NCBI GenBank assembly: GCA_000306725.1 | Contig: CP003083.1 | Location: 868,001 to 932,000, forward strand | Reading direction: 5' to 3' | Source of the DNA: Methanolobus psychrophilus R15 | Lineage (GTDB): Archaea > Halobacteriota > Methanosarcinia > Methanosarcinales > Methanosarcinaceae | DNA length: 64,000 nucleotides | Part shown: positions 1-64,000 of the stretch, in pieces | Layout of the letters: each line of letters begins with the position of its first letter | Position numbering within the stretch: position 1 is the first letter of the stretch | The notes under the pieces: model-generated | The model's database searches: none | Told to the model about the DNA's origin: nothing | What the model saw: only the letters and a program-made list of their open reading frames with translations | Translations under genes and position numbers: made by a program

Positions 1-513
1 GACATCGCGGGGAAAGACACAAGGCCTATTACCGTCGCTGCCGTGAAAGGCATGCTGCAGGTAGCTCTTGGGTCAGCCGTCAACTATGTCAACGCAAACA
101 GCCTTGCAAAATCCAGAAAGGTAGAGGTCATCGAGAGCAAATCACAGACTTCGGATGAATACGCCTCCATTGTCAAGATAAGGATCACAAAGGGTAATGA
201 GAGCCAGTCCATTACAGGTACGGTCATTGGCAACGCTGCCAAGATAATCGGGATCAATGGCGAGAACGTCGACCTGGCACCAGCCGGATACATAATTGTG
301 GCAACTCACATCAATAAGCCCAATGTGATAGGACCCTGCTGTATCGTACTGGGAAAGAATAACATCAATATTTCAGGTATGCAGGTTGGCAGAGTGCCAA
401 TCGGAGAAGTAACTATTATGGCATTGAATGTAGATTCCGAAGTCCCTGAGCCCATCCTTAAGGAGATGAGGGCCGTTGAAGGGATCATTGATGCCAAGCT
501 TATTAAACTCTGA
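1..513 (+). CDS. serA: D-3-phosphoglycerate dehydrogenase, C-terminal part (5' end outside window)
   Basis: The reading frame is open from base 1, so the start lies upstream of the window. The visible part is the C-terminal end of SerA, which oxidises 3-phosphoglycerate with NAD in the first step of serine synthesis. It begins in the end of the dehydrogenase domain (VALGSAVNYVNA), continues through the allosteric-substrate-binding region and ends in an ACT domain over about the last 75 residues (GYIIVATHINKPNVIGPCC; MALNVDSEVP). ACT domains in this family usually bind serine for feedback control; that role is inferred here. The next gene starts 8 bases after the stop. Confidence 0.95.
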   Translation, partial: DIAGKDTRPITVAAVKGMLQVALGSAVNYVNANSLAKSRKVEVIESKSQTSDEYASIVKIRITKGNESQSITGTVIGNAAKIIGINGENVDLAPAGYIIVATHINKPNVIGPCCIVLGKNNINISGMQVGRVPIGEVTIMALNVDSEVPEPILKEMRAVEGIIDAKLIKL

Positions 514-521
514 GTTACAAA

Positions 522-1031
522 ATGAAAGTGGCGGAAGACGATCAGCCAATGATGAGGAAGCGAATATATCACCGGTTCCCCCACAGGGAAGTGGAATTCG
601 AACAAAAGTACCGTTACCATTCGGACTTACCTTTTTTTACGAGGGTAATGGCTAACATGGATGGAAAGTTCGGTATGTTCGTTACCGAATCTATCACCCA
701 GAGAGGACACCGTATACAGGCCAAACGTGAGATACGTGTGGAGATCGTTACCAATGGTGTCGACTTTGGGCCACTGAACTATGATAACGTCGATGAGATC
801 GTAGAGAGCATCGAGAAGGAAGGGATCCTGGATTTCAGGGTCCATTTGCACTATAGCTACCTTGACGGAAAATACAACCGAGTGGCTTTCAGGGGTGATG
901 TGTACCTTGTGCGCGCCATTCTTGAGAATGAGCTTCTTGTGCTTCAGATCAACCATATCGACGGCCAGAAAAGGACCGAGTGCGGCAGGGTTGCAGACAC
1001 TATTATTGATGAACTCAGACGTGGATCATAA
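522..1031 (+). CDS. conserved hypothetical protein, 169 aa
   Basis: I do not recognise this family. The protein is soluble, basic and charged at the N-terminus, with an alternating beta-rich central part (REIRVEIVTNGVDFG; FRVHLHYSYLDGKYNRVAFRGD) and a C-terminal helix (VADTIIDELRRG). There is no signal peptide, membrane segment or Cys cluster. It starts 8 bases after serA and its TAA overlaps the ATG of the next gene (TAATG), so it is probably co-transcribed and translationally coupled with its neighbours. No strong ribosome site precedes the ATG; internal ATGs at codons 10 and 11 are alternatives. Confidence 0.7.
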   Translation: MKVAEDDQPMMRKRIYHRFPHREVEFEQKYRYHSDLPFFTRVMANMDGKFGMFVTESITQRGHRIQAKREIRVEIVTNGVDFGPLNYDNVDEIVESIEKEGILDFRVHLHYSYLDGKYNRVAFRGDVYLVRAILENELLVLQINHIDGQKRTECGRVADTIIDELRRGS

Positions 1032-1495
1032 TGGATGATGAACTGAAGCTTGTTGTTGCCACCCCTTTTAAGAAAAAGGCGGCAACATCACTTTCTATAA
1101 AGGATTTTGAATTTGCTCTATCCTTTGATCTAAAATGGATGGCTCCCCCCTTAGCTTCAAAAGCAAGGGACAAAGCAATAAGTTCCGGGCTTTTAAGGCT
1201 TGAGGACAACAGGCTTATACCCACCTTTGATGTTGCGCATACTGAACTGCCGAATGGGTTCAAGCCTTCAGGTAGCCTTTTTGCAGAAAAGATGCTTCTG
1301 GAAGAATTAATATCCATGATAGCCACAAAGGCAGGCAAGAGTGAAAAGGAAGCAGCAGCCCTTATAAATGGCACGCAAGAGCAACTCGGAGACCTTGTGG
1401 AAATCGAAGTTGCCGGCCTCATCGCCGCAAAAGAAGCGGGATGCGATACAGGCGACATTTATGGCAAGGTATATGCAAGAGTATTCCATAGATAA
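1031..1495 (+). CDS. DUF2240 family protein
   Basis: 154-residue archaeal protein resembling the DUF2240 family, whose function is unknown. Its layout is an N-terminal helical segment resembling a small winged-helix unit (SIKDFEFALSFDLKWMAPP; ISSGLLRLEDNRLIPTFDV) followed by a helical C-terminus. The start ATG overlaps the stop of the upstream gene by one base, which implies translational coupling. About 130 bases of leader DNA separate it from the ribosomal protein cluster. The family assignment is from recalled sequence character and was not searched. Confidence 0.6.
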   Translation: MDDELKLVVATPFKKKAATSLSIKDFEFALSFDLKWMAPPLASKARDKAISSGLLRLEDNRLIPTFDVAHTELPNGFKPSGSLFAEKMLLEELISMIATKAGKSEKEAAALINGTQEQLGDLVEIEVAGLIAAKEAGCDTGDIYGKVYARVFHR

Positions 1496-1642
1496 AGCAC
1501 ATAACATTTATGTACTAGTAATGTTATTGAAAGGACGAATCTATGCAATATGGATTCATCATGTTCTTACTTTATTGGCACCTGATGGATGTTCGAACGC
1601 ATATTGATGCGTGAGTGAGACATAATCTTGCGGAGGAACATT
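1496..1642 (+). promoter_or_regulatory. leader of the rpl18e ribosomal operon with small hairpins
   Basis: This gap must hold the promoter of the ribosomal protein/RNA polymerase operon. Two hairpins are visible: GAATC(1537-1541)/GATTC with a short inner stem, and a perfect 6-bp stem ACGCAT (1597-1602) / ATGCGT (1607-1612) with an ATTG loop. A GGAGG ribosome site at 1632-1636 precedes the ATG at 1643. Whether the hairpins act in autoregulation is unknown. Confidence 0.45.
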
Positions 1643-2023
1643 ATGAGCAAGAGTACACGAGCTAAAATCACTAGAAAGACAAACCCAAGGATCCCGCAAC
1701 TGATCAATGATCTGAAGCAGGGCTCCCGTGATAACGAGGTCATGGTCTGGAGAGACATAGCCAAGAGGCTTGAAGCACCCAGGCAGAACTATGCTGAGGT
1801 AAACCTTAGTAAGATCAGCAGGTATGCACAGGACAATGAGACAGTCCTCATACCAGGTAAAGTACTTGGCTCCGGCCTTATAGGCAAGGCAGTGAATGTG
1901 GCAGCATTAAGCTTCAGCACTACTGCGAAGGACAAGATCACCGGTCTTGGTGGAAAGTGCATGACCATAGAACAGCTCCTTGCAGAGAATCCCAAGGGCT
2001 CCGGAGTAAGGATTTTACAGTAG
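1643..2023 (+). CDS. rpl18e: 50S ribosomal protein L18e
   Basis: Archaeal/eukaryotic-type large-subunit protein L18e, about 126 residues. Typical segments are the basic N-terminus (KSTRAKITRKTNPRIPQL), VMVWRDIAKRLEAPRQNYAEVN and the nearly invariant IPGKVLGSGLIGKAVNVAAL. The ATG at 1643 is chosen because GGAGG lies 6 bases upstream; an upstream in-frame TTG at 1628 would add five residues with no ribosome site. It is the first gene of the order L18e-L13-S9-RpoN-(tRNA)-RpoK-S2 that is conserved in Euryarchaeota. The stop TAG touches the start region of rpl13. Confidence 0.97.
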   Translation: MSKSTRAKITRKTNPRIPQLINDLKQGSRDNEVMVWRDIAKRLEAPRQNYAEVNLSKISRYAQDNETVLIPGKVLGSGLIGKAVNVAALSFSTTAKDKITGLGGKCMTIEQLLAENPKGSGVRILQ

Positions 2024-2032
2024 GTGACCAGG

Positions 2033-2452
2033 ATGACAGTTATAGATGCAGAAGGGCTCATTATGGGAAGGCTTGCCAGTGTTGTTGCAAAGAAGCTACT
2101 CACAGGCGAGGAAATAGACATAGTGAATGCAGAGAAGGCAGTCATATCCGGTTCCAAGGCAACCACCTTGAAGGAATATGACGAGACACTCACCAGAGGT
2201 TCAAGGGAATTCGGGCCTCATTTCCCGAAAAGGCCTGACAGGATATTGAAGAGGACGATCAGGGGAATGATTCCACATAAGCGCATGAGAGGACGAGATG
2301 CAATGGGGCGTCTGAAGGTATATGTAGGAGTTCCAATCGAGTTAAGGGGCGCAGAGATCACCAAGGTTGCAGATGCAGATATGAACCGCCTTAGCTCTAA
2401 CAAATACCTGACTCTCGGAGATGTCAGCACTAAACTGGGTTCAAAGTTCTGA
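2033..2452 (+). CDS. rpl13: 50S ribosomal protein L13
   Basis: Large-subunit protein L13, 139 residues. It shows the family start [16 protein letters not shown], the central [17 protein letters not shown] segment and [11 protein letters not shown]. The ATG at 2033 is preferred: GGTGA at 2023-2027 sits just upstream, and L13 proteins normally begin MTVIDAEG. An in-frame GTG at 2024 directly after the rpl18e stop would add three residues. It is co-transcribed with rpl18e and rps9. Confidence 0.97.
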
Positions 2453-2462
2453 GGAGATTAAA

Positions 2463-2873
2463 ATGACTACTACTAATAAGGTTGTAACTTCATCCGGGAA
2501 GAAGAAGACAGCAATCGCCCGTGCGACTGTGAAGAAGGGGACAGGCAGGGTGCGCATCAACAAGAAGCCACTCGAGATCTACGACCCCGAGTTTATAAAA
2601 CTGAAGATCGATGAAGCAGTCCTCCTTGCGGGAGAGGCTGTAAACAGCATTGACATCGACGTCACCGTTAACGGAGGCGGCATCATGGGTCAGGCAAGCG
2701 CGGTCAGGACAGCTATCGCAAGAGGCATCGTAGACTGGACCAACGACACTGAGCTCCGTGACGCATACATGGCATACGACCGTAACCTCCTGGTCAACGA
2801 TTCCAGACAGAAGGAAACCAAGAAGTTCGGCGGACCTGGTGCACGTTCCAGATATCAGAAATCATACAGGTAA
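2463..2873 (+). CDS. rps9: 30S ribosomal protein S9
   Basis: Small-subunit protein S9, 136 residues. The diagnostic features are the N-terminal [21 protein letters not shown], the glycine-rich NGGGIMGQA, and the very basic C-terminus [13 protein letters not shown] that reaches the ribosomal P site. The ATG at 2463 follows a GAGGAG site at 2451-2456. The longer open frame upstream overlaps rpl13 and is not used. rpoN follows after 5 bases. Confidence 0.97.
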
Positions 2874-2878
2874 GCGCA

Positions 2879-3067
2879 ATGATTCCAGTTCGGTGTTTCA
2901 CTTGTGGGAAAGTTGTTTCCAGCTGCTGGGAAGACTACAAGAGGCGTGTGAACGAAGGCGAAGACGCCGCCAAGGTACTTGATAGCCTTGGCGTTACACG
3001 CTACTGTTGCCGCAGAATGATACTTTCTCATGTGGAACTTGTAGACGTATTAGCTCCATACCAGTAA
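2879..3067 (+). CDS. rpoN: DNA-directed RNA polymerase subunit N
   Basis: 62-residue Rpb10-like subunit of archaeal RNA polymerase. The four zinc ligands are visible as CFTC (Cys6, Cys9) and the adjacent pair Cys43-Cys44 in RYCCRRM, typical of RpoN. It assembles with RpoL, RpoD and RpoP on the RpoA2/RpoB side of the enzyme. The spacing of 5 bases from rps9 indicates one transcript. tRNA-Pro begins 1 base after the stop, so the tRNA is probably cut out of the same mRNA. Confidence 0.97.
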
Positions 3068-3068
3068 A

Positions 3069-3165
3069 GGGACCGTAGGGTAGCCTGGTCCATCCTTCGG
3101 CGTTCGGGACATGGTATATCCATGCGAACTACGCCGGAACCTGAGTTCAAATCTCAGCGGTCCCA
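3069..3165 (+). tRNA. tRNA-Pro (anticodon CGG) with a 22-nt intron
   Basis: Acceptor GGGACCG (3069-3075) pairs with CGGTCCC (3158-3164); the discriminator is A3165 and CCA is not encoded. The T arm is CTGAG-TTCAAAT-CTCAG (3141-3157). Anticodon stem CGGCG (3098-3102) pairs with CGCCG (3132-3136). U33 is 3104 and the anticodon CGG is 3105-3107. The intron is 3109-3130, after position 37. It forms a textbook bulge-helix-bulge: bulge GGA (3107-3109), 4-bp helix TTCG/CGAA (3103-3106/3125-3128), bulge CTA (3129-3131), plus an intron hairpin CATGG/CCATG. Splicing would leave 75 nt. It lies inside the rpoN-rpoK operon. Confidence 0.94.
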
Positions 3166-3263
3166 TATACCCTTCCGGTTAATACCGAGAAGAATGCTGG
3201 CATAGGTAGACGACCACTTTCGGAGGGATTCCGAATACACTCATTTCAAGATAATGCATAAAA

Positions 3264-3319
3264 CCATAGTACGTGTTCGTTAAAGAGTGCTGCTTTAATA
3301 CCAATAGAAGCAACTATGG
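3264..3319 (+). promoter_or_regulatory. structured leader upstream of rpoK
   Basis: Between tRNA-Pro and rpoK lie about 200 bases without a gene. CCATAGT (3264-3270) and ACTATGG (3313-3319) are perfect complements and enclose a smaller stem TGCTT/AAGCA. A second hairpin, TTCGGA/TCCGAA (3219-3224/3230-3235), sits just upstream. These could be part of a leader or a small RNA; no ANANNA/ACA or C/D signature is convincing. Confidence 0.35.
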
Positions 3320-3372
3320 CCAGGCTATTTTATTGTTATTGTAATATAGGGAATTTTACGTTAGGTGATCTA

Positions 3373-3549
3373 TTGAACACAGAACATTATACAAGATATG
3401 AGAAAGCAAGGATCATTGGAGCAAGGTCACTGCAGATATCAATGGGAGCACCAGTGCTCATAGATGACCCGAGTACAAATTCATTATATCTTGCTAAAAG
3501 GGAATTCGAACTGGGAGCTACTCCCATCACTGTAAAGAGAAAAAAGTAG
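3373..3549 (+). CDS. rpoK: DNA-directed RNA polymerase subunit K (TTG start)
   Basis: Rpb6-like subunit of archaeal RNA polymerase, 58 residues. The family core is intact: [28 protein letters not shown] and the C-terminal [14 protein letters not shown]. The start is the TTG at 3373, because GGTGAT (3364-3369) lies immediately upstream and RpoK proteins begin near [10 protein letters not shown]. An ATG at 3316 would add 19 hydrophobic, unconserved residues and overlap the stem at 3313-3319, with no ribosome site. rps2 follows after 23 bases. In several related methanogens an enolase gene is recalled to lie between rpoK and rps2; it is absent here. Confidence 0.92.
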
Positions 3550-3572
3550 ATTATAATAATCAAGGTGATTGA

Positions 3573-4226
3573 ATGGATACAACTGAAGATATTAAGTTCA
3601 CTGAGAATGAAAAAGTAGAAACGACTGAAAACAGCGAGGAGCAGAAATCAACATCACTGGTCCCCATAGATGAGTATCTTGCAGCCGGAGTGCACATTGG
3701 TACCCAGCAAAAGACCGAGAACATGATGAAATTCGTGTACCGCGTCAGGACTGACGGACTGTATGTGCTGGATATCCAGGCAACAGACGAAAGAATAAAG
3801 ATGGCTGCAAACTTCCTGTCCAAATACGACCCTTCAAGGATACTTGTGGTATCAGCCAGGCAATACGGGCAATTCCCTGCAAAGATGTTCGCAAAAGCCA
3901 TCGGTGCAAGGTCAATGGTTGGAAGGTTCATCCCCGGAACCCTCACAAATCCGACAGTGGAACATTTCTTCGAGCCTGATGTGATCATAGTCACAGACCC
4001 TACCGGCGATGCACAGGTAATTAAGGAAGCAGTAGACATTAACATACCAGTAGTTGCACTCTGCGACACCAACAACATGACATCTGATGTGGACCTTGTG
4101 ATCCCTACCAACAACAAAGGAAGAAAGGCGCTGTCACTCGTCTACTGGCTCATGGCAAGAGAGATATCAAAAGCCAATGGATCAGTTTTCAATTACGAGC
4201 TTGAAAGCTTTGAGGCAGGTGTCTGA
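3573..4226 (+). CDS. rps2: 30S ribosomal protein S2
   Basis: Small-subunit protein S2 (eukaryotic SA/S0 family), 217 residues. It has an acidic, poorly conserved N-terminal tail of about 25 residues, then the family core: [50 protein letters not shown] and [10 protein letters not shown], ending in a helix that contains YWLMAREI. The ribosome site AAGGTGAT lies just upstream of the ATG. It closes the ribosomal/polymerase operon; MEMO follows 65 bases later, probably read through. Confidence 0.97.
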
Positions 4227-4291
4227 GTACTTATCCGTATGAGCATACTACAAATAGAAAAAACCCGTATTAGCATAGGGTGATTAGTAGT

Positions 4292-5089
4292 ATGAGACAG
4301 ACAACTGTTGCAGGCCAGTTCTATCCGAGGGGTCCAAAAGATCTGAAGAAGGAACTGAGCCGATGCTTTAAGGACATCGAAATCAAACCAAGGAACATAA
4401 TAGGCGCAGTAGTGCCTCATGCCGGATACGTCTATTCGGGAGAGGTCGCAGCCCATGCTTATGCCCTGCTTCCTAAAGCAGACACCTATGTGTTCTTTGG
4501 CCCGAACCATACCGGTTACGGATCTGCGGTAGCTCTCTCCCAGGATACATGGGTCACACCCCTTGGCGTGGTCGATACAGACAGGGAACTTGGAAAGCTT
4601 CTTGCCGGAAGCATAGTGGACTATGACGAGGTGGCCCATCGGTTCGAACATTCCATCGAAGTGCAGATACCTTTTCTTCAGCATCGGTTTGCAGAAGGTT
4701 TTAAGATACTTCCTGTCTGCATGGGACTTCAGGATGAAGAAACAGCTGTAGAGATAGGGGTTGAAGTTGCACGTGCAGCCAGAGCATCGGGAAAAAAGGT
4801 AATATTCATAGCGTCCAGTGACTTCACACATTATCAATCAGAGGAGAAAGCATCCGATAACGATCATTATCTCATTGACCCCGTTATCATGATAGACATT
4901 CCTGAATTCTATCGGAGAAGAGAGGAAAGGAATATCACAGCCTGCGGGTTTGGTCCGATAGCAGCTACTATGGCAGCAGCAGGAGAGTATGGGGCCGCCA
5001 AGGCAAGCCTCCTGAAGTATGCGACAAGCGGCGATGTAACTGGCGATCGCTCGCAGGTTGTGGGATATGCTGCAATAGTCTTTGAATGA
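4292..5089 (+). CDS. MEMO family protein (AmmeMemoRadiSam system protein B)
   Basis: 265-residue MEMO1-family protein, related in fold to class III extradiol dioxygenases. The conserved segments are VAGQFYPRGP, VVPHAGYVYSGEVAAHAY (metal-site His equivalents), FFGPNHTGYG, HRFEHSIEVQIPFLQ and IASSDFTHY. The ATG at 4292 has an AGGGTGAT site 7 bases upstream; the GTG at 4280 would place that site inside the gene. The precise biochemical role in archaea is unknown. In methanogens it commonly sits between rps2 and the mevalonate pathway genes, exactly as here. Confidence 0.93.
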   Translation: MRQTTVAGQFYPRGPKDLKKELSRCFKDIEIKPRNIIGAVVPHAGYVYSGEVAAHAYALLPKADTYVFFGPNHTGYGSAVALSQDTWVTPLGVVDTDRELGKLLAGSIVDYDEVAHRFEHSIEVQIPFLQHRFAEGFKILPVCMGLQDEETAVEIGVEVARAARASGKKVIFIASSDFTHYQSEEKASDNDHYLIDPVIMIDIPEFYRRREERNITACGFGPIAATMAAAGEYGAAKASLLKYATSGDVTGDRSQVVGYAAIVFE

Positions 5090-5134
5090 AACATAGAAAC
5101 ACACATAATCAACATTTGCTTACAGGAGTTTCAG

Positions 5135-6049
5135 ATGATAACATGTTCTGCACCAGGGAAGATTTACCTTTTTGGAGAGCATGCAGTTGTTTACGGGCAG
5201 AGCGCAATCTGCTGTGCGATAGATATTCGCACCCGGGTGCAGGCAGAGAGATGTGACTCCATCGTCATTGAATCAGTGCTTGGCAGGACAGGCATCGATT
5301 ATGACATCCACCCTTATGTTTCAAAGGTAATAGAGAAGATGCAGGACCACGCAGACATAAGGGGAGTTAAGATAAGGATCGATTCAAACCTCCCTGTTGG
5401 CTCCGGCCTGGGATCATCAGCTGCTGTTACGGTTGCAGCGATCCAGGCATTGAACCATGTGTTCAACTGCAACCTTCAACTTGAAGAGATCGCAACTATT
5501 GGGCATGGGATAGAAAAAGAGGTCCAGGGTAATGCCAGTCCCACGGATACCTATGTCAGCACCATGGGAGGCGTCGTCATGATACCCCAGCGCAGGAAAC
5601 TGCAGGCCCTGGAATGTACAATCGTTATCGGCAATACAGGCCGGTTCTCATCGACCCGGGAACTGGTAGCAAGTGTCGCAAGACTGAAAATTGAATTCCC
5701 CGATATCATTGATCCCATACTTACAAACATAGGAACCATGTCCCTTATCGCTGAAGAGTACGTCAGCAGAAAAGAATATGCAACCCTCGGCAAGCTCATG
5801 AATGTGAACCACGGCCTTCTGGATGCTATTGGCGTGAGCAGTGCTGAACTCTCGGCACTTGTATATGCTGCACGCAGCAATGGCGCTTTGGCCGCCAAGA
5901 TAACAGGGGCTGGTGGCGGAGGATGCATGGTCGCACTTTCTGACGAGCCGGGAGCACAGAGAATAGCAAAAGCCATCAGTGATTCAGGAGCTGAGGCCAT
6001 TATTACAAGGAACACGCATGAAGGTGTCCGGCTGGAGACACAGAAATGA
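5135..6049 (+). CDS. mvk: mevalonate kinase
   Basis: GHMP-family kinase, 304 residues, that phosphorylates mevalonate with ATP. The N-terminal CSAPGKIYLFGEHAVVYG motif and the ATP-binding PVGSGLGSSAAVTVAA motif are intact, as is the third GHMP motif KITGAGGGGCMVAL near the C-terminus. AGGAG lies 7 bases before the ATG. Its stop overlaps the ATG of the isopentenyl phosphate kinase gene by 4 bases. Together with IPK and the type 2 isomerase it forms the archaeal modified mevalonate route to isoprenoid lipids. Confidence 0.96.
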   Translation: MITCSAPGKIYLFGEHAVVYGQSAICCAIDIRTRVQAERCDSIVIESVLGRTGIDYDIHPYVSKVIEKMQDHADIRGVKIRIDSNLPVGSGLGSSAAVTVAAIQALNHVFNCNLQLEEIATIGHGIEKEVQGNASPTDTYVSTMGGVVMIPQRRKLQALECTIVIGNTGRFSSTRELVASVARLKIEFPDIIDPILTNIGTMSLIAEEYVSRKEYATLGKLMNVNHGLLDAIGVSSAELSALVYAARSNGALAAKITGAGGGGCMVALSDEPGAQRIAKAISDSGAEAIITRNTHEGVRLETQK

Positions 6050-6846
6050 AAAAGACAAGTCACCAAAGCATCACTGTACTGAAGATAGGTGGAAGTGTCA
6101 TCACAGATAAAAGCACGGATGAAGGCACTGCCAGGGTAGAAGAAATCAGGCGTATTGCCAGTGAGATCGCCCTGTCGGATACACGACTTGTGATCGTACA
6201 CGGTGCAGGCTCTTTCGGCCACCCCCAGGCAAAGCGCTATGGACTTACGGGTAAATTTGACCCTCTTGGCTCGATAATAACCCATGTTTCCGTCAAAGAG
6301 CTGAACAGGATAGTTGTCGATGCCCTTAATGATGCTGGTGTGAAAGCTGTGGGAGTACATCCCATGAACTCCATTGTTTGCGACAATGGCAGGATAAAGG
6401 AAATGTTCCTTGAACAAATACACATAATGCTTGATAACGGCTTTGTACCGGTATTGCATGGTGATGTAGTAATGGATGCGGCACTTGGGACCTGCGTCCT
6501 CTCAGGTGACCGGATAGTACCCTACCTTGCATCAGAACTGGGTGCAGGGCGCATCGGGATAGGAAGCGCCGAGAACGGAGTGCTTGACGGGAACGGCAAC
6601 ACGATAAAGATTATCAGTGCTACCAATTTTGAACATATCAAACAGTTCATAGGTGGTTCTGCAAATACTGATGTGACCGGAGGCATGCTGGGAAAGGTAC
6701 TTGAGCTTCTAGAACTTAGTGATACATCAGATATAACTTCATATATATTCAACGCAGGTAATGCAGGAAATATCGCAGGCTTCCTCCAGGGAGAGAACAT
6801 TGGCACTGCTATCTCAAAAACAGAATATTCGGGAGCAGGATTATGA
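6046..6846 (+). CDS. ipk: isopentenyl phosphate kinase
   Basis: Amino-acid-kinase fold enzyme, 266 residues, converting isopentenyl phosphate to the diphosphate in the archaeal mevalonate pathway. Visible motifs are VLKIGGSVITDKS (ATP binding), VIVHGAGSFGHPQAKRYGL (with the conserved substrate His), and PVLHGDVVMD and LSGDRIVPYLA in the centre. The gene overlaps mvk by 4 bases and fni by 4 bases (ATGA both times), so the three enzymes are translationally coupled. Confidence 0.95.
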   Translation: MKKTSHQSITVLKIGGSVITDKSTDEGTARVEEIRRIASEIALSDTRLVIVHGAGSFGHPQAKRYGLTGKFDPLGSIITHVSVKELNRIVVDALNDAGVKAVGVHPMNSIVCDNGRIKEMFLEQIHIMLDNGFVPVLHGDVVMDAALGTCVLSGDRIVPYLASELGAGRIGIGSAENGVLDGNGNTIKIISATNFEHIKQFIGGSANTDVTGGMLGKVLELLELSDTSDITSYIFNAGNAGNIAGFLQGENIGTAISKTEYSGAGL

Positions 6847-7946
6847 GCACTTCCCAGAGAAAGATAGAACACCTCCAGTTATGTGCGGCAAGCCCGGTGG
6901 AGTCAAGGAAAATAAAAGCCGGATTTGAAGATATCATGCTCGTTCACCGGGCGCTCCCGGAGATGGGAATGGATGACATTGACCTTTCCGCAGAGTTCCT
7001 TGGAAGGAAAATGAATGCACCATTCATGATAGCTTCCATTACCGGAGGCCATCCTGACACAATACCCATCAATGCCGCACTCGCACGGGCTGCAGAATAT
7101 CTGGGCATTGGAATCGGAGTCGGCAGCCAGAGAGCTGCTATTGAGGATCCTTCACAGGAAGCTTCTTTCAGGGTGGTCAGGGATGAGGCACCGGATGCTT
7201 TTGTATATGGCAATATAGGTGCCGCGCAGATCAAGCAGTACGGTATTGAAGGCCTAGAAAAGATAATAGAGATGATAGATGCCGATGCCATGGCAATACA
7301 CCTGAACTTCCTGCAGGAGGCTATACAGCCGGAAGGCGATAAGAACGCATCCGGTGCACTTGAGAGCATCCGGGAGATATGCTCGCTTAAGATTCCCATT
7401 ATCGTTAAAGAAACAGGTGCCGGTATTTCACACGAAGATGCCCTGCTACTGAAGAAGGCAGGCGTCTCAGCCATAGATGTAGGAGGTGTCGGTGGGACCA
7501 GCTGGTCAGGTGTGGAAGTATACCGTGCCAGGTCAAGAGAGGACATGCGCTCCGAACTGATCGGGGAATTGTTCTGGGATTTCGGAATACCCACCGTACC
7601 CAGTATAATAGAGTGCAGTGTGTCCCTGCCGGTTATTGCAACCGGCGGTATAAGGTCTGGATTGGATATCGCTAAATCGATTGCCATGGGCGCCTCTGTG
7701 GCAAGTGCTGCGTTGCCGTTCGTAGCACCTGCAATGAAAGGAGAAGAAGAGGTTATTGAAAGCATCTCACTCATGATCGATGAGCTTAAGGTGGCAATGT
7801 TCCTTTGTGGTTGCAGGGATGTGAAAAAGCTGCACTCTGCACCAGCGATAGTAACCGGCTGGACCAGAGAGTACATAGAGCTGCGCGGTTTTGACGCAAA
7901 AGAACTCGCACTCAGATCTGAGAGCAGTGAGCTTCAGATCGTTTGA
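6843..7946 (+). CDS. fni: type 2 isopentenyl-diphosphate delta-isomerase (FMN)
   Basis: Flavin-dependent isomerase, 367 residues, interconverting IPP and DMAPP. Its signatures are RKIEHLQLC at the N-terminus, NAPFMIASITGGHP, GIGVGSQRAA, LNFLQEAIQPEGD, VKETGAGIS, VGGVGGTSW and the phosphate-binding ATGGIRSGLDIAKSIAMGA. It overlaps ipk by 4 bases. It does not resemble the Nudix type 1 isomerase. A gap of 67 bases with a TATA-like AATTTATAG stretch separates it from the RNase J gene. Confidence 0.96.
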   Translation: MSTSQRKIEHLQLCAASPVESRKIKAGFEDIMLVHRALPEMGMDDIDLSAEFLGRKMNAPFMIASITGGHPDTIPINAALARAAEYLGIGIGVGSQRAAIEDPSQEASFRVVRDEAPDAFVYGNIGAAQIKQYGIEGLEKIIEMIDADAMAIHLNFLQEAIQPEGDKNASGALESIREICSLKIPIIVKETGAGISHEDALLLKKAGVSAIDVGGVGGTSWSGVEVYRARSREDMRSELIGELFWDFGIPTVPSIIECSVSLPVIATGGIRSGLDIAKSIAMGASVASAALPFVAPAMKGEEEVIESISLMIDELKVAMFLCGCRDVKKLHSAPAIVTGWTREYIELRGFDAKELALRSESSELQIV

Positions 7947-8013
7947 CTGTCATTTAGTATAGCATGATACATAGATGCAAAATTGAATTTATAGAAATAA
8001 CAGAGGATAATAT

Positions 8014-9360
8014 ATGACTGAAATAGGTATAATAGCAGTTGGCGGATACAACGAAATGGGCCGCAACATGACTGCGATCAGAGTAAACGAGGATATAATA
8101 ATCATCGATATGGGCATTCGCCTGGACAGGGTCCAGATCCATGAGGACGTAGACACCGACAGGATGCACTCACTTGAACTGATAGAAATGGGAGCGATAC
8201 CTGACGACACGATAATGAATGAGGTCAACGGTAATGTGCGTGCCATAGTCTGCACACACGGTCACCTAGACCACATTGGCGCTATCCCCAAGCTTGCGCA
8301 CCGCTACGCAGCACCAATAATCGCAACCCCTTATACTACTGCTTTGATAAAGCACCAGATAGATTCCGAGAGGAAGTTCGGTGTAAAGAACAATATCGTT
8401 GCACTGAAGGCAGGGGAAACCCTTGAGATCACAAAGGATATCACAATCGAGTTCATCAACACGCAGCACAGCATCATAGATACGGTCTTTGTAGCCATAC
8501 ACACGCCAAGCGGTGCTGTTGTATACGCATGTGACTTCAAGTTTGACAGGACACCCACCCTGGGAGAGGTACCCGACTTTGACAGGCTAAAAGAGCTTGG
8601 GAAAGAAGGAGTCATTGCACTCATCACTGAGAGCACCAATGCAGGCAGGAATGGAAAGACACCTTCTGAACTTATAGCACACATGATGCTCAAGGACGTC
8701 CTGCTCGGTACGGAAGAATCTGCTGTCGGTATGATAGTAACCACCTTTGCATCACACATAGCACGCGTGAATTCTATTGTGCAGTTCGCGCAAGAGATGG
8801 GAAGGATACCCGTGCTCCTTGGAAGGTCCATGGAAAGGTATGTAGGTACTGCATATCAGCTTGGATACATTGACCTTCCCGAAAACGTGGAGATATATGG
8901 ATCACGCCGCGACATCGACAATGCACTGAAAAAGATAATGGAAGCAGGCAAGGACAAGTACCTGCCAGTCATGACCGGGCACCAGGGTGAACCCGGAGCT
9001 GTCCTTGGCAGGATAGCTAATGGTGAGACTCCGTTCAAGGTAGAGACCGGAGATAGGATCATATTCTCAGCAAATGTGATACCAAACCCAATGACACAGG
9101 CAAACCGCTATGCACTTGAGACAAAGCTAAAGATGAAAGGGGCAAGGATATATGATAATGTACACGTTTCCGGACACGCATACCGGGAAGATCACTGGGA
9201 ACTGCTCAGGATGCTGAAACCAGAACATGTAATTCCGGCACACGGAACCATACAGATGCACAGCGAATATATCCAGATGGCTGAAGATGCAGGTTATTCA
9301 CTCGGCGATACTCTGCACCTGTTGAGGAATGGAGAAGAACTCTATATCGAAGAAGATTAA
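8014..9360 (+). CDS. rnj: ribonuclease J (archaeal beta-CASP nuclease)
   Basis: 448-residue metallo-beta-lactamase/beta-CASP nuclease. The zinc motif THGHLDHIGA (His82, His84, Asp86, His87) is complete, with later metal ligands in NTQHSI and CDFKFDRTP, and the C-terminal VSGHAYREDHWELLRMLKP plus PAHGT. The length and the RNase J-type VGGYNEMGRNMTAI start place it in archaeal RNase J, a 5'-3' exoribonuclease in characterised Euryarchaeota. The location between fni and the prenyltransferase gene is typical of Methanosarcinales. Confidence 0.93.
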   Translation: MTEIGIIAVGGYNEMGRNMTAIRVNEDIIIIDMGIRLDRVQIHEDVDTDRMHSLELIEMGAIPDDTIMNEVNGNVRAIVCTHGHLDHIGAIPKLAHRYAAPIIATPYTTALIKHQIDSERKFGVKNNIVALKAGETLEITKDITIEFINTQHSIIDTVFVAIHTPSGAVVYACDFKFDRTPTLGEVPDFDRLKELGKEGVIALITESTNAGRNGKTPSELIAHMMLKDVLLGTEESAVGMIVTTFASHIARVNSIVQFAQEMGRIPVLLGRSMERYVGTAYQLGYIDLPENVEIYGSRRDIDNALKKIMEAGKDKYLPVMTGHQGEPGAVLGRIANGETPFKVETGDRIIFSANVIPNPMTQANRYALETKLKMKGARIYDNVHVSGHAYREDHWELLRMLKPEHVIPAHGTIQMHSEYIQMAEDAGYSLGDTLHLLRNGEELYIEED

Positions 9361-9395
9361 GAGTTAAGACTTAAGGAAAAACAGTGTGATAAACT

Positions 9396-10361
9396 ATGGA
9401 TCTGATAGGAGAGATAAAAAAGAGGTCTGTCCGCGTCGATAAGGGTATTGAGGACTATCTCCCGGTGTCCAGGCCGACAGAACTTTATAAAGCAGCCCGC
9501 TACCTGCCGGATGCCGGCGGGAAAAGACTCAGGCCCGCCATTGTGATCTTGGCAGCAGAGGCTGTGGGCTGTGAGCCTGAAAAGGTTCTTCCTGCTGCTG
9601 TTGCCGTAGAGCTCGTGCATAATTTCACACTTGTCCATGATGACATCATGGACAGGGATGACATACGCAGAGGAATGCCCGCCGTCCATGTAAAATGGGG
9701 AGAGGCAGGCGCGATCCTGGCAGGCGATACCCTCTACTCAAAAGCCTTTGAGATAATGACATGTGCCAATGGCACCCCTGAGAACCTTCTAAAGTGCGTC
9801 GATATACTGTCCAAGACATGCAGGGACATCTGTGAAGGCCAATGGATGGATATCGAGTTCGAAGACCGCACGGATGTCACCGAGGAAGAATACCTTGACA
9901 TGATAGAGAAAAAGACAGGTGTGCTCTATGCTGCCGCATGCAAGATAGGAGCCATACTTGGTGGCGCATCCAATGAAACAGCAGACACTTTTTATGAGTT
10001 TGGCCGGCTCATAGGCATTGCTTTCCAGATCTATGATGATGTCATTGATATGATCACTCCTGAAGAGGTACTTGGCAAGGTCAGAGGAAGCGACCTCATG
10101 GAAGGTAAAAAGACACTCATAGCCATTCATGCACTGAACAATGGTGTCGAAATGGATATATTCGGCAAGGGAGAGGCCAGCATAGAAGAGATAAATGATG
10201 CTGTCCGCCTCCTGGAAGATGCCGGCTCGATAAACTACGCAAGGGATCTTGCAGTGTCACATATTGCAAAAGGCAAAGGGCTCCTTGATATTCTTGAGGA
10301 TAGCGAGTCAAAAGATATACTTCTTGCAATCGCCGATTACATGATCCAGAGAACACATTAA
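9396..10361 (+). CDS. idsA: geranylgeranyl/farnesyl diphosphate synthase (polyprenyl synthetase family)
   Basis: All-trans prenyltransferase, 321 residues, extending DMAPP with IPP to make the chains of archaeal ether lipids. The first aspartate-rich motif is in LVHDDIMDRDDIRRG and the second in FQIYDDVIDM, with GGKRLRP and the KKTGVLYAAAC region also conserved. Product length (C15 or C20) cannot be settled from the sequence alone. It closes the isoprenoid operon and is followed by a hairpin/T-run terminator at 10372. Confidence 0.94.
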   Translation: MDLIGEIKKRSVRVDKGIEDYLPVSRPTELYKAARYLPDAGGKRLRPAIVILAAEAVGCEPEKVLPAAVAVELVHNFTLVHDDIMDRDDIRRGMPAVHVKWGEAGAILAGDTLYSKAFEIMTCANGTPENLLKCVDILSKTCRDICEGQWMDIEFEDRTDVTEEEYLDMIEKKTGVLYAAACKIGAILGGASNETADTFYEFGRLIGIAFQIYDDVIDMITPEEVLGKVRGSDLMEGKKTLIAIHALNNGVEMDIFGKGEASIEEINDAVRLLEDAGSINYARDLAVSHIAKGKGLLDILEDSESKDILLAIADYMIQRTH

Positions 10362-10371
10362 CTTTTTTGAT

Positions 10372-10399
10372 GAAGGGTTTTGCCCTTCCTTTTTTATTT
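10372..10399 (+). terminator. terminator of the isoprenoid operon
   Basis: GAAGGG (10372-10377) pairs with CCCTTC (10383-10388) around a TTTTG loop, followed by CTTTTTTATTT. It sits 10 bases after the idsA stop. Confidence 0.75.
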
Positions 10400-10493
10400 C
10401 AGATTGAGATTTATATTTGCCTGCTGTAGCTACTGATTACTATTATAGCTGCAGGATTCAGTAAATCTGCATAGATCAATAGATAGTACGAGG

Positions 10494-10525
10494 TAAAAAA
10501 AGAGATACGGGACGTCACTGCCCGT
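10494..10525 (-). terminator. terminator of ppdK
   Basis: On the minus strand ACGGG and CCCGT (10521-10525 and 10507-10511) form a hairpin directly after the ppdK stop, followed by a run of seven Ts (complement of 10494-10500). It faces the idsA terminator across a short AT-rich gap. Confidence 0.7.
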
Positions 10526-10528
10526 ATG

Positions 10529-13201
10529 TTACTGAAGGGATCTGCCTTCTTCCTCGAGAACTGCCTGTGCTGCAGCAAGCCGGGCGATGGGCACACGGAA
10601 TGGCGAGCAGCTCACATAATCAAGCCCGGCCCTGTACCCAAACTTTACGGAACTTGGCTCTCCCCCGTGTTCACCGCATATGCCAATCTTAAGATCCGGC
10701 CTTGTAGAACGGCCTTTTTCGATACCTATTCTCACAAGTTCACCAACACCTTCCTGGTCAAGGACAGCGAATGGGTCATTCCCCAGGATACTATCGGCGA
10801 CATAGCATGGAAGGAACTTGCCTGCATCATCCCTGCTGAAACCAAAGGTTGTCTGGGTCAGGTCATTGGTACCGAAGGAAAAGAACTCAGCCTCACGGGC
10901 TATCTGGTCTGCCGTCAGGGCTGCTCTGGGGAGCTCTATCATTGTACCTATCATGTAATCCATCTTTACTTTCTTTTCAGCCAGCACGGATTCAATGACA
11001 TTAATCACATGCTTTTTCACTGCTTTAAGCTCGTTCACGTGACATATAAGAGGGATCATTATCTCAGGCACGACATCCATGCCTTCAGTCTTAAGCTGGC
11101 AGGCAGCCTCGACGATAGCCTGCACTTGCATGTCGTATATCTCCGGATAGGTTATGCCAAGACGGCATCCCCGGTGGCCGAGCATGGGATTGATCTCTGT
11201 CAAAGACTCGACACGCTCCATGATAACCTTTAAGACTGTAAGTTCGTCAGCATTGCTTGCAAGTCTCTCAGCTTCGAGAAGACGGAACTTTTCTGCCAGT
11301 TCCTCGTGCTTTGGCAGGAACTCGTGAAGTGGCGGGTCAAGCAGACGTATGGTCACAGGATATCCTTGCATGGCGCGGAAGATACCGATGAAGTCCTCCC
11401 TTTGCATAGGCAACAGCTTGCTGAGAGCCTCTTTCCGGGCATATTCATCTTCCGCCAGGATCATTTCCCTGACGACAGGTATCCTGTCATCACCAAAGAA
11501 CATGTGCTCTGTCCTGCACAGTCCAATTCCCTCTGCACCAAAGTCCCTTGCTACAGCCGCATCGTGAGGAGTATCGGCATTTGTCCTAACGCTCATCTTC
11601 CTTACTTCATCAGCCCAGGAAAGCAGGATCTTGAGTTCTTTACTGACCCCTGGTATGACGAGCGAGACTTTTCCAAGGATCACTGATCCCGCTGCTCCAT
11701 CGATAGATATGTAGTCGCCTTCCTTTATACGAAGGTCATTAACAGTGAACACTTTTTCATGAATATCAATACTTATAGCTCCGCAACCTGCTACACAGGG
11801 CTTGCCCATTCCCCTGGCAACTACAGCGGCGTGAGAGGTCATCCCTCCGCGCACTGTAAGTATACCCTGGGCAGCATCCATGCCTCCTATGTCTTCAGGT
11901 GATGTCTCTGCCCTGACAAGGATCACTTTCTTGTTGAGCGCAGCCATCTCCTCGGCATGCTCGGCTGTGAAGACAACTTTCCCCACAGCTGCGCCTGGTG
12001 ATGCAGGCAGCCCGGTTGCGATGACCTCATACTTTGCACTTGAGTCTATCGTCGGGTGCAGTAATTGGTCTATCTGCTCCGGCCTGACCCTCATAAGTGC
12101 TGTCTTCTTATCTATCAGGTCCTCGGTGACCATATCAACAGCAATATTCAGGGCAGCTGCTGCAGTACGTTTACCATTCCTGGTCTGCAGCATGTAGAGC
12201 TTGCCTTCCTGGATAGTGAACTCGATGTCCTGCATATCCCTGAAGTGTTTCTCAAGCTTCTGGCAAATGTCCACAAGCTGTGCATAGGCTCCGGGCATTT
12301 TCTGTGCAAGGGTCGTGATGGTCAGAGGAGTCCTGATACCCGCTACTACATCCTCGCCCTGTGCATTCATAAGATACTCGCCAAAGAACTCCTTCTTACC
12401 GGTTGCAGGGTCCCTTGTGAAAGCAACACCTGTGCCCGATGTCTCACCCATGTTACCGTAGACCATTGTCTGCACGTTGACGGCAGTACCCCAGTCCATC
12501 GGGATGTTGTTGAGTTTCCTGTACCTGATAGCACGTTGGTTGTTCCATGAATTGAAAACAGCCTCAATGGACATTTGGAGCTGTTTACGCGGATCCTGAG
12601 GGAATTCAGAGCCGGTCTTCTTCTTTATAATTTCTTTGAACGTTTCAGCCAGCTGTTTTAGGGCACCTGCATTAAGCTGTGTATCCTGCTTGACACCAAG
12701 CTCATTTTTCTTGGCCTCTATGGCAGATTCGAAATACTCGTGCTTTATATCCAGTACCACATCCCCGAACATCATCAGGAACCTGCGGTAACTGTCATAG
12801 GCAAATCTTTCATTACCGGTCTTTTTTGCAAGACCTGCAACAGACACATCATTCAGGCCCAGGTTCAGGACAGTGTCCATCATACCGGGCATGGAAACAC
12901 GTGCACCCGACCTGACCGAAAGCAGGAGAGGATCCTTCAGATCCCCAAATTTCTTGCCATTCACCTTTTCGAGTTTCTCGATAGCAGCGTCTATCTGATC
13001 AAGAATGCCGTCAGGGTATGACCCATTCTCAAGATAGAGCACACAAACTTCAGTTGTGATAGTGAACCCAGGCGGAACCGGTATTCCCAGATTGGCCATT
13101 TCTGCAAGGTTGGCACCTTTGCCACCCAGCAGGTCTTTCATGCTGTTTTTACCTTCAGTTTCTTCTTTCCCGAAAAAGTATACGAATTTTCTATCTGCCA
13201 C
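10529..13201 (-). CDS. ppdK: pyruvate, phosphate dikinase
   Basis: 890-residue PPDK, which interconverts pyruvate + ATP + Pi and PEP + AMP + PPi. The domains in order are the ATP-grasp domain (KDLLGGKGANLAEM at the start; TRDPATGKKEFFGEYL), the swivelling phospho-His domain (GGMTSHAAVVARGMGKPCV, His near residue 456) and the C-terminal PEP/pyruvate barrel (GLCRTEHMFF; MIGTMIELPRAAL; SFGTNDLTQ; GICGEHGG with the catalytic Cys). The start is the GTG at 13201, 7 bases after GGAGG; the ATG at 13219 lies upstream of that ribosome site. In a methanogen it serves gluconeogenesis from pyruvate. Confidence 0.95.
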   Translation of the reverse strand: MADRKFVYFFGKEETEGKNSMKDLLGGKGANLAEMANLGIPVPPGFTITTEVCVLYLENGSYPDGILDQIDAAIEKLEKVNGKKFGDLKDPLLLSVRSGARVSMPGMMDTVLNLGLNDVSVAGLAKKTGNERFAYDSYRRFLMMFGDVVLDIKHEYFESAIEAKKNELGVKQDTQLNAGALKQLAETFKEIIKKKTGSEFPQDPRKQLQMSIEAVFNSWNNQRAIRYRKLNNIPMDWGTAVNVQTMVYGNMGETSGTGVAFTRDPATGKKEFFGEYLMNAQGEDVVAGIRTPLTITTLAQKMPGAYAQLVDICQKLEKHFRDMQDIEFTIQEGKLYMLQTRNGKRTAAAALNIAVDMVTEDLIDKKTALMRVRPEQIDQLLHPTIDSSAKYEVIATGLPASPGAAVGKVVFTAEHAEEMAALNKKVILVRAETSPEDIGGMDAAQGILTVRGGMTSHAAVVARGMGKPCVAGCGAISIDIHEKVFTVNDLRIKEGDYISIDGAAGSVILGKVSLVIPGVSKELKILLSWADEVRKMSVRTNADTPHDAAVARDFGAEGIGLCRTEHMFFGDDRIPVVREMILAEDEYARKEALSKLLPMQREDFIGIFRAMQGYPVTIRLLDPPLHEFLPKHEELAEKFRLLEAERLASNADELTVLKVIMERVESLTEINPMLGHRGCRLGITYPEIYDMQVQAIVEAACQLKTEGMDVVPEIMIPLICHVNELKAVKKHVINVIESVLAEKKVKMDYMIGTMIELPRAALTADQIAREAEFFSFGTNDLTQTTFGFSRDDAGKFLPCYVADSILGNDPFAVLDQEGVGELVRIGIEKGRSTRPDLKIGICGEHGGEPSSVKFGYRAGLDYVSCSPFRVPIARLAAAQAVLEEEGRSLQ

Positions 13202-13503
13202 CAGATTTCCTCCACGCATAAAATAGATGATGGTAGTTTAAGTATAAAATCATTATAGAGATGTTATAAAGTGACAATAAAGTCGTGCCAAAATAGTTCT
13301 GTTATAACTTTAAGGTTGTGGTCTATGAAAAGATAGCACGGCCATCACCTGCCGGAAGATATAAAACATAAAAGGAATTTATTCTCCGAATCAACGATAT
13401 CTTTTTGTAGAGATAAATAGCGGTATTAAAACTTCTGCGTAAACTATATATAACATCAACACGAGAATAGTTTCAAATAAAAAAAGAAGAACTTGCACAA
13501 AAT
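13202..13503. promoter_or_regulatory. divergent promoter region between ppdK and gar1
   Basis: About 300 bases with no gene, AT-rich. Toward gar1, AAACTATATATAACATC (13441-13457) is a strong TATA element placed about 50 bases before the ATG. Toward ppdK, the stretch around 13236-13250 reads as a TATA-like TTTATACTTA on the minus strand. CGGCCATCACCTGCCGG (13339-13355) is a weak inverted repeat between them. No RNA gene is evident. Confidence 0.5.
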
Positions 13504-13764
13504 ATGAAACGACTGGGTAAAGTATTGCATCTTTCGAAACAGGATGATCTGATCATCAGAGGGGAAACAAATAAGTTTTCCGGATCTATGAAGGAAATGC
13601 CTAGAATACATTCTTTTGTTCTTGATAAGTCAATTAAGAGGATAGGGAAGGTTACCGGTGTTTTCGGACCTGTTGACTGGCCCTATTACATTGTGAAACC
13701 GAACAAGGGAATTGCTGGTTCTGAACTTCAAAAAATGGTAAATGAACGGGTTTACGTTCAGTGA
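13504..13764 (+). CDS. gar1: H/ACA RNP protein Gar1
   Basis: 86-residue Gar1-family protein, a core component of the H/ACA ribonucleoprotein that makes guided pseudouridines in rRNA. The family pattern is the beta-barrel core with RLGKVLHLSKQDDLIIRG at the start, then VLDKSIKRIGKVTGVFGPVDWPYYIVKP. It is directly upstream of the TFB gene, a pairing common in archaea. A TATA element lies about 50 bases upstream. Confidence 0.9.
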   Translation: MKRLGKVLHLSKQDDLIIRGETNKFSGSMKEMPRIHSFVLDKSIKRIGKVTGVFGPVDWPYYIVKPNKGIAGSELQKMVNERVYVQ

Positions 13765-13860
13765 ATACATGAGCCTTTTAAATTGTTGTTGTGAGCTGTG
13801 GTTGACTGAGAGATGACTGAAGGAATATATTTTCTGTTTATAGAGATAAGGTGATTGAAA

Positions 13861-14874
13861 ATGGTCGAAGTTGAAAGGGTACGGTATTCCGACACTTCCG
13901 AAAGGGAGAAGATACGTGCAATGATCAAGGCACGTAAGGAAAAAGAGAAAGACATGGACGTTGAGAAGGCAAAGGTCCAGTGTCCTGAGTGTGGCAGCCG
14001 CAGCCTGGTACAGGACTATGAGAGGGCCGAGCTGGTCTGCTCTGACTGTGGACTTGTCGTAGATGCCGAGTTCGTCGATGAGGGACCCGAATGGCGTGCA
14101 TTTGACCACGACCAGAGAATGAAACGCTCACGTGTAGGTGCGCCAATGACCTACACTATACATGACAAAGGTCTCTCCACAATGATAGACTGGAGAAACC
14201 GTGACTCTTATGGGAAATCTATTTCCTCCAAGAACAGGGCGCAACTGTACAGGCTGAGAAAATGGCAGCGTAGGATACGCGTCAGTAACGCTACTGAAAG
14301 GAACCTTGCTTTCGCATTGTCCGAACTGGACCGAATGGCATCAGCTCTCGGCCTGCCAAGGACAGTACGTGAGACAGCGGCAGTGGTCTACAGGAAAGCC
14401 GTTGATAAGAACCTCATCCGTGGAAGGAGCATTGAAGGTGTTGCCGCAGCAGCACTGTACGCAGCATGCCGCCAGTGCAGTGTCCCAAGGACACTAGACG
14501 AGATAGGAGAGGTATCAAGGGTAAGCAGGAAAGAGATAGGCAGGACATACCGCTTTATCTCAAGGGAACTTTCCCTCAAGCTCATGCCGACCTCGCCAAT
14601 CGACTACGTGCCGAGGTTCTGCTCAGGCCTTAACCTCAAAGGTGAAGTGCAGTCAAGAGGCGTGGAGATCCTGAGGCAGGCTTCCGAGAAAGAGCTTACC
14701 AGCGGCCGTGGCCCGACAGGTGTAGCTGCAGCAGCCATCTACATTGCCTCCATCCTGTGCGGCGAGCGCAGGACGCAGCGCGAGGTCGCTGATGTTGCAG
14801 GTGTGACCGAGGTCACTATCCGTAACAGATACAAGGAACTTGCAGAAGAGCTCGATATCGAGATCATTCTCTGA
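13861..14874 (+). CDS. tfb: transcription initiation factor IIB (TFB)
   Basis: 337-residue general transcription factor. The N-terminal zinc ribbon has Cys41-x2-Cys44 and Cys60-x2-Cys63. The B-reader/linker follows ([19 protein letters not shown]), then two cyclin folds ([38 protein letters not shown]) and the helix-turn-helix that contacts the BRE ([19 protein letters not shown]). The ATG at 13861 has AAGGTGAT 6 bases upstream; the in-frame TTG at 13855 is less well placed. It recruits RNA polymerase to TBP-TATA complexes. A 10-bp hairpin follows the gene. Confidence 0.96.
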
Positions 14875-14904
14875 GCACACAATATACCGGAACGAAGTAA
14901 GTGG

Positions 14905-14950
14905 ACAAAGGAAGGGATCACGACTGCTTCCTTTGTTACATATTCATTTT
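14905..14950 (+). terminator. terminator of gar1-tfb
   Basis: ACAAAGGAAG (14905-14914) is the perfect complement of CTTCCTTTGT (14927-14936); T-rich sequence follows to 14950. The 10-bp stem lies 30 bases after the tfb stop. Confidence 0.65.
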
Positions 14951-14994
14951 TGCCAGATATTTTTAACATTTGACCAGATCAAGCAGTGTTAACT

Positions 14995-15606
14995 ATGTTA
15001 GAGCTACTGGAGATGCTGGCCATCGGATTTACCGTGGGGATGACAGGTGCGCTTGTGCCCGGACCAATGCTTTTCGCGACTATCGACACATCCCTGAAAA
15101 GGGGATGGCAGGCAGGTCCGGAGATCTTCATCGGCCACGCGGCCTTAGAGTTCATAGTTTGCATGCTGATAATATACGGCATCACAGCAGTAAGTGACAA
15201 CACTGTCACGGCAATATCCATTATAGGAGGAGCCACACTGGTTATCTTCGGCATCCTCACAATCAGGAATGCAAATGGTGCGGCAGGCTCAATGCATGAG
15301 CACAGGAGCAATTATTCGAGCCCTGTGCTGGCAGGGATATTAGCTTCTGCCTCGAATCCCTATTTCTGGCTGTGGTGGCTTGCCGCAGGGAGCGCCCTTG
15401 TACTGAAAGGACTTGAGATTAGCATGCTTGCAGCAGCACTGTTTGTTATAGGTCACTGGATGGCAGACCTGAGTTATTTCATGGTTGTTTCCACATCATT
15501 CAGCAAAGGGAAGAAGCTGATGTCCCCAAAACTTTATGAAAGGGTACTGATGTCATGTGGTCTGTTCCTTGTCCTGTTCGGGGCATGGTTTATCATAGGT
15601 ACATAA
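14995..15606 (+). CDS. LysE-type transporter
   Basis: Membrane protein of about 204 residues with six hydrophobic segments, resembling the LysE/RhtB export family. The first helix carries the family's GMTGALVPGPMLFATIDTSL signature, and SNPYFWLWWLAAG appears in the middle. The family exports amino acids; the substrate here is unknown. The ATG at 14995 is about 30 bases from ATATTTTTAA (14958-14967), which suggests a nearly leaderless transcript; a GTG at 14986 is an alternative. It is followed after 2 bases by the tRNA methyltransferase gene. Confidence 0.82.
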   Translation: MLELLEMLAIGFTVGMTGALVPGPMLFATIDTSLKRGWQAGPEIFIGHAALEFIVCMLIIYGITAVSDNTVTAISIIGGATLVIFGILTIRNANGAAGSMHEHRSNYSSPVLAGILASASNPYFWLWWLAAGSALVLKGLEISMLAAALFVIGHWMADLSYFMVVSTSFSKGKKLMSPKLYERVLMSCGLFLVLFGAWFIIGT

Positions 15607-15608
15607 AC

Positions 15609-16610
15609 ATGAGAAAAAGTTGCATCCGGATTTTGAAAAAGAACGGCGAGCCTATACGAAGGGCACTTCTTGATATGGATCTGCTGGACAATGCTTCCAG
15701 GATCTGCTCGGAAGGTGACTTCCTTTACCTGCCCCTCACAGCAGAACCGCAGGATACAGAGCTTAAGTTGCTGCCGGGAGATTTTGAGCTCACAGAGCAG
15801 GATTTTAAAGAGCATAAAGGACAACTGAAGCTTGAAGACCTTATGGATGAAGTGCCGCATTTTGAAGTGATAGGAGATATCGCGCTTATCGAAGATGACG
15901 TGTCGCAGCCTGAAATGGTCGCTGAGGCCATCATGAAAGTCAAGGTCAATGTTAAAACGGTACTTGCTGCCCTGGGACCTGTAGAGGGAGAGTTCAGAAC
16001 CCGCAGGTTCAGGAGAATCGCAGGAGAGGACAAGACCTCCACCATCCACAAAGAGTACGGATGCAGATACTACATCGACCTTGAAAAAGCATACTTTACT
16101 CCCCGCCTCGCAACGGAGCGCTCGCGTATCCTGGCACAGGTCGGAGAAGGACAGACCGTTGTGGACATGTTCGCAGGTGTCGGCCCCTATAGCATAATGA
16201 TAGCAAAAAAGAGCAATGACATACGGGTTATCGCCATCGATAAGAATCCAGATGCTGTTGAGTTCCTGCGCCGCAACGTAGAACTCAATTCCGCGACTAA
16301 CGTCGAGACGATTGAAGGCGATGCAAACCTGGAAGCAGATCGATTCTCAGGCCTGGCGGACCATATCATCATGAATTTACCTCACAACGCCCACGAGTTC
16401 CTTGACGCTGCCGTGAAACTCTGTTCCCGAAATGCTACCATCCACTATTACGATATTACACCAGAGGATGACCTTTTCCAGGGTTCTCTGAAGCTAATCG
16501 AGGAAGCTGCAGGCAGAGCAGGCCGGAAAACCGAAGTTATTCATACAAGGGTCGTCCGTTCCTATGCCCCACACCAGTTCAACGTATGTATAGAAGTGAA
16601 AGTAATATAA
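15609..16610 (+). CDS. trm5: tRNA (guanine-37-N1)-methyltransferase, Trm5 type
   Basis: 333-residue class I SAM methyltransferase of the archaeal Trm5/TYW2 family, which methylates G37 next to the anticodon. The order is an N-terminal D1-type region, a central domain with FRTRRFRRIAGEDKTSTIHKEYG and YYIDLEKAYFTPRLATER, then the SAM fold with VVDMFAGVGPYSIMIAKK (motif I) and the catalytic-loop motif HIIMNLPHNAHEFLD. The NLPH motif is the Trm5/Taw hallmark. The ATG at 15609 is chosen because the longer frame overlaps the transporter gene. tRNA-Thr lies just downstream. Confidence 0.9.
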   Translation: MRKSCIRILKKNGEPIRRALLDMDLLDNASRICSEGDFLYLPLTAEPQDTELKLLPGDFELTEQDFKEHKGQLKLEDLMDEVPHFEVIGDIALIEDDVSQPEMVAEAIMKVKVNVKTVLAALGPVEGEFRTRRFRRIAGEDKTSTIHKEYGCRYYIDLEKAYFTPRLATERSRILAQVGEGQTVVDMFAGVGPYSIMIAKKSNDIRVIAIDKNPDAVEFLRRNVELNSATNVETIEGDANLEADRFSGLADHIIMNLPHNAHEFLDAAVKLCSRNATIHYYDITPEDDLFQGSLKLIEEAAGRAGRKTEVIHTRVVRSYAPHQFNVCIEVKVI

Positions 16611-16675
16611 TAGAACATGACCATATAAGCGAAATCATTAAATCACTATATACGATTATAAGGTCATCCACATCT

Positions 16676-16747
16676 GCCTCTGTGGCTTAGCGGTATAGCG
16701 GCTGATTCGTAATCAGCAGGTCGGGGGTTCAAATCCCCCCGGAGGCT
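16676..16747 (+). tRNA. tRNA-Thr (anticodon CGU)
   Basis: 72-nt cloverleaf without intron. Acceptor GCCTCTG (16676-16682) pairs with CGGAGGC (16740-16746), with discriminator T16747. The anticodon arm CTGAT-TCGTAAT-CAG carries CGT at 16708-16710. The T arm is GGGGG-TTCAAAT-CCCCC. CCA is not encoded. An AT-rich, gene-poor stretch starts right after it. Confidence 0.95.
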
Positions 16748-16982
16748 ATTATTTTTTAAATCAAAGATTTATAATGAATTAGATTTAGTTCAACATATAT
16801 CTTTATTTAGCGAACTAATTTCGTATTGAATTAGCACCCATCCTAATCTCCAACCTTTCCCGAACATGAGCATTCAGAATGATAGTGTCGAGAATTCTCT
16901 GCGTAATCTTCTCTTAATCCCTATTTTATATTCAATTCAGGCTGGCTTTCAATAAAATATTTATTGACATGAAAGAAAGTAA

Positions 16983-17240
16983 TACTCGTATGGTAGAAAC
17001 ACCAAAACCAATATACAATCATTCAAAGTTACTGAACGTATAAAAGCAAAAGCGTTTGAGTTACTCGAGAAGTATCCAGAAGGTCTGCATTGGTCAGAAC
17101 TGCTCTCAAAGATTAAGGCATCAGCTCCAACTTTTCAGCCGAAAACGGTCAATGGATGCATCTGCAAACTTGTCGAAAACTTCCCTGACAGGATTTACAA
17201 GCCATCTAAAGGGCTTTTCCGGCTACTGAAATATAAATAG
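16983..17240 (+). pseudogene. remnant of a small winged-helix domain gene
   Basis: From 16983 to the TAG at 17238 one frame is open and clearly protein-like: TERIKAKAFELLEKYPEGLH, then WSELLSKIKASAP, KTVNGCICKLVENFPDRIYK and PSKGLFRLLKY. This resembles the wHTH domain found in some archaeal restriction-type proteins (recalled, not searched). The frame has no ATG, GTG or TTG near its beginning; the ATG at 16990 is in another frame that stops after 17 codons, and a one-base shift there would join them. I therefore read it as a frameshifted or truncated remnant. Alternatively it uses a non-standard start. Confidence 0.5.
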
Positions 17241-17294
17241 ACCTTCTCCTCACATGAACATGTTAGCCATGAGAAAGAACCTCCCAAAACTCCA

Positions 17295-17681
17295 TCATGC
17301 TCTTATTGAGGCTGAGACATTATTGGAAAGATAAAATGAAGTTGCTTCATAAAACTGATTAATCTTATATGGTTTTAAAAGGTATCTTATATTATTCTTT
17401 TCCAGGAACTCTTTTTCATTCTCACGTATAATACATGCCGTAACAACAACAACTGGAGTATTAGAATTCAAAGTCCTTTTTAGTCTTTGAAGCACTTCAA
17501 AGCCATCAACTTTAGGAAGCTGCATATCTAATATTATTAGGTCAAAAAGGTATTTGTTGACAAGTTCCAATGCTTGTTTTCCATCATTTGCTACTTCTGA
17601 TGTGTAACCTTTCGTTTCAAGGAGACAAACAACCAGTTCCATGCTCTCAATATTGTCTTCCACTACAAGGACACTTTTCAC
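17295..17681 (-). CDS. single-domain response regulator
   Basis: A receiver (REC) domain with no output domain, about 128 residues. The acidic pocket is Glu8-Asp9, the phosphoacceptor is Asp52 in LIILDMQLPKVDG, with Thr81 (VVVVTACI) and Lys103 (LLKPYK) also conserved. The GTG at 17681 lies 8 bases after GGGAG; a GTG at 17690 would overlap that site. No histidine kinase is adjacent. It stands alone in an AT-rich island, near the CheF-like gene on the other strand, so a role in chemotaxis or another phosphorelay is possible but unproven. Confidence 0.85.
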   Translation of the reverse strand: MKSVLVVEDNIESMELVVCLLETKGYTSEVANDGKQALELVNKYLFDLIILDMQLPKVDGFEVLQRLKRTLNSNTPVVVVTACIIRENEKEFLEKNNIRYLLKPYKINQFYEATSFYLSNNVSASIRA

Positions 17682-18075
17682 GTTACTCACTCCCTTAGGC
17701 TCTACAACAAGCGATATTGATGTATGATCAAGAAGAAATTAGAGGTGCTAATGTTCTTATCATTTTATCGAAGCTGTAGATGTGGCTATTAATTCCCAAA
17801 AAGAGTTCTTTTTACATATAGTTTACTGATATAATATTAGTTTAATAGTATAATTTCAGATATAATTATGAAGGAAGCAAACATACATACACATTCCCTC
17901 CTTCCCATTACTTTTTAAAGAACCTGAGCTTAAAAACAGGAGTTGCTGCTCTTTGATGCGTAACATTATATAATATTGAAATAAATAATTAAAGTAACTA
18001 TTATATAATGCGATACGTATCAAAATTTACTTCTTTATAACTGAAGTCAATCTTAATTACATACTGGTGTTTCAG
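17682..18075. other. AT-rich intergenic region with promoter-like elements
   Basis: Nearly 400 bases without a gene between the response regulator (-) and the CheF-like gene (+). It holds several TATA-like strings; ATTATATAATGCG near 17999-18011 is well placed for the CheF-like gene. GAAGGA (17871-17876) and TCCTTC further on form a weak inverted repeat. I see no RNA gene or ORF remnant. Confidence 0.5.
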
Positions 18076-19326
18076 ATGATATATGGTGAGATGGAAGTTC
18101 TTGGCATAGCAGATGTGCCACATATTTCTACGATGTTTTACCTTAATACTACAAAATGGATACAATGGAAAATTCGGATAAACGACGAAAACCTGGAGAT
18201 TCAAGCAGAAGACAGTATCACTGAGATTCCCCTGAAGGATATCATATTTGTGGACCGTTCCCTCTCGCAGGCCATTATAAACAAGATTCAGAACACCAGC
18301 AGACATGGAGCTGTGATAATCATAGATTACAAAAAAGAAGCCTCCATAGGTGTAGGCGAGGTCATTTTCACCACTGTTTTGGCGGGTAAGAAGACAGACA
18401 TATCCAATCTCAAGTATCTACTGATGAGTCTCTTAGGAATGAAAGTAGATCCCTTGGTAGGAAGTATGAGAGCCGAAGAGATTAGATTATTATGCCTGCT
18501 AGCTTCAGGGGTGAACAAAACAGATATGCTAATCCCTATCTTTGATGGTGATGAAGATTTGCTCTATAGAACTTTTGCAGCTGTAAAGGCAAAAGAGCTC
18601 GTTGATGAATATACCGTTCTTACCCCTCTTGGTGTGGAACTTGTAAATAAGGTAAAAGGGATTGAAAAGAAAAAGATTGGTTCTGATATCATTACAAAAT
18701 TCGATGAACTAAGAAAGGTGTGGGATTACTTGGACAAATTGTCCTTAGATTGTCACACAAATAAATTATTATGGAAATCTGGTAGTTCCACATTATGCGG
18801 AAATGTTTCCACAGTTGATGTAATAAAATACCTACCCCTAAAAAACATTTCCGAAATGAAAATTGAGATGTGCGACAACTGCTGTGGAATGGGCTTGGTT
18901 ATCAATACTGCGAATGATACAAGCATATTGCTGAAGTCCCATGATTATTCGATCATTGTTGCATTTTATGGGTTACTGAGTAGAGACGAGGATATCCAGA
19001 TCCGTATTTTGTTCTTCTTCTACGTGGGATATACTGCAGAAAAGGACATCCTGGACATTCTTCAAATAAATTCATTCGAATATGAACGGCACTATCGGCA
19101 ATTGGTATTCAAGGAACTTGTGGATGAACAAGTCATGGAACTGACCAGCGAAGGTTTGAACCTGATCTACAAAAAAATAATAGGTGATGTTTCGGTTTTG
19201 TTGGAACATGAACCATTAGAATACAATTCTGATAATTTCAAGAGATTCGAGCAGATAAAAATGGCAAGTGCAAAAAGGAGAGTTCTGGCTACTCTTCAAG
19301 AAAAGCATTCGCAAGTCGATGCCTGA
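18076..19326 (+). CDS. CheF-like archaeal taxis protein with a duplicated module
   Basis: About 416 residues, resembling the archaeal CheF (DUF439) family, which links the chemotaxis system to the archaellum. The N-terminal part has the CheF-like pattern WIQWKIRINDENLEIQ and ITEIPLKDIIFVDRSLSQ, then a winged-helix end (EEIRLLCLLASGVNKTDML; KELVDEYTVLTPLGVELVNK). After residue ~215 a second, diverged copy seems to follow, ending in DILDILQINSFEYERHYRQL and KELVDEQVMELTSEGLNLIY. The ATG at 18076 has TGGTGT 6 bases upstream; the GTG at 18067 and the ATG at 18091 are alternatives. Family assignment is moderate. Confidence 0.6.
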   Translation: MIYGEMEVLGIADVPHISTMFYLNTTKWIQWKIRINDENLEIQAEDSITEIPLKDIIFVDRSLSQAIINKIQNTSRHGAVIIIDYKKEASIGVGEVIFTTVLAGKKTDISNLKYLLMSLLGMKVDPLVGSMRAEEIRLLCLLASGVNKTDMLIPIFDGDEDLLYRTFAAVKAKELVDEYTVLTPLGVELVNKVKGIEKKKIGSDIITKFDELRKVWDYLDKLSLDCHTNKLLWKSGSSTLCGNVSTVDVIKYLPLKNISEMKIEMCDNCCGMGLVINTANDTSILLKSHDYSIIVAFYGLLSRDEDIQIRILFFFYVGYTAEKDILDILQINSFEYERHYRQLVFKELVDEQVMELTSEGLNLIYKKIIGDVSVLLEHEPLEYNSDNFKRFEQIKMASAKRRVLATLQEKHSQVDA

Positions 19327-19394
19327 ATATGAATATATAGGGTCATTGAAATAACGTTCGTAACTCAAATATATAACCGTTTGCATAGTTAAGA

Positions 19395-19560
19395 ACAGAT
19401 GAGGTTAATTAAGAACAAGGCTTAGTAGGCATTGCGAGTATGGGTCACTCGCAAGCCTAAGAAGAAATATTGGAGAACATCTCTCAATTGATCCACTCCC
19501 GTATTGCGGCTCATTTTCCCCACAACCCGCAATTCCTAGTGAGTTTTCAGAATATATAAC
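19395..19560 (+). ncRNA. candidate structured non-coding RNA with three hairpins
   Basis: A TATA-like AAATATATAA (about 19367-19376) is followed by three hairpins in a row. The first is CTTAG..GGC..TTGCGAGT (19421-19439) with ACTCGCAAGCCTAAG (19447-19461). The second is ATTG-GAGA-ACA-TCTC-T-CAAT (19469-19488). The third is CACT..ATTGCGG (19494-19509) with CCGCAAT..AGTG (19527-19541). No ORF spans it. It matches no RNA family I know. The ends are estimates and the strand is inferred from the TATA position. Confidence 0.45.
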
Positions 19561-19914
19561 CCAAACCTTACTTAACTTTAGTTAACAGCTCATTTTGATA
19601 ATCGGTATTAAAATCGGGGATGTATATAAAGTTATACTAGTGATATAGTAACATAGATACTGATATTACTTCCTTTATATAAGTGACCTCTCGGAAAAGT
19701 TGATATCTGATCTACTTCTTAATGCAAGGGTGTGAACGTGTAGGCTTTGAATCCGTGCATGAACTCCTCCCTGAGGCTCTCAATCCTAAATATTAAGCTA
19801 GCAGCTCTAATACTATTTTCATTTTATGACAATTAGAGAAACTAAGAATTTTAAAAGACATAGACTCACAGAATCAAATAGACACATATTTATATTAATA
19901 GTTTTAATTATTAA

Positions 19915-19990
19915 CTAGGCCGGGTTCATATCGTACCACCAAATCCAACCAACCAACAACCACCAAATTTTCATCCGGCCAACCTTTTCT
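19915..19990 (+). ncRNA. candidate small RNA with an A/C-only loop
   Basis: TATA-like ATTTATATTAATAG (about 19888-19901) precedes GGCCGG (19918-19923), which pairs with CCGGCC (19975-19980). The loop of about 50 bases contains a stretch rich in ACC, CCAACC and CCACC with no G from about 19935 to 19970. CCTTTTCT follows the stem like a terminator. The layout (promoter, stem, open C-rich loop, T-run) fits a trans-acting sRNA whose loop could pair with G-rich ribosome sites. This is inference; it could also be the terminator of the minus-strand gene ending at 20002. Confidence 0.4.
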
Positions 19991-20001
19991 GATATTCCCG
20001 C

Positions 20002-20937
20002 TCAATGAGTGGAGTCACTTAGCTGCAGCATAGTCAGAATCCCATGACAGTTACAGGTGGTTGCGATGAAAAAGGAGCTCTCTTTTATTCCCGGATGTTC
20101 CTGCGCAGTTTGCCTGAGGGTGAGAACATGCCCCATGACAGAAATCAGGTTTTGCTTTAGATCAATTCCTTTAATACCACCTATACCAGGCTTCATCTGG
20201 CAGCTCTCAAATACCTGGCCAGGATAAATCAAAGTCACTTCGCGGACATAGCTTGTGATGGTGCGGGGTTTCTCCCTGGCAAAGGTACGGCAATAACTTT
20301 CCTTGCCGGGACAGTTGTCCGGGCATATCTCCCCGGGTTGCGCGTATGAGAAGAATATAGCACCGTGTTCAGGATAACTCCCTGCGACAATGTCTTTTGG
20401 GAAGGCAGAGACAAGGCTTTCAAAGAAAAACATTATCTCCCCTTCATCCCTTGTGATGGAAAGCTTGCGCACAATCCCTCCTTGCCCAAAATCCAGAGCA
20501 TCTGCCACTATGTCCGCTGCAGCATGGGATGTCACGGCAGGTATAATGAATTCAGGCAATCCGTGGGCCAGGAGAGAGAAGACATCATTCACATCCATCC
20601 GGTGAAAATAAGTATGCGATTCAGAAGTTATTTTTTCTTCAGTCTCTTTCCTTGCAGAAGGCTTCCGTGATGTATCCTTTTCCTGGCTGGCAGCCATGGA
20701 CCTTATCGTATCAATAACACAACGCCTGTCATTTAATACAATCGCATTTAATGAAGCGGGTGCATTGGCATCAGCATCGATCACAAGTACAAAAGGGAAG
20801 CCCGCTTTCTTTGCGTATCTGAGGAAAGAATCCCCTATCTTCCCGCCGCCCAAGACGAGGTAGTATCCCCTGATCACAGGCAAAAATTCTAAAAGGCTTA
20901 TCTTCGAATTGATCAGTTCCACCAGAGCAGGACACAC
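20002..20937 (-). CDS. hypothetical protein with a Rossmann-like start and Cys-rich C-terminus
   Basis: I do not recognise this protein of about 311 residues. A nucleotide-binding-like segment YYLVLGGGKIGDSFLRYAKK, with VLVIDADANAPAS after it, recalls a Rossmann fold. A low-complexity linker rich in Ser, Lys and Glu follows. The C-terminal half has Cys clusters that could hold a metal or Fe-S centre: CPDNCPGKESYC, a single Cys in FESCQMKPGIGG and TTCNCHG. The start is uncertain: the GTG at 20937 (or 20922) avoids overlap with the HD gene, while the longest frame (21039) overlaps it by 71 bases. It is probably co-transcribed with the HD gene. Confidence 0.65.
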   Translation of the reverse strand: MCPALVELINSKISLLEFLPVIRGYYLVLGGGKIGDSFLRYAKKAGFPFVLVIDADANAPASLNAIVLNDRRCVIDTIRSMAASQEKDTSRKPSARKETEEKITSESHTYFHRMDVNDVFSLLAHGLPEFIIPAVTSHAAADIVADALDFGQGGIVRKLSITRDEGEIMFFFESLVSAFPKDIVAGSYPEHGAIFFSYAQPGEICPDNCPGKESYCRTFAREKPRTITSYVREVTLIYPGQVFESCQMKPGIGGIKGIDLKQNLISVMGHVLTLRQTAQEHPGIKESSFFIATTCNCHGILTMLQLSDSTH

Positions 20938-20968
20938 TATATAGAGTATTAACCTGGCTTTTAAAAAG

Positions 20969-21766
20969 TTATCCTTTGCATGGAGGATTAAGGACAGAAT
21001 CCATATGCCCTTTAAGATGAGCATGAATAGCTGCCACATTATTATCCTGCGGAAGCTTTTCCACGATCATGTCTATGTATCCCCGCTCCCTGACAAGACG
21101 CAAGGTCTCGGGAAAGTTGAGATCGAAAACCCATGAGAGCCTTGTAAGCCTCATGTCGTTGCAGGTCTTCACATTTGCAGTGCTTGCTATCCGGCAATTG
21201 AAGATGTCATCCAGCAGAGATTGCGAGTATTCAGGGATATCAGGCAGGCCCATATCCAGTGCAGGATTCGGGAAGGAATCCTTTTCAGAATAGTAATCTG
21301 TCAGGACTTTGAAGATATCCAGTTTGTCAGCATCCCTCACCAGTCTTGAGTGAAAAAGGCATTTACTGTCGAGACCATCAGGGATCCTGTACCTGTTGTG
21401 ATTCCAGATCGCCTGATAGATCGTATCCTGCTGCTCAGGAGATAAAACAGAGAGTATTCCCGCCGATTTCAGAACCTTTACACCCAGAAGTGCATGGTCC
21501 TCGGATTCCGAATCCCTGAAGGTCCGGTATCTGGACAACTGCTCAAAGCGGCCGATATCATGGAAAAGTGCGATAGTCATGGCAAGGTAACGCTCTTCAC
21601 AGTCCAGCTTTTCAGAAGCCGAGATCAATGAGGCATTCTTACATACTCTCAGACTGTGCCCTTCCTTGAGCTTGATGTTGCGGAGGATGAAACTGTCTTC
21701 CGAGTAGAAAGAACGTGCGTATTCCAGAAACCGCTTTTCAAGATCATCGAACTTATCTTCTATCAT
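20969..21766 (-). CDS. HD domain phosphohydrolase
   Basis: 265-residue HD-superfamily protein. The metal-binding signature is complete: His37 (KEGHSLRV), His69-Asp70 (ALFHDIGRFEQL) and Asp in VRDADKLDIF (about residues 145-147). Such proteins hydrolyse nucleotides or cyclic nucleotides; the substrate is not evident. Its 3' end lies next to the Rossmann/Cys-rich gene on the same strand, suggesting an operon of two. Upstream is a gap of about 210 bases shared with the divergent membrane protein. Confidence 0.85.
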   Translation of the reverse strand: MIEDKFDDLEKRFLEYARSFYSEDSFILRNIKLKEGHSLRVCKNASLISASEKLDCEERYLAMTIALFHDIGRFEQLSRYRTFRDSESEDHALLGVKVLKSAGILSVLSPEQQDTIYQAIWNHNRYRIPDGLDSKCLFHSRLVRDADKLDIFKVLTDYYSEKDSFPNPALDMGLPDIPEYSQSLLDDIFNCRIASTANVKTCNDMRLTRLSWVFDLNFPETLRLVRERGYIDMIVEKLPQDNNVAAIHAHLKGHMDSVLNPPCKG

Positions 21767-21979
21767 CTGGTAATGATTAACGTCTCGATCAGTATTGGAT
21801 TTTTCTATGAAGATCGATTATCAATTTGATTGCACAGTATGTTTAAATAAGAGCAATAACAAAATTTGACATGTATACTAAGTGCGATGTCTTCCTTTTA
21901 AGGGCATCCATTTGTGTGATCTCAATGCTGCATATTTAAAGTGGGTTTAGTATGCTGCATTTGAAAGGGAGGAAACAAT

Positions 21980-22903
21980 ATGGTGGAAACAGCTATAACG
22001 AATAGTGTATATGGCCTGATAAACGCATTAATCGCTTTTATTCCGCTATTGATAGCCGTGATATTACTAATAATCATAGGCTGGATAGCAGGAAGAGCTC
22101 TGGGGAAAATCGGGTCTGCGATTCTTGACAAAATAGGGCTGGATGACCTTATAAACAGAACATCTATTGGAAGGATGATAGAAAGAACAGAATTTACTGT
22201 TGTGGAACTATTTGACGCAGTCATAAGATGGTTCGTTTATCTGGTATTTGCAGTCATTATTATAGACCTGCTACAGATACAGGTTGTGGCAGCCTTCATT
22301 ACAGGCATAATCCTATACATCCCCTTGATACTCTCGGCATTGGCCGTACTGATAATAGGTTTACTTCTTGTCGATTTCCTGGCAGGCCTTGTCAAGAATG
22401 TATTGATTGCAACAGGTATTGATGAGCGCCTGGAAAGAACATCTGTCGGCAGTGGGATGAGAACCAGCGGAATAACTTTTTCAGGACTTATAGCCGGCAT
22501 TGTGAAGGTTTTTGGTTACCTGATCTTCATAATGGCTGCACTGGACATCCTTAACCTGGTACTCATCGCAGGCATTGTTGCAGCCATGATAGCATACTTG
22601 CCAAGCCTGTTTGCAGGTGTCTTGATACTGGTCATTGGCCTTCTTGCGATAGACCTGTTCATGGATTATATTGGCAGCTTCATGAAGAACATGAGTGTCG
22701 AAGGCAGTGAGATATGGGTGCCTGCTCTTCGGGGCTTCCTTGCATTGGTGGTGATCCTGCTTGCCCTTGATGCAATGCTCATAGATACGAGCATATTCTA
22801 TATTCTTCTCAACCCGCTTGCCTGGGGAGTTGCAATCGTGGTAGCATTCAAGTGGGGCATAAAGGATGCCATTGTGGCTTATGCGAGAGAGAAGAAACAG
22901 TAG
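21980..22903 (+). CDS. membrane protein with conserved TM-helix repeats (small mechanosensitive-channel-like)
   Basis: 307 residues, dominated by hydrophobic segments with short charged loops. Two or three similar units of the type (long TM helix)-ILDKIGLDDLINRT-SIGRMIERTEFTVVELF are visible (again VKNVLIATGIDERLERTSVG), the pattern of the conserved TM_helix repeat family related to MscS channels. The short C-terminal tail is KWGIKDAIVAYAREKKQ. The ATG lies after a GGGAGG stretch. It is monocistronic, ended by a strong terminator at 22955. Confidence 0.82.
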   Translation: MVETAITNSVYGLINALIAFIPLLIAVILLIIIGWIAGRALGKIGSAILDKIGLDDLINRTSIGRMIERTEFTVVELFDAVIRWFVYLVFAVIIIDLLQIQVVAAFITGIILYIPLILSALAVLIIGLLLVDFLAGLVKNVLIATGIDERLERTSVGSGMRTSGITFSGLIAGIVKVFGYLIFIMAALDILNLVLIAGIVAAMIAYLPSLFAGVLILVIGLLAIDLFMDYIGSFMKNMSVEGSEIWVPALRGFLALVVILLALDAMLIDTSIFYILLNPLAWGVAIVVAFKWGIKDAIVAYAREKKQ

Positions 22904-22954
22904 AGCCAATTATAGGAAAGGAAGTAAAGATTATAGCATCAATGAAACACCTGG

Positions 22955-22987
22955 CCTGGCTTACTAAAGCCGGGCTTTTTTCTTTAT
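22955..22987 (+). terminator. terminator after the TM-repeat protein gene
   Basis: CCTGGCTT (22955-22962) pairs with AAGCCGGG (22967-22974) around an ACTA loop, followed by CTTTTTTCTTT. Confidence 0.8.
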
Positions 22988-23078
22988 CATTTGCCAGTCC
23001 TGGCAGAAGCCAGGATGGAAGCTTTTTTATATATTTACTCTTTCCTGTTATTATAGAGCAGGTAGGGACCCATTCATA

Positions 23079-24230
23079 ATGAATATCAGTTTATCCGAAA
23101 GAGCAGCAAATATGCCGCCATTCCACGTTATGGAAGTACTTGAAAGAGCACAGGAACTGGAGAGAGAAGGTAGGAACATAATCCACCTTGAAATTGGGGA
23201 GCCTGATTTTCCTACTGCGCCACATGTATGCGAAGCTGCTGCTGCAGCGATGTGTTCAGGGAACACGAAGTACACCCACAGCCAGGGCGTTCCGGAGCTC
23301 AGGGAAGCTATAGTTGAGAACTACAGATATAAGTTTGGGGTCGTGATCAGCCCCGAGCAGGTAATTATCACATCTGGAACCAGTCCCGCCATGCTTTTGC
23401 TGTTCATCGCACTTATTAATCCCGGAGATGAAGTGATAATGTCAAACCCGCATTATGCATGCTATCCTAATTTCGTGAGAGCAGTGAGCGGAGTTCCGGA
23501 CTTAATCTATACAGACAGGGAAAGCGGGTTTATACTGCAGCCGGAACAGGTTGCTGCGAGGATTAACAATAAAACAAAAGCGATACTTATCAACTCACCC
23601 TCCAACCCTACCGGCCATGTAATGCCCCAGGGAACACTCAGAGGGATGGCAGATGCCGCCGGGGATGTACCCATAATATCTGATGAGATATATCAGGGAC
23701 TGGTATACGACGGCGAGGACCACACCATTCTTGAGTTCACAGATAATGCCTTTGTGCTTAATGGATTCTCCAAACTGTATGCCATGACAGGTTGGAGGTT
23801 GGGATATCTGATCGCTCCTAAAGCGTATGTTCGTACCTTGCAAAAGGTACAGCAGAACTTATTCATATCCACGAATGCCTTTGTGCAATATGCAGGTATC
23901 GCCGCGCTCCGAGGACCGCAGGATATGATAAAGGAGATGATCTCAACTTATGATGAGAGACGCCGCTATATGCTGAAACGCTTGAGAAGAATGGGATTTG
24001 AGGTAGAGGGCGAGCCCGGAGGAGCATACTACATACTTGCTGATGCCCGCCGATTCTCAGAGAATTCACTGGAGCTGAGCCGGAGAATACTTGAAGATAC
24101 CGGTGTTGCAGTCACCCCTGGAATCGATTTTGGCGACGGTGCTGAAGGGTATCTGCGCTTTTCCTATGCGAACAGTATGGAGAAAATAGAAGAAGGAATG
24201 GACAGACTTCAGACATACCTTGCGGATTAA
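23079..24230 (+). CDS. pyridoxal-phosphate aminotransferase, class I
   Basis: 383-residue fold-type I aminotransferase. Typical features are HLEIGEPDFPTAPHV near the N-terminus, the substrate/PLP segment SNPHYACYPNF, NSPSNPTG, the ISDEIYQGLVY segment and the PLP lysine in NGFSKLYAMTGWRLGY, with the substrate arginine in YLRFSYANS. It belongs with aspartate/alanine-type enzymes; the exact substrate cannot be told. A TATA-like TTTTTATATATTTA (about 23024-23037) lies 45 bases upstream. It is a single gene; DtxR follows after its own promoter. Confidence 0.88.
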   Translation: MNISLSERAANMPPFHVMEVLERAQELEREGRNIIHLEIGEPDFPTAPHVCEAAAAAMCSGNTKYTHSQGVPELREAIVENYRYKFGVVISPEQVIITSGTSPAMLLLFIALINPGDEVIMSNPHYACYPNFVRAVSGVPDLIYTDRESGFILQPEQVAARINNKTKAILINSPSNPTGHVMPQGTLRGMADAAGDVPIISDEIYQGLVYDGEDHTILEFTDNAFVLNGFSKLYAMTGWRLGYLIAPKAYVRTLQKVQQNLFISTNAFVQYAGIAALRGPQDMIKEMISTYDERRRYMLKRLRRMGFEVEGEPGGAYYILADARRFSENSLELSRRILEDTGVAVTPGIDFGDGAEGYLRFSYANSMEKIEEGMDRLQTYLAD

Positions 24231-24304
24231 AACCGACACATCTATATAAGATAACATTGCCCATCATTACATACAATAGCTAATCCGAAAAACGGTAGGT
24301 TTTT

Positions 24305-24790
24305 ATGACAACTGAAAGAACTGAAGATTACCTGAAAGCCATAGAAAAAGTTGTGGAACGAAAAGGTTATGCCCAGGTAAAGGACGTTTCAAGGGAACTG
24401 GAGCTCAGCTCACCCAGCGTTACCGGGATGTTCAAGAAACTTACCAAGCTCGGATACATAAACTATGAGAAGTATGGCGGTGTCACGCTTACCGAAGAAG
24501 GAGAGAGGATCGCCAAATGTACAATGGAAAAACACGGCGTCATAAGGGATTTCCTCTTACTGCTTGGACTTGACGAGGAAAATGCCAATCTTGACGCATG
24601 CAAGATAGAACATGTACTTGCACCCGAAACATTTGAGATCCTTACAAAGTTTGTTGAGTTCATTGATATGAGAAGTGAATGGCCATACTGGCTGGACCAC
24701 TTCAGGCACTTTTACACTACAGGCGAATATATCGATTGCAAGCCGTCTCAAAAAGAAGATTGTCCGATACACGGGAACAATAAGAAGTAA
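24305..24790 (+). CDS. DtxR/MntR family metal-dependent regulator
   Basis: 161-residue repressor. It has an N-terminal winged helix (EDYLKAIEKVVERKGYAQVK; LSSPSVTGMFKKLTKLGYI) and a dimerisation/metal domain with EKHGVIRDFLLLLGLDEENA and CKIEHVLAPETFEIL, which supply the His, Glu and Cys ligands typical of DtxR proteins. The C-terminal CKPSQKEDCPIHG adds Cys/His. It lies upstream of feoAB, so iron-dependent repression of the feo operon is likely but inferred. A TATA-like CTATATAAG is about 60 bases upstream. Confidence 0.9.
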   Translation: MTTERTEDYLKAIEKVVERKGYAQVKDVSRELELSSPSVTGMFKKLTKLGYINYEKYGGVTLTEEGERIAKCTMEKHGVIRDFLLLLGLDEENANLDACKIEHVLAPETFEILTKFVEFIDMRSEWPYWLDHFRHFYTTGEYIDCKPSQKEDCPIHGNNKK

Positions 24791-24975
24791 TTATTAACGG
24801 CAAAACTTAGCGATAATGCAATTGTGCACGGTATTAACGATAGTTACAGAGAGTGTATAGCATATTCACCCGGATTGTTTTGCATGCAGAAACATATTAG
24901 CTATCGAGATATTGCTATATATCAAAAGCATGATTACCGTATCAGAGATTCTGCTAGAAGAAGGAACTGCTTAAA

Positions 24976-25212
24976 ATGTCCGAGATCACGCTTGACACGC
25001 TCAAACCCGGAGAACTGGCGAGGATAACCAAAGTACGTGTAAAAGGTCCTGCCAGAAGGAAGCTGTTAGACATGGGGATGGTCGCCGGTTCAGAAGTGGA
25101 ACTTGTGAGAAAGGCACCACTAGGTGATCCTATCGAGTTCCAGATAAAGGGATATCACCTTTCAATAAGGAGAGAAGAGGCGAGTCAGATATTTGTTCAG
25201 ATGATCGAGTGA
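24976..25212 (+). CDS. feoA: ferrous iron transport protein A
   Basis: 78-residue SH3-like FeoA protein, cytosolic partner of FeoB. The sequence shows LKPGELARITKVRVKGPARR, KLLDMGMVAGSEVELVRKAP and GDPIEFQIKGYHLSIRREEA, the usual FeoA core. The 185 bases upstream contain a TATA-like GCTATATATC stretch around 24914 and probably the iron-responsive operator, though I could not pick out a clear DtxR site. feoB starts about 60 bases downstream. Confidence 0.94.
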   Translation: MSEITLDTLKPGELARITKVRVKGPARRKLLDMGMVAGSEVELVRKAPLGDPIEFQIKGYHLSIRREEASQIFVQMIE

Positions 25213-25270
25213 TGGAACCTGCCATTATCAGAAAAGACCTGCATACCGAAGTTACATGAATGAGGAACCT

Positions 25271-27268
25271 ATGGAAAACACGAAAATCAGAGTTGCTCTT
25301 GCAGGGAATCCAAATGTGGGGAAGACCACATTGTTCAACGCAATAACCGGTTCCCGGCAGCATGTGGGCAACTGGCCCGGCGTTACGGTTGAGAAGAAAA
25401 CAGGAGTGAGGACATACAGGGGATACGACATAGAGATCACAGACCTCCCTGGCACCTACAGCCTCACAGCATACTCACTGGATGAGATAGTTGCAAGAGA
25501 CTATATCATAGAAGAAAAACCAGATATTGTTATCCAGATAGTTGACGCTTCAAATCTTGAGAGGAACCTCTACCTTACAACACAGTTAATGGAGCTTCAT
25601 ACAGAGATGATCATAGCTCTTAACATGTGTGACCTTGCTCTGGAAAGAGGCGATAAACTCTACATCGACAAGATGCAGGAAATCCTTGCAGCACCAGTAG
25701 TGCAGACTGTGGCAAGCCGTGATATCGGCATCGATGAGCTTCTCGACAGAGTGATCGAGCAGAAACAGGATGACAAGTACCACGGACGTGAGATCGGTTA
25801 CGGCGACGTTATTGAGAGCAAGGTCCTTGAAATAGAGAAGATCCTGCTGACAGACCCGAGTCTCCAAAAGAAGTATCCCCTGCGCTGGATGAGCATCAGG
25901 TTGCTTGAAGGGGACGGCAACGTTAAGGCGAAGGTGGAAAAAAGCCCGGTTTCCACGGCCATCAATCAACTGCTTGCTTCCATTGACCAGGAAGAGTACG
26001 AGGCAGAGATAGCAGACAAAAGATATGTTGCCATCAATGCTATTTTTCCACAGATATGCACAAGATGCAATGTCAGGCTGACAAAATCGGACATGATAGA
26101 CAGGGTCCTGACAAATAAATACCTAGGAATACCAATATTTCTGGCCCTGATGTGGGGAGCTTTTGAACTGACTTTTGCATTCGCCACACCTTTCACCGAC
26201 ATGATAGAAAGAGCATTTGTATGGCTGGCGGTCAATGTGAGCTCCGGCCTGGAGCCGCAATGGCTGGCCTCGCTGATAGGAGACGGTATCATCGGGGGCG
26301 TCGGAGCTGTGCTTACATTCGTTCCGAACATTTTCATTTTGTTCTTCCTTCTGTCCCTGCTCGAAGGTAGCGGATATCTTGCCAGGGCAGCATTCATAAT
26401 GGACAGGCTCATGTACAAGATAGGCATGCATGGAAAATCCTTCATCCCATTGCTCATGGGATTCGGGTGCAATGTCCCTGCAATCATGGCCGCGCGCAGC
26501 ATAGAGGATGAGAAGGACAGACTTATTACTATACTGGTAGTGCCATTCGTATCCTGTGGAGCGAGGCTTCCGATATATATACTTCTGGCGGGGGCCTTCT
26601 TCGGGAGACAGGCGGGGACCGTTGTGTTCTTCATGTATGTTCTTGGCATAGTAGTGGCAGTCATATCTGCCAAACTCCTCAGGTCAACGATCGTGAAAGG
26701 TAAGCCTGCGCCATTCATCATGGAAATGCCGCCTTACCGCGTGCCCACGCTCAGGACAAGCATTGTGCACATGTGGGATAATGGGGCGATGTACATCAAA
26801 AAAGCAGGAACCATCATACTGCTTGGAGTGGTAATAATATGGTCTCTGGCTTCATTCCCATGGGGAATTGAATATGGGAGCGAGGGAAGTTATGTAGGCA
26901 TGATAGGTCACTTTTTCACACCCCTCCTTGAACCCCTCGGTTTTGACTGGAAGATGACCGTAGCCCTTGTGTTTGGTTTAGTGGCAAAGGAAATAGTTGT
27001 GGCATCAATGGGGGTACTATACGGAGTAGGAGACAACCCCGAGGCTCTGACTACAAACCTGATCGCTGACCCGTCGATAACTGCCCTTAGCGCACTCAGC
27101 CTCATGGTTTTTAGTCTGCTGTATATGCCCTGTGTGGCAACCCTGGGAGTTATCAAAAAGGAAACTGGCTCCTGGAAATGGACTGCCTTCGCCTTTTTTT
27201 ACGGGATTGCAGTCGCCTGGATAATGGCTTTCCTTGTATATCAAGGAGGAAAACTGCTTGGATACTGA
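25271..27268 (+). CDS. feoB: ferrous iron transport protein B
   Basis: About 665-residue Fe(II) transporter. The N-terminal G domain has GNPNVGKTTLFNAITG (G1), the DLPGTYSL switch (G3) and NMCD (G4). The C-terminal half has Nramp-like membrane helices with the two Gate motifs (GFGCNVPAIMAARSIED; FVSCGARLPIYILLA). The ATG at 25271 has GAGGA 5 bases upstream; the ATG at 25256 is an alternative. It is followed by a small membrane protein and a FeoC-like regulator in the same operon. Confidence 0.96.
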   Translation: MENTKIRVALAGNPNVGKTTLFNAITGSRQHVGNWPGVTVEKKTGVRTYRGYDIEITDLPGTYSLTAYSLDEIVARDYIIEEKPDIVIQIVDASNLERNLYLTTQLMELHTEMIIALNMCDLALERGDKLYIDKMQEILAAPVVQTVASRDIGIDELLDRVIEQKQDDKYHGREIGYGDVIESKVLEIEKILLTDPSLQKKYPLRWMSIRLLEGDGNVKAKVEKSPVSTAINQLLASIDQEEYEAEIADKRYVAINAIFPQICTRCNVRLTKSDMIDRVLTNKYLGIPIFLALMWGAFELTFAFATPFTDMIERAFVWLAVNVSSGLEPQWLASLIGDGIIGGVGAVLTFVPNIFILFFLLSLLEGSGYLARAAFIMDRLMYKIGMHGKSFIPLLMGFGCNVPAIMAARSIEDEKDRLITILVVPFVSCGARLPIYILLAGAFFGRQAGTVVFFMYVLGIVVAVISAKLLRSTIVKGKPAPFIMEMPPYRVPTLRTSIVHMWDNGAMYIKKAGTIILLGVVIIWSLASFPWGIEYGSEGSYVGMIGHFFTPLLEPLGFDWKMTVALVFGLVAKEIVVASMGVLYGVGDNPEALTTNLIADPSITALSALSLMVFSLLYMPCVATLGVIKKETGSWKWTAFAFFYGIAVAWIMAFLVYQGGKLLGY

Positions 27269-27282
27269 ACAGAGGTTATGAG

Positions 27283-27750
27283 ATGAGCACTACAGACAAA
27301 ATGCTGTTCGCCCTTATTATGGGATGTAGCTACATCCTTATCGGAATGGTCCAGTTGATAACAGGTATCTTAAAGGCTTTGTCTGAAGCCAACATGTCAG
27401 GTTACACAGGATATGCTGTCACAGATATGCTGTTCATCCCGCCGGACATTATTGCAGGGATGATCCTCATACTTATAGGATGCGTATTCATGTATGGGGC
27501 ATCAGAGATACATTCCGGCGTACACGAAGGGATAGCATATGTGTATGTAGGGATTCTGCTTTCCCTCATATTTGCAGGAATATATGTGCTTGCAGCAACA
27601 GGAGACCTGCTTGAAGCCCGCCTGTTAAAGAACGAGGACTATGCCGGCTGGTCGGTCCTTGATGCCCTGAGGCCTGAAATATACCTGGGAGCGCTGTCAT
27701 TGCTCACATACCTTAAGTGGAAGGACAGCTTTGAGGTTGCAGAAAATTGA
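27283..27750 (+). CDS. small membrane protein of the feo operon
   Basis: 155 residues with about four predicted membrane helices (ALIMGCSYILIGMVQLITGI; PDIIAGMILILIGCVFMYG; VYVGILLSLIFAGIYVLAA) and a short C-terminal segment. I do not recognise the family. The ATG at 27283 follows AGAGGT and starts 14 bases after feoB, while the stop abuts the next gene, so it is part of the feo operon. An accessory role in iron uptake is inferred from position only. Confidence 0.75.
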   Translation: MSTTDKMLFALIMGCSYILIGMVQLITGILKALSEANMSGYTGYAVTDMLFIPPDIIAGMILILIGCVFMYGASEIHSGVHEGIAYVYVGILLSLIFAGIYVLAATGDLLEARLLKNEDYAGWSVLDALRPEIYLGALSLLTYLKWKDSFEVAEN

Positions 27751-28038
27751 GTGGATAGGATGCTTAAAGACGTATTGAGAAGCCTGTACCTTGAGAACCT
27801 TTCCTACGGAGAGGTTGCACAGCGGCTTAACATCAGCTCCGATACCCTGAAGGGGATGCTTCAGAATCTGGAACATATGGGCTATATCAGGGAGGTTTGT
27901 GATGAAGACGAGCCAGCTGCCGGTAAAGGGTGTTGCACCTGCCCTTCAGCACCAGCGTGCAACAAAGGAAGTTCTTTTCAGGCAGGTAAAAAGTATGTCC
28001 TGACGGAAAAAGGAAAAAGGATGTGCAGCAAGAAATGA
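27751..28038 (+). CDS. FeoC-like winged-helix protein with Cys cluster
   Basis: About 95 residues: an N-terminal winged helix (SYGEVAQRLNISSDTLKGML; LEHMGYIREV) followed by a cluster of Cys in GCCTCPSAPACNKG and one near the end. FeoC proteins carry a wHTH and Cys residues that bind an Fe-S cluster, so an iron or redox sensor for the Feo transporter is likely. The GTG at 27751 directly follows the upstream stop; the ATG at 27760 is an equally good start. Confidence 0.75.
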   Translation: MDRMLKDVLRSLYLENLSYGEVAQRLNISSDTLKGMLQNLEHMGYIREVCDEDEPAAGKGCCTCPSAPACNKGSSFQAGKKYVLTEKGKRMCSKK

Positions 28039-28162
28039 CTATTTATTTCTTTTGATACTGCCCATAAGATACAAATCCAATTGACTTGGGGTACTTGCTT
28101 TCAGTCGGTTGCTGTACTGCCATTTTTTAGAATTAATATAAGTACTTCAATCAATTTAAATA

Positions 28163-28224
28163 GTACTGCTTTCAAACATCAGTACCGTAGCATATATTTT
28201 TAAGTTAGGACTCAATACTAACTT
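28163..28224 (+). promoter_or_regulatory. ramA promoter with two inverted repeats
   Basis: GTACTG (28163-28168) and CAGTAC (28180-28185) form a perfect inverted repeat just upstream of the TATA-like CATATATTTTTA (28191-28202). AAGTTAG (28202-28208) and CTAACTT (28218-28224) form another just downstream, overlapping the expected transcript start. ramA begins at 28256. The repeats may be operator sites. Confidence 0.5.
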
Positions 28225-28255
28225 AATAACTTTACAAAAACTTCAAGGGATAGAT

Positions 28256-29878
28256 ATGAGAACAGGAGTTGCAATCGACTTAGGAACCAGTGGTATTCGA
28301 GCACAGAAGATAGACCTGGATAGCGGAGAGATTAAGAAGACAGTTATCACGCTTCGTAACCCGCTTCCGGGAGCTAATGTGATGGACCACCTTGACTTTG
28401 CTATTACCTACGGGCTGGAACTTGCTCACGGACTTCATGTGAATGCCGTAAGAAAGGTCATTGAGGCCCTGGGTATAGTGCCTGAAGAACTGCAGAGGAT
28501 GGCTATTTGCGGAAACCCGATACAGCTTTCCATATTCCAGGGAATCCCGATAGATGACCTTGCGTATGCAGGAGAGCGGAAAAAGGAGAAGCTCAACATT
28601 AAGGAATCTGACAGGAGTGCACGTATTGTCAACTGCTCCGAGGTCACAGGCCTTGAAGTTTATCCAAATGCAAAACTTGTAGTCCCGCCTGCTATCAGAC
28701 ATGAAGTTGGCGCAGACGCACTTGCGCTAATTATCAAATCCGGCTTCCTCGACACTCAGGAAACTGCCATTGCCACGGACTACGGTACCAACGCAGAAAT
28801 GGCACTTATACACAAAGGTACCATCTATACAGGTTCCGCTGCAGCCGGCCCCGCGCTTGAAGGCCAGCAGATAAAGTACGGGAAACTGGCATCACCATTT
28901 GTCATCGCGGATGTAGAGTTCGAGAATGGCAATCTGCGCAACTACGTGCTTGATGCTGAAATGAATACAATAAAAGCAAAGCTCGTGGACCCAAGGAACG
29001 GAGAGGTATTAGAGGACAGCGACCTTAATGCAAAAGGCATAACAGGTACAGGAGTTATTGCCATCATTGATGCCGGGATGAAGAACGGTATCATACAGCT
29101 TCCAAAGATCAACACTCCTGACCATATACTCTACCTGCAGGACAAGGTCAAATTCTTTGAGAACGATGTCCAGGAAGCCGGGCTTGCGATCGGTGCCATA
29201 CGTGCCGGCCACCTTGCATTGTGTAATGCAGCCGGTATAGAGGTCAGCGAGGTAAAGAAAGCATACATGTCAGGAGCTGCAGGCACTTATATGGATGCAG
29301 TGAAAGCACACCAGATAGGCATGGTGCCCTACAATGTAGATGAAGTGATCCAGATAGGAAACACATCACTCATTGTGGCAAAGGAGATCCTGCTCTCGGA
29401 AGAGAGGCTATGGGAACTTCAGGAGATCGCAAAGAAAATCCTCAGCAACCACATAATGTTTGCGACCGACCAGGGATTCAAGGATGCGTATATCCAGGAG
29501 ATCTCCTACTGGACAGAGGGTATGCCTTTCAAGATGCTGAAGAAGTTCCTCAAGAAAAAGGGGCTCCCCCAGATCGACTTGCCGGAACATACCACAAGGG
29601 TCGATAAACGCGTGATAAGGGATATCCCCGTGCTTGGTGAGGAAGGACTAGAGGTGCTTGAAAAGGTAGGCACGTTCCTTACTATGAAAGTTGACTGCCC
29701 CGAGTGCAAGAAGTGCGCCAAGGTCTGTCCCACCGATGCGCTCAGTATCGATGACGATGGCCTTGTCATGATAAGTTCGGATCTTTGCGACGGCGCTAAC
29801 TGCAAGAGATGCATCAACGCATGCCCGAAGGATAAATTCAAGTGGGAGAATCTTGAAGTGCTGGAAATCCCGGCATGA
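28256..29878 (+). CDS. ramA: corrinoid protein reductive activase, RamA type
   Basis: 540-residue RamA-family protein, which uses ATP to reduce the inactive Co(II) form of methyltransferase corrinoid proteins to Co(I). An ASKHA ATPase part starts with VAIDLGTSGIRAQKIDLD and includes ATDYGTNAEMALIHKG and YMSGAAGTYMDA. The C-terminus has two [4Fe-4S] motifs: CPECKKCAKVCP, and CDGANCKRCINACP. RamA was defined with methylamine corrinoid proteins; here it lies by mtaCB, so MtaC may be a client. The start has an AAGGGATAG stretch upstream. The CobW-type gene follows after 28 bases. Confidence 0.92.
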   Translation: MRTGVAIDLGTSGIRAQKIDLDSGEIKKTVITLRNPLPGANVMDHLDFAITYGLELAHGLHVNAVRKVIEALGIVPEELQRMAICGNPIQLSIFQGIPIDDLAYAGERKKEKLNIKESDRSARIVNCSEVTGLEVYPNAKLVVPPAIRHEVGADALALIIKSGFLDTQETAIATDYGTNAEMALIHKGTIYTGSAAAGPALEGQQIKYGKLASPFVIADVEFENGNLRNYVLDAEMNTIKAKLVDPRNGEVLEDSDLNAKGITGTGVIAIIDAGMKNGIIQLPKINTPDHILYLQDKVKFFENDVQEAGLAIGAIRAGHLALCNAAGIEVSEVKKAYMSGAAGTYMDAVKAHQIGMVPYNVDEVIQIGNTSLIVAKEILLSEERLWELQEIAKKILSNHIMFATDQGFKDAYIQEISYWTEGMPFKMLKKFLKKKGLPQIDLPEHTTRVDKRVIRDIPVLGEEGLEVLEKVGTFLTMKVDCPECKKCAKVCPTDALSIDDDGLVMISSDLCDGANCKRCINACPKDKFKWENLEVLEIPA

Positions 29879-29906
29879 TCCTTTTTTAGAACGGGAGCAT
29901 AAGCTT

Positions 29907-30998
29907 ATGAAAGTACTTGTTATTGGTGGATTTTTAGGTAGCGGTAAGACCACCACCATCTTAAGGCTTGGACGGGATTTCAGCAACGCAGGGAATAAAG
30001 TCGCTATTATTGTCAATGAAATAGGCGAAGTGGGCATTGACGGGGATGTGATCTCCAAATATGGTCTCCAGACAACCGAACTGACAAGCGGGTGTATCTG
30101 CTGTTCGTTGAAAGTAAACATGAAGACAACTATCAGTATTCTGATGAGGGACTATAAGCCGGACATATTGCTCATCGAGCCTACAGGCATTGCGTTTCCC
30201 CAGATCATTAAGAATGAGATAAAACTCATGGATCTGAAGGACACCACGATCCAGCCACTGGTGACGCTTATAGACGGAAGCAGGTTCAAGCAGCTGATGA
30301 AAGAGGTCAAACATTTTGCAATGAGGCAGATAATTGATGCGGAGGTACTGGGAATCAACAAACTAGACCTTGTAGATAAGATCCAGATACCTATAATTGA
30401 GACTTCCATCCAGCAATTGAACCCGAAGGCCAAAGTAATACTGCTCTCTGCAACATACGAGAATGAACACTGGTACGATTTCGTGAGAATGTTATTTGGA
30501 GAAGGCGCAGAGGAAATAATAAAGGGAGACAGAGCTGACGAGCTCAAGACCAATATCCCCGGTATCCAGATGGTCGATAAGACAACCGGCAAACCTGTCG
30601 CAGATATAATGGACTCCATCGGTGCCTCAGGGATCACCAGTTATGCCACGGAGTACACTATAGGTAACATCCACACCGACCAGGCAGAGTCCGTTGTCAG
30701 GGACCTCATAGAGAATATCAAGGAAGAGGTCATAAAGTCCAGCCCTGAATTCGTAGGGCATATCAAACTGTTCATGGAGTCTGAAACGGATACAGTGAGG
30801 GCAAACCTGACAGCATTTGATAAAGAGGTCATGTATGAGCTCATCCAGTCACGGAATGTGGAACCCCGCAGATTGAAGATACTTTCAGCCGTATCTAACA
30901 TCAAACGTGAGAGGTTGATCAGTATTGTGAATGGTGCCGTTGTGGAAAAACTGAAGAATCAAGGGATCAGTTTCACACAGAAAGTTAATGCACATTGA
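29907..30998 (+). CDS. CobW/COG0523 family GTPase
   Basis: 363-residue G3E-family GTPase. Motifs are GGFLGSGKTTTILRL (Walker A), NEIGEVGIDG, the metal-binding GCICC in ELTSGCICCSLKVN (CxCC), IEPTGIAFPQI and the guanine-specificity INKLDLVD. These proteins act as metal chaperones or in cobalamin metabolism. The ATG at 29907 follows GGGAG. It lies between ramA and mtaCB; MtaB and MtaA need zinc and MtaC needs cobalt, so delivery of a metal to this system is a reasonable guess. A hairpin with T-run follows the gene. Confidence 0.88.
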   Translation: MKVLVIGGFLGSGKTTTILRLGRDFSNAGNKVAIIVNEIGEVGIDGDVISKYGLQTTELTSGCICCSLKVNMKTTISILMRDYKPDILLIEPTGIAFPQIIKNEIKLMDLKDTTIQPLVTLIDGSRFKQLMKEVKHFAMRQIIDAEVLGINKLDLVDKIQIPIIETSIQQLNPKAKVILLSATYENEHWYDFVRMLFGEGAEEIIKGDRADELKTNIPGIQMVDKTTGKPVADIMDSIGASGITSYATEYTIGNIHTDQAESVVRDLIENIKEEVIKSSPEFVGHIKLFMESETDTVRANLTAFDKEVMYELIQSRNVEPRRLKILSAVSNIKRERLISIVNGAVVEKLKNQGISFTQKVNAH

Positions 30999-31038
30999 AC
31001 GGTGCTTCACAAGTTAAGCGCCAATCCACCATAAGCTT

Positions 31039-31092
31039 GGGCTCTTGGTCCGACTGGTTCGGACAAAGTCCCACCTGTTGGAACTTTTTTTC
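31039..31092 (+). terminator. terminator after the ramA-cobW transcript
   Basis: GTCCGA (31048-31053) pairs with TCGGAC (31059-31064), with outer GGG (31039-31041) / CCC (31070-31072) pairing. A run of seven Ts ends at 31092. Confidence 0.65.
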
Positions 31093-31668
31093 ATGTTGGT
31101 TTTTCATGTTGATAAATGTTGAGAAGCTCTGCATAACCACTTTATCTGGAAAAGATGCAGGTAAAATTCAAGAGTATTTAAACATTACGAACATATGTAT
31201 TATAATCGATTTTTAAACTTCAGTCTAAATAAATGCAAATGCTGATTATAATGTCGACAAAATAACACCTTTACTTAAATCAAGCGGTAAACAAAAGGCA
31301 GGTACAATTTTACATTAGAAATAAAAGAACAGTGTTGACAGCGGGAACACAATTTGCATGACAAAATATGGGAAGAGATGGAAAAGAGATCCAATATATA
31401 AATTAATATATAATATAAGTCAGACAGATTAACTAAATATTATTTGTTATAAAACAACCTTAATTGTTTTAAACAAAAGATATATTTAAACATGCCCCTC
31501 AAAAAACCCCACTTAATGAATATAATGACAAGGATAAAGCATTACTTTCAAAATATAATGACTTCTAGCGCCGTTTTTTGAGAAAAAAAAAGTTATCAGA
31601 AGAAACTCTATGAAAATATAGACAATATATATATTAAAAGTATTAGATAAATACTCAAAACCGCTAGG
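31093..31668 (+). other. AT-rich upstream region of mtaC with repeats
   Basis: About 575 bases without a gene. A 10-bp inverted repeat, CTCAAAAAAC (31498-31507) and GTTTTTTGAG (31573-31582), frames two copies of an 11-bp direct repeat, AATATAATGAC (31519-31529 and 31552-31562), 33 bases apart. This is a likely binding region for a regulator of the methanol operon, or an RNA element. The rest is AT-rich with several TATA-like strings and no ORF. Confidence 0.5.
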
Positions 31669-31882
31669 TTTATATACAAACTTAGATTAGGTAACTGTGT
31701 GGAAAGATGAAGTTGGCCACAGGCTAATAATAACTGTAGAAGAATTGTGGAGATTCTTCTGCAGTAAAGAGCGCCTGAGACCGGCTGAAATCCATCTGCT
31801 GCTCTGATTGTGAATATTTTGAGCGATAGAGTGGCACAAAATTGATTGAAAGATCAATCTAGATACTAAGGAGGTAGAATAG
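31669..31882 (+). promoter_or_regulatory. mtaC promoter and long structured leader
   Basis: TTTATATAC (31669-31677) is the likely TATA box, giving a transcript start near 31700 and a leader of about 180 bases. The leader holds two hairpins: TGTGG (31698-31702) / CCACA (31717-31721), and GTAGAAGAAT (31736-31745) / ATTCTTCTGC (31753-31762), the latter with one G-T pair. AGGAGGTAG (31870-31878) precedes the ATG. Confidence 0.6.
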
Positions 31883-32644
31883 ATGGATATAGACCCAACC
31901 AAAATTTTAGTCAGGTACAATGTGCAGAAAGAGAAAGCACAGTCACCTGAACAGATGGCAACCGAAATGTTCCCGAAAACTGAGCCAGCAAGATCAGTCG
32001 CTAAGGCTATATTTGAGGGAGAAGAAGACGACGTTATCGAGGCCTTAGAGAAGGCAATCGAGAAGGGTGCAAGCCCAATAGCACTTATTGACGACGTACT
32101 CATGCCAGGAATGAAGATCGTTACCGACCTGTATGACCAGGGTGTCATTTTCCTGCCAAACGTTATGATGGCAGCTGACGCAATGCTCGAAGGTATCGAA
32201 TACTGTAAAGAGACAGCAGGATCATCACCAAAGCCAAAGGGCACAGTTGTATGCCATGTAGCAGAAGGCGATGTACACGACATAGGAAAGACAATAGTAG
32301 CAGCACTCCTCAGAGCTGCAGGATTTGCAGTTGTCGACCTTGGCCGTGATGTCCCAGTCGATGAAGTCATTGCAGCTGTAAAGAAGGAGAGCCCAATGAT
32401 GCTCACCGGAACAGCATTGATGACAACAACCATGTATGCATTCAAGGAAATAAACGACAGACTCCTCGAAGCAGGCATCAAGATACCATTCCAGTGCGGT
32501 GGCGGAGCAGTTAACCAGGACTTCGTCGCATCATACCAGCTCGGAATATATGGTGAAGAAGCTGCAGATGCACCAAAGATGGCAAACGCAATACTGGCAG
32601 GCAAGGGCCTTGCACAGTTGAAGGATCAGTTCCACAAGCACTAA
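31883..32644 (+). CDS. mtaC: methanol corrinoid protein MtaC
   Basis: 253-residue corrinoid protein that accepts the methyl group of methanol from MtaB and presents it to MtaA. An N-terminal helical bundle (residues ~30-115) precedes the Rossmann-like B12 domain. The base-off/His-on motif DVHDIGK contains Asp130, His132 (cobalt ligand) and Gly135; LTGTALMTTTM and QCGGGAVNQDF bind the cofactor tail. The N-terminal motif KILVRYNV and the tail LKDQFHKH match MtaC rather than the methylamine proteins MtmC/MtbC/MttC. AGGAGG precedes the ATG. mtaB follows after 15 bases. Confidence 0.95.
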   Translation: MDIDPTKILVRYNVQKEKAQSPEQMATEMFPKTEPARSVAKAIFEGEEDDVIEALEKAIEKGASPIALIDDVLMPGMKIVTDLYDQGVIFLPNVMMAADAMLEGIEYCKETAGSSPKPKGTVVCHVAEGDVHDIGKTIVAALLRAAGFAVVDLGRDVPVDEVIAAVKKESPMMLTGTALMTTTMYAFKEINDRLLEAGIKIPFQCGGGAVNQDFVASYQLGIYGEEAADAPKMANAILAGKGLAQLKDQFHKH

Positions 32645-32659
32645 GGATAGGTGAAGCAA

Positions 32660-34048
32660 ATGGTTAAAAGATACACTTCCATGGCATACAAGAATGCTGA
32701 CGATATGATTTTCGGAACTGCTGTCCACCCGGTAAAAGCTGAACTCGGATTAGAGGTCGGAGCCGGATATGTTACAGCAGAAGTTAACTATGCACCAAGG
32801 CCAGAGGCCGGTGTCTCCAAGGAGAAACTCGTTTCAGAATACCGCAAACTGACAACTGACATCCTCGCAAGAGCTGTACAGATCGGTTTCCCAGCAGTAT
32901 CACTCGAGACAGAACACGTAGAGCAGATGACCAACAACCCAACATGGGGAGGAGAAATAGCTCACGTGCAGAAGACAATCCTCGAAGAATACCACGAAGA
33001 ATACGGCATAAAGTGTGGTCTCAGGCACACCCCTGGTGACATACGTGAAGACCGTGACCTGCTTGCACTGATCGGTGGCAAGTATGACAAACTCATGGAG
33101 TCATTCGAAGCAGTAGCAGACGGCGGCGCAGACTTCCTGTCAATCGAGACAATGGGTGGAAAGGAAATCCTCGACTACTCAATCCTCAGGAACGATGTAC
33201 CTGGTATGATCTACGCAATCGGCTGCCTCGGCGGAATCGACATGGGTATGATCTGGACCGACATCAAGAAGATCGCAGACAAGAAGGGCAGGATTGCAGC
33301 CGGTGACACAGACTGTGCACAGGCAAACACTGCAATGTTCATTGCCGGTGGTCTCCTTGACAAGAACCTCGCACACACCCTCGCAATCCTTGCAAGAGTG
33401 CTGGCTGGTTCAAGGACACTTGTAGGATATGAAGCAGGCGCACAGGGCCCAGGAAAGGACTGTGGTTATGAGAACACCATAATCAAGTCCATCACCGGAT
33501 GCCCAATCGCTCAGGAAGGAAAGTCCGCAACCTGCGCACACGCAGATGTCATGGGTAACCTGACAATGCAGGTTTGTGACCTCTGGTCCAACGAGTCCGT
33601 CGAATACCACGGTGAATTCGGTGGTACAAGCGTACAGTGCTGGTCCCAGACCCTGAACATGGATGCAGCCCTTATGAACACTGCAATCCAGACCGGAAAT
33701 GCAAAAGTGCTCCGTGACATGATGTGCCTCTCTGACAAGTACAGAGACCCACAGGGCTATGTCCTTGCATACGACAACGCATTCAAGGTAGGCCAGGCAA
33801 TCGTCAAGGACGGAAACGACCTGTACCTCCGTTCAAAGAACGCTGTCGTTGAAGCTATCAAGATTCTGGAAGCATCCAAGAAGGAAGGCAAACTCGTGAT
33901 GTCCCGCTTTGAGCAGAATGCGCTTGCAGACGCAAAGGCATCTGTCGAAGCACTGACCAACGAGTCCGACTCCTTCATGAGCGACAGTCTCGCGAAGTAC
34001 AAGGCAGAAGAACCAAGATTCAGGCCAGAAGCCAACTACAAGTTCTAA
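32660..34048 (+). CDS. mtaB: methanol:corrinoid methyltransferase MtaB
   Basis: 462-residue zinc enzyme that breaks the C-O bond of methanol and methylates MtaC. The three zinc ligands of characterised MtaB are present, one position off the Methanosarcina barkeri numbering: Glu163 (LSIETMGGKE), Cys219 (AAGDTDCAQAN) and Cys268 (GPGKDCGYEN). The length is normal. The ATG at 32660 has GGTGA 5 bases upstream. It has no in-frame amber codon, as expected for a methanol rather than a methylamine methyltransferase. Codon use is strongly biased, fitting a highly expressed gene. Confidence 0.96.
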   Translation: MVKRYTSMAYKNADDMIFGTAVHPVKAELGLEVGAGYVTAEVNYAPRPEAGVSKEKLVSEYRKLTTDILARAVQIGFPAVSLETEHVEQMTNNPTWGGEIAHVQKTILEEYHEEYGIKCGLRHTPGDIREDRDLLALIGGKYDKLMESFEAVADGGADFLSIETMGGKEILDYSILRNDVPGMIYAIGCLGGIDMGMIWTDIKKIADKKGRIAAGDTDCAQANTAMFIAGGLLDKNLAHTLAILARVLAGSRTLVGYEAGAQGPGKDCGYENTIIKSITGCPIAQEGKSATCAHADVMGNLTMQVCDLWSNESVEYHGEFGGTSVQCWSQTLNMDAALMNTAIQTGNAKVLRDMMCLSDKYRDPQGYVLAYDNAFKVGQAIVKDGNDLYLRSKNAVVEAIKILEASKKEGKLVMSRFEQNALADAKASVEALTNESDSFMSDSLAKYKAEEPRFRPEANYKF

Positions 34049-34077
34049 ATCTAGAACTTGTACTTTTTTCTTTTTTT
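34040..34077 (+). terminator. terminator overlapping the mtaB stop codon
   Basis: AAGTTCTA (34040-34047) is the perfect complement of TAGAACTT (34052-34059) with an AATC loop, and a T-rich tract (TTTTTTCTTTTTTT) follows. The stem contains the TAA stop of mtaB. Confidence 0.85.
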
Positions 34078-34200
34078 AGTATTAGTATTAACATATCGCT
34101 CTTTTATAATAATTGACAATTCGCTAATGCTTACTTGCAAAGTTAAGTCAATTCAAGATAATATAAGGTGGACAGTCTTATCTTCAGTCTTATCTTAATA

Positions 34201-36135
34201 TTAGCGTGCTCTTAGATCCCTGGGATAACCTACACCTACAACTATCAGTTTTGTTTCCAGCGGGTCGTATTTCCAGCCCTCGGGAGAGTAACTCATATGA
34301 GTGACTTCCACCTCCAGATTTTCCTTACTTACCCCGCAGTCACCCATATATTCGGTAACCATCTTTTTCCCAAGTTCTTTTGAAGAATTGACTGCTTCAC
34401 TATAAGTCCTGAACTCTCCCCTGCCAAGAGGAGAGAAAGTGTAGAATCCGGCATCCGGTTCAGCCACAGAGATCATCCTTATGATAAACTCTATCCTTTT
34501 GATCCCTTTACCAAAAAGCGCACCTGCGGCATTTCCGACCTCAGCATAATCCGGAACAATGATGTCAGCATCGATAACACTAGCAAGTCCCTGAGTGAGA
34601 GCCCTCACCGGGCCCCCCAGTAATACTACAGGAACATCCACTTTGAATCTTGCCGGGAACTGTCCGTCCACTATCCTCTTAACCCCTGACCTTTCAACAT
34701 CCGGTAACAGAAATGACATCAGGTTAAAGGCCATGTTCTTTGCAACCATGTTCTTGACCCTGGAGCTGAACTCCGATTTATCCATCTTGTTCATGCGTCC
34801 AAGTTTTTCAGCTCCGAGAGCTGATGCCTCAGCATTCCAGTGGACATAGTCACCAAGAACATGAAGCGCATCCGTGGGCGTGAAACCTACTGGCTGAATT
34901 AACCTTTTCTGTATAAGGGAATCAAGAACAATACTTGAAGGATACTTCTTTGAAAGTGAAATTATTTCGTCTAGGGACATTGGTTCATCAACAAGCACAT
35001 CCATTACTGCAGTCTCGGACTCATTAAGATCGGAAGCCCTAAAGCCGGATCTCATGAAGAACTTAGTCGGCTGCACGTTCCAGTCGAGCATGTGCCTTGG
35101 AGGAATCACACTCTTTTGTAGCTTCTCCATGAAAGAAGGATATAGGGCAGCAGCAATGCAGAGCGGAATGACTCTCCTTGGACCGATGAATATTGTTTTA
35201 GACCGTGTCCATACATGACTGTCACCGCCCATGGCAGAGGTTTCCATCCTTGTTGCCCGGACCCGCGTTCTCCACCCGCCGACCATGGCACCGGCATCTG
35301 TTAGTTCAGGAACACCGTCATATACAGCCGAAACATCAGTACTGGTCCCACCAACATCTATTACAGCACAGGTATCACAACCAGAAAGGTAAGATGCACC
35401 CACAAGGCTTGCAGCAGGGCCGGAAAATATAGATTCTACAGGTTTTTCCAGAGCCTCTTTCAATCCAACGACCGTACCATCACACTTCAACATGAGTAAT
35501 TTTGCATTGATATTCCTTCGCTTGATTTCATCCATCACAGATTGGATAAAGTGATTGGATATGGGCAACAACTGCGCATTCAGTGCTGCAGTTACAGCTC
35601 TTTCGTATGCACCCAGCTCCTGGGAAAGTTCATGCCCGCATACAACCGGCATTCCAGTCAATTCATAAACAAGAGTACGTATGGCAATTTCATGCTCAGG
35701 GTTACGGATACTGAAAAATGCGGAAACTGCAAACGCAGCAACTTCGCTTTTAACCTTCATGGCAAAATTCCTGATCCTTTCAACATCCAGTGGCAGAACT
35801 TCCTCACCATTGAAACTGTGGCCGCCGTCCACAAGAACAGTATGCTTTGCAGGGAAGTCCCCTTTTATTGGATGCTCGCCCACAAGAATAAGTGCAACCG
35901 GGCTGCCTGTGCCTTCAAGCACAGTATTGGTGGCAAGGGTTGTTGAAACTGATATAAGGCTTATTTTTTCGATATGCTCTTGCTTCAGGCCATCAATTGT
36001 GTTCTTTATACCCTTTATGAGATCAGGGTATGTTGTAAGTGCCTTGCTTGAGCTCACAATAGAACTATCAGAATTCCTGACCAGAATTGCGTCAGTATAA
36101 GTACCTCCTGCATCTATTCCAAGACTAAACTGCAT
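34201..36135 (-). CDS. HyuA-like ASKHA ATPase (hydantoinase/oxoprolinase family)
   Basis: 644 residues. The N-terminal GIDAGGTYTDAILVRN and the central VIDVGGTSTDVSAVYDG are phosphate loops of the hydantoinase A/oxoprolinase family, and ETSAMGGDSHV and LLGGPVRALTQGLASV are also family-like. No HyuB partner is adjacent. In methanogens such genes occur near methyltransferase genes, and here it lies 185 bases downstream of mtaA on the same strand. A role in corrinoid or methyl-transfer metabolism is a guess from context. A TATA-like element may lie between 36136 and 36260, so it may have its own promoter. Confidence 0.8.
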   Translation of the reverse strand: MQFSLGIDAGGTYTDAILVRNSDSSIVSSSKALTTYPDLIKGIKNTIDGLKQEHIEKISLISVSTTLATNTVLEGTGSPVALILVGEHPIKGDFPAKHTVLVDGGHSFNGEEVLPLDVERIRNFAMKVKSEVAAFAVSAFFSIRNPEHEIAIRTLVYELTGMPVVCGHELSQELGAYERAVTAALNAQLLPISNHFIQSVMDEIKRRNINAKLLMLKCDGTVVGLKEALEKPVESIFSGPAASLVGASYLSGCDTCAVIDVGGTSTDVSAVYDGVPELTDAGAMVGGWRTRVRATRMETSAMGGDSHVWTRSKTIFIGPRRVIPLCIAAALYPSFMEKLQKSVIPPRHMLDWNVQPTKFFMRSGFRASDLNESETAVMDVLVDEPMSLDEIISLSKKYPSSIVLDSLIQKRLIQPVGFTPTDALHVLGDYVHWNAEASALGAEKLGRMNKMDKSEFSSRVKNMVAKNMAFNLMSFLLPDVERSGVKRIVDGQFPARFKVDVPVVLLGGPVRALTQGLASVIDADIIVPDYAEVGNAAGALFGKGIKRIEFIIRMISVAEPDAGFYTFSPLGRGEFRTYSEAVNSSKELGKKMVTEYMGDCGVSKENLEVEVTHMSYSPEGWKYDPLETKLIVVGVGYPRDLRAR

Positions 36136-36261
36136 GATATTGAACTCCTATAAGATCCGGACCCAGCCGCACCTGTAAGATCAGAATAAAGCGCTATGCC
36201 AAGTAGAACAACTCGTATTAATACATTTACGAAAATAGTAAGCCACTAAAGCAAAGCAATC

Positions 36262-36306
36262 TAAAAAAGAAAGAGAGTGACATGGCATAGATAAAACTAT
36301 GTCATG
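36262..36306 (-). terminator. terminator of mtaA
   Basis: CATGGCATAG (36281-36290) and CTATGTCATG (36297-36306) form a 10-bp stem with one G-T pair. On the minus strand a CT-rich tract ending in six Ts (complement of 36263-36268) follows. Confidence 0.75.
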
Positions 36307-36320
36307 CCGGAGAATTCAAT

Positions 36321-37331
36321 TTATGCAAAGAATTCGTCTCTTGCTGTAACCATTGCCCTGATGTTGGAGCACTTTGTGTCCGGTGCAATTCCACAGCCAG
36401 GAGCAAGTACGTCAACACCGTCTTCAAGAGCCTTCTTGGAGTCAGCCTTGACCTTAGCCTCATCGCCTGAAAGCAGAGTGAACGGGCTTGAAACATTACC
36501 GCAGATAGTTACCTTGCCGGCAACCTTTGTCTTTGCTGCTGCGAGGTCCTTGACCTTCTCTTCAATGCTGATTGATGTGAAGTGGCAGTCTGCCATCATT
36601 TCTAGAATAGGGGACACATCGCCACATACGTGGAGAATCATTGGTGCATTGACACCATCTGCAAATCTCTGCAATACTGGCTTGAGGATGGTACCGAATG
36701 TCTCAGGGGCAAGGAGGTCAGGGGATGCTACCGGATCTGGTACGCTGATGACATCTGCACCTGCTTCTACAAGGGCGTTTGCATACTGTATGCATGCGTC
36801 ACATGAAAAGTCAAGAATTGTCTGGAAAGCCTCTTGGTCCTTTATAGACCATTTCATGAACTTCTTGACACTTGCAAGGTCGGATGCGAGGGTTACCGGA
36901 CCTTCCATACCGGCTATTAAAGGAACATCGTCTCCGAGCTTTGCTCTGAGGATCTTCATAGCTTCAAGAACTACAGGTATCCTGCCCTGTGCAAGGAGGT
37001 TCTCAGGCATCTGAAGGTTTTCAACACCCTTGGGATATGGGTGGTCTGTGACAGATGGCTGCCTGTTCTTTGTACCCATATTGACGGTACAGCCCATTGC
37101 CTCTGCGAGAACGGTAAGGCAGTATGGAGCTCTTACACCTTCAAGACCACATTCTGTGTGTGATGCCATTGCAAGGTCGGCCATTTTCTGTGCATCGCTG
37201 TGTGCCTCAGGCCATGCAGCGCCAGTCTTATCCATAAGTTCAACGATAGCAGTCTGTGTCACAGATACGACCGGAACTTTATCGACTTCTTCACCTTTCA
37301 ATGCTTTGATAAACCTTTCTTTCATGTTCAT
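36321..37331 (-). CDS. mtaA: methylcobamide:coenzyme M methyltransferase MtaA
   Basis: 336-residue zinc methyltransferase of the uroporphyrinogen decarboxylase fold that moves the methyl group from MtaC to coenzyme M. The zinc ligands are His234-x-Cys236 (ILHVCGDVS) and Cys313 (LAPGCGIAP). The methylamine isozyme MtbA is very similar; location by mtaCB favours MtaA. The ATG at 37331 has AGGA 6 bases upstream, and a TATA-like TTTATATC lies about 60 bases further upstream on the minus strand. Confidence 0.92.
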   Translation of the reverse strand: MNMKERFIKALKGEEVDKVPVVSVTQTAIVELMDKTGAAWPEAHSDAQKMADLAMASHTECGLEGVRAPYCLTVLAEAMGCTVNMGTKNRQPSVTDHPYPKGVENLQMPENLLAQGRIPVVLEAMKILRAKLGDDVPLIAGMEGPVTLASDLASVKKFMKWSIKDQEAFQTILDFSCDACIQYANALVEAGADVISVPDPVASPDLLAPETFGTILKPVLQRFADGVNAPMILHVCGDVSPILEMMADCHFTSISIEEKVKDLAAAKTKVAGKVTICGNVSSPFTLLSGDEAKVKADSKKALEDGVDVLAPGCGIAPDTKCSNIRAMVTARDEFFA

Positions 37332-37514
37332 AATGAATCCTTCTCTATTGAGTAGATTTTAGTCATCCTGATTTGCGTTACATCAGATATAAAACTATTG
37401 GATTGAAGCCGCTTTCACTTACTTATACTTGAAAACCGTGGGAAGAAAGCACACATCGAAGCCTCTGGAATCACACAAAGTAGTAAAAAGCTCTGAAAAG
37501 AACATAATAAGAGT

Positions 37515-37539
37515 AAAAAACATTCATGCTGAAGGCATG
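37515..37539 (-). terminator. terminator of the lhr operon
   Basis: GCATG/CATGC (37535-37539 and 37525-37529) form a hairpin on the minus strand with a 5-base loop, followed by AATG and six Ts (complement of 37515-37520). It lies 17 bases after the helicase stop. Confidence 0.55.
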
Positions 37540-37555
37540 CCTGAAAAAGGAAAAT

Positions 37556-40387
37556 CTACCCCCAGAACCTCTTGTTCTTGGCATAGTTTCGCTCTGCCAC
37601 AAGGATGTCACGATAGAAAGCCTCCTCATCCTGTCGCATTTTTTGTATGACCCGTGTCGCCATTTCCGGACCGACACCCCGGCTTGCAAGGGCAATAACA
37701 GCCTGTTTCCCATGAGTCATAACGATATTGGCATTCCGGTACACTTTCCTGATACGTTTAAGTTCTTCTCCGGAACTCACGTTCTCCGGTTTTTGCACCA
37801 GTTTTATCTCTTCTTCTTCCCAAGGCTTCAAGGATGCGATCATCCGGGAATCACACACTGGACAAATAATAGTTTCCGGAACGTTCTTTACCTGTCTGCG
37901 CGAGGTCCATTTCTTACAGTGAACGCAGAAGAGTATCACCCTATCGTTCATGATCCTATCCTTAAGTGCCATTACAATAGACCTGTCAGCCTTCTCGGGT
38001 GCCACCAAGTCTCGTTTCATAGAAAAACCCGCTCTTCCCAGAGGAGTGGAGGGACTGATGGCAATCTGTATCCTGCCGGCCGAAACACCTTCCAGTACTT
38101 CAGTAGCCCGCTTCACATCCAGCATGGTGTGGAATATTTCCCTGATTACCTCATCATACATCGCCGTGTCCCTGTAGATATCAAGCAGTTTCTTCATGCT
38201 TATCCGGTCATAATCGATGTCCTTGCTCAGGGCGCCAAATTTCCTGGCCACATGCACCATCTTCCATTTCATCAGGGAGGTGTTCTTCAGGGTCATCTCA
38301 ATGATAGGCTCGATATGCTCCGGTTTTATTTCCCGGAGAAGGTCAGAGATCTCTTTCGCTTTTATCCTTCGCGGAAGCTGCAATCTTATCCTGTAGGGAT
38401 CTATCTCCTGGGACACACTGCTTCCGTATCTTGCAGCTAGCAGGGACGTCAGCACCTTTGCAAGGGTCTCATTGACATTATGCCCAAAACATGCATTGAT
38501 AAGAACAGCATCCCCATCATTCTCTATTACGAGCATACCTGCATGCGGGACCGGAAAATCACCTTCAGTATGCTCCCTGACAAGAGACACCAGCGCTTTG
38601 GCACCGGTGACATCCACAGGGTAGGCTTCACGCATAAGCTCAACTATCTCACCGTCCTCCCGGCCTTCGAGCACCTTCGCAGCAATAGCCTGGCGAATCA
38701 GGCCCACCTCTCCGGCAACCTCAAAAGGCACGGGTATTTCCTCACCCACCCAGCTTGGTATCTCTCCCATCCCACGCACCGGCTCGACCTTTATCCTGTC
38801 CCGGTCACTGCTCATCTCAATTACCCGCCACATATCGCCCTTGGTTATGAAGACCGCACCTGGGGAAACAAAGTTGATCACAAAAGCTTCGTCGAGCACA
38901 CCCACGGGCCTTCCGGTAACTATATCGAATATCTCGTATTTCTTCTCGTCAGGTATCATGGACAGGTTATCATAATAGTACTGCCAGCTCTTCTTCCGGC
39001 GTGAAAGGACATCTGACCCCTCCTCATTCCAAACCATGCGGTAATCATTGATCTGTGAGACTACTTTCCGGAGGGTTGGCTCGCTAAGGTCCTTGAATGG
39101 ATATGCGCGCTTAAGGATGGTGAACACCTTTTCAATATCCACGTCGCCGAAATCTATCACCAGGCCCGATATCTGGTTTGCCAGCACGTCAAGGGAATTC
39201 ATGTGAGGAGATATCGCCTCCACCTTCCCGCTAAGTGCGAGCCTGCATATAGCCATGCTCTCAGCCACATCATCAGACCCGATAGTCAGGATAGTACCCC
39301 GGGAGATCTCATGTATCCTGTGACCGGCACGCCCGACACGCTGCAGGAGCCGAGATACCTGTCTTGGCGACCCATACTGTACAACATGGTCGACATTACC
39401 GATGTCTATACCCAGCTCCATGGATGACGTACATATCAGGCCCCGGAGGTCCCCGCTCTTGAAAGACTCCTCAGCCTCAATGCGAGAGTCTACTGACAGG
39501 GAGCCGTGGTGCACGCCTATGGGCAGGCCAAGCATCTTAAAACCGGCCGCTAATGCCTCAGCACTCTGGCGGGTGTTCACAAAGACCAGCGTAGAGATGT
39601 TATTCTCAACGATGTCCCGGATACACCGAAGCTGGGATGCAAATTCTGCTTCCGAGCCAACCTTGCCTCCGATCATAATATCTTCATCAGTCACTGAAGG
39701 ACTTACTACATTAAAGTCAAGCAATTTAAGCATGGATACGGACACAACAGTGACCTTGCGGTCCGTGCCTGCCAGGAACTTTGCGACCTCTTCCGGATTG
39801 CCCACTGTTGCAGAGAGCCCTATCCTCTGGAACTCACCTGACAGTTCCACAAGCCTCTCAAGACCAACAGCAAGCTGAGTGCCACGTTTTGAAGATGCCA
39901 TCTCATGTATCTCATCCACTACAACATGGGTCACCGACTGCAGATTCTTACGCAGACGGGAACCTGTGAACATGGCCTGAAGGGTTTCGGGAGTCGTTAT
40001 CAGGAAATCCGGTGGTTTACGTGATTGCTTCTGCCTTTCATACTGGGACGTATCCCCGTGGCGGACCTGCACATCGATACCCAGCTCAGCCCCCCACCAT
40101 TGTATACGGGAGAGCATGTCCCTATTGAGTGCCCTGAGGGGTGTAATATAGAGTGCCGAGATGCCGGCACGCTGCTCCTGACTCTTGGCAAGGATGGCGT
40201 TGAATATTGGAAGCACTGCGGATTCGGTCTTACCGGAGCCTGTGGGAGCTACCAGGAAAGTGTGATCACCTCTTAGAATAAATGGAAGGACCTTTTCCTG
40301 AGGTTCCGTGGGAGCTTCAAAATCCTGTTTCCTGAGAGCCTCCTGTATCCGTGGGTCCAGTGTATCAAAAATATTCCCAAAACTCAT
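37556..40387 (-). CDS. Lhr-type ATP-dependent helicase
   Basis: 943-residue superfamily 2 helicase. RecA domain 1 has [13 protein letters not shown] (Q-motif area), [17 protein letters not shown] (Walker A), [10 protein letters not shown] and VVDEIHEM (DEVH-type box). Domain 2 has [30 protein letters not shown] and [10 protein letters not shown] winged helix and the Lhr beta-barrel core follow. Near residues 820-845 there is a zinc finger (CVHCKKW..CPVCDSR). This matches archaeal Lhr2-like proteins, implicated in DNA repair or RNA metabolism. The start overlaps the end of the phosphoesterase gene by 4 bases, a pairing conserved in many archaea. Confidence 0.92.
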
Positions 40388-41229
40388 TTTTTAATCACCT
40401 TCCTTTTACGCTTTCCAGTGTCTGGACGGCTCTCCACCAGTCTGCGGATATGTCTGAGAGCTCCAAGGCAGGTCCCGTCAAGAAGATAGACCTGCGCATT
40501 ATCGATATCCACAGCCCCCGAAGAGAACATAGGGCCCAGGAGGTCGTCATCAAGGGATTCGTTGAAGGCCACGCCTCCGCACAGCTCGTTGAATGAAGGA
40601 ATGATGATAAGTTCAGGCACATCCTTGCCTTTACGCAGCTGCATCCCAGAATCCCGGAAATGTTCCCCCAGGACATCCATATTGAGCTTTGTCCTGATCC
40701 AGCTTTGCTCCGTTACCGAGTAGCCGAGAGAATCAGTGAAACGGATGGTAGGATGATTATGAGCTGTAACGATGTACTGTGCACCAAGCAGGGACGGATC
40801 CGGCCAGGTATGACCATGGAAGTAAGCAACTCCTTCTATGACAGAGCCGCGCACAGGATGTATTCGGATGTCCGGCCTCCGGGGAACCAGATGCTCGATG
40901 CCTCCGTCATGATTTCCCGGAAAGATGTCTATCTGAGCATGTTCTGCCAGGGATTCCAGGAAATAGGGAATCTCATCCCTCTCCTGCCATGATATCTGGG
41001 GTACATTGTGCTTCAGGTCCCCCAGCAGGATGATCCGGTCAGGTGATTCCTGCCTGATGTATCCGAGTATACGCTCAAGCCCGTGCTTCATACGGCTGGG
41101 AATTGATATCCCGCTCCGATATAAATCCCATTCTATCCCCAGATGGATATCACCGACTACAAGTGCCGTTGTCGTACTCCTGACAATAAGCGCAGGCTCA
41201 TCAATCACAGGTTCAAGTTCTATTACCAT
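40384..41229 (-). CDS. Lhr-associated metallophosphoesterase
   Basis: About 281-residue calcineurin-like phosphoesterase. The metal motifs are [33 protein letters not shown] and FHGHTWPD / VTAHNHPT. It belongs to the COG1407 type found beside Lhr helicases. The 4-base overlap with the helicase gene suggests that the two proteins act together on nucleic acid. The C-terminus is very basic (RKRKVIKK). The ATG at 41229 is chosen; an in-frame TTG at 41238 is the alternative. Confidence 0.9.
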
Positions 41230-41241
41230 TTCAACCAAAGA

Positions 41242-41652
41242 TCACTTTCGTTCTTTAGCTATTATGTCCACTCTCTCTGAAAGTGATTCGACGGTGGCTC
41301 TCATCTCGCGGAGCTCCTTTTGCATCTCCAGTATAGTATTATACATAGGACTGCGGTCATCCTTAATAGCCTGCTCCTGGGAGAACTTCTGCTTGCTCGG
41401 GAAAACATAGACGTAAGTCAGCCACATTCCAATGAATGCGACTGCTGATAGACCTATAAGGAACAGCAGATAGTTGGGAAACAGCAGCCTGAAGAAATTA
41501 TCCCCCGAACTGTAGTACTGTAGCCTTGTGATCATAAGAAAGTTCAGTATCGAGAACAGGAACATTGTCTCACCCACAATGATAAGCAGGCCACCAAGCT
41601 GGGTGGACATCTTCCTCTGCTTCGGGGTGAGCCGATCAATTATGGAACTCAT
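41242..41652 (-). CDS. membrane protein with C-terminal coiled coil
   Basis: 136 residues. Two membrane helices (GLLIIVGETMFLFSILNFL; YLLFLIGLSAVAFIGMWLTY) are followed by a charged helix with heptad spacing (EMQKELREMRATVESLSERV). I do not recognise the family. It starts the minus-strand transcript that continues with the phosphoesterase and helicase, 12 bases apart. The function is unknown. Confidence 0.75.
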   Translation of the reverse strand: MSSIIDRLTPKQRKMSTQLGGLLIIVGETMFLFSILNFLMITRLQYYSSGDNFFRLLFPNYLLFLIGLSAVAFIGMWLTYVYVFPSKQKFSQEQAIKDDRSPMYNTILEMQKELREMRATVESLSERVDIIAKERK

Positions 41653-41743
41653 GAAGGGATATTGTGCCCTTATAGTTATTTAGATTATGTACCGGGATTG
41701 TGCAAGCTCATTTAAACGGGCATCACGAATGATATAAGATCAC

Positions 41744-41851
41744 ATGAACAAAACAGAAGAACCTGACCAATTTTATGCAAGGAGCCGGGATAAGATGAAG
41801 ATAACTTTTGTATATGATGGGAAATGGTCTAGAAGAAAACTTAAAGAATAA
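41744..41851 (+). CDS. possible 35-aa protein
   Basis: An ATG at 41744 opens a frame that ends with TAA at 41849-41851. It reads MNKTEEPDQFYARSRDKMKI, then TFVYDGKWSRRKLKE. A TTTAAA-type element lies about 30 bases upstream and there is no ribosome site, so it would be leaderless. It is charged and not low in complexity, but chance cannot be excluded. It lies in the promoter gap before the deoxyhypusine synthase gene. Confidence 0.25.
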   Translation: MNKTEEPDQFYARSRDKMKITFVYDGKWSRRKLKE

Positions 41852-41894
41852 GGCTGGCATAGAACCAACAAAACATAGATAGAGATGATATTAA

Positions 41895-42845
41895 ATGGAA
41901 CATCATTCACCTGAGGAAAAACTCCAGCACCCGATAAACCAGGCAAGGATCACAGAGGGCATGGATGTTGACTCGCTTGTCCAGGCTATGTGCGGATGCG
42001 CCTTCGGTGCCGGGAAACTGGCCGATGCTGTGGATATCTACCATGAGATGCTGGCCGGAGGCTCCACAAGCTTTTTCGGACTTGCCGGCGCCATGGTGCC
42101 TGCAGGCATGCGTTGCATTGTCGCGGACCTGATAAAGGACGGCTACATCGACGTGCTCGTTACCACCGGAGCCAACATGGTGCATGAGATCGTGGAATCC
42201 ATGGGGCTGCACCACTACAAAGGATGTTCGCATTGCGATGACATTCAGCTCAAACATGAGGAGATCAACAGGATATATGACGTTTATCTCCCTGAGCCAT
42301 ATTTTGTGGATTTTGAGGAAAAGATGCAGGCCATCTTCTCCGACATGGGCAGCGAGCCCATATCCATCAGGCAGATGATGACGCATATCGGCAATCACAT
42401 CGATGACAAGGATTCCATACTGAAAGTAGCAGCTGATATGAATGTGCCCGTTTTCTGTCCGGCTATCCAGGACTCCATGATAGGACTGCAGGCCTGGCTT
42501 TATAAGCAAAAGAACCCCCTAAAGGTTGACGCCTTTGAGGACATGCGGGAGATCATTAATCTGTGCTACGAGGCAAAGAGGCCCGGAGCATTGCTCATAG
42601 GAGGCGGCGTCCCCAAGAACTACATCTTCCAGTCAATGCTTATCACACACCAGGAATTCGAGTATGCTATCCAGCTGACCATGGACACACCTGAGACCGG
42701 TGGCCTGAGCGGTGCAACCCTGGACGAGGCACGCTCATGGGGTAAAGTAAGCGAAACAGCACGCTCAGTTACTGTGCACTCTGACGCCACGATAACCCTC
42801 CCGATACTCGTTGCAGCTGCAAGGAGCAGGCTTGCAAAAGAATAG
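41895..42845 (+). CDS. dys: deoxyhypusine synthase
   Basis: 316-residue NAD-dependent enzyme that transfers the aminobutyl group of spermidine to a lysine of aIF5A. Conserved features are the N-terminal GCAFGAGKLADAVDIY, the NAD site VTTGANMVHEIVESMG, GNHIDDKDSIL, the active-site segment FCPAIQDSMIGLQAW, IGGGVPKNYIFQ, and the catalytic-lysine motif in EARSWGKVSETARSVTVHSD. Archaea can carry paralogues of uncertain substrate, but all these motifs agree with a true synthase. pyrF follows after 59 bases. Confidence 0.9.
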   Translation: MEHHSPEEKLQHPINQARITEGMDVDSLVQAMCGCAFGAGKLADAVDIYHEMLAGGSTSFFGLAGAMVPAGMRCIVADLIKDGYIDVLVTTGANMVHEIVESMGLHHYKGCSHCDDIQLKHEEINRIYDVYLPEPYFVDFEEKMQAIFSDMGSEPISIRQMMTHIGNHIDDKDSILKVAADMNVPVFCPAIQDSMIGLQAWLYKQKNPLKVDAFEDMREIINLCYEAKRPGALLIGGGVPKNYIFQSMLITHQEFEYAIQLTMDTPETGGLSGATLDEARSWGKVSETARSVTVHSDATITLPILVAAARSRLAKE

Positions 42846-42904
42846 AATAATAAGTAGTTCAGCTGAATAAGAACAGGCACATGGAGCATACAAGGAGTAA
42901 ACTC

Positions 42905-43558
42905 ATGGAGAAGAACACACGGCTTATACTCGCGCTGGACGTGCTGGATAGAGATGAAGCTCTAAGGATATCCGGGGATGTGGCAGGATACGTGGACGCC
43001 ATCAAGGTCGGCTACCCCCTTATACTTGCGACCGGACTCGGGATAATAACAGAGTTGTCAAAATATGCACCCATCATCGCAGATTTCAAAGTTGCGGACA
43101 TTCCCAACACCAACCGCCTTATTTGCGAGCAGGTCTTCAGGGCCGGCGCAGATGCCGTGATCATCCAGGGCTTCACGGGGCATGACAGCCTCAGGACCTG
43201 CGTGGAACTGGCAAAGAGCAGCAACAAGGATATTTTCGTTGTCACCGAGATGAGCCATCCGGGTGCACTTGACTTCATGCAGGAAGCAGGCGAAGCTATC
43301 GCAAAAATGGCTGCTGATGAAAGAGCCTCAGGCGTGGTTGCTCCCGCAACACGCCCCGAGAGAGTAAGGGAAATAAGGAAGATAATAGGTAACGAACTGA
43401 CAATAATCTCCCCTGGAGTTGGTGCGCAGGGAGGAAGCGCTTCTGATGCCATCAAGGCCGGCGCCGACTGGGTAATTGTGGGCAGGAGCATCTACCAGGC
43501 AGAAGAACCGGCCAGAGCTGCAGCAGGCATCGTTGCCGATATAAAGACCGGGATCTGA
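42905..43558 (+). CDS. pyrF: orotidine 5'-phosphate decarboxylase
   Basis: 217-residue TIM barrel enzyme of pyrimidine synthesis. The catalytic Asp/Lys network is in [26 protein letters not shown] and [12 protein letters not shown], and the phosphate site is [10 protein letters not shown] and VIVGRSIYQ. The ATG at 42905 has AGGAG 7 bases upstream; the longer frame from 42881 runs through that site. It is probably co-transcribed with dys. A C/D box RNA starts 52 bases after the stop. Confidence 0.96.
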
Positions 43559-43610
43559 AAAGAGGACTTTCCTGCAATGGCGGCAAAACAAGGTTAAAAG
43601 TAAAGAAAAA

Positions 43611-43670
43611 TGTGCCTGTGATGAGAAAATCGTTCTGATCGATGATGAACCCTATGAGTACTGAGGCACA
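43611..43670 (+). ncRNA. C/D box guide sRNA
   Basis: All elements of an archaeal C/D sRNA are present in order. Terminal stem TGTGCC (43611-43616) / GGCACA (43665-43670). C box GTGATGA (43618-43624). Guide 1 GAAAATCGTT (43625-43634). D' box CTGA (43635-43638). C' box ATGATGA (43642-43648). Guide 2 ACCCTATGAGTA (43649-43660). D box CTGA (43661-43664). The spacing is standard. Flanking A4/T4 extends the inverted repeat to 11 bp. It would guide 2'-O-methylation with fibrillarin, Nop5 and L7Ae. Confidence 0.9.
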
Positions 43671-43722
43671 TTTTCGTACTTACGCTTATACTACTTTCTG
43701 ACCACTTATGTATTTCTGATAT

Positions 43723-45537
43723 TCACTCCGAGAGTTCCATATTCATTTTAAGTATATGGGAGAACATCTCGTGTTTCCTTGCATCTGACATTGCGTCTTC
43801 AAGAGTCCTCTGCATTTCTTTCAGGGAATCCTCAAGGCTTTTAATGTAGACGGACTGTTGCTCAAGCCTTGTGTTCACTTTCCGGATGTCCAGATGCTGG
43901 CGATGGAGAGTTACATGTGTTCCGATCTCCTTCTCGGTGGTCCCCAGGAGATCTTCAAGTTCTTTGCGGCGGGACTCAAGTTCATTGAAACCCGATTCAA
44001 GCTCACTTTCCAGTTTAGAGGTGTCTTCACGTTTCAGCCTGATACTCTCAAGTTCCGATTCCAGTGAAGATTTTTCGGACTCGATCTCACTTCTCCATGA
44101 AATTACTTTGGCTTCCTCAGCCTCAAGTTCCCTCTTACCCATATCTATTTCGGATTGTTTTTGCCTGATAACATCCTCTTCACCGGATATGGAAAGCTTT
44201 TGCTCTTCAAGTGCTGCACGTCTCTCCTCAAAGGACCTGAACTCTTCCTCGTACAAAGAAACAGAGGCCTGAAGCTTATTATTGTTCTCTGTATAGATAC
44301 GGAGGTTTTCTTCATACTCAAGGAGGTTCTGTTGGTAAACCCCGATGTCCTTCTCAAAGGCACAGACCTTTTCCTGGAACTCCGCAGACCTTGAATTGAT
44401 CCTGGCGATCTCCATATCCACAAGCTTGCGAGATTCATATACCGCAAGCTTCCTTTTTCCCAACGCATACTCCTTTTTCACCTGCTGAGCCAGGAATTCT
44501 GCAAGTTCATGTTGCTTCTGCCGGAAAAGAGAGCAATTGTCATCATACTTTTGGGTAAGCTGTGCAAGCATCTGCTCATTCTCTTCATGGGTCCGAGCCC
44601 TCATTTCGTGGGCCGCCATAGCAGCCTCAAGTTCTGCAGTCTGCGGTATCAGCCTGGAGAATTCGCTCTGGACCTGCTCTTTTATTTCCATGATACTGGA
44701 GCTTTTGGCATTGAGCAATGATTCTTCATTCTCCAGTTCCTCCCGAAGTGTACCAAGATCAGCGCGCTTGCGGTTAAGTTCCTTCAATTCTGAGTAGTAT
44801 CTGGATCTGACGAGGTCTATGGCCGTGCCACAGTTCAATCCTTCAATGCCTATTGGCAGATCATTTCCGGATGCAAGCTGCTCCTCAAGAGAATGCAGCT
44901 TTTCCTCTAACTCTTTCTGCTTGGCATGATACTCCTGCATCCCTTCTTCATAGCGGGACATCAGGCCGGAAAGCTCTGTCTTTTTACTTTCAAGCAAAAC
45001 AGACTGTTGCTCATAATCCTTTTGTGATGCTTCGAACTCTTCCACCCTTTGTTCAAATTCAGCTTTATCCTTCTCGAAAGCAGAACGCTTCTCTTCTAGT
45101 TCGTTAACCTGTGCAGCCGGGATAGACTCTTCAGCTTTTAGCACTGCTGATTTAAGTATGGTGCATTTGCGGCTGAGCAATTCTTCCTGTCTGGACACAT
45201 CCTCTTTTAATACATCAAGATGCTTCTGTTTTTCCTCGTATTCTTCCATCTGGGAATCATATCTTGCCTTCACTTCAATAAGTACAGCTTCCTTTTCCCG
45301 GTATTCTTTTATTTGTGCTTCGTATCGCTCCTGTAACTGCTCAAGATCGGACTCAAGAGTTTTCAATACAGTCTTCTGATTGTAGATACCAGGACTTTCC
45401 GGATTATGAGAATCAGGACTCTTATCACGGCCATCCTCATTAATAACAGGCTTACGATATATATTAGGAGTGAAATCCTGATTTGTAAGACTTTTCGCAG
45501 CCTGTTTGGAATTTTTAGACCAGTTCAATGAACTCAT
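43723..45537 (-). CDS. long coiled-coil protein paired with an actin-like ATPase
   Basis: About 604 residues. After a disordered N-terminus of some 55 residues rich in Asn, Ser and Pro, almost the whole chain is heptad coiled coil rich in Glu, Lys, Leu and Gln (LESDLEQLQERYEAQIKEYR; LEEKRSAFEKDKAEFEQRVE), with breaks around LASGNDLPIGIEGLNCGTA and SRLIPQTAEL. It has no membrane segment. The ATG at 45537 is 20 bases after the stop of the actin-like gene; a GTG at 45546 is possible. The pairing suggests a filament-binding or scaffold protein, like the partners of bacterial actins. No family was recognised. Confidence 0.8.
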   Translation of the reverse strand: MSSLNWSKNSKQAAKSLTNQDFTPNIYRKPVINEDGRDKSPDSHNPESPGIYNQKTVLKTLESDLEQLQERYEAQIKEYREKEAVLIEVKARYDSQMEEYEEKQKHLDVLKEDVSRQEELLSRKCTILKSAVLKAEESIPAAQVNELEEKRSAFEKDKAEFEQRVEEFEASQKDYEQQSVLLESKKTELSGLMSRYEEGMQEYHAKQKELEEKLHSLEEQLASGNDLPIGIEGLNCGTAIDLVRSRYYSELKELNRKRADLGTLREELENEESLLNAKSSSIMEIKEQVQSEFSRLIPQTAELEAAMAAHEMRARTHEENEQMLAQLTQKYDDNCSLFRQKQHELAEFLAQQVKKEYALGKRKLAVYESRKLVDMEIARINSRSAEFQEKVCAFEKDIGVYQQNLLEYEENLRIYTENNNKLQASVSLYEEEFRSFEERRAALEEQKLSISGEEDVIRQKQSEIDMGKRELEAEEAKVISWRSEIESEKSSLESELESIRLKREDTSKLESELESGFNELESRRKELEDLLGTTEKEIGTHVTLHRQHLDIRKVNTRLEQQSVYIKSLEDSLKEMQRTLEDAMSDARKHEMFSHILKMNMELSE

Positions 45538-45557
45538 AGATACCACATCAGATCGTT

Positions 45558-46637
45558 TTAATTATCATAATTATTCAGCTTCTCCCAGAATTCATCCGGC
45601 ATTTTTTCTGCAAGCCTGCATGCTCCGTAAGCTCCGGCAAACTCTGGATCATCTATGAGAAAAACCCTGCCCCCGCCAAATTCTTTTAACTCGCTCTCGA
45701 TGAAGCTGCGCATGTTCCTTACCTTACTGCCACCTCCACAGAGACAGATGTTATTCCTTAATGTAGCACGGAACTGTGGCTCTGCACCGGAAACCATTTT
45801 TATGATGCCTGAAACGATATCCGGTATTATAGACTCACAAGCAATCCTTAATTCCTCAGTGATAATCACTTCCTCTGAGAAATCTTCCAGAGGCAATTCC
45901 ACTTTACACTCTTCATCCATATCACCCACAAAGCCATATGCTTCTTTCCATCTTCTTGCGATTTCCCTTGTCACTTTTGAACCTTCATATTTTTCTGCGA
46001 GCAGATCAACAAGTTCATTATCAATACTCTCACCGGCAACAGAGATACTGAGACAATCCTCATCTTCCGGAATGTTGCTTTTGATAAAGCACATATCTGT
46101 CTTACTTGCACCCACGTCAATGATGACAGAGCTATCAAGCCTCTGGTTACCATAAGCGACGCAGAAGAGCCCGTTAGCTACCATCACCCCTCTGAAGAGA
46201 TGTCGTGCCGCCCCCAGAACCGCTCGTTTATAGAAAGCGTCAGCCCCTGAGGGCACACCTATAATAGCATACATCTGCCCGGTATCAGCAGAAATACCAG
46301 CAGCTTGAATGCAATGCTCCAGCAATTCTGTCAGGTACTCCGGTCCTTCATTTCTATTTTCAATCAGGTCCCTTAAGGGCCACTTCTCTTTAAGGTCCAT
46401 TCTCTCAAGTGCGGCCTTCCCAAAAAATACCTCATCCTTGCCATCGATATCAGTGTCGTGGCCATCTCCGTGCGCAATGAGGCTATATTCTGAGAACATA
46501 TTTCCATCATTGGTACATATCGCTATCTTCGAAGTACCCAGGTCGATTCCCAGATAGATGATATCCCCGTTGGTTTCAGACCCAGCGAAGTTGTTAACAG
46601 TCTCATTCTCTTCTTGGAAACTTTCAGGAGTAGCCAC
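45558..46637 (-). CDS. actin/MreB/MamK-like ATPase
   Basis: 359 residues. The five-motif actin ATPase core is visible: phosphate 1 YLGIDLGTSKIAI (after ~25 disordered residues), connect 1 FRGVMVANGLFCVAYG, phosphate 2 VIIDVGASKTDMCFI, adenosine ICLCGGGSKVRNM, and connect 2 EFAGAYGACRLAE. The AVLGAARHLF segment resembles MreB/MamK rather than DnaK. Start is GTG with GAGG 7 bases upstream; a long TATATATATAT lies at 46690-46702. It forms an operon with the coiled-coil gene and follows ppk-ppx on the same strand. It probably makes filaments; the cargo is unknown. Confidence 0.82.
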   Translation of the reverse strand: MATPESFQEENETVNNFAGSETNGDIIYLGIDLGTSKIAICTNDGNMFSEYSLIAHGDGHDTDIDGKDEVFFGKAALERMDLKEKWPLRDLIENRNEGPEYLTELLEHCIQAAGISADTGQMYAIIGVPSGADAFYKRAVLGAARHLFRGVMVANGLFCVAYGNQRLDSSVIIDVGASKTDMCFIKSNIPEDEDCLSISVAGESIDNELVDLLAEKYEGSKVTREIARRWKEAYGFVGDMDEECKVELPLEDFSEEVIITEELRIACESIIPDIVSGIIKMVSGAEPQFRATLRNNICLCGGGSKVRNMRSFIESELKEFGGGRVFLIDDPEFAGAYGACRLAEKMPDEFWEKLNNYDN

Positions 46638-46824
46638 AATAATGCCTCGTAACTTTGCTATTGATAATAGAAAAGGCTATACAAATCAGTATATATATAT
46701 TATGAACATAGAATCCAATTCCATGGCGGTACCACGAATTTCCATGTAAAAAAGGAAACAAAGAATATCAAACCATTATCGATACATAGTGTTTTTTAAT
46801 AAGTTAAAAATCACAAGTCGGTGC

Positions 46825-47718
46825 TCACACATAATTATCCTTGTGCTTCTCATAAAGAACATGTATAATACCATCAGCAAGCCCCAGCTGAGGAACATGT
46901 ATCTTTTCCACATTTCCCCACTTCATGACTGAGAGATATATCTTAGAAGCCGGGACTATGATATCGGCCCTGTCAGGCTTGAGTCCCAGTTTCATTATAC
47001 GCTGTTCAAGAGAATGAGCCCGCAGGAGGTCATATACATTTTTCAGGTCGCCATATGAAAGAGGAGTTCCTTCCTTAGCATTTGCAAGGGAGAAGACCTT
47101 GCCGATGTTGCCTCCGCTGCCCACAGAAGAAAGTGGGCGGTATTCCTTTGTAACGGACCTCACCCATTTTTTCATTCCATTCCATTCATCTTTAGAAACC
47201 AAACCTTCGATCATGCGGATAGCACCTATATTGAATGACCTGTATGCAAGTACCCTGCTCCTGTCATAGAGGATAAGTTCGGTGCTGCCGCCGCCAACAT
47301 CAATATGAAGATATGTGGAAGAAGTATCGTTGGCAATTATCTTCTCAATGTGGTTGGAATATATTATCCGGGCTTCCTTCCTCCCACTTATAACATTTAG
47401 CTCTATCCCACTCTCATCCTTGATTCTGCTTACAATCTCATCACTGTTCTGAGCTTCCCTCATTGCCGAAGTTGCGCATGCCATGACATCTATCGGCTCA
47501 TAGGCATCCATAAGATACCTGAAAGCTATCATTGTCTTTACAAGCTGAACAACCTTTTCATCTGAAATACGCCCGTGAACAAAAACATCATCACCAAGGC
47601 GTATAGGCATACGTATCAGGGAAACAGTCTCAAATACAGGGTCAACACCTGTGATATCTACTCTTGAAAGGAGCAAGCGAACAGCGTTCGAACCTATATC
47701 AATTGCAGCAAATCTCAT
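46825..47718 (-). CDS. ppx: exopolyphosphatase (Ppx/GppA family)
   Basis: 297-residue ASKHA-fold phosphatase that removes terminal phosphate from polyphosphate (or pppGpp in bacterial relatives). Motifs are AAIDIGSNAVRLLLSRV, ACATSAMREAQNSDEI, SGRKEARIIYSN, HIDVGGGSTELILYD, VGSGGNIGKV and DIIVPASKIYL. It is the short, single-core form without the extra C-terminal domains of bacterial Ppx. Its start overlaps the end of ppk by 4 bases, so synthesis and breakdown of polyphosphate are co-expressed. Confidence 0.92.
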   Translation of the reverse strand: MRFAAIDIGSNAVRLLLSRVDITGVDPVFETVSLIRMPIRLGDDVFVHGRISDEKVVQLVKTMIAFRYLMDAYEPIDVMACATSAMREAQNSDEIVSRIKDESGIELNVISGRKEARIIYSNHIEKIIANDTSSTYLHIDVGGGSTELILYDRSRVLAYRSFNIGAIRMIEGLVSKDEWNGMKKWVRSVTKEYRPLSSVGSGGNIGKVFSLANAKEGTPLSYGDLKNVYDLLRAHSLEQRIMKLGLKPDRADIIVPASKIYLSVMKWGNVEKIHVPQLGLADGIIHVLYEKHKDNYV

Positions 47719-49799
47719 CTGTTCACTCCTGCATCCCCGAGTTTGTCTTTAAGGAACCCATATATATCCAACTGCGAACGGTAGACGCTGCCTTCATTTC
47801 CTTTCCTGTAAGTGTTATCCTGCTGCTCATTGATAACCCTGGCCTTCGTGTTGTCCCTGAACTGCAGTTCCATGTAATGCCTGAGTTCCTGCTGGAGGTC
47901 GTGATCATATATAGGCACTGCCACTTCAATACGTCTGTCAAGGTTCCTGACCATCCAGTCGGCAGAAGAGATATAATATTTTTCGTCTCCGGCATTAGAG
48001 AAGATGAGTATCCGGGAGTGCTCAAGGTATTTGTCCACTATGCTTATTACCTCAATGTTCTCGCTCAATCCCTTAACACCCGGCACAAGAGAGCATATAC
48101 CTCTGATGATAAGTCTTATTTTCACACCATCCCTGCTGGCATCATAGAGTTTCCGGATCATCTGGCTGTCAACGAGACTGTTCATCTTAGCATATATGTA
48201 GGCAGGTTTTCCCGCAATGGCATTCTTTCGCTCGTTATCTATCATCCGTAATAGCTTCCGGCGCATATGCATCGGGGAAACCAGAAGGTGATTGTATATG
48301 AAGCTCTTGTAATTGTACCTGAAAAAATCGAATAGATGCTCGACCTCATTAGTCAGGTTCTTATTCACGGTCATCAGGGTATGGTCACAATACACCTTTG
48401 CAGTATCTTCATTGAAATTACCGGTGCCAATGCATGAATAGTGTACAAGATCATCACCTTCCTGCCTGGTGATATGACAAAGCTTAGAGTGCACTTTCAG
48501 GTTTGGCACACCGTCTATTATCCTTGCGCCGGCTTCCTCGAGTTTCCGTGTCCAGTACATGTTGAGCTCTTCATCAAACCGCGCCTGGAGTTCGATGACA
48601 ACAGTGACTTCTTTTCCATTGTTAACAGCATTTATAAGCGCATTGACAACATTGGATGTTTTTGCAACCCTGTAAAGAGTTGTCTTAATGCTTATCACGT
48701 TGGGATCTATTGCTGCCTCACGAAGTAAGTCGATATAGTAACCAAAGGACTGGTGTGGATAATGCAGGAGAATATCATTCTCTTTGATTGCGCTGAACAT
48801 GCTTTTGTGTTTCATGAGGTCCTTGTGGGCAAGAGGGATATCTTTACGGTACATCAGCGTGTCGGGACCAACAGCAGGAAAATTCATAAAATCTCTTGCA
48901 TTGTGGTACCTGCCACCTGACACGATATTGTCAAAACCGCTTATATGAAGCCTGGTGAGGATAAAATCGAGCAGGTCCTCAGGTATTTCCCTATCATAGA
49001 CAAAACGTACAGGCTCCCCTTTTTCCCTTGCTTTGAGGCTTTCAGAAACTCTTTCAAAGAAACTTTTGGTAACATCGTCATCAAAATCCAGTTCTGCGTC
49101 CCTTGTTAGCTTTATTGTATAGGCTTTTATTGATTCGTAATCAAAAGTGGAGAAGATATCCGCAAGACCAAAACGGATGACATCATCAAGCATCATGACA
49201 CATTTTCCACTATCCGAATCAGGAAGGACGATAAAACGTGGGAGGACATCAGCCGGAACTTCTATAAGAGCATAATTAAAGTGCTGAGGCTCAGAGTAAC
49301 GGTACATGGCAATTGCAAGATATATAGCCTGGTTCCTCAGGTATGGAAATTCAGGGAGGTCCTTTATCATTATAGGAACAAGACGGGGCCTTACCTTGTC
49401 GTTGAAATATGTTTTAAGGAATGACTGCTGCTCCATATTCAACTCTGTCCCGTCAACAATATACACGCTATATCTCTCAAGTTCCTTGCGGATTTGCTGG
49501 AACACCGTATCGAAATTGTCCCGGAGCCGGATCACAATATCGTGTACATCCTTCATTACCTTTTTCGGAGAACCGCCTACCATTGCTTTGGACTTTACAC
49601 CTGCATCCAGCATTCTTTTCAGGGTGCCAACCCTAACACTGAAGAACTCATCCTGATTGGACGAGAAAATACCCAGAAACTTAAGCCTCTCAAGGAGTGG
49701 TACTGCAGGGTCCATTGCCTCCTGAAGTACACGCTCATTGAAAGCAAGCCAGCTTATTTCACGGTTAACGTAGTCCTTCATCCTAGCCATGGTAATCAT
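47715..49799 (-). CDS. ppk1: polyphosphate kinase 1
   Basis: 694-residue membrane-associated type enzyme that makes polyphosphate from ATP. It has the N-terminal domain (YVNREISWLAFNERVLQEA; FFSVRVGTLKRML), the head domain, and two phospholipase-D-like catalytic domains: ISIKTTLYRVAKTSNVVNAL, VIELQARFDEE, the phospho-His segment LKVHSKLCHI, SCIGTGNFNEDTAKVY, and STADWM-like ISSADWMVRNLDRRIE. The ATG at 49799 has no ribosome site and lies about 25-30 bases after a TATA-like stretch, so the mRNA may be leaderless; ATGs at 49790 and 49781 are alternatives. Confidence 0.95.
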   Translation of the reverse strand: MITMARMKDYVNREISWLAFNERVLQEAMDPAVPLLERLKFLGIFSSNQDEFFSVRVGTLKRMLDAGVKSKAMVGGSPKKVMKDVHDIVIRLRDNFDTVFQQIRKELERYSVYIVDGTELNMEQQSFLKTYFNDKVRPRLVPIMIKDLPEFPYLRNQAIYLAIAMYRYSEPQHFNYALIEVPADVLPRFIVLPDSDSGKCVMMLDDVIRFGLADIFSTFDYESIKAYTIKLTRDAELDFDDDVTKSFFERVSESLKAREKGEPVRFVYDREIPEDLLDFILTRLHISGFDNIVSGGRYHNARDFMNFPAVGPDTLMYRKDIPLAHKDLMKHKSMFSAIKENDILLHYPHQSFGYYIDLLREAAIDPNVISIKTTLYRVAKTSNVVNALINAVNNGKEVTVVIELQARFDEELNMYWTRKLEEAGARIIDGVPNLKVHSKLCHITRQEGDDLVHYSCIGTGNFNEDTAKVYCDHTLMTVNKNLTNEVEHLFDFFRYNYKSFIYNHLLVSPMHMRRKLLRMIDNERKNAIAGKPAYIYAKMNSLVDSQMIRKLYDASRDGVKIRLIIRGICSLVPGVKGLSENIEVISIVDKYLEHSRILIFSNAGDEKYYISSADWMVRNLDRRIEVAVPIYDHDLQQELRHYMELQFRDNTKARVINEQQDNTYRKGNEGSVYRSQLDIYGFLKDKLGDAGVNR

Positions 49800-50082
49800 T
49801 TTAACTTGGATATGAATATATCATAAATTATAAAGAGATACCATTATATAACACTTCACATATAATAATAAATAGAGATATATAGAAGTGGGCAAGATAC
49901 GATTGCGTCACTATACATACATAGAATATATAGATGACATCTTTTCTTTTCTCGCGCAAGAAGAGATAATCTCAGTTAGAGTAAATCCCTGCTATCCCCT
50001 GAGATAATCTAATGCTCAATCCATTGTCGCACACTTTTGACCAGGCCGCTGGAAACTCTCCTACAAGCTTTTCAAAAAAGAT

Positions 50083-50685
50083 TCAAATGCATATCTTGCG
50101 GTACAACTGTGCATTTGCAACAACCGGCTCAAAATGACTTTCAAGAACCTCAGGCATCTTCTGGGTCTGTTCCGTGGCAAAATATCCTTCGTCCAGTGAA
50201 TCATGGAACATCCTTATAACGTCGACACGCTCCTGCTCATTGAAATGAAGAAGCACGTTCTTACACATGATAAGGTTCAAGCCTTTCCTTATGGGTTTCA
50301 TGCTCAATAGATCATGTTTTGTAAATGAGACACTCCTGCGTATCTCTTCTGAAATAGTATAATGACCAGGCTCATCTGCAGGAGAAAAATATTTTTCAAA
50401 TATTGGCCCAGGTATCCTCTGTACCTGTTCTAACGGATATGTTCCTTTTTGGATGATAGCACCGAATAGGTTACTGCTGTCGATATCTGTTGCGTGGATC
50501 TTTACGTTCCTGAAGATCATGCCCATATTCTCCCGCAGTACAATAGCCAGCGAATATGGTTCAGGGCCCATTGCACAGCCTGCATCCCATATGTGTATGT
50601 ACCTGCGTGTTCTCAGACCAGGGATAACGTAGTCCCGGATCATCTCAAGGGTCTGCATATCTCTGAAAAAATAAGTGAAAGCCAT
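50083..50685 (-). CDS. cheR: chemotaxis protein methyltransferase CheR (short form)
   Basis: 200 residues of the CheR SAM domain: FTYFFRDMQTLEMI, IHIWDAGCAMGPEPYSLAIV (motif I), IHATDIDSSNL, FTKHDLL and LIMCKNVLLHF, ending LYRKICI. CheR methylates receptor glutamates. It lacks the usual N-terminal helical domain of about 60-70 residues. The frame upstream of the ATG spells GKTPFSNI, also CheR-like, but has no standard start before the CheW stop, so the true start may be a CTG or the gene may be shortened. It follows cheW and the receptor gene. Confidence 0.85.
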   Translation of the reverse strand: MAFTYFFRDMQTLEMIRDYVIPGLRTRRYIHIWDAGCAMGPEPYSLAIVLRENMGMIFRNVKIHATDIDSSNLFGAIIQKGTYPLEQVQRIPGPIFEKYFSPADEPGHYTISEEIRRSVSFTKHDLLSMKPIRKGLNLIMCKNVLLHFNEQERVDVIRMFHDSLDEGYFATEQTQKMPEVLESHFEPVVANAQLYRKICI

Positions 50686-50711
50686 GATATTGGAGAAGGG
50701 GGTCTTGCCAT

Positions 50712-51203
50712 TCAGACAAGGTTTGTTATCTCACTTACTTCTTCAACTGTCAGGACTCTGCCAAGATCAAGGAGTATGAGCAGCCTTTTGTCAATTTTCC
50801 CAACACCTTTAAGGTAGTTCCTGCTGACTTTGGACATGACAAGTTCAGGAGCAGGCTCCACACTGGAGATAGGTATCCGCAGCACCTCGTTCACAGAGTC
50901 TACGATCATGCCTACAACAGATTTTCCTATCTCCACCACTATTATCCTGGAGTTTTCATCGGCTACCCTGGACTGCAGGTTAAAACGCTTGCTAAGATTC
51001 ACAACTACAATTATCCTGCCTCTGAGGTTTATCACACCTTCCACAAAATCAGGAGACTGGGGAATCTGGGTCATCTCAGGCATCCTTATTATCTCCTGTA
51101 CGTTCATGATCTCTACACCGAATTCCTCGCCTCCCAGCTCAAAGACCACTAGCTGCAGCAGATCTGCTGCGTTACTTCTTCCTTCAAATGAATTGTCAGC
51201 CAT
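50712..51203 (-). CDS. cheW: chemotaxis adaptor CheW
   Basis: 163-residue SH3-like adaptor that couples receptors to CheA. Visible family segments are LQLVVFELGGEEFGVEIMNV, MTQIPQSPDFVEGVINLRGR, VVEIGKSVVGMIVDSVNEVL and the C-terminal GVGKIDKRLLILLDLGRVLT. It lies between the chemoreceptor (19 bases upstream) and cheR (26 bases downstream), in one operon. No CheA, CheY, CheB, CheC or CheD gene is nearby. Confidence 0.95.
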   Translation of the reverse strand: MADNSFEGRSNAADLLQLVVFELGGEEFGVEIMNVQEIIRMPEMTQIPQSPDFVEGVINLRGRIIVVVNLSKRFNLQSRVADENSRIIVVEIGKSVVGMIVDSVNEVLRIPISSVEPAPELVMSKVSRNYLKGVGKIDKRLLILLDLGRVLTVEEVSEITNLV

Positions 51204-51222
51204 ATTATTGGTCTCCTAAAAA

Positions 51223-54060
51223 TTATATAAGGGCATGGCCCTTGCGTTTACTACCTTTTGACAAGGAGTCGGGCTTGCCCTTAAAGGAATCCTTTTCCTG
51301 CCCCGGAGCATTGCCTGCTGTTTCATCGAGGAGGAACTTATCAACAACATCTTTCATTTCCCCGGCAACCAGTGCCAGGTTCTCTGCTGATTTTGAGAGT
51401 TCCTGCATTGTGGCTGTTTGCTCCTGCACAGCTGCGGAGGCTTCCTCGGTGCCGGCTGCCGATTCTTCAGAGACAGCAGATACTTCCTCAACAGATGATG
51501 TGACCTCTTCGATTGATGCAGACTGCTCCTCTGCGGCTGCTGCAATATCCTGCACCATGTGGGCTATTGTGTCCCCGGCCTTCATGACTTTCTCTATTAC
51601 AGATGCAGCCTTATTGAGAGCTTCAGCGCCTGTGGAAACCTCTACAGCACCCTGCTGCATGGTTGTCACAGCATTGGATGTGCCTGCCTGTATCTCGTGT
51701 ATAAGACCAGCTATCTGTTTGGCTGCGTTACCGGAATCCTCGGCCAACTTTCTTACCTCATCTGCAACTACAGCAAACCCACGGCCGTGCTCTCCTGCTC
51801 TTGCAGCTTCTATTGCTGCATTGAGAGCAAGCAGGTTGGTCTGGTCTGCAATGCTTGTAATGAGACTTACTATCTCGCCTATCTGTTTGGATTTACCGTC
51901 AAGTTGCATTATAGCTGAGGAGGAATCTGAAGATGCACCTTTGATGCCTTCCATCTTTTTCAGCAGGTCCTTTGTAATGATACCCAGATCATGAAGGAGT
52001 TCATTGGATTCCTTGGCAGTTTCTGCGGCCTTCTGGGAGTTGGTCGCGACTTCCTGGACAGTCACGGTCATATCAATCATTGCGCGGGAAACCTCCTCGG
52101 TCTTAGATGCCTGGTTCTGTGCCCCTTTTGATATCTCTGAGACCGTATCTGCTATCTGGTAGGATGAAGAGGTCAGCTCCTGTACAGATGCAGACATCTC
52201 TTCTGCAGTGGCAGCTACATTCCTGGATGTGGTGTGGACCATAGAAACAACATTATTCAGAGATATCCTGGTGTTCTCTATGCCATCAGTTAGCAGTTTG
52301 AACTCTCCGACACCTTCCACCTGTACAGGACGACTCAGATCGTTATTGGATATGGCATCGAGCACCTCACTGGAATCTTCGATGATTGCCTGCAGGTTCT
52401 CTCCAAAGTTATCAAGAGCGTTTGCAAATATCTTGAAATCACCCTGCGTTTCAAAGCTTACCCTTGCATCCAGATTGCCTTGTGAATATTCATTCACTAT
52501 CCTGATAGCTTCGTTGAGAGGTGTCACAAGTGCATCAATTGCACTATTGACCGTATTGATGGCTTCTTGGAAAGCACCTTCATAAGCAGAGCCATCAGCC
52601 CTGTAATCAAGGTTTCCGGCTTCACTGGCACGGCCCAGTTTCATGAACTCATTGACAATGCCCTCAATATTACCCATCATGGAGATATAGCAAGGGATCA
52701 GCTCATCGTTCTCAGAACGCCTGCCCACTTTTTGAAGGCCCTGGAGATCACTGAGGTCACCCTTAGCGATCTTCTTGTTGACCGACATTACAGTGCGTAT
52801 CCTGTCGCGGACAGAGTTTGTAGCGGCACCCATATCTGCAAAGATACCCTGGTAGTGTCCCTCGACCCTGCGGGTGTGATCATTCTCAGCCATAAGCTGC
52901 AACACTTCATTGCTCTCCTGAAGTCCTGCAAGACCATCGATACAATGATTGATGTTGTTCTTGATCACATTGAAATCACCCTTGTAATTGTCAGTGATCT
53001 TTTCCGGAACCTCTCCCCGGGATATGCTTTCGACATACTCGGCTGTCAGGTTCAGCGGGTTGATGACTGCATCAAATGCTTTGTTGACTGTAACAATAGC
53101 TTCCTTGAAAAGGCCATCAAACCCGGAAGCGTCTGTCCTGTGTGCCAGATCACCTTCTTCAGCAGCTTTGCCCAGAACAATGAACTCATCTGCCATGCCC
53201 TTGACTTTCTCCATAACTGCAATTGTATTTGGAAGGAGCTTATCGTTTTCAGAGCGCTTGCCTACTTTCCTGTATTTTTCAAGATCATCGAAATTGCCTA
53301 CTGCCATGTACTCGAATGTGCGCTGGATGTTAAGCAACCTGTTGCGAACTTCGTTCACAGCGTATGCATTATCCTTGAAGATGCCGGGGTATTCGCCAGT
53401 CACACCATCCTCAAAGTCATTCACGGCTAGCTTCAGGAGAATGGAGGTACTCTCATTGAGCGGCTTTGATATCGCATCAAGATTGCTGTTCATGCTCTCA
53501 ATGATCTTCCTGAAATCACCGCCATGCTGAGAAGCGTCCACGCGTACATCGACCTTACCAGCGGCAGTTGCTTGTGCAAGCTTTGCAGAATCTACCATAA
53601 GGGCATTTATCGCATCAACACATGTATTGAGATTGTTTCTCAGGTCATTGAAAGAGCCCTTGAATTCTTTTGTGCTCTTTGGAGGAATGTCCCCCCTGGA
53701 GAGCCTCTCGACGAACTTTGATGCAGCCATGAACGGTTTAACCATCGAGTCCATCAGGCTGTTCACATCGTCTGCAAGTCCTTTCGCATCAGCATCAAAC
53801 TTACCTGCATCCACGCGGGCATCAAGCTGTCCTTCCTGTACACACTTCTTTAATCTGTCAACTTCAACTATGACAGCGGCCTGGGAGTCTGCGGTTCTTT
53901 TCCATTGCATGGCGTTGTCAAGGAAAGCATTGAACGCTTCAGCAACTTCTTTATCCTTCCCGGCCATTCCTGTGTCTACCCGTGTACTAAGGTGACCATT
54001 GTTAATGCTTTCAAGCACACGTTCGATCTCTTTGTTCAGCTTATTGTTCATTCCTAGCAT
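51223..54060 (-). CDS. soluble methyl-accepting chemotaxis protein with tandem HAMP repeats
   Basis: 945 residues without a membrane segment or recognisable sensor. From the N-terminus to about residue 600 it consists of repeating HAMP-type units of 90-150 residues, each ending in forms such as [27 protein letters not shown] and [16 protein letters not shown], with spacers ([36 protein letters not shown]). The C-terminal signalling hairpin has the conserved tip near residues 728-775 ([36 protein letters not shown]). The C-terminal tail is basic. GAGG lies 7 bases before the ATG. A cytosolic signal is likely; the ligand is unknown. Confidence 0.92.
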
Positions 54061-54368
54061 TTTGAATCCTCATCAACTGCATATATTGGAAAGTCTAACA
54101 GAGATTAAGCATAGTAAACTACGATAGTTAATATAATATTAATAGAATAGATAAAAGTACTAATATAAAAATATATGACATTATATACTTTGTAATCTTA
54201 TATTTAAGAGTATTCTAGAGATTAAATATTTGTCTAGAAGTAACCCATAAAATCAAAGCTGAAATGCCCTTGCACTGACATGAATAACTAATTTGAACGC
54301 ATAGTAAAAAAATAGAGAAAGACGAGATGTATGCTGTCAAAGTTATCCAAGAACTGCATCCGCATTTG

Positions 54369-54713
54369 CTAGCTGACCATTTGCTTTTTTTGTTCCTGAG
54401 TGAATATCTTATCGATATCAAGCAAAATAAGCAGTCTTTCATCAATCTTATCTAAATCCTGTATGTATCCTCAGTAATCTTTGAGCTTATATCAGGTGAA
54501 ACCCAATATTCTCGCTCGATGTTCCTAGTACTTCACTAACTGCATCAATAACCACTCCTGCAACCATATTTCCACCATCCCAGCCGTTATACAGGAAACA
54601 TCACTCATTTCCTCATATGCAAGATTGATAACTAGAATTACAGTGCCACAGGAGTTGATCAACTGTGGCGTGATTTCTGCAAAGCCAATATTCTCTGATA
54701 TATAAGCGCTCAC
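54369..54713 (-). pseudogene. decayed second cheW
   Basis: Pieces of a CheW protein can be read in different minus-strand frames. Upstream: FAEITPQLINSCGTVILVIN, which matches the CheW region ending in NLRG..VIVVVN. Then NMVAGVVIDAVSEVLGTSSE in another frame that stops soon after, then SSKITEDTY, and finally DKIDERLLILLDIDKIFTQE up to a TAG at 54369-54371. At least three frameshifts and an internal deletion have destroyed it. It lies upstream of the intact MCP-cheW-cheR operon on the same strand. Confidence 0.85.
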
Positions 54714-54737
54714 CAGAAACTACATAAAAGAACGTGA

Positions 54738-54769
54738 TATATAAGATAAGAATTCACCTGAGACCAGGT
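54738..54769 (+). promoter_or_regulatory. pycB promoter with an inverted repeat near the transcript start
   Basis: TATA-like ATATATAAG (54738-54746) is followed by ACCTG-AGAC-CAGGT (54756-54769), a perfect inverted repeat placed at or just before the expected transcript start. BirA encoded by the third gene carries a winged helix, so this may be its operator. GGAGG precedes the pycB ATG. Confidence 0.4.
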
Positions 54770-54837
54770 ACCAAATGACTCCATTAATAATAGCATTCGC
54801 ACTGATACTATAATTAAGGAGTTCCCGGAGGATTTCC

Positions 54838-56574
54838 ATGAAAGTCAAAATCACAGAAACCATTCTTCGAGATGCGCATCAGTCTCTCATAGCTACTCGC
54901 ATGCGCACCCGCAGCATGCTGCCAATCGTTGACAAACTGGACGAAGTTGGATACTTTTCACTTGAGATGTGGGGCGGTGCAACATTTGACACCTCCATCA
55001 GATATCTTAATGAAGATCCCTGGGAGCGATTGAGAGAGCTGAAAAAGCATATGAAGAACACGCCTGCACAGATGCTCCTGCGCGGGCAGAACCTTGTTGG
55101 TTACAGACACTACTCGGATGATGTTGTAGAGAAGTTCGTGCAGAAAGCCTATGAGAACGGCATAGATATCTTCAGGGTATTTGATGCCGTGAACGACATC
55201 CGCAACATGGAAAAGGCTATCACTGTCGCCAAGAAGGAAGGAGCACATGTTCAGGGTACCATATGTTACACCATCAGTCCGGTACATACCATTGATAAAT
55301 ACGTGGAGCTTGCAACAGGACTTGCAGAGCTGGAATGTGATTCCATCTGTATAAAGGACATGGCTGGCCTCATATCCCCGCAACAGGCATATGACCTTGT
55401 GAAAGCACTCAAGTCCGCGGTCAGCCTGCCAATTGACCTGCACAGCCATTGTACTTCAGGCATGGCTCCGATGAGTTATATGGCAGCCTGCAGGGCCGGC
55501 GTCGACATTCTTGATACGGCACTGTCCCCATTCGCATGGGGAACTTCACAGCCTCCAACCGAATCCATCATTGCTGCACTTGCCGAGAGCAGGCGTGCAA
55601 CAGGCCTGGACCTGGAGCTTATCTCAGAGATCTCTGCTTACTTCAAGGAAATGAAAGAGGAATACAGGTGCATCCTCAACCCTATATCCGAACAGATAGA
55701 CACTAATGTCCTGCTCTACCAGATCCCGGGTGGCATGCTCTCAAACCTTGTCTCCCAGCTGCAGGAACAAAATGCGCTGGACAAGTATAAGGATGTGCTT
55801 GCAGAGATGCCAAGAGTGAGAGCCGACCTGGGATACCCGCCTCTTGTGACACCGACCAGTCAGATAGTAGGCACACAGGCGGTACTTAACGTCCTGATGG
55901 GGGAAAGATATAAAGTAATTCCCAAAGAGGTCAAGGATTATGTGCGCGGACTCTATGGAAGGCCGCCACAGAAGATAGATGATGCGATAGTCGGAAAGAT
56001 AATCGGTAACGAAGAACCAATCTCATGCAGACCGGCCGACCTTCTTGAGCCTGAATACGAGAAGATGAAAGCAGAAGCTGAGAAAATGGGCCTGATAAAG
56101 AAAGAAGAGGACGTACTGACCTACATCCTCTACCCTGCAATAGCCCCGGCATTCCTCAAGGGAGAAGCAAAGGAAGAGGAACTTGTGCCTGTAAAGGTAG
56201 AGAAACAACCATCTGCTTCCGCTGGCAAAATGGCCACCATTCCGACCGAATTCAAGGTAGAAGTGGACGGTGAAGTTTTCAACGTAAAGGTTAACCCTGT
56301 AGGGGGATCAGTCACTGTTTCAGAAGTACAGGGTAAATCCAGGCCTGAAGCCGTCTCAACACCAGGGGCTGTCACCAGCCATATGCAGGGCATGGTGCTG
56401 TCAGTGAAAGTTGATGTCGGAGACAGCATCTGCGAAGGGGATATTGTATGTGTGATAGAAGCCATGAAAATGGAAAATGCTATACATGCTCCCCATGGTG
56501 GCGTTGTCAAGGAGATATTCATCGCAGAGGGTGATGCTGTAAGCTCCGGACACGTCCTTCTATGCATAGATTAA
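54838..56574 (+). CDS. pycB: pyruvate carboxylase subunit B (carboxyltransferase and biotin carrier)
   Basis: 578 residues. The N-terminal carboxyltransferase TIM barrel has [38 protein letters not shown] (metal and substrate site), CIKDMAGL, and [11 protein letters not shown] middle region with YGRPP follows. The C-terminal biotinyl domain has the EAMKMENAI motif with biotinyl-Lys544. With PycA it makes oxaloacetate from pyruvate and bicarbonate. The pycA gene follows after 13 bases. This alpha4beta4-type split enzyme is typical of methanogens. It could be read as an oxaloacetate decarboxylase alpha subunit, but no beta/gamma membrane subunits are near. Confidence 0.94.
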
Positions 56575-56587
56575 AGGAGATCTGCAA

Positions 56588-58069
56588 ATGTTCAAGAAAG
56601 TACTTGTCGCAAACCGTGGCGAAATAGCCATCAGGGCCATGCGTGCCTGCAGGGAACTGGGAGTGGCAACCGTAGCAGTATATTCGGAAGCCGATAAGAA
56701 CGCCCTTTTTGCAATGTATGCAGATGAAGCATATTATATCGGTCCTGCACCTTCAAGCCAGAGTTACCTGAACATGGACAGGATAATTGAAGTAGCCCTG
56801 GAATGCGGGGCAGATGGAATTCATCCGGGATACGGTTTCCTTTCAGAGAACAGTGTCTTTGCAAAAAAATGTGAAAACGCAGGCATTGTTTTCATTGGTC
56901 CTTCCAGCCATGCCATAGAGCAGATGGGAAGCAAGATAGCGGCAAGGAATGCCATGGTCAAAGCCGGCGTCCCTGTGGTTCCCGGAACCAACAAGGCAGT
57001 CGCCAGCGAAGAAGAAGCTATCGAGATAGCAAGCTCCATAGGCTATCCTGTGATCATCAAGGCATCAGCCGGAGGCGGTGGGATCGGGATGAAGATAGTT
57101 CATTCAAAGGACGGATTCAAGAATGCACTGAATTCCATCCAGTCCGTTGCCGCATCAGCCTTCGGAGACCCGACCGTTTTTATCGAGAAATACGTTGAAG
57201 AACCACGGCACATAGAGTTCCAGATACTTGCTGATAAATATGGGAATGCTGTTTATGCGATGGAAAGGGAATGCTCCATACAGCGCAGGCACCAGAAACT
57301 CATAGAAGAAGCCCCTTCTCCTGTAATGACACCTGAGCTGCGCAAACAGATGGGAGAGACTGCCGTCAAGGCTGCAAAGGCCATAGGTTATGAGAATGCG
57401 GGAACAGTCGAATTCCTCTACTCCAAAGGCAACTTCTATTTCCTGGAAATGAATACAAGATTACAGGTAGAGCATACCATAACTGAGATGATAACAGGTA
57501 TCGATCTTGCGAAACAGCAACTGCGCATTGCGTGCGGAGAGAAACTGGCGTTTAAGCAGGAAGACATAACCATACATGGATGGGCCATTGAATGCCGCAT
57601 CAATGCTGAGGATCCGCTTAACGATTTCGCCCCTTCACCTGGCAAGATAAAGAGATACCGTTCTGCAGGAGGGCCGGGGATACGCGTGGACAGCGGAGTA
57701 CATGTTGGATATACAATATCTCCTTACTATGATTCCATGATCTCAAAACTATCCGCATGGGGACAGACCAGGGAAGAGGCAATAGACCGTATGAAGCGGG
57801 CGCTCTATGAATATGTGGTTGTCGGCGTGACCACAAATATTCCATTCCACAAGGCAGTACTGCGCAATCCAGTGTTCCGGGAAGGCAGGCTTACAACGCA
57901 CTTCATTGATGATCACAAGATCATTGAGGATGTGAAAAGGGTAGTTATTGAAGACTCTGCAAAGGGAGCAACACTGGCATCTGCACTTGAGAACAAGGAG
58001 CAGAAAATTGCAGCCATCACTGCAGCAGTCGGCTCATATATGAGCAATGCACAAAAGCAGACAAAATAA
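56588..58069 (+). CDS. pycA: pyruvate carboxylase subunit A (biotin carboxylase)
   Basis: 493-residue biotin carboxylase. The ATP-grasp fold has [20 protein letters not shown] at the start, [15 protein letters not shown], the glycine-rich [31 protein letters not shown], and the active-site [11 protein letters not shown] / [25 protein letters not shown] lies before the ATG, which is 13 bases after pycB. The birA gene follows 55 bases downstream. The three genes form a self-contained pyruvate carboxylase operon. Confidence 0.95.
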
Positions 58070-58124
58070 TTAAACCTGTGAGTATAATATACAATAGGGA
58101 ACAAATATTCACTGGTGAGTATCT

Positions 58125-59099
58125 GTGAATGACAACAAAATCGAAATAATCAGGATACTTAAGGCTGCAGGAAATAAGGCAGTGTCGGGACAGGAGATAG
58201 GGGCGAAACTCGGGATCACAAGAGCAATGGTCTGGAAGTATGTCAGGGACATAAAAAAAGAAGGATACGATATCCAGTCCTCTCCAAAGATCGGATATAC
58301 ACTCCTATCCACTCCCGACATGCTTTATCCGGAGCAGATCAAGATAGGGCTCGAGACGGGTCTTTTCGGAAAAGAGATATTGTATTACGACGAGGTCGAG
58401 TCCACGAACAGCATCGCAAAGGATATCGCAGCCAGATATCCCGAAGGAACTATAGTCATTGCGGAGACGCAGAAGAAAGGTCGGGGTCGCCTGGGCAGCG
58501 AGTGGCAATCCACCCCGGGAGGTATCTGGTTCTCACTCATCCTGAAGCCATCCATACCCCTTGAATATGCCCCAAGGATCACACTGGTGGCGGGACTTGC
58601 TGTTACCAAAACATTGCGCAGGCTGGGAGTTGATGCCCGTATAAAATGGCCCAATGACGTACTCATTAGCGGTAAAAAGGTATGCGGGATACTTACCGAA
58701 GTGGATGCTGAAGTAGAGAAGGTGGACTACCTGGTTCTGGGAATAGGCATCAACGCAAATGTAAGGCTGAAGGATTTCAGGGAGGAGGTCAAGGAAAGCT
58801 CCACAAGTCTTGAGGCAGAACTTGGAAAACCGGTCAACAGGATCGATCTGATCAAAGACCTGCTCTATGAGCTCGAACAGCAGTACATTAAGTTCAAGAC
58901 CCAGCAGTTCTCGAACATTGTCAGTGAATGGATATCCCTTTCTGACACCATCGGGAAGGAAGTAACGGTCACTACCCCCATGAAGATCATTGAAGGGAAG
59001 GCAGTGGGCATTACTGATAAGGGAGCACTGCTTGTCAAAACAAAGAGCAATGCAAAGGAAGAAGTGATTGCCGGACGCTGCAGGTATGCAAAAACATGA
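58125..59099 (+). CDS. birA: bifunctional biotin-protein ligase / repressor
   Basis: 324 residues. The N-terminal winged helix (GNKAVSGQEIGAKLGITRAM; VWKYVRDIKKEGYDI) is followed by the ligase domain with ESTNSIAKDIAARYPEGT, the biotinyl-AMP loop KKGRGRLGSEWQSTPGG, KWPNDVLISGKKVCGIL and LGIGINANV, and a C-terminal SH3-like domain. It attaches biotin to PycB Lys544 and, through the wHTH, may repress the operon. The start is GTG at 58125 with GGTGA 6 bases upstream. Confidence 0.94.
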   Translation: MNDNKIEIIRILKAAGNKAVSGQEIGAKLGITRAMVWKYVRDIKKEGYDIQSSPKIGYTLLSTPDMLYPEQIKIGLETGLFGKEILYYDEVESTNSIAKDIAARYPEGTIVIAETQKKGRGRLGSEWQSTPGGIWFSLILKPSIPLEYAPRITLVAGLAVTKTLRRLGVDARIKWPNDVLISGKKVCGILTEVDAEVEKVDYLVLGIGINANVRLKDFREEVKESSTSLEAELGKPVNRIDLIKDLLYELEQQYIKFKTQQFSNIVSEWISLSDTIGKEVTVTTPMKIIEGKAVGITDKGALLVKTKSNAKEEVIAGRCRYAKT

Positions 59100-59119
59100 A
59101 CCTTTGGTGAGTTTGGCCT

Positions 59120-59680
59120 ATGCACAGAGGATCCCCTGAAACAAAACTCCTGATAACTTTGCTCCTGCTATGCGGCTTATTCTTATCCGTCGCATCAGGA
59201 ATACAGGATACTGTGCTTATGGACGGGACAGGGATATTCCTTACAACAGGAGAATCGTGGACATTTGAACAGGGATATGTCCTTACCGTAAAAAGTGTCA
59301 ATCAGGGAACCAATGAAGCCTGGCTGGAACTCTCACTAAACGAAATTATTATACGCGAAGGGATATTCCGTGAGAAGGACATGCTGGTTTATTCCCGTGG
59401 CTCAGAAATCCTGAATATTACTGTGGATACCATTTATTCAAGCCCCACAGGCGAACTGGTCACATTCATGCCTGTTTACCAGTATCTTGATCCACAACTT
59501 CCTGCACCTGAAGCTCAGGAGAACGGACAGGGCGGGCAATCAGGAGAAGATGGGCCTCTGGCACCAGACGAAGATGGGGATGTTTTTCCCATACCGGGAT
59601 TTGGTATTGTGTGGGTGCTTGCCGGAATTATGCTGTCGGGACTGGCTGGGTCTTGCTCCCGTGTCAAAAAGAACAAATGA
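59120..59680 (+). CDS. surface protein with S-layer-like domain and PGF-type sorting tail
   Basis: 186 residues. A signal peptide (LLITLLLLCGLFLSVASG) is followed by one beta domain of S-layer-related type (LTTGESWTFEQGYVLTVKSV; REKDMLVYSRGSEILNITVD), then an acidic Gly/Glu/Asp-rich linker, and FPIPGFGIVWVLAGIM with a basic end SRVKKNK. The PGFG-helix-basic pattern is that of PGF-CTERM proteins processed by archaeosortase A. It lies 20 bases after birA but has no evident link to biotin. GGTGAG near 59106 lies about 10 bases before the ATG. Confidence 0.75.
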   Translation: MHRGSPETKLLITLLLLCGLFLSVASGIQDTVLMDGTGIFLTTGESWTFEQGYVLTVKSVNQGTNEAWLELSLNEIIIREGIFREKDMLVYSRGSEILNITVDTIYSSPTGELVTFMPVYQYLDPQLPAPEAQENGQGGQSGEDGPLAPDEDGDVFPIPGFGIVWVLAGIMLSGLAGSCSRVKKNK

Positions 59681-59698
59681 TAAAAAAAGGGAGAAAGC

Positions 59699-60616
59699 TT
59701 AGAACTTGAGATTGCCCTTCTCCAGGAGAACCTTAAGGTCTTGAAGGCTCATTCTTGCATTCTTATCAAGTTTTTCCTTTGCCACGACCAAATGTTCTTC
59801 CTGCTTTTTCTCATCCTTTTCAAGGTGTATATCTTCCAGTTTCCCGAGATAGATGCCAAGCTCGTCTCTGAGTAGTGCCATCTTTACCTTGATAGGGTCA
59901 ATCCTCTCCCTCAGGGGAGCAGTGACAGCTATCTTTGAGGATATCTCTGCGTGTGCAAGGTCAGCTTGCTTGCGCAGCTCATCCACCTGCTTGTAGAGAT
60001 CGATCATCTCAAGGTGATATTTCTGTGATTGCTCTGCTAGTTGGTGTATCTCCCCTCCAAGGTCTTCCCCGGAAGCAAAGACATCCTTTGAACTTTCGTA
60101 GGCTTCCACAAGCTTCTTATGAACCTCATTTGCATCAAAAGCTGCATCAAGACGGTCTTTCATAAGGACAAGTCTCTCAAAAAGGTCAATTTCATGTTTC
60201 AGAGGAATATCCGCATTCAAGAAAGTATCAATATCTGCGAAATACGCTTTTGAAAGAGTTTCTACGCTGCCTTTTGAGAGACTGTTCAGGCTGTCGCGCC
60301 TGTTCTTAAGGTCTGAGATCTCGTCTGAACATTGGCGTTTTTTATCATCTACTTCATTCCTAGAGGATTTGAGCGAGGAGATCCGTGCGTTAAAAGAATC
60401 TCTCTTTGATTTTGCGTCGCGAGCTTTTGCCACCAAGCCCTTTACCCGGGAATTGAGTTCATCACGCTTGGCCTTCGTGTCATCCATGTTGGTACGATGA
60501 AGCTTTAACTGCTTATAAATGGATTTTAATTCACGGTCAAGATGGCTTAGCTCGGTACGGAGCTCATCAGCCTTGTTCTTAAGCTCCTTTTCCGTCATTG
60601 TTGAAACGTCAGTCAT
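59699..60616 (-). CDS. archaeal coiled-coil protein (COG1340 type)
   Basis: 305 residues, almost entirely heptad coiled coil (ELRTELSHLDRELKSIYKQL; KAKRDELNSRVKGLVAKARD), with a more globular middle (SKGSVETLSKAYFADIDTFL). It resembles the uncharacterised archaeal COG1340 proteins, sometimes mislabelled phosphoserine phosphatase. No catalytic motif is visible. Its start overlaps the end of the upstream coiled-coil gene by 4 bases, so the two are made together and may form a complex. Confidence 0.8.
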   Translation of the reverse strand: MTDVSTMTEKELKNKADELRTELSHLDRELKSIYKQLKLHRTNMDDTKAKRDELNSRVKGLVAKARDAKSKRDSFNARISSLKSSRNEVDDKKRQCSDEISDLKNRRDSLNSLSKGSVETLSKAYFADIDTFLNADIPLKHEIDLFERLVLMKDRLDAAFDANEVHKKLVEAYESSKDVFASGEDLGGEIHQLAEQSQKYHLEMIDLYKQVDELRKQADLAHAEISSKIAVTAPLRERIDPIKVKMALLRDELGIYLGKLEDIHLEKDEKKQEEHLVVAKEKLDKNARMSLQDLKVLLEKGNLKF

Positions 60617-61290
60617 GCTTTCACCTCTGCTTCTTCTGCCGGGCTTGCAGACATCTTTTCCCAGTAGGAAAGAGCCTCCTTGTGGCTGCTTATCCGGTTC
60701 TCAAGCCATTTGTATTTGAGATTTAGTTCACCCAACTCTTTTTCACTGTCTGCCTGAACCTTATCGAAGTCCTCTGCGGGATATTTCAAGGAGGAAAGTT
60801 CAGTATTCGCGGCCACTGCATCGTGCATCCTTGCCCTGAAAGAATCTATGGGTCCCTGGGCTTTAGGAAGCTTTGAAGATATGACAGAGATATTAGCTAG
60901 AATTGAACTGACCAGCTTTCCCTCATCCTCGGGTGAGAGCGCACTTTTCACTTTAGGGAATTCCTCAGCTACACTCCTCAATTCCTTTTGGACGGCCACA
61001 TCACTTTCATGTGCTGAGATTAATTCATCAAGCAATTTCTCAGCCTGATGATAGAATAATTGCCTTTTTTCAGTCAGAACTTCTGTCCGGGTAACAACGT
61101 ACTCCTTTTTTTCTTTAGAGGAGGAAATCTGTTCATTCAGTGAACGAACTTTGCTATTGATTTCACCGAACTGCACGTCATACTCATCTAAAAGCCTTCT
61201 ATGCTTGTCCATCACCTTACTAAGGAGTTCGCCCCTTTCATAAGTCTTGAAAGATACATTACTATCATTCTGATTCTCACCATCGCTCAT
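60613..61290 (-). CDS. second coiled-coil protein of the pair
   Basis: 225 residues, mostly helical with two coiled-coil stretches (FGEINSKVRSLNEQISSSKE; ADSEKELGELNLKYKWLENR) and charged tails. It overlaps the COG1340-type gene by 4 bases and starts 20 bases after DUF424. I do not recognise a family. The order MCM - DUF424 - two coiled-coil genes on one strand suggests one transcript; a structural or chromosome-related role would be speculation. Confidence 0.75.
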   Translation of the reverse strand: MSDGENQNDSNVSFKTYERGELLSKVMDKHRRLLDEYDVQFGEINSKVRSLNEQISSSKEKKEYVVTRTEVLTEKRQLFYHQAEKLLDELISAHESDVAVQKELRSVAEEFPKVKSALSPEDEGKLVSSILANISVISSKLPKAQGPIDSFRARMHDAVAANTELSSLKYPAEDFDKVQADSEKELGELNLKYKWLENRISSHKEALSYWEKMSASPAEEAEVKA

Positions 61291-61310
61291 AAAACAAACC
61301 TCACAGCAGT

Positions 61311-61601
61311 CTATACTCTAAATACCTGGGCATGTGCCACACCATCAATAATCTTTACAGAAGAAGGATTCACAATACCGCACTTTATAGCGCAGGATAC
61401 GGCCTTCTCACCAAAGAGATTGAGATTACCTGCTTTGGAGATGATTCCTACTACATCTTCTTCCGAGATTTTATCCCCTTTATAGAAATCCTCAGATATT
61501 GTCACGCTGATATTCCCTTCTTTGAGGTTCTTTCCAAGCAGTTCCTCGTCGCATACTGCAACAATAAAGCTTTCTCCAGCCCTGTGAATCTTAAGATACA
61601 T
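61311..61601 (-). CDS. DUF424 family protein
   Basis: 96 residues. The pattern MYLKIHRAGESFIVAVCDEE, LLGKNLKEGNISVTISEDFY, LFGEKAVSCAIKCGIV and VKIIDGVAHAQVF is that of DUF424, a small archaeal protein linked in some reports to translation. It lies 13 bases downstream of mcm. The ATG at 61601 is preferred over the TTG one codon earlier. Confidence 0.85.
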   Translation of the reverse strand: MYLKIHRAGESFIVAVCDEELLGKNLKEGNISVTISEDFYKGDKISEEDVVGIISKAGNLNLFGEKAVSCAIKCGIVNPSSVKIIDGVAHAQVFRV

Positions 61602-61614
61602 CAAACCACATCAA

Positions 61615-63705
61615 TTATACTACTTTTATATGATCGTTATCAGGCGTGACCAGATCTCCGGACCGCCTCATTTTAGCTATAAGCTCCTCTGCATGCTGCC
61701 TATCGATCTGTTGAGCCTGGGCTTCAGCAAAGACTTCCTCCAGAGGTGCCTTTCCCCCGGAATGCCTTTCACCCACTGCTTTAATGATTTCCCTAATGAC
61801 TTTAATCTTATCCCTCTGGCTCTTGCTAGTACCCGAGGCGATAACATCCACATCCAGAGCACCTGTATCAGGGTCGACACCTACCTGCTTAAGGCAGGCA
61901 TAGACAATACGAGTGGTCTTTTTTGCATCATCAAGAGTAGCTACATTACTCAGTCTTACCCTGGCACGTGCCTCTGCAAGCCTCACAAGGGCTTCCAGCT
62001 GACGCGCTGTTATAGGAACCGGGGAGTCCTTGCCCTCACCCATCTTACGGAGATCCATATAGAACTTGACAAGATGTTCACGTGCAGCCTCTTCCATTAT
62101 AGGATAGATGTGCCTTCTTGAGTATGCAACATACTTGCGCATCAGTTCGGGATCTATATCGGGTTTCACGACTTCCATATGCTCATCGACGAGCTCCTGG
62201 GTGACCTTACTTGCCGGAATGTTCTTTCGCTGCTCTGAGAGTTCACCCGCATAATGTGCTTTAAGGATATGTTTGGCGATCTTGGAGTCCATCTCCTCGT
62301 TAGGAGTATCAAGGAGCACGAATATCATGTCAAACCTGGACATAAGAGCAGGTGGCATATTTATCTGCTGGGCTATGCCTTCATATCTGTCAAAGCGCCC
62401 GTATTTCGGGTTTGCGGCACCAAGCAACGCACACCTGGATTTGAGAGTTGCGATTATACCGGCCTTTGCGACACTTATGGTTTGCTGCTCCATGGCTTCG
62501 TGCAGGGCACTCTTATCCTCTGTGCTCATCTTGTCCATTTCATCAATTGCAGCAATACCCATGTCAGCCATTACAAGGGCACCTGCTTCCAATGTCCACC
62601 GGCCGTCACCCAGATCGTCCTTGACAGCTGCTGCCGTCAGACCGCTTGAGGAGGCGCTCTTACCGGATGCAAAAACACCCCTGGGAGCAAGTTTCACCAT
62701 ATACCGCAGCATCTGACTTTTTGCAACACCCGGGTCACCCACGAACAGCATGTGAATGTCACCGCGCACCCGGGAGCCATCAGGAAGGTGTTTCGCCACA
62801 CCTGAAAAGAGCTGCAGTGAGAGGGCTTCCTTCACATCGTCATAACCATAAATAGAGGGAGCTATCGATTTAATGATCTTCTCATATATTTCGGGATTAC
62901 GGCTTAATGCCCGGATCTGCTCCTCCTCTTCAGGCGTTATTTCCAGCTCATCGAACTCCTGGTCCATATATTCCAGTGAATTGGCATGTAACACCAGGTC
63001 ATAGAAAGGAGATTTCCCCTCTCTTGTCGTCCGCTGGTGGGAGCGGAGGACGCCGTTAATAATAACACGGTCCCCTGGTTTGACAATCCCTGCGAGGTCA
63101 TCCTCCACATCCACGTCCAGGCTCTGAGGCTGTGTGCCTCCCCTGAGATTCTCAGGAGATTCCTGGACCTGCAGTTTCTGTGCATCGATAAAAACAGATT
63201 CATTTATGTCGAGCTTAAATGGGCCTTTCCTGCCACATGTGTCATTCTCACATTCAAGAGGCTCCACGAACTTCAATTCTGTCTGCGGGATCCGGGTGAC
63301 ATGCTCACACCGCATACACTTGAAAGCTGCACTGACTATTTTAGGGCGGACCTCCGTTGCCTTACGGATCATGCCCTCAATTGCAACGAGCTGGAGCAAG
63401 TGTTTGCTTCTGAGATCCCTGTTGGGAACCTTGTTCGGTATCCTGATAAAGCGGACCTTTGCATTGTCCAGTGACTTCTCGATTGGAAGGTCGATGTTCT
63501 GGAGTGCGCTATCTGCACAGGGAGTAATTTCATCCGGGCGCAAAAGCAGTTCGTCCGCGAGCTCCCTGTCGAATATTTCAAGGTCGGAAAAATCAACATA
63601 AATGCTGCGCTGGTCAGGATAATCATTTGCAAGCTGGAGAATACTATCCCAATAATATTTTTTTAGAAAAGTCCTGAACTTTTCGTCCCACTTACCTTCA
63701 GTCAT
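61615..63705 (-). CDS. mcm: replicative DNA helicase MCM
   Basis: 696 residues. The N-terminal domain has a zinc finger (CMRC near residue 129; CENDTC near 155) and an OB fold. The AAA+ core has YGYDDVKEALSLQLFSG, Walker A FVGDPGVAKSQ (about residues 321-330), Walker B AAIDEMDKM, sensor 1 GAANPKYGRFD and the arginine finger in PPALMSRFDMIF. A winged helix ends the protein (EVFAEAQAQQIDRQHAEELI). It is a hexameric 3'-5' helicase that unwinds DNA at the replication fork. It is first in a transcript with DUF424 and the coiled-coil pair. Confidence 0.96.
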   Translation of the reverse strand: MTEGKWDEKFRTFLKKYYWDSILQLANDYPDQRSIYVDFSDLEIFDRELADELLLRPDEITPCADSALQNIDLPIEKSLDNAKVRFIRIPNKVPNRDLRSKHLLQLVAIEGMIRKATEVRPKIVSAAFKCMRCEHVTRIPQTELKFVEPLECENDTCGRKGPFKLDINESVFIDAQKLQVQESPENLRGGTQPQSLDVDVEDDLAGIVKPGDRVIINGVLRSHQRTTREGKSPFYDLVLHANSLEYMDQEFDELEITPEEEEQIRALSRNPEIYEKIIKSIAPSIYGYDDVKEALSLQLFSGVAKHLPDGSRVRGDIHMLFVGDPGVAKSQMLRYMVKLAPRGVFASGKSASSSGLTAAAVKDDLGDGRWTLEAGALVMADMGIAAIDEMDKMSTEDKSALHEAMEQQTISVAKAGIIATLKSRCALLGAANPKYGRFDRYEGIAQQINMPPALMSRFDMIFVLLDTPNEEMDSKIAKHILKAHYAGELSEQRKNIPASKVTQELVDEHMEVVKPDIDPELMRKYVAYSRRHIYPIMEEAAREHLVKFYMDLRKMGEGKDSPVPITARQLEALVRLAEARARVRLSNVATLDDAKKTTRIVYACLKQVGVDPDTGALDVDVIASGTSKSQRDKIKVIREIIKAVGERHSGGKAPLEEVFAEAQAQQIDRQHAEELIAKMRRSGDLVTPDNDHIKVV

Positions 63706-63782
63706 GTTTTACACAAATATATAAGGTTTATAAATCAAGTCGATGCAAGATGTACTTGAAGTAATATGAATATTTCGAAGCA

Positions 63783-64000
63783 TTATTCAGTATCCTTCGT
63801 TTTGGGAAGGTTGCGCTGAATACGCCTCAGCACACCTCTTAATGTCTGAACTTCCCGCTCTAGCAGGACCGCCCTCCCCAAAATCCTCTTCAGCATGAGT
63901 TTGGTCTTTTCTTTTTTATGCACAGGGTATTTAATGTCATCAAGAAGCTCAAAAAGATGCTCATATAATAGATGAATGTCAGAAGCTTCAGCCAGCCCGT
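63783..64000 (-). CDS. SpoU/TrmJ-type RNA methyltransferase, C-terminal end (5' part outside window)
   Basis: The frame is open to the window edge and ends with TAA at 63783-63785. The 72 visible residues include HLLYEHLFELLDDIKYP, KTKLMLKRILGRAVLLEREV and QTLRGVLRRIQRNL, the helical tail seen after the SPOUT domain of archaeal TrmJ-like tRNA 2'-O-methyltransferases. The catalytic part lies outside the window, so the call rests on this tail only. mcm starts about 80 bases downstream on the same strand. Confidence 0.7.
   Translation of the reverse strand, partial: GLAEASDIHLLYEHLFELLDDIKYPVHKKEKTKLMLKRILGRAVLLEREVQTLRGVLRRIQRNLPKTKDTE

Follow-up and report, generated by a model that had tools for sequence, protein, structure and literature searches.

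A C/D box RNA downstream of pyrF in Methanolobus psychrophilus R15 is very probably a guide for 2'-O-methylation of wobble C34 of elongator tRNA-Met

Directly after pyrF, the genome of Methanolobus psychrophilus R15 carries a C/D box sRNA with a conserved D guide that is complementary to unspliced elongator tRNA-Met(CAU). On the strength of this pairing, its register and its conservation, the sRNA is very probably the genome's guide for the 2'-O-methyl mark on wobble C34 of that tRNA. It lies in a window of 64,000 nucleotides, the whole stretch of DNA analysed here, within a genome of 3,072,769 bases on a single contig. Guiding of Cm34 on tRNA-Met is already known in archaea, and the Methanolobus RNA is an unannotated example of it, real but ordinary.

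A four-box sRNA follows pyrF

Scanning both strands of the 64-kb window for the four boxes returned a single site, the sRNA (Table 1). Across 300 dinucleotide shuffles, box matches arose at 0.007 per window and none had a stem of 6 bp or more; the arrangement found after pyrF is far beyond chance. The fold of the sRNA is also more stable than those of its shuffles (z = -2.9), and its box order, guides of around 8-12 nt and terminal stem closing the kink-turn are those of archaeal C/D box sRNAs.

A preliminary description of the locus had called it a C/D box guide RNA, and this identity is supported by the four boxes, the stem, the conservation of the RNA and the complement of guide 2. The C, D', C' and D boxes are at the positions given there, in the right order and with the right spacing, and the two guides have the lengths that it reported. 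The terminal stem is present as described, although it is 10 bp long (43607-43616 with 43665-43674) rather than 6 bp; relatives usually retain 6-8 of the ten pairs.

Table 1. Features of the sRNA locus (window coordinates) and of the proposed target gene (genome coordinates).
Feature	Position	Strand	Remark
pyrF (orotidine 5'-phosphate decarboxylase)	42881..43558	+	Pfam PF00215, E = 8e-51; directly upstream of the sRNA
C/D box sRNA	43607..43674	+	Maximal extent, with 10-bp terminal stem; genome 911607-911674
Terminal stem, 5' arm	43607..43616	+	AAAATGTGCC
C box	43618..43624	+	GTGATGA
D' guide (guide 1)	43625..43634	+	GAAAATCGTT; 10 nt; not conserved; probably orphan
D' box	43635..43638	+	CTGA
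C' box	43642..43648	+	ATGATGA
D guide (guide 2)	43649..43660	+	12 nt
D guide core	43650..43659	+	CCCTATGAGT; complementary to ACTCATAGGG of pre-tRNA-Met(CAU)
D box	43661..43664	+	CTGA
Terminal stem, 3' arm	43665..43674	+	GGCACATTTT; T run at end
Elongator tRNA-Met gene	genome 1467325-1467433	-	35-base intron after A37

The D guide pairs with unspliced elongator tRNA-Met at C34

We compared both guides with 23S and 16S rRNA, the stretch 3' of 23S with part of 5S, and 43 distinct tRNAs. The D guide core forms 10 of 10 Watson-Crick pairs with its complement in pre-tRNA-Met(CAU), which runs from A31 to A37 and on through the first three intron bases (GGG). The target site crosses the exon-intron junction, and 7 pairs remain with the spliced tRNA. 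G43656, the fifth guide base counted from the D box, faces C34, which is the exact N+5 register. The preliminary description had proposed looking for a complement of at least 9 bp in a stable RNA; guide 2 has a perfect one of 10 bp, at C34 of elongator pre-tRNA-Met, so that the target left unassigned there can now be named as C34 of elongator tRNA-Met. Its interest in guide 1 did not hold up, as guide 1 is unconserved and apparently without a target, and guide 2 is the one that matters.

Because 18 of 1,000 shuffled guides also reach 10 pairs with any stable RNA, the complementarity within this single genome is moderate evidence. A genome search with the full 12-mer TACTCATAGGGT recovered only the sRNA itself and one-mismatch matches at the rate of the reversed control; the true target agrees with the 12-mer at 10 positions and so escaped this search.

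Guide and target are conserved among relatives

Using the 151-base region as a blastn query, we found the RNA in 53 of 60 relatives, covering 19 of 22 genera, and CCCTATGAG stands two bases before the D box in every homologue that could be read. The other side of the pairing is invariant as well, with ACTCATAGGG present in the pre-tRNA-Met of every genome from which the gene was recovered. At least 119 stretches match a strict pattern made up of the C' box, the D guide and the D box, and the matches listed include Methanosarcina, Methanothrix, Methanoperedens, Methanomassiliicoccales and Thermoplasmata records; as the D guide is part of that pattern, its presence in these loci is a matter of selection. 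Selection also accounts in part for the 100% identity seen for the D core in the alignment, whose rows were chosen with the core, and the blastn homologues are the fairer basis. One related family has two copies of the tRNA-Met guide around 1.3 kb apart (L024 of genome G044; G056:C23:2878-4283).

Methylation should precede splicing

In the mechanism that we propose, the C/D and C'/D' motifs of the sRNA would be the assembly sites for L7Ae, Nop5 and fibrillarin. The genes for all three partners are present in the genome, Nop5/fibrillarin at 1.892 Mb and L7Ae at 2.745 Mb. The D guide CCCTATGAGT would pair with ACTCATAGGG in unspliced pre-tRNA-Met, and fibrillarin would then add the methyl group to the ribose at C34, which lies opposite guide position five as counted from the D box.

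A bulge-helix-bulge motif accommodates the tRNA-Met intron in 54 of 56 genomes, and C34 lies in the central helix, CUCA/UGAG, of this splicing motif. Pairing of the guide would open that helix. Since the guide must do so in order to bind, a pre-tRNA should be either bound by the guide or open to splicing but not both at once, and this exclusion, along with pairing that extends three bases into the intron, implies that methylation of C34 should come ahead of tRNA-Met splicing. The same argument, that methylation precedes splicing since the pairing includes the intron, has been published for tRNA-Met and tRNA-Trp (Haloferax, Pyrococcus; PMC2584109). Transcription, particle assembly, methylation and the order of these events are steps that we infer from the sequences.

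The D' guide, the link to pyrF and alternative readings

Among the tRNAs and rRNAs tested, nothing convincing pairs with guide 1: its best partner is a tRNA-Cys, with 8 pairs and 2 G-U, and 679 of 1,000 shuffled guides do as well. D' guides of the same genus share 61% identity on average and those of the order 43%, and even among members of the genus their length varies. Guide 1 is probably an orphan, and the D' half is probably retained for particle assembly and not for a second target. A similar division, with one guide for a tRNA and the other without a target, is described for tRNA-targeting C/D RNAs of Pyrobaculum (Lui et al. 2018, summarised in PMC7994747). As a side observation, tRNA-Cys(GCA) genes occur in three distinct versions in the genome (G000), of which one is fairly unlike the remaining pair.

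A constant D' guide, with GGGTCA beside the D' box and often reading AAGAGGGTCA, was seen at 22 loci among the matches listed in the wider scan. These Thermoplasmata-type loci include L101, L110, L112, L117, L132 and L140. M. psychrophilus itself has the complement of this guide, TGACCCTCTT, in its 23S rRNA at position 1966. Because its D' guide is constant and has a 23S complement, the Thermoplasmata-type RNA looks like a true double guide, and the 23S-matching D' half seems to have been lost in Methanosarcinales.

pyrF is the immediate upstream neighbour, in the same orientation, in 30 of the 30 loci first examined, and precedes the RNA on the same strand in 79 of 79 scored loci with both a pyrF match and an intact guide, a set in which some genomes are counted twice. 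The gap between the pyrF stop and the C box measures 59 nt at this locus, against 11-156 nt in most others. In 14 Methanoperedens-type loci (L035, L091, L098, L106, L119, L124, L130, L138, L147, L153, L160, L165, L304 and L305) it is -4: there the C box ATGATGA supplies the pyrF stop codon with its first TGA, and the 5' stem arm is coding sequence. Archaea are known to have both C boxes that contain a stop codon and C/D genes that lack their own promoter (Tripp et al. 2017, summarised in PMC7994747). The Methanolobus sRNA probably arises in one of two ways, by processing of the pyrF mRNA or from a promoter close to the 3' end of that gene. With its stable linkage to pyrF, and the stop within the C box in one family, this RNA offers a clear case of archaeal C/D RNAs on gene 3' ends. 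No pyrF was found near the guide locus in one family of the order, in Methanothrix or in the Thermoplasmata-type loci, and the D guide is intact there. On the minus strand at 43723-46637 of the window, a coiled-coil protein of 607 aa that has no Pfam match and diverges quickly among relatives is encoded next to an MreB/Salactin-like actin homologue (PF06723, E = 1e-17).

Against this background we weighed three other readings of the locus. That short motifs have fallen into this order by chance and that no RNA is made has negligible probability: the boxes are short and the match to the Rfam model sR41 lies under the gathering score, but no shuffle gave the arrangement with a stem of at least 6 bp, and the RNA recurs across relatives with its guide and target invariant. 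We also consider it unlikely that the RNA is a double guide in which GAAAATCGTT directs methylation of a second RNA besides C34 of tRNA-Met. Such a role would fit the D' and C' boxes that are intact in nearly all relatives, the similar D' guides of the closest relatives (GAAAATCGTT, GAAAACCGTT and TAAAACCGTT) and the perfect 23S complement of the constant guide in Thermoplasmata-type loci; a best target no better than those of shuffled guides, together with the divergence of the D' guide in sequence and length, argues against it.

The position after pyrF raises another reading, namely that the RNA serves pyrF as a structured 3' end, acting in the stability, termination or regulation of its mRNA, and that guide function is secondary. 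The same-strand position in every scored locus and the overlap with the stop codon in one family would be expected of such an element, but we judge it very improbable, given that the link is absent in the lineages named above while their D guide is still intact, that conservation falls on the guide and boxes and not on the spacer to pyrF, and that archaeal C/D RNAs commonly ride on the 3' ends of genes (PMC7994747). Within the reading that we prefer, a tRNA-Met guide RNA, production of the wobble guide might in most Methanosarcinales be functionally coupled to pyrimidine synthesis, because the RNA would be cut from, or co-regulated with, the pyrF mRNA; we regard this coupling as improbable.

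Relation to known guides and to Rfam annotation

Several known RNAs resemble the Methanolobus sRNA. The haloarchaeal sR-tMet (RF02163), reported in Haloferax as the guide for Cm34 of tRNA-Met (PMC4033218), has the same target and the same D guide, CCCUAUGAGU, but its model is longer and has a helix between D' and C' that the Methanolobus sRNA does not have. sR41 (RF01126) shares the D guide CCCUAUGAG and its register but differs in the D' guide. The Pyrococcus guide sR49, predicted to direct Cm34 on intron-containing tRNA-Met and accompanied by 18 archaeal candidates (PMC2584109), has the same predicted role. The tRNA-Trp intron guide of Haloferax and Pyrococcus likewise serves Cm34 on a pre-tRNA by pairing into the intron (PMC2584109), but sits inside the tRNA intron, whereas the Methanolobus sRNA is a separate gene. 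Human SNORD97 and SCARNA97 are C/D RNAs that also guide Cm34 of elongator tRNA-Met (PMC6601510); they are eukaryotic, and the likeness is one of function. For M. psychrophilus R15 itself, PMC5378194 reports three C/D box sRNAs from dRNA-seq with Northern support.

The best Rfam matches of the sRNA are sR41 and sR-tMet. Searched against a 161-base stretch, sR41 matched over its full length (1-53 of 53; E = 4.7e-11) with 49.9 bits, below its gathering cut-off of 54 bits, which is a curation threshold and not a biological trait; for sR-tMet the locus scores 26.2 bits, below a cut-off of 50 bits. At gathering score, Rfam reports only one tRNA in the window and not the sRNA, which has gone without annotation because the cut-offs of both models are set high. 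Of 150 genomes searched in the class, 144 match sR41 significantly but only 1 passes the gathering cut-off; three control genomes, those of M. acetivorans, M. jannaschii and H. volcanii, also give significant matches. An RNA conserved across a class thereby goes unannotated, and a single broader model for tRNA-Met Cm34 guides would close the gap. The names are in conflict, in that Rfam's sR41 carries the tRNA-Met guide CCCUAUGAG, whereas in PMC2584109 the Pyrococcus tRNA-Met guide goes by the name sR49, and sR41 is an orphan for which a target in 23S is considered possible.
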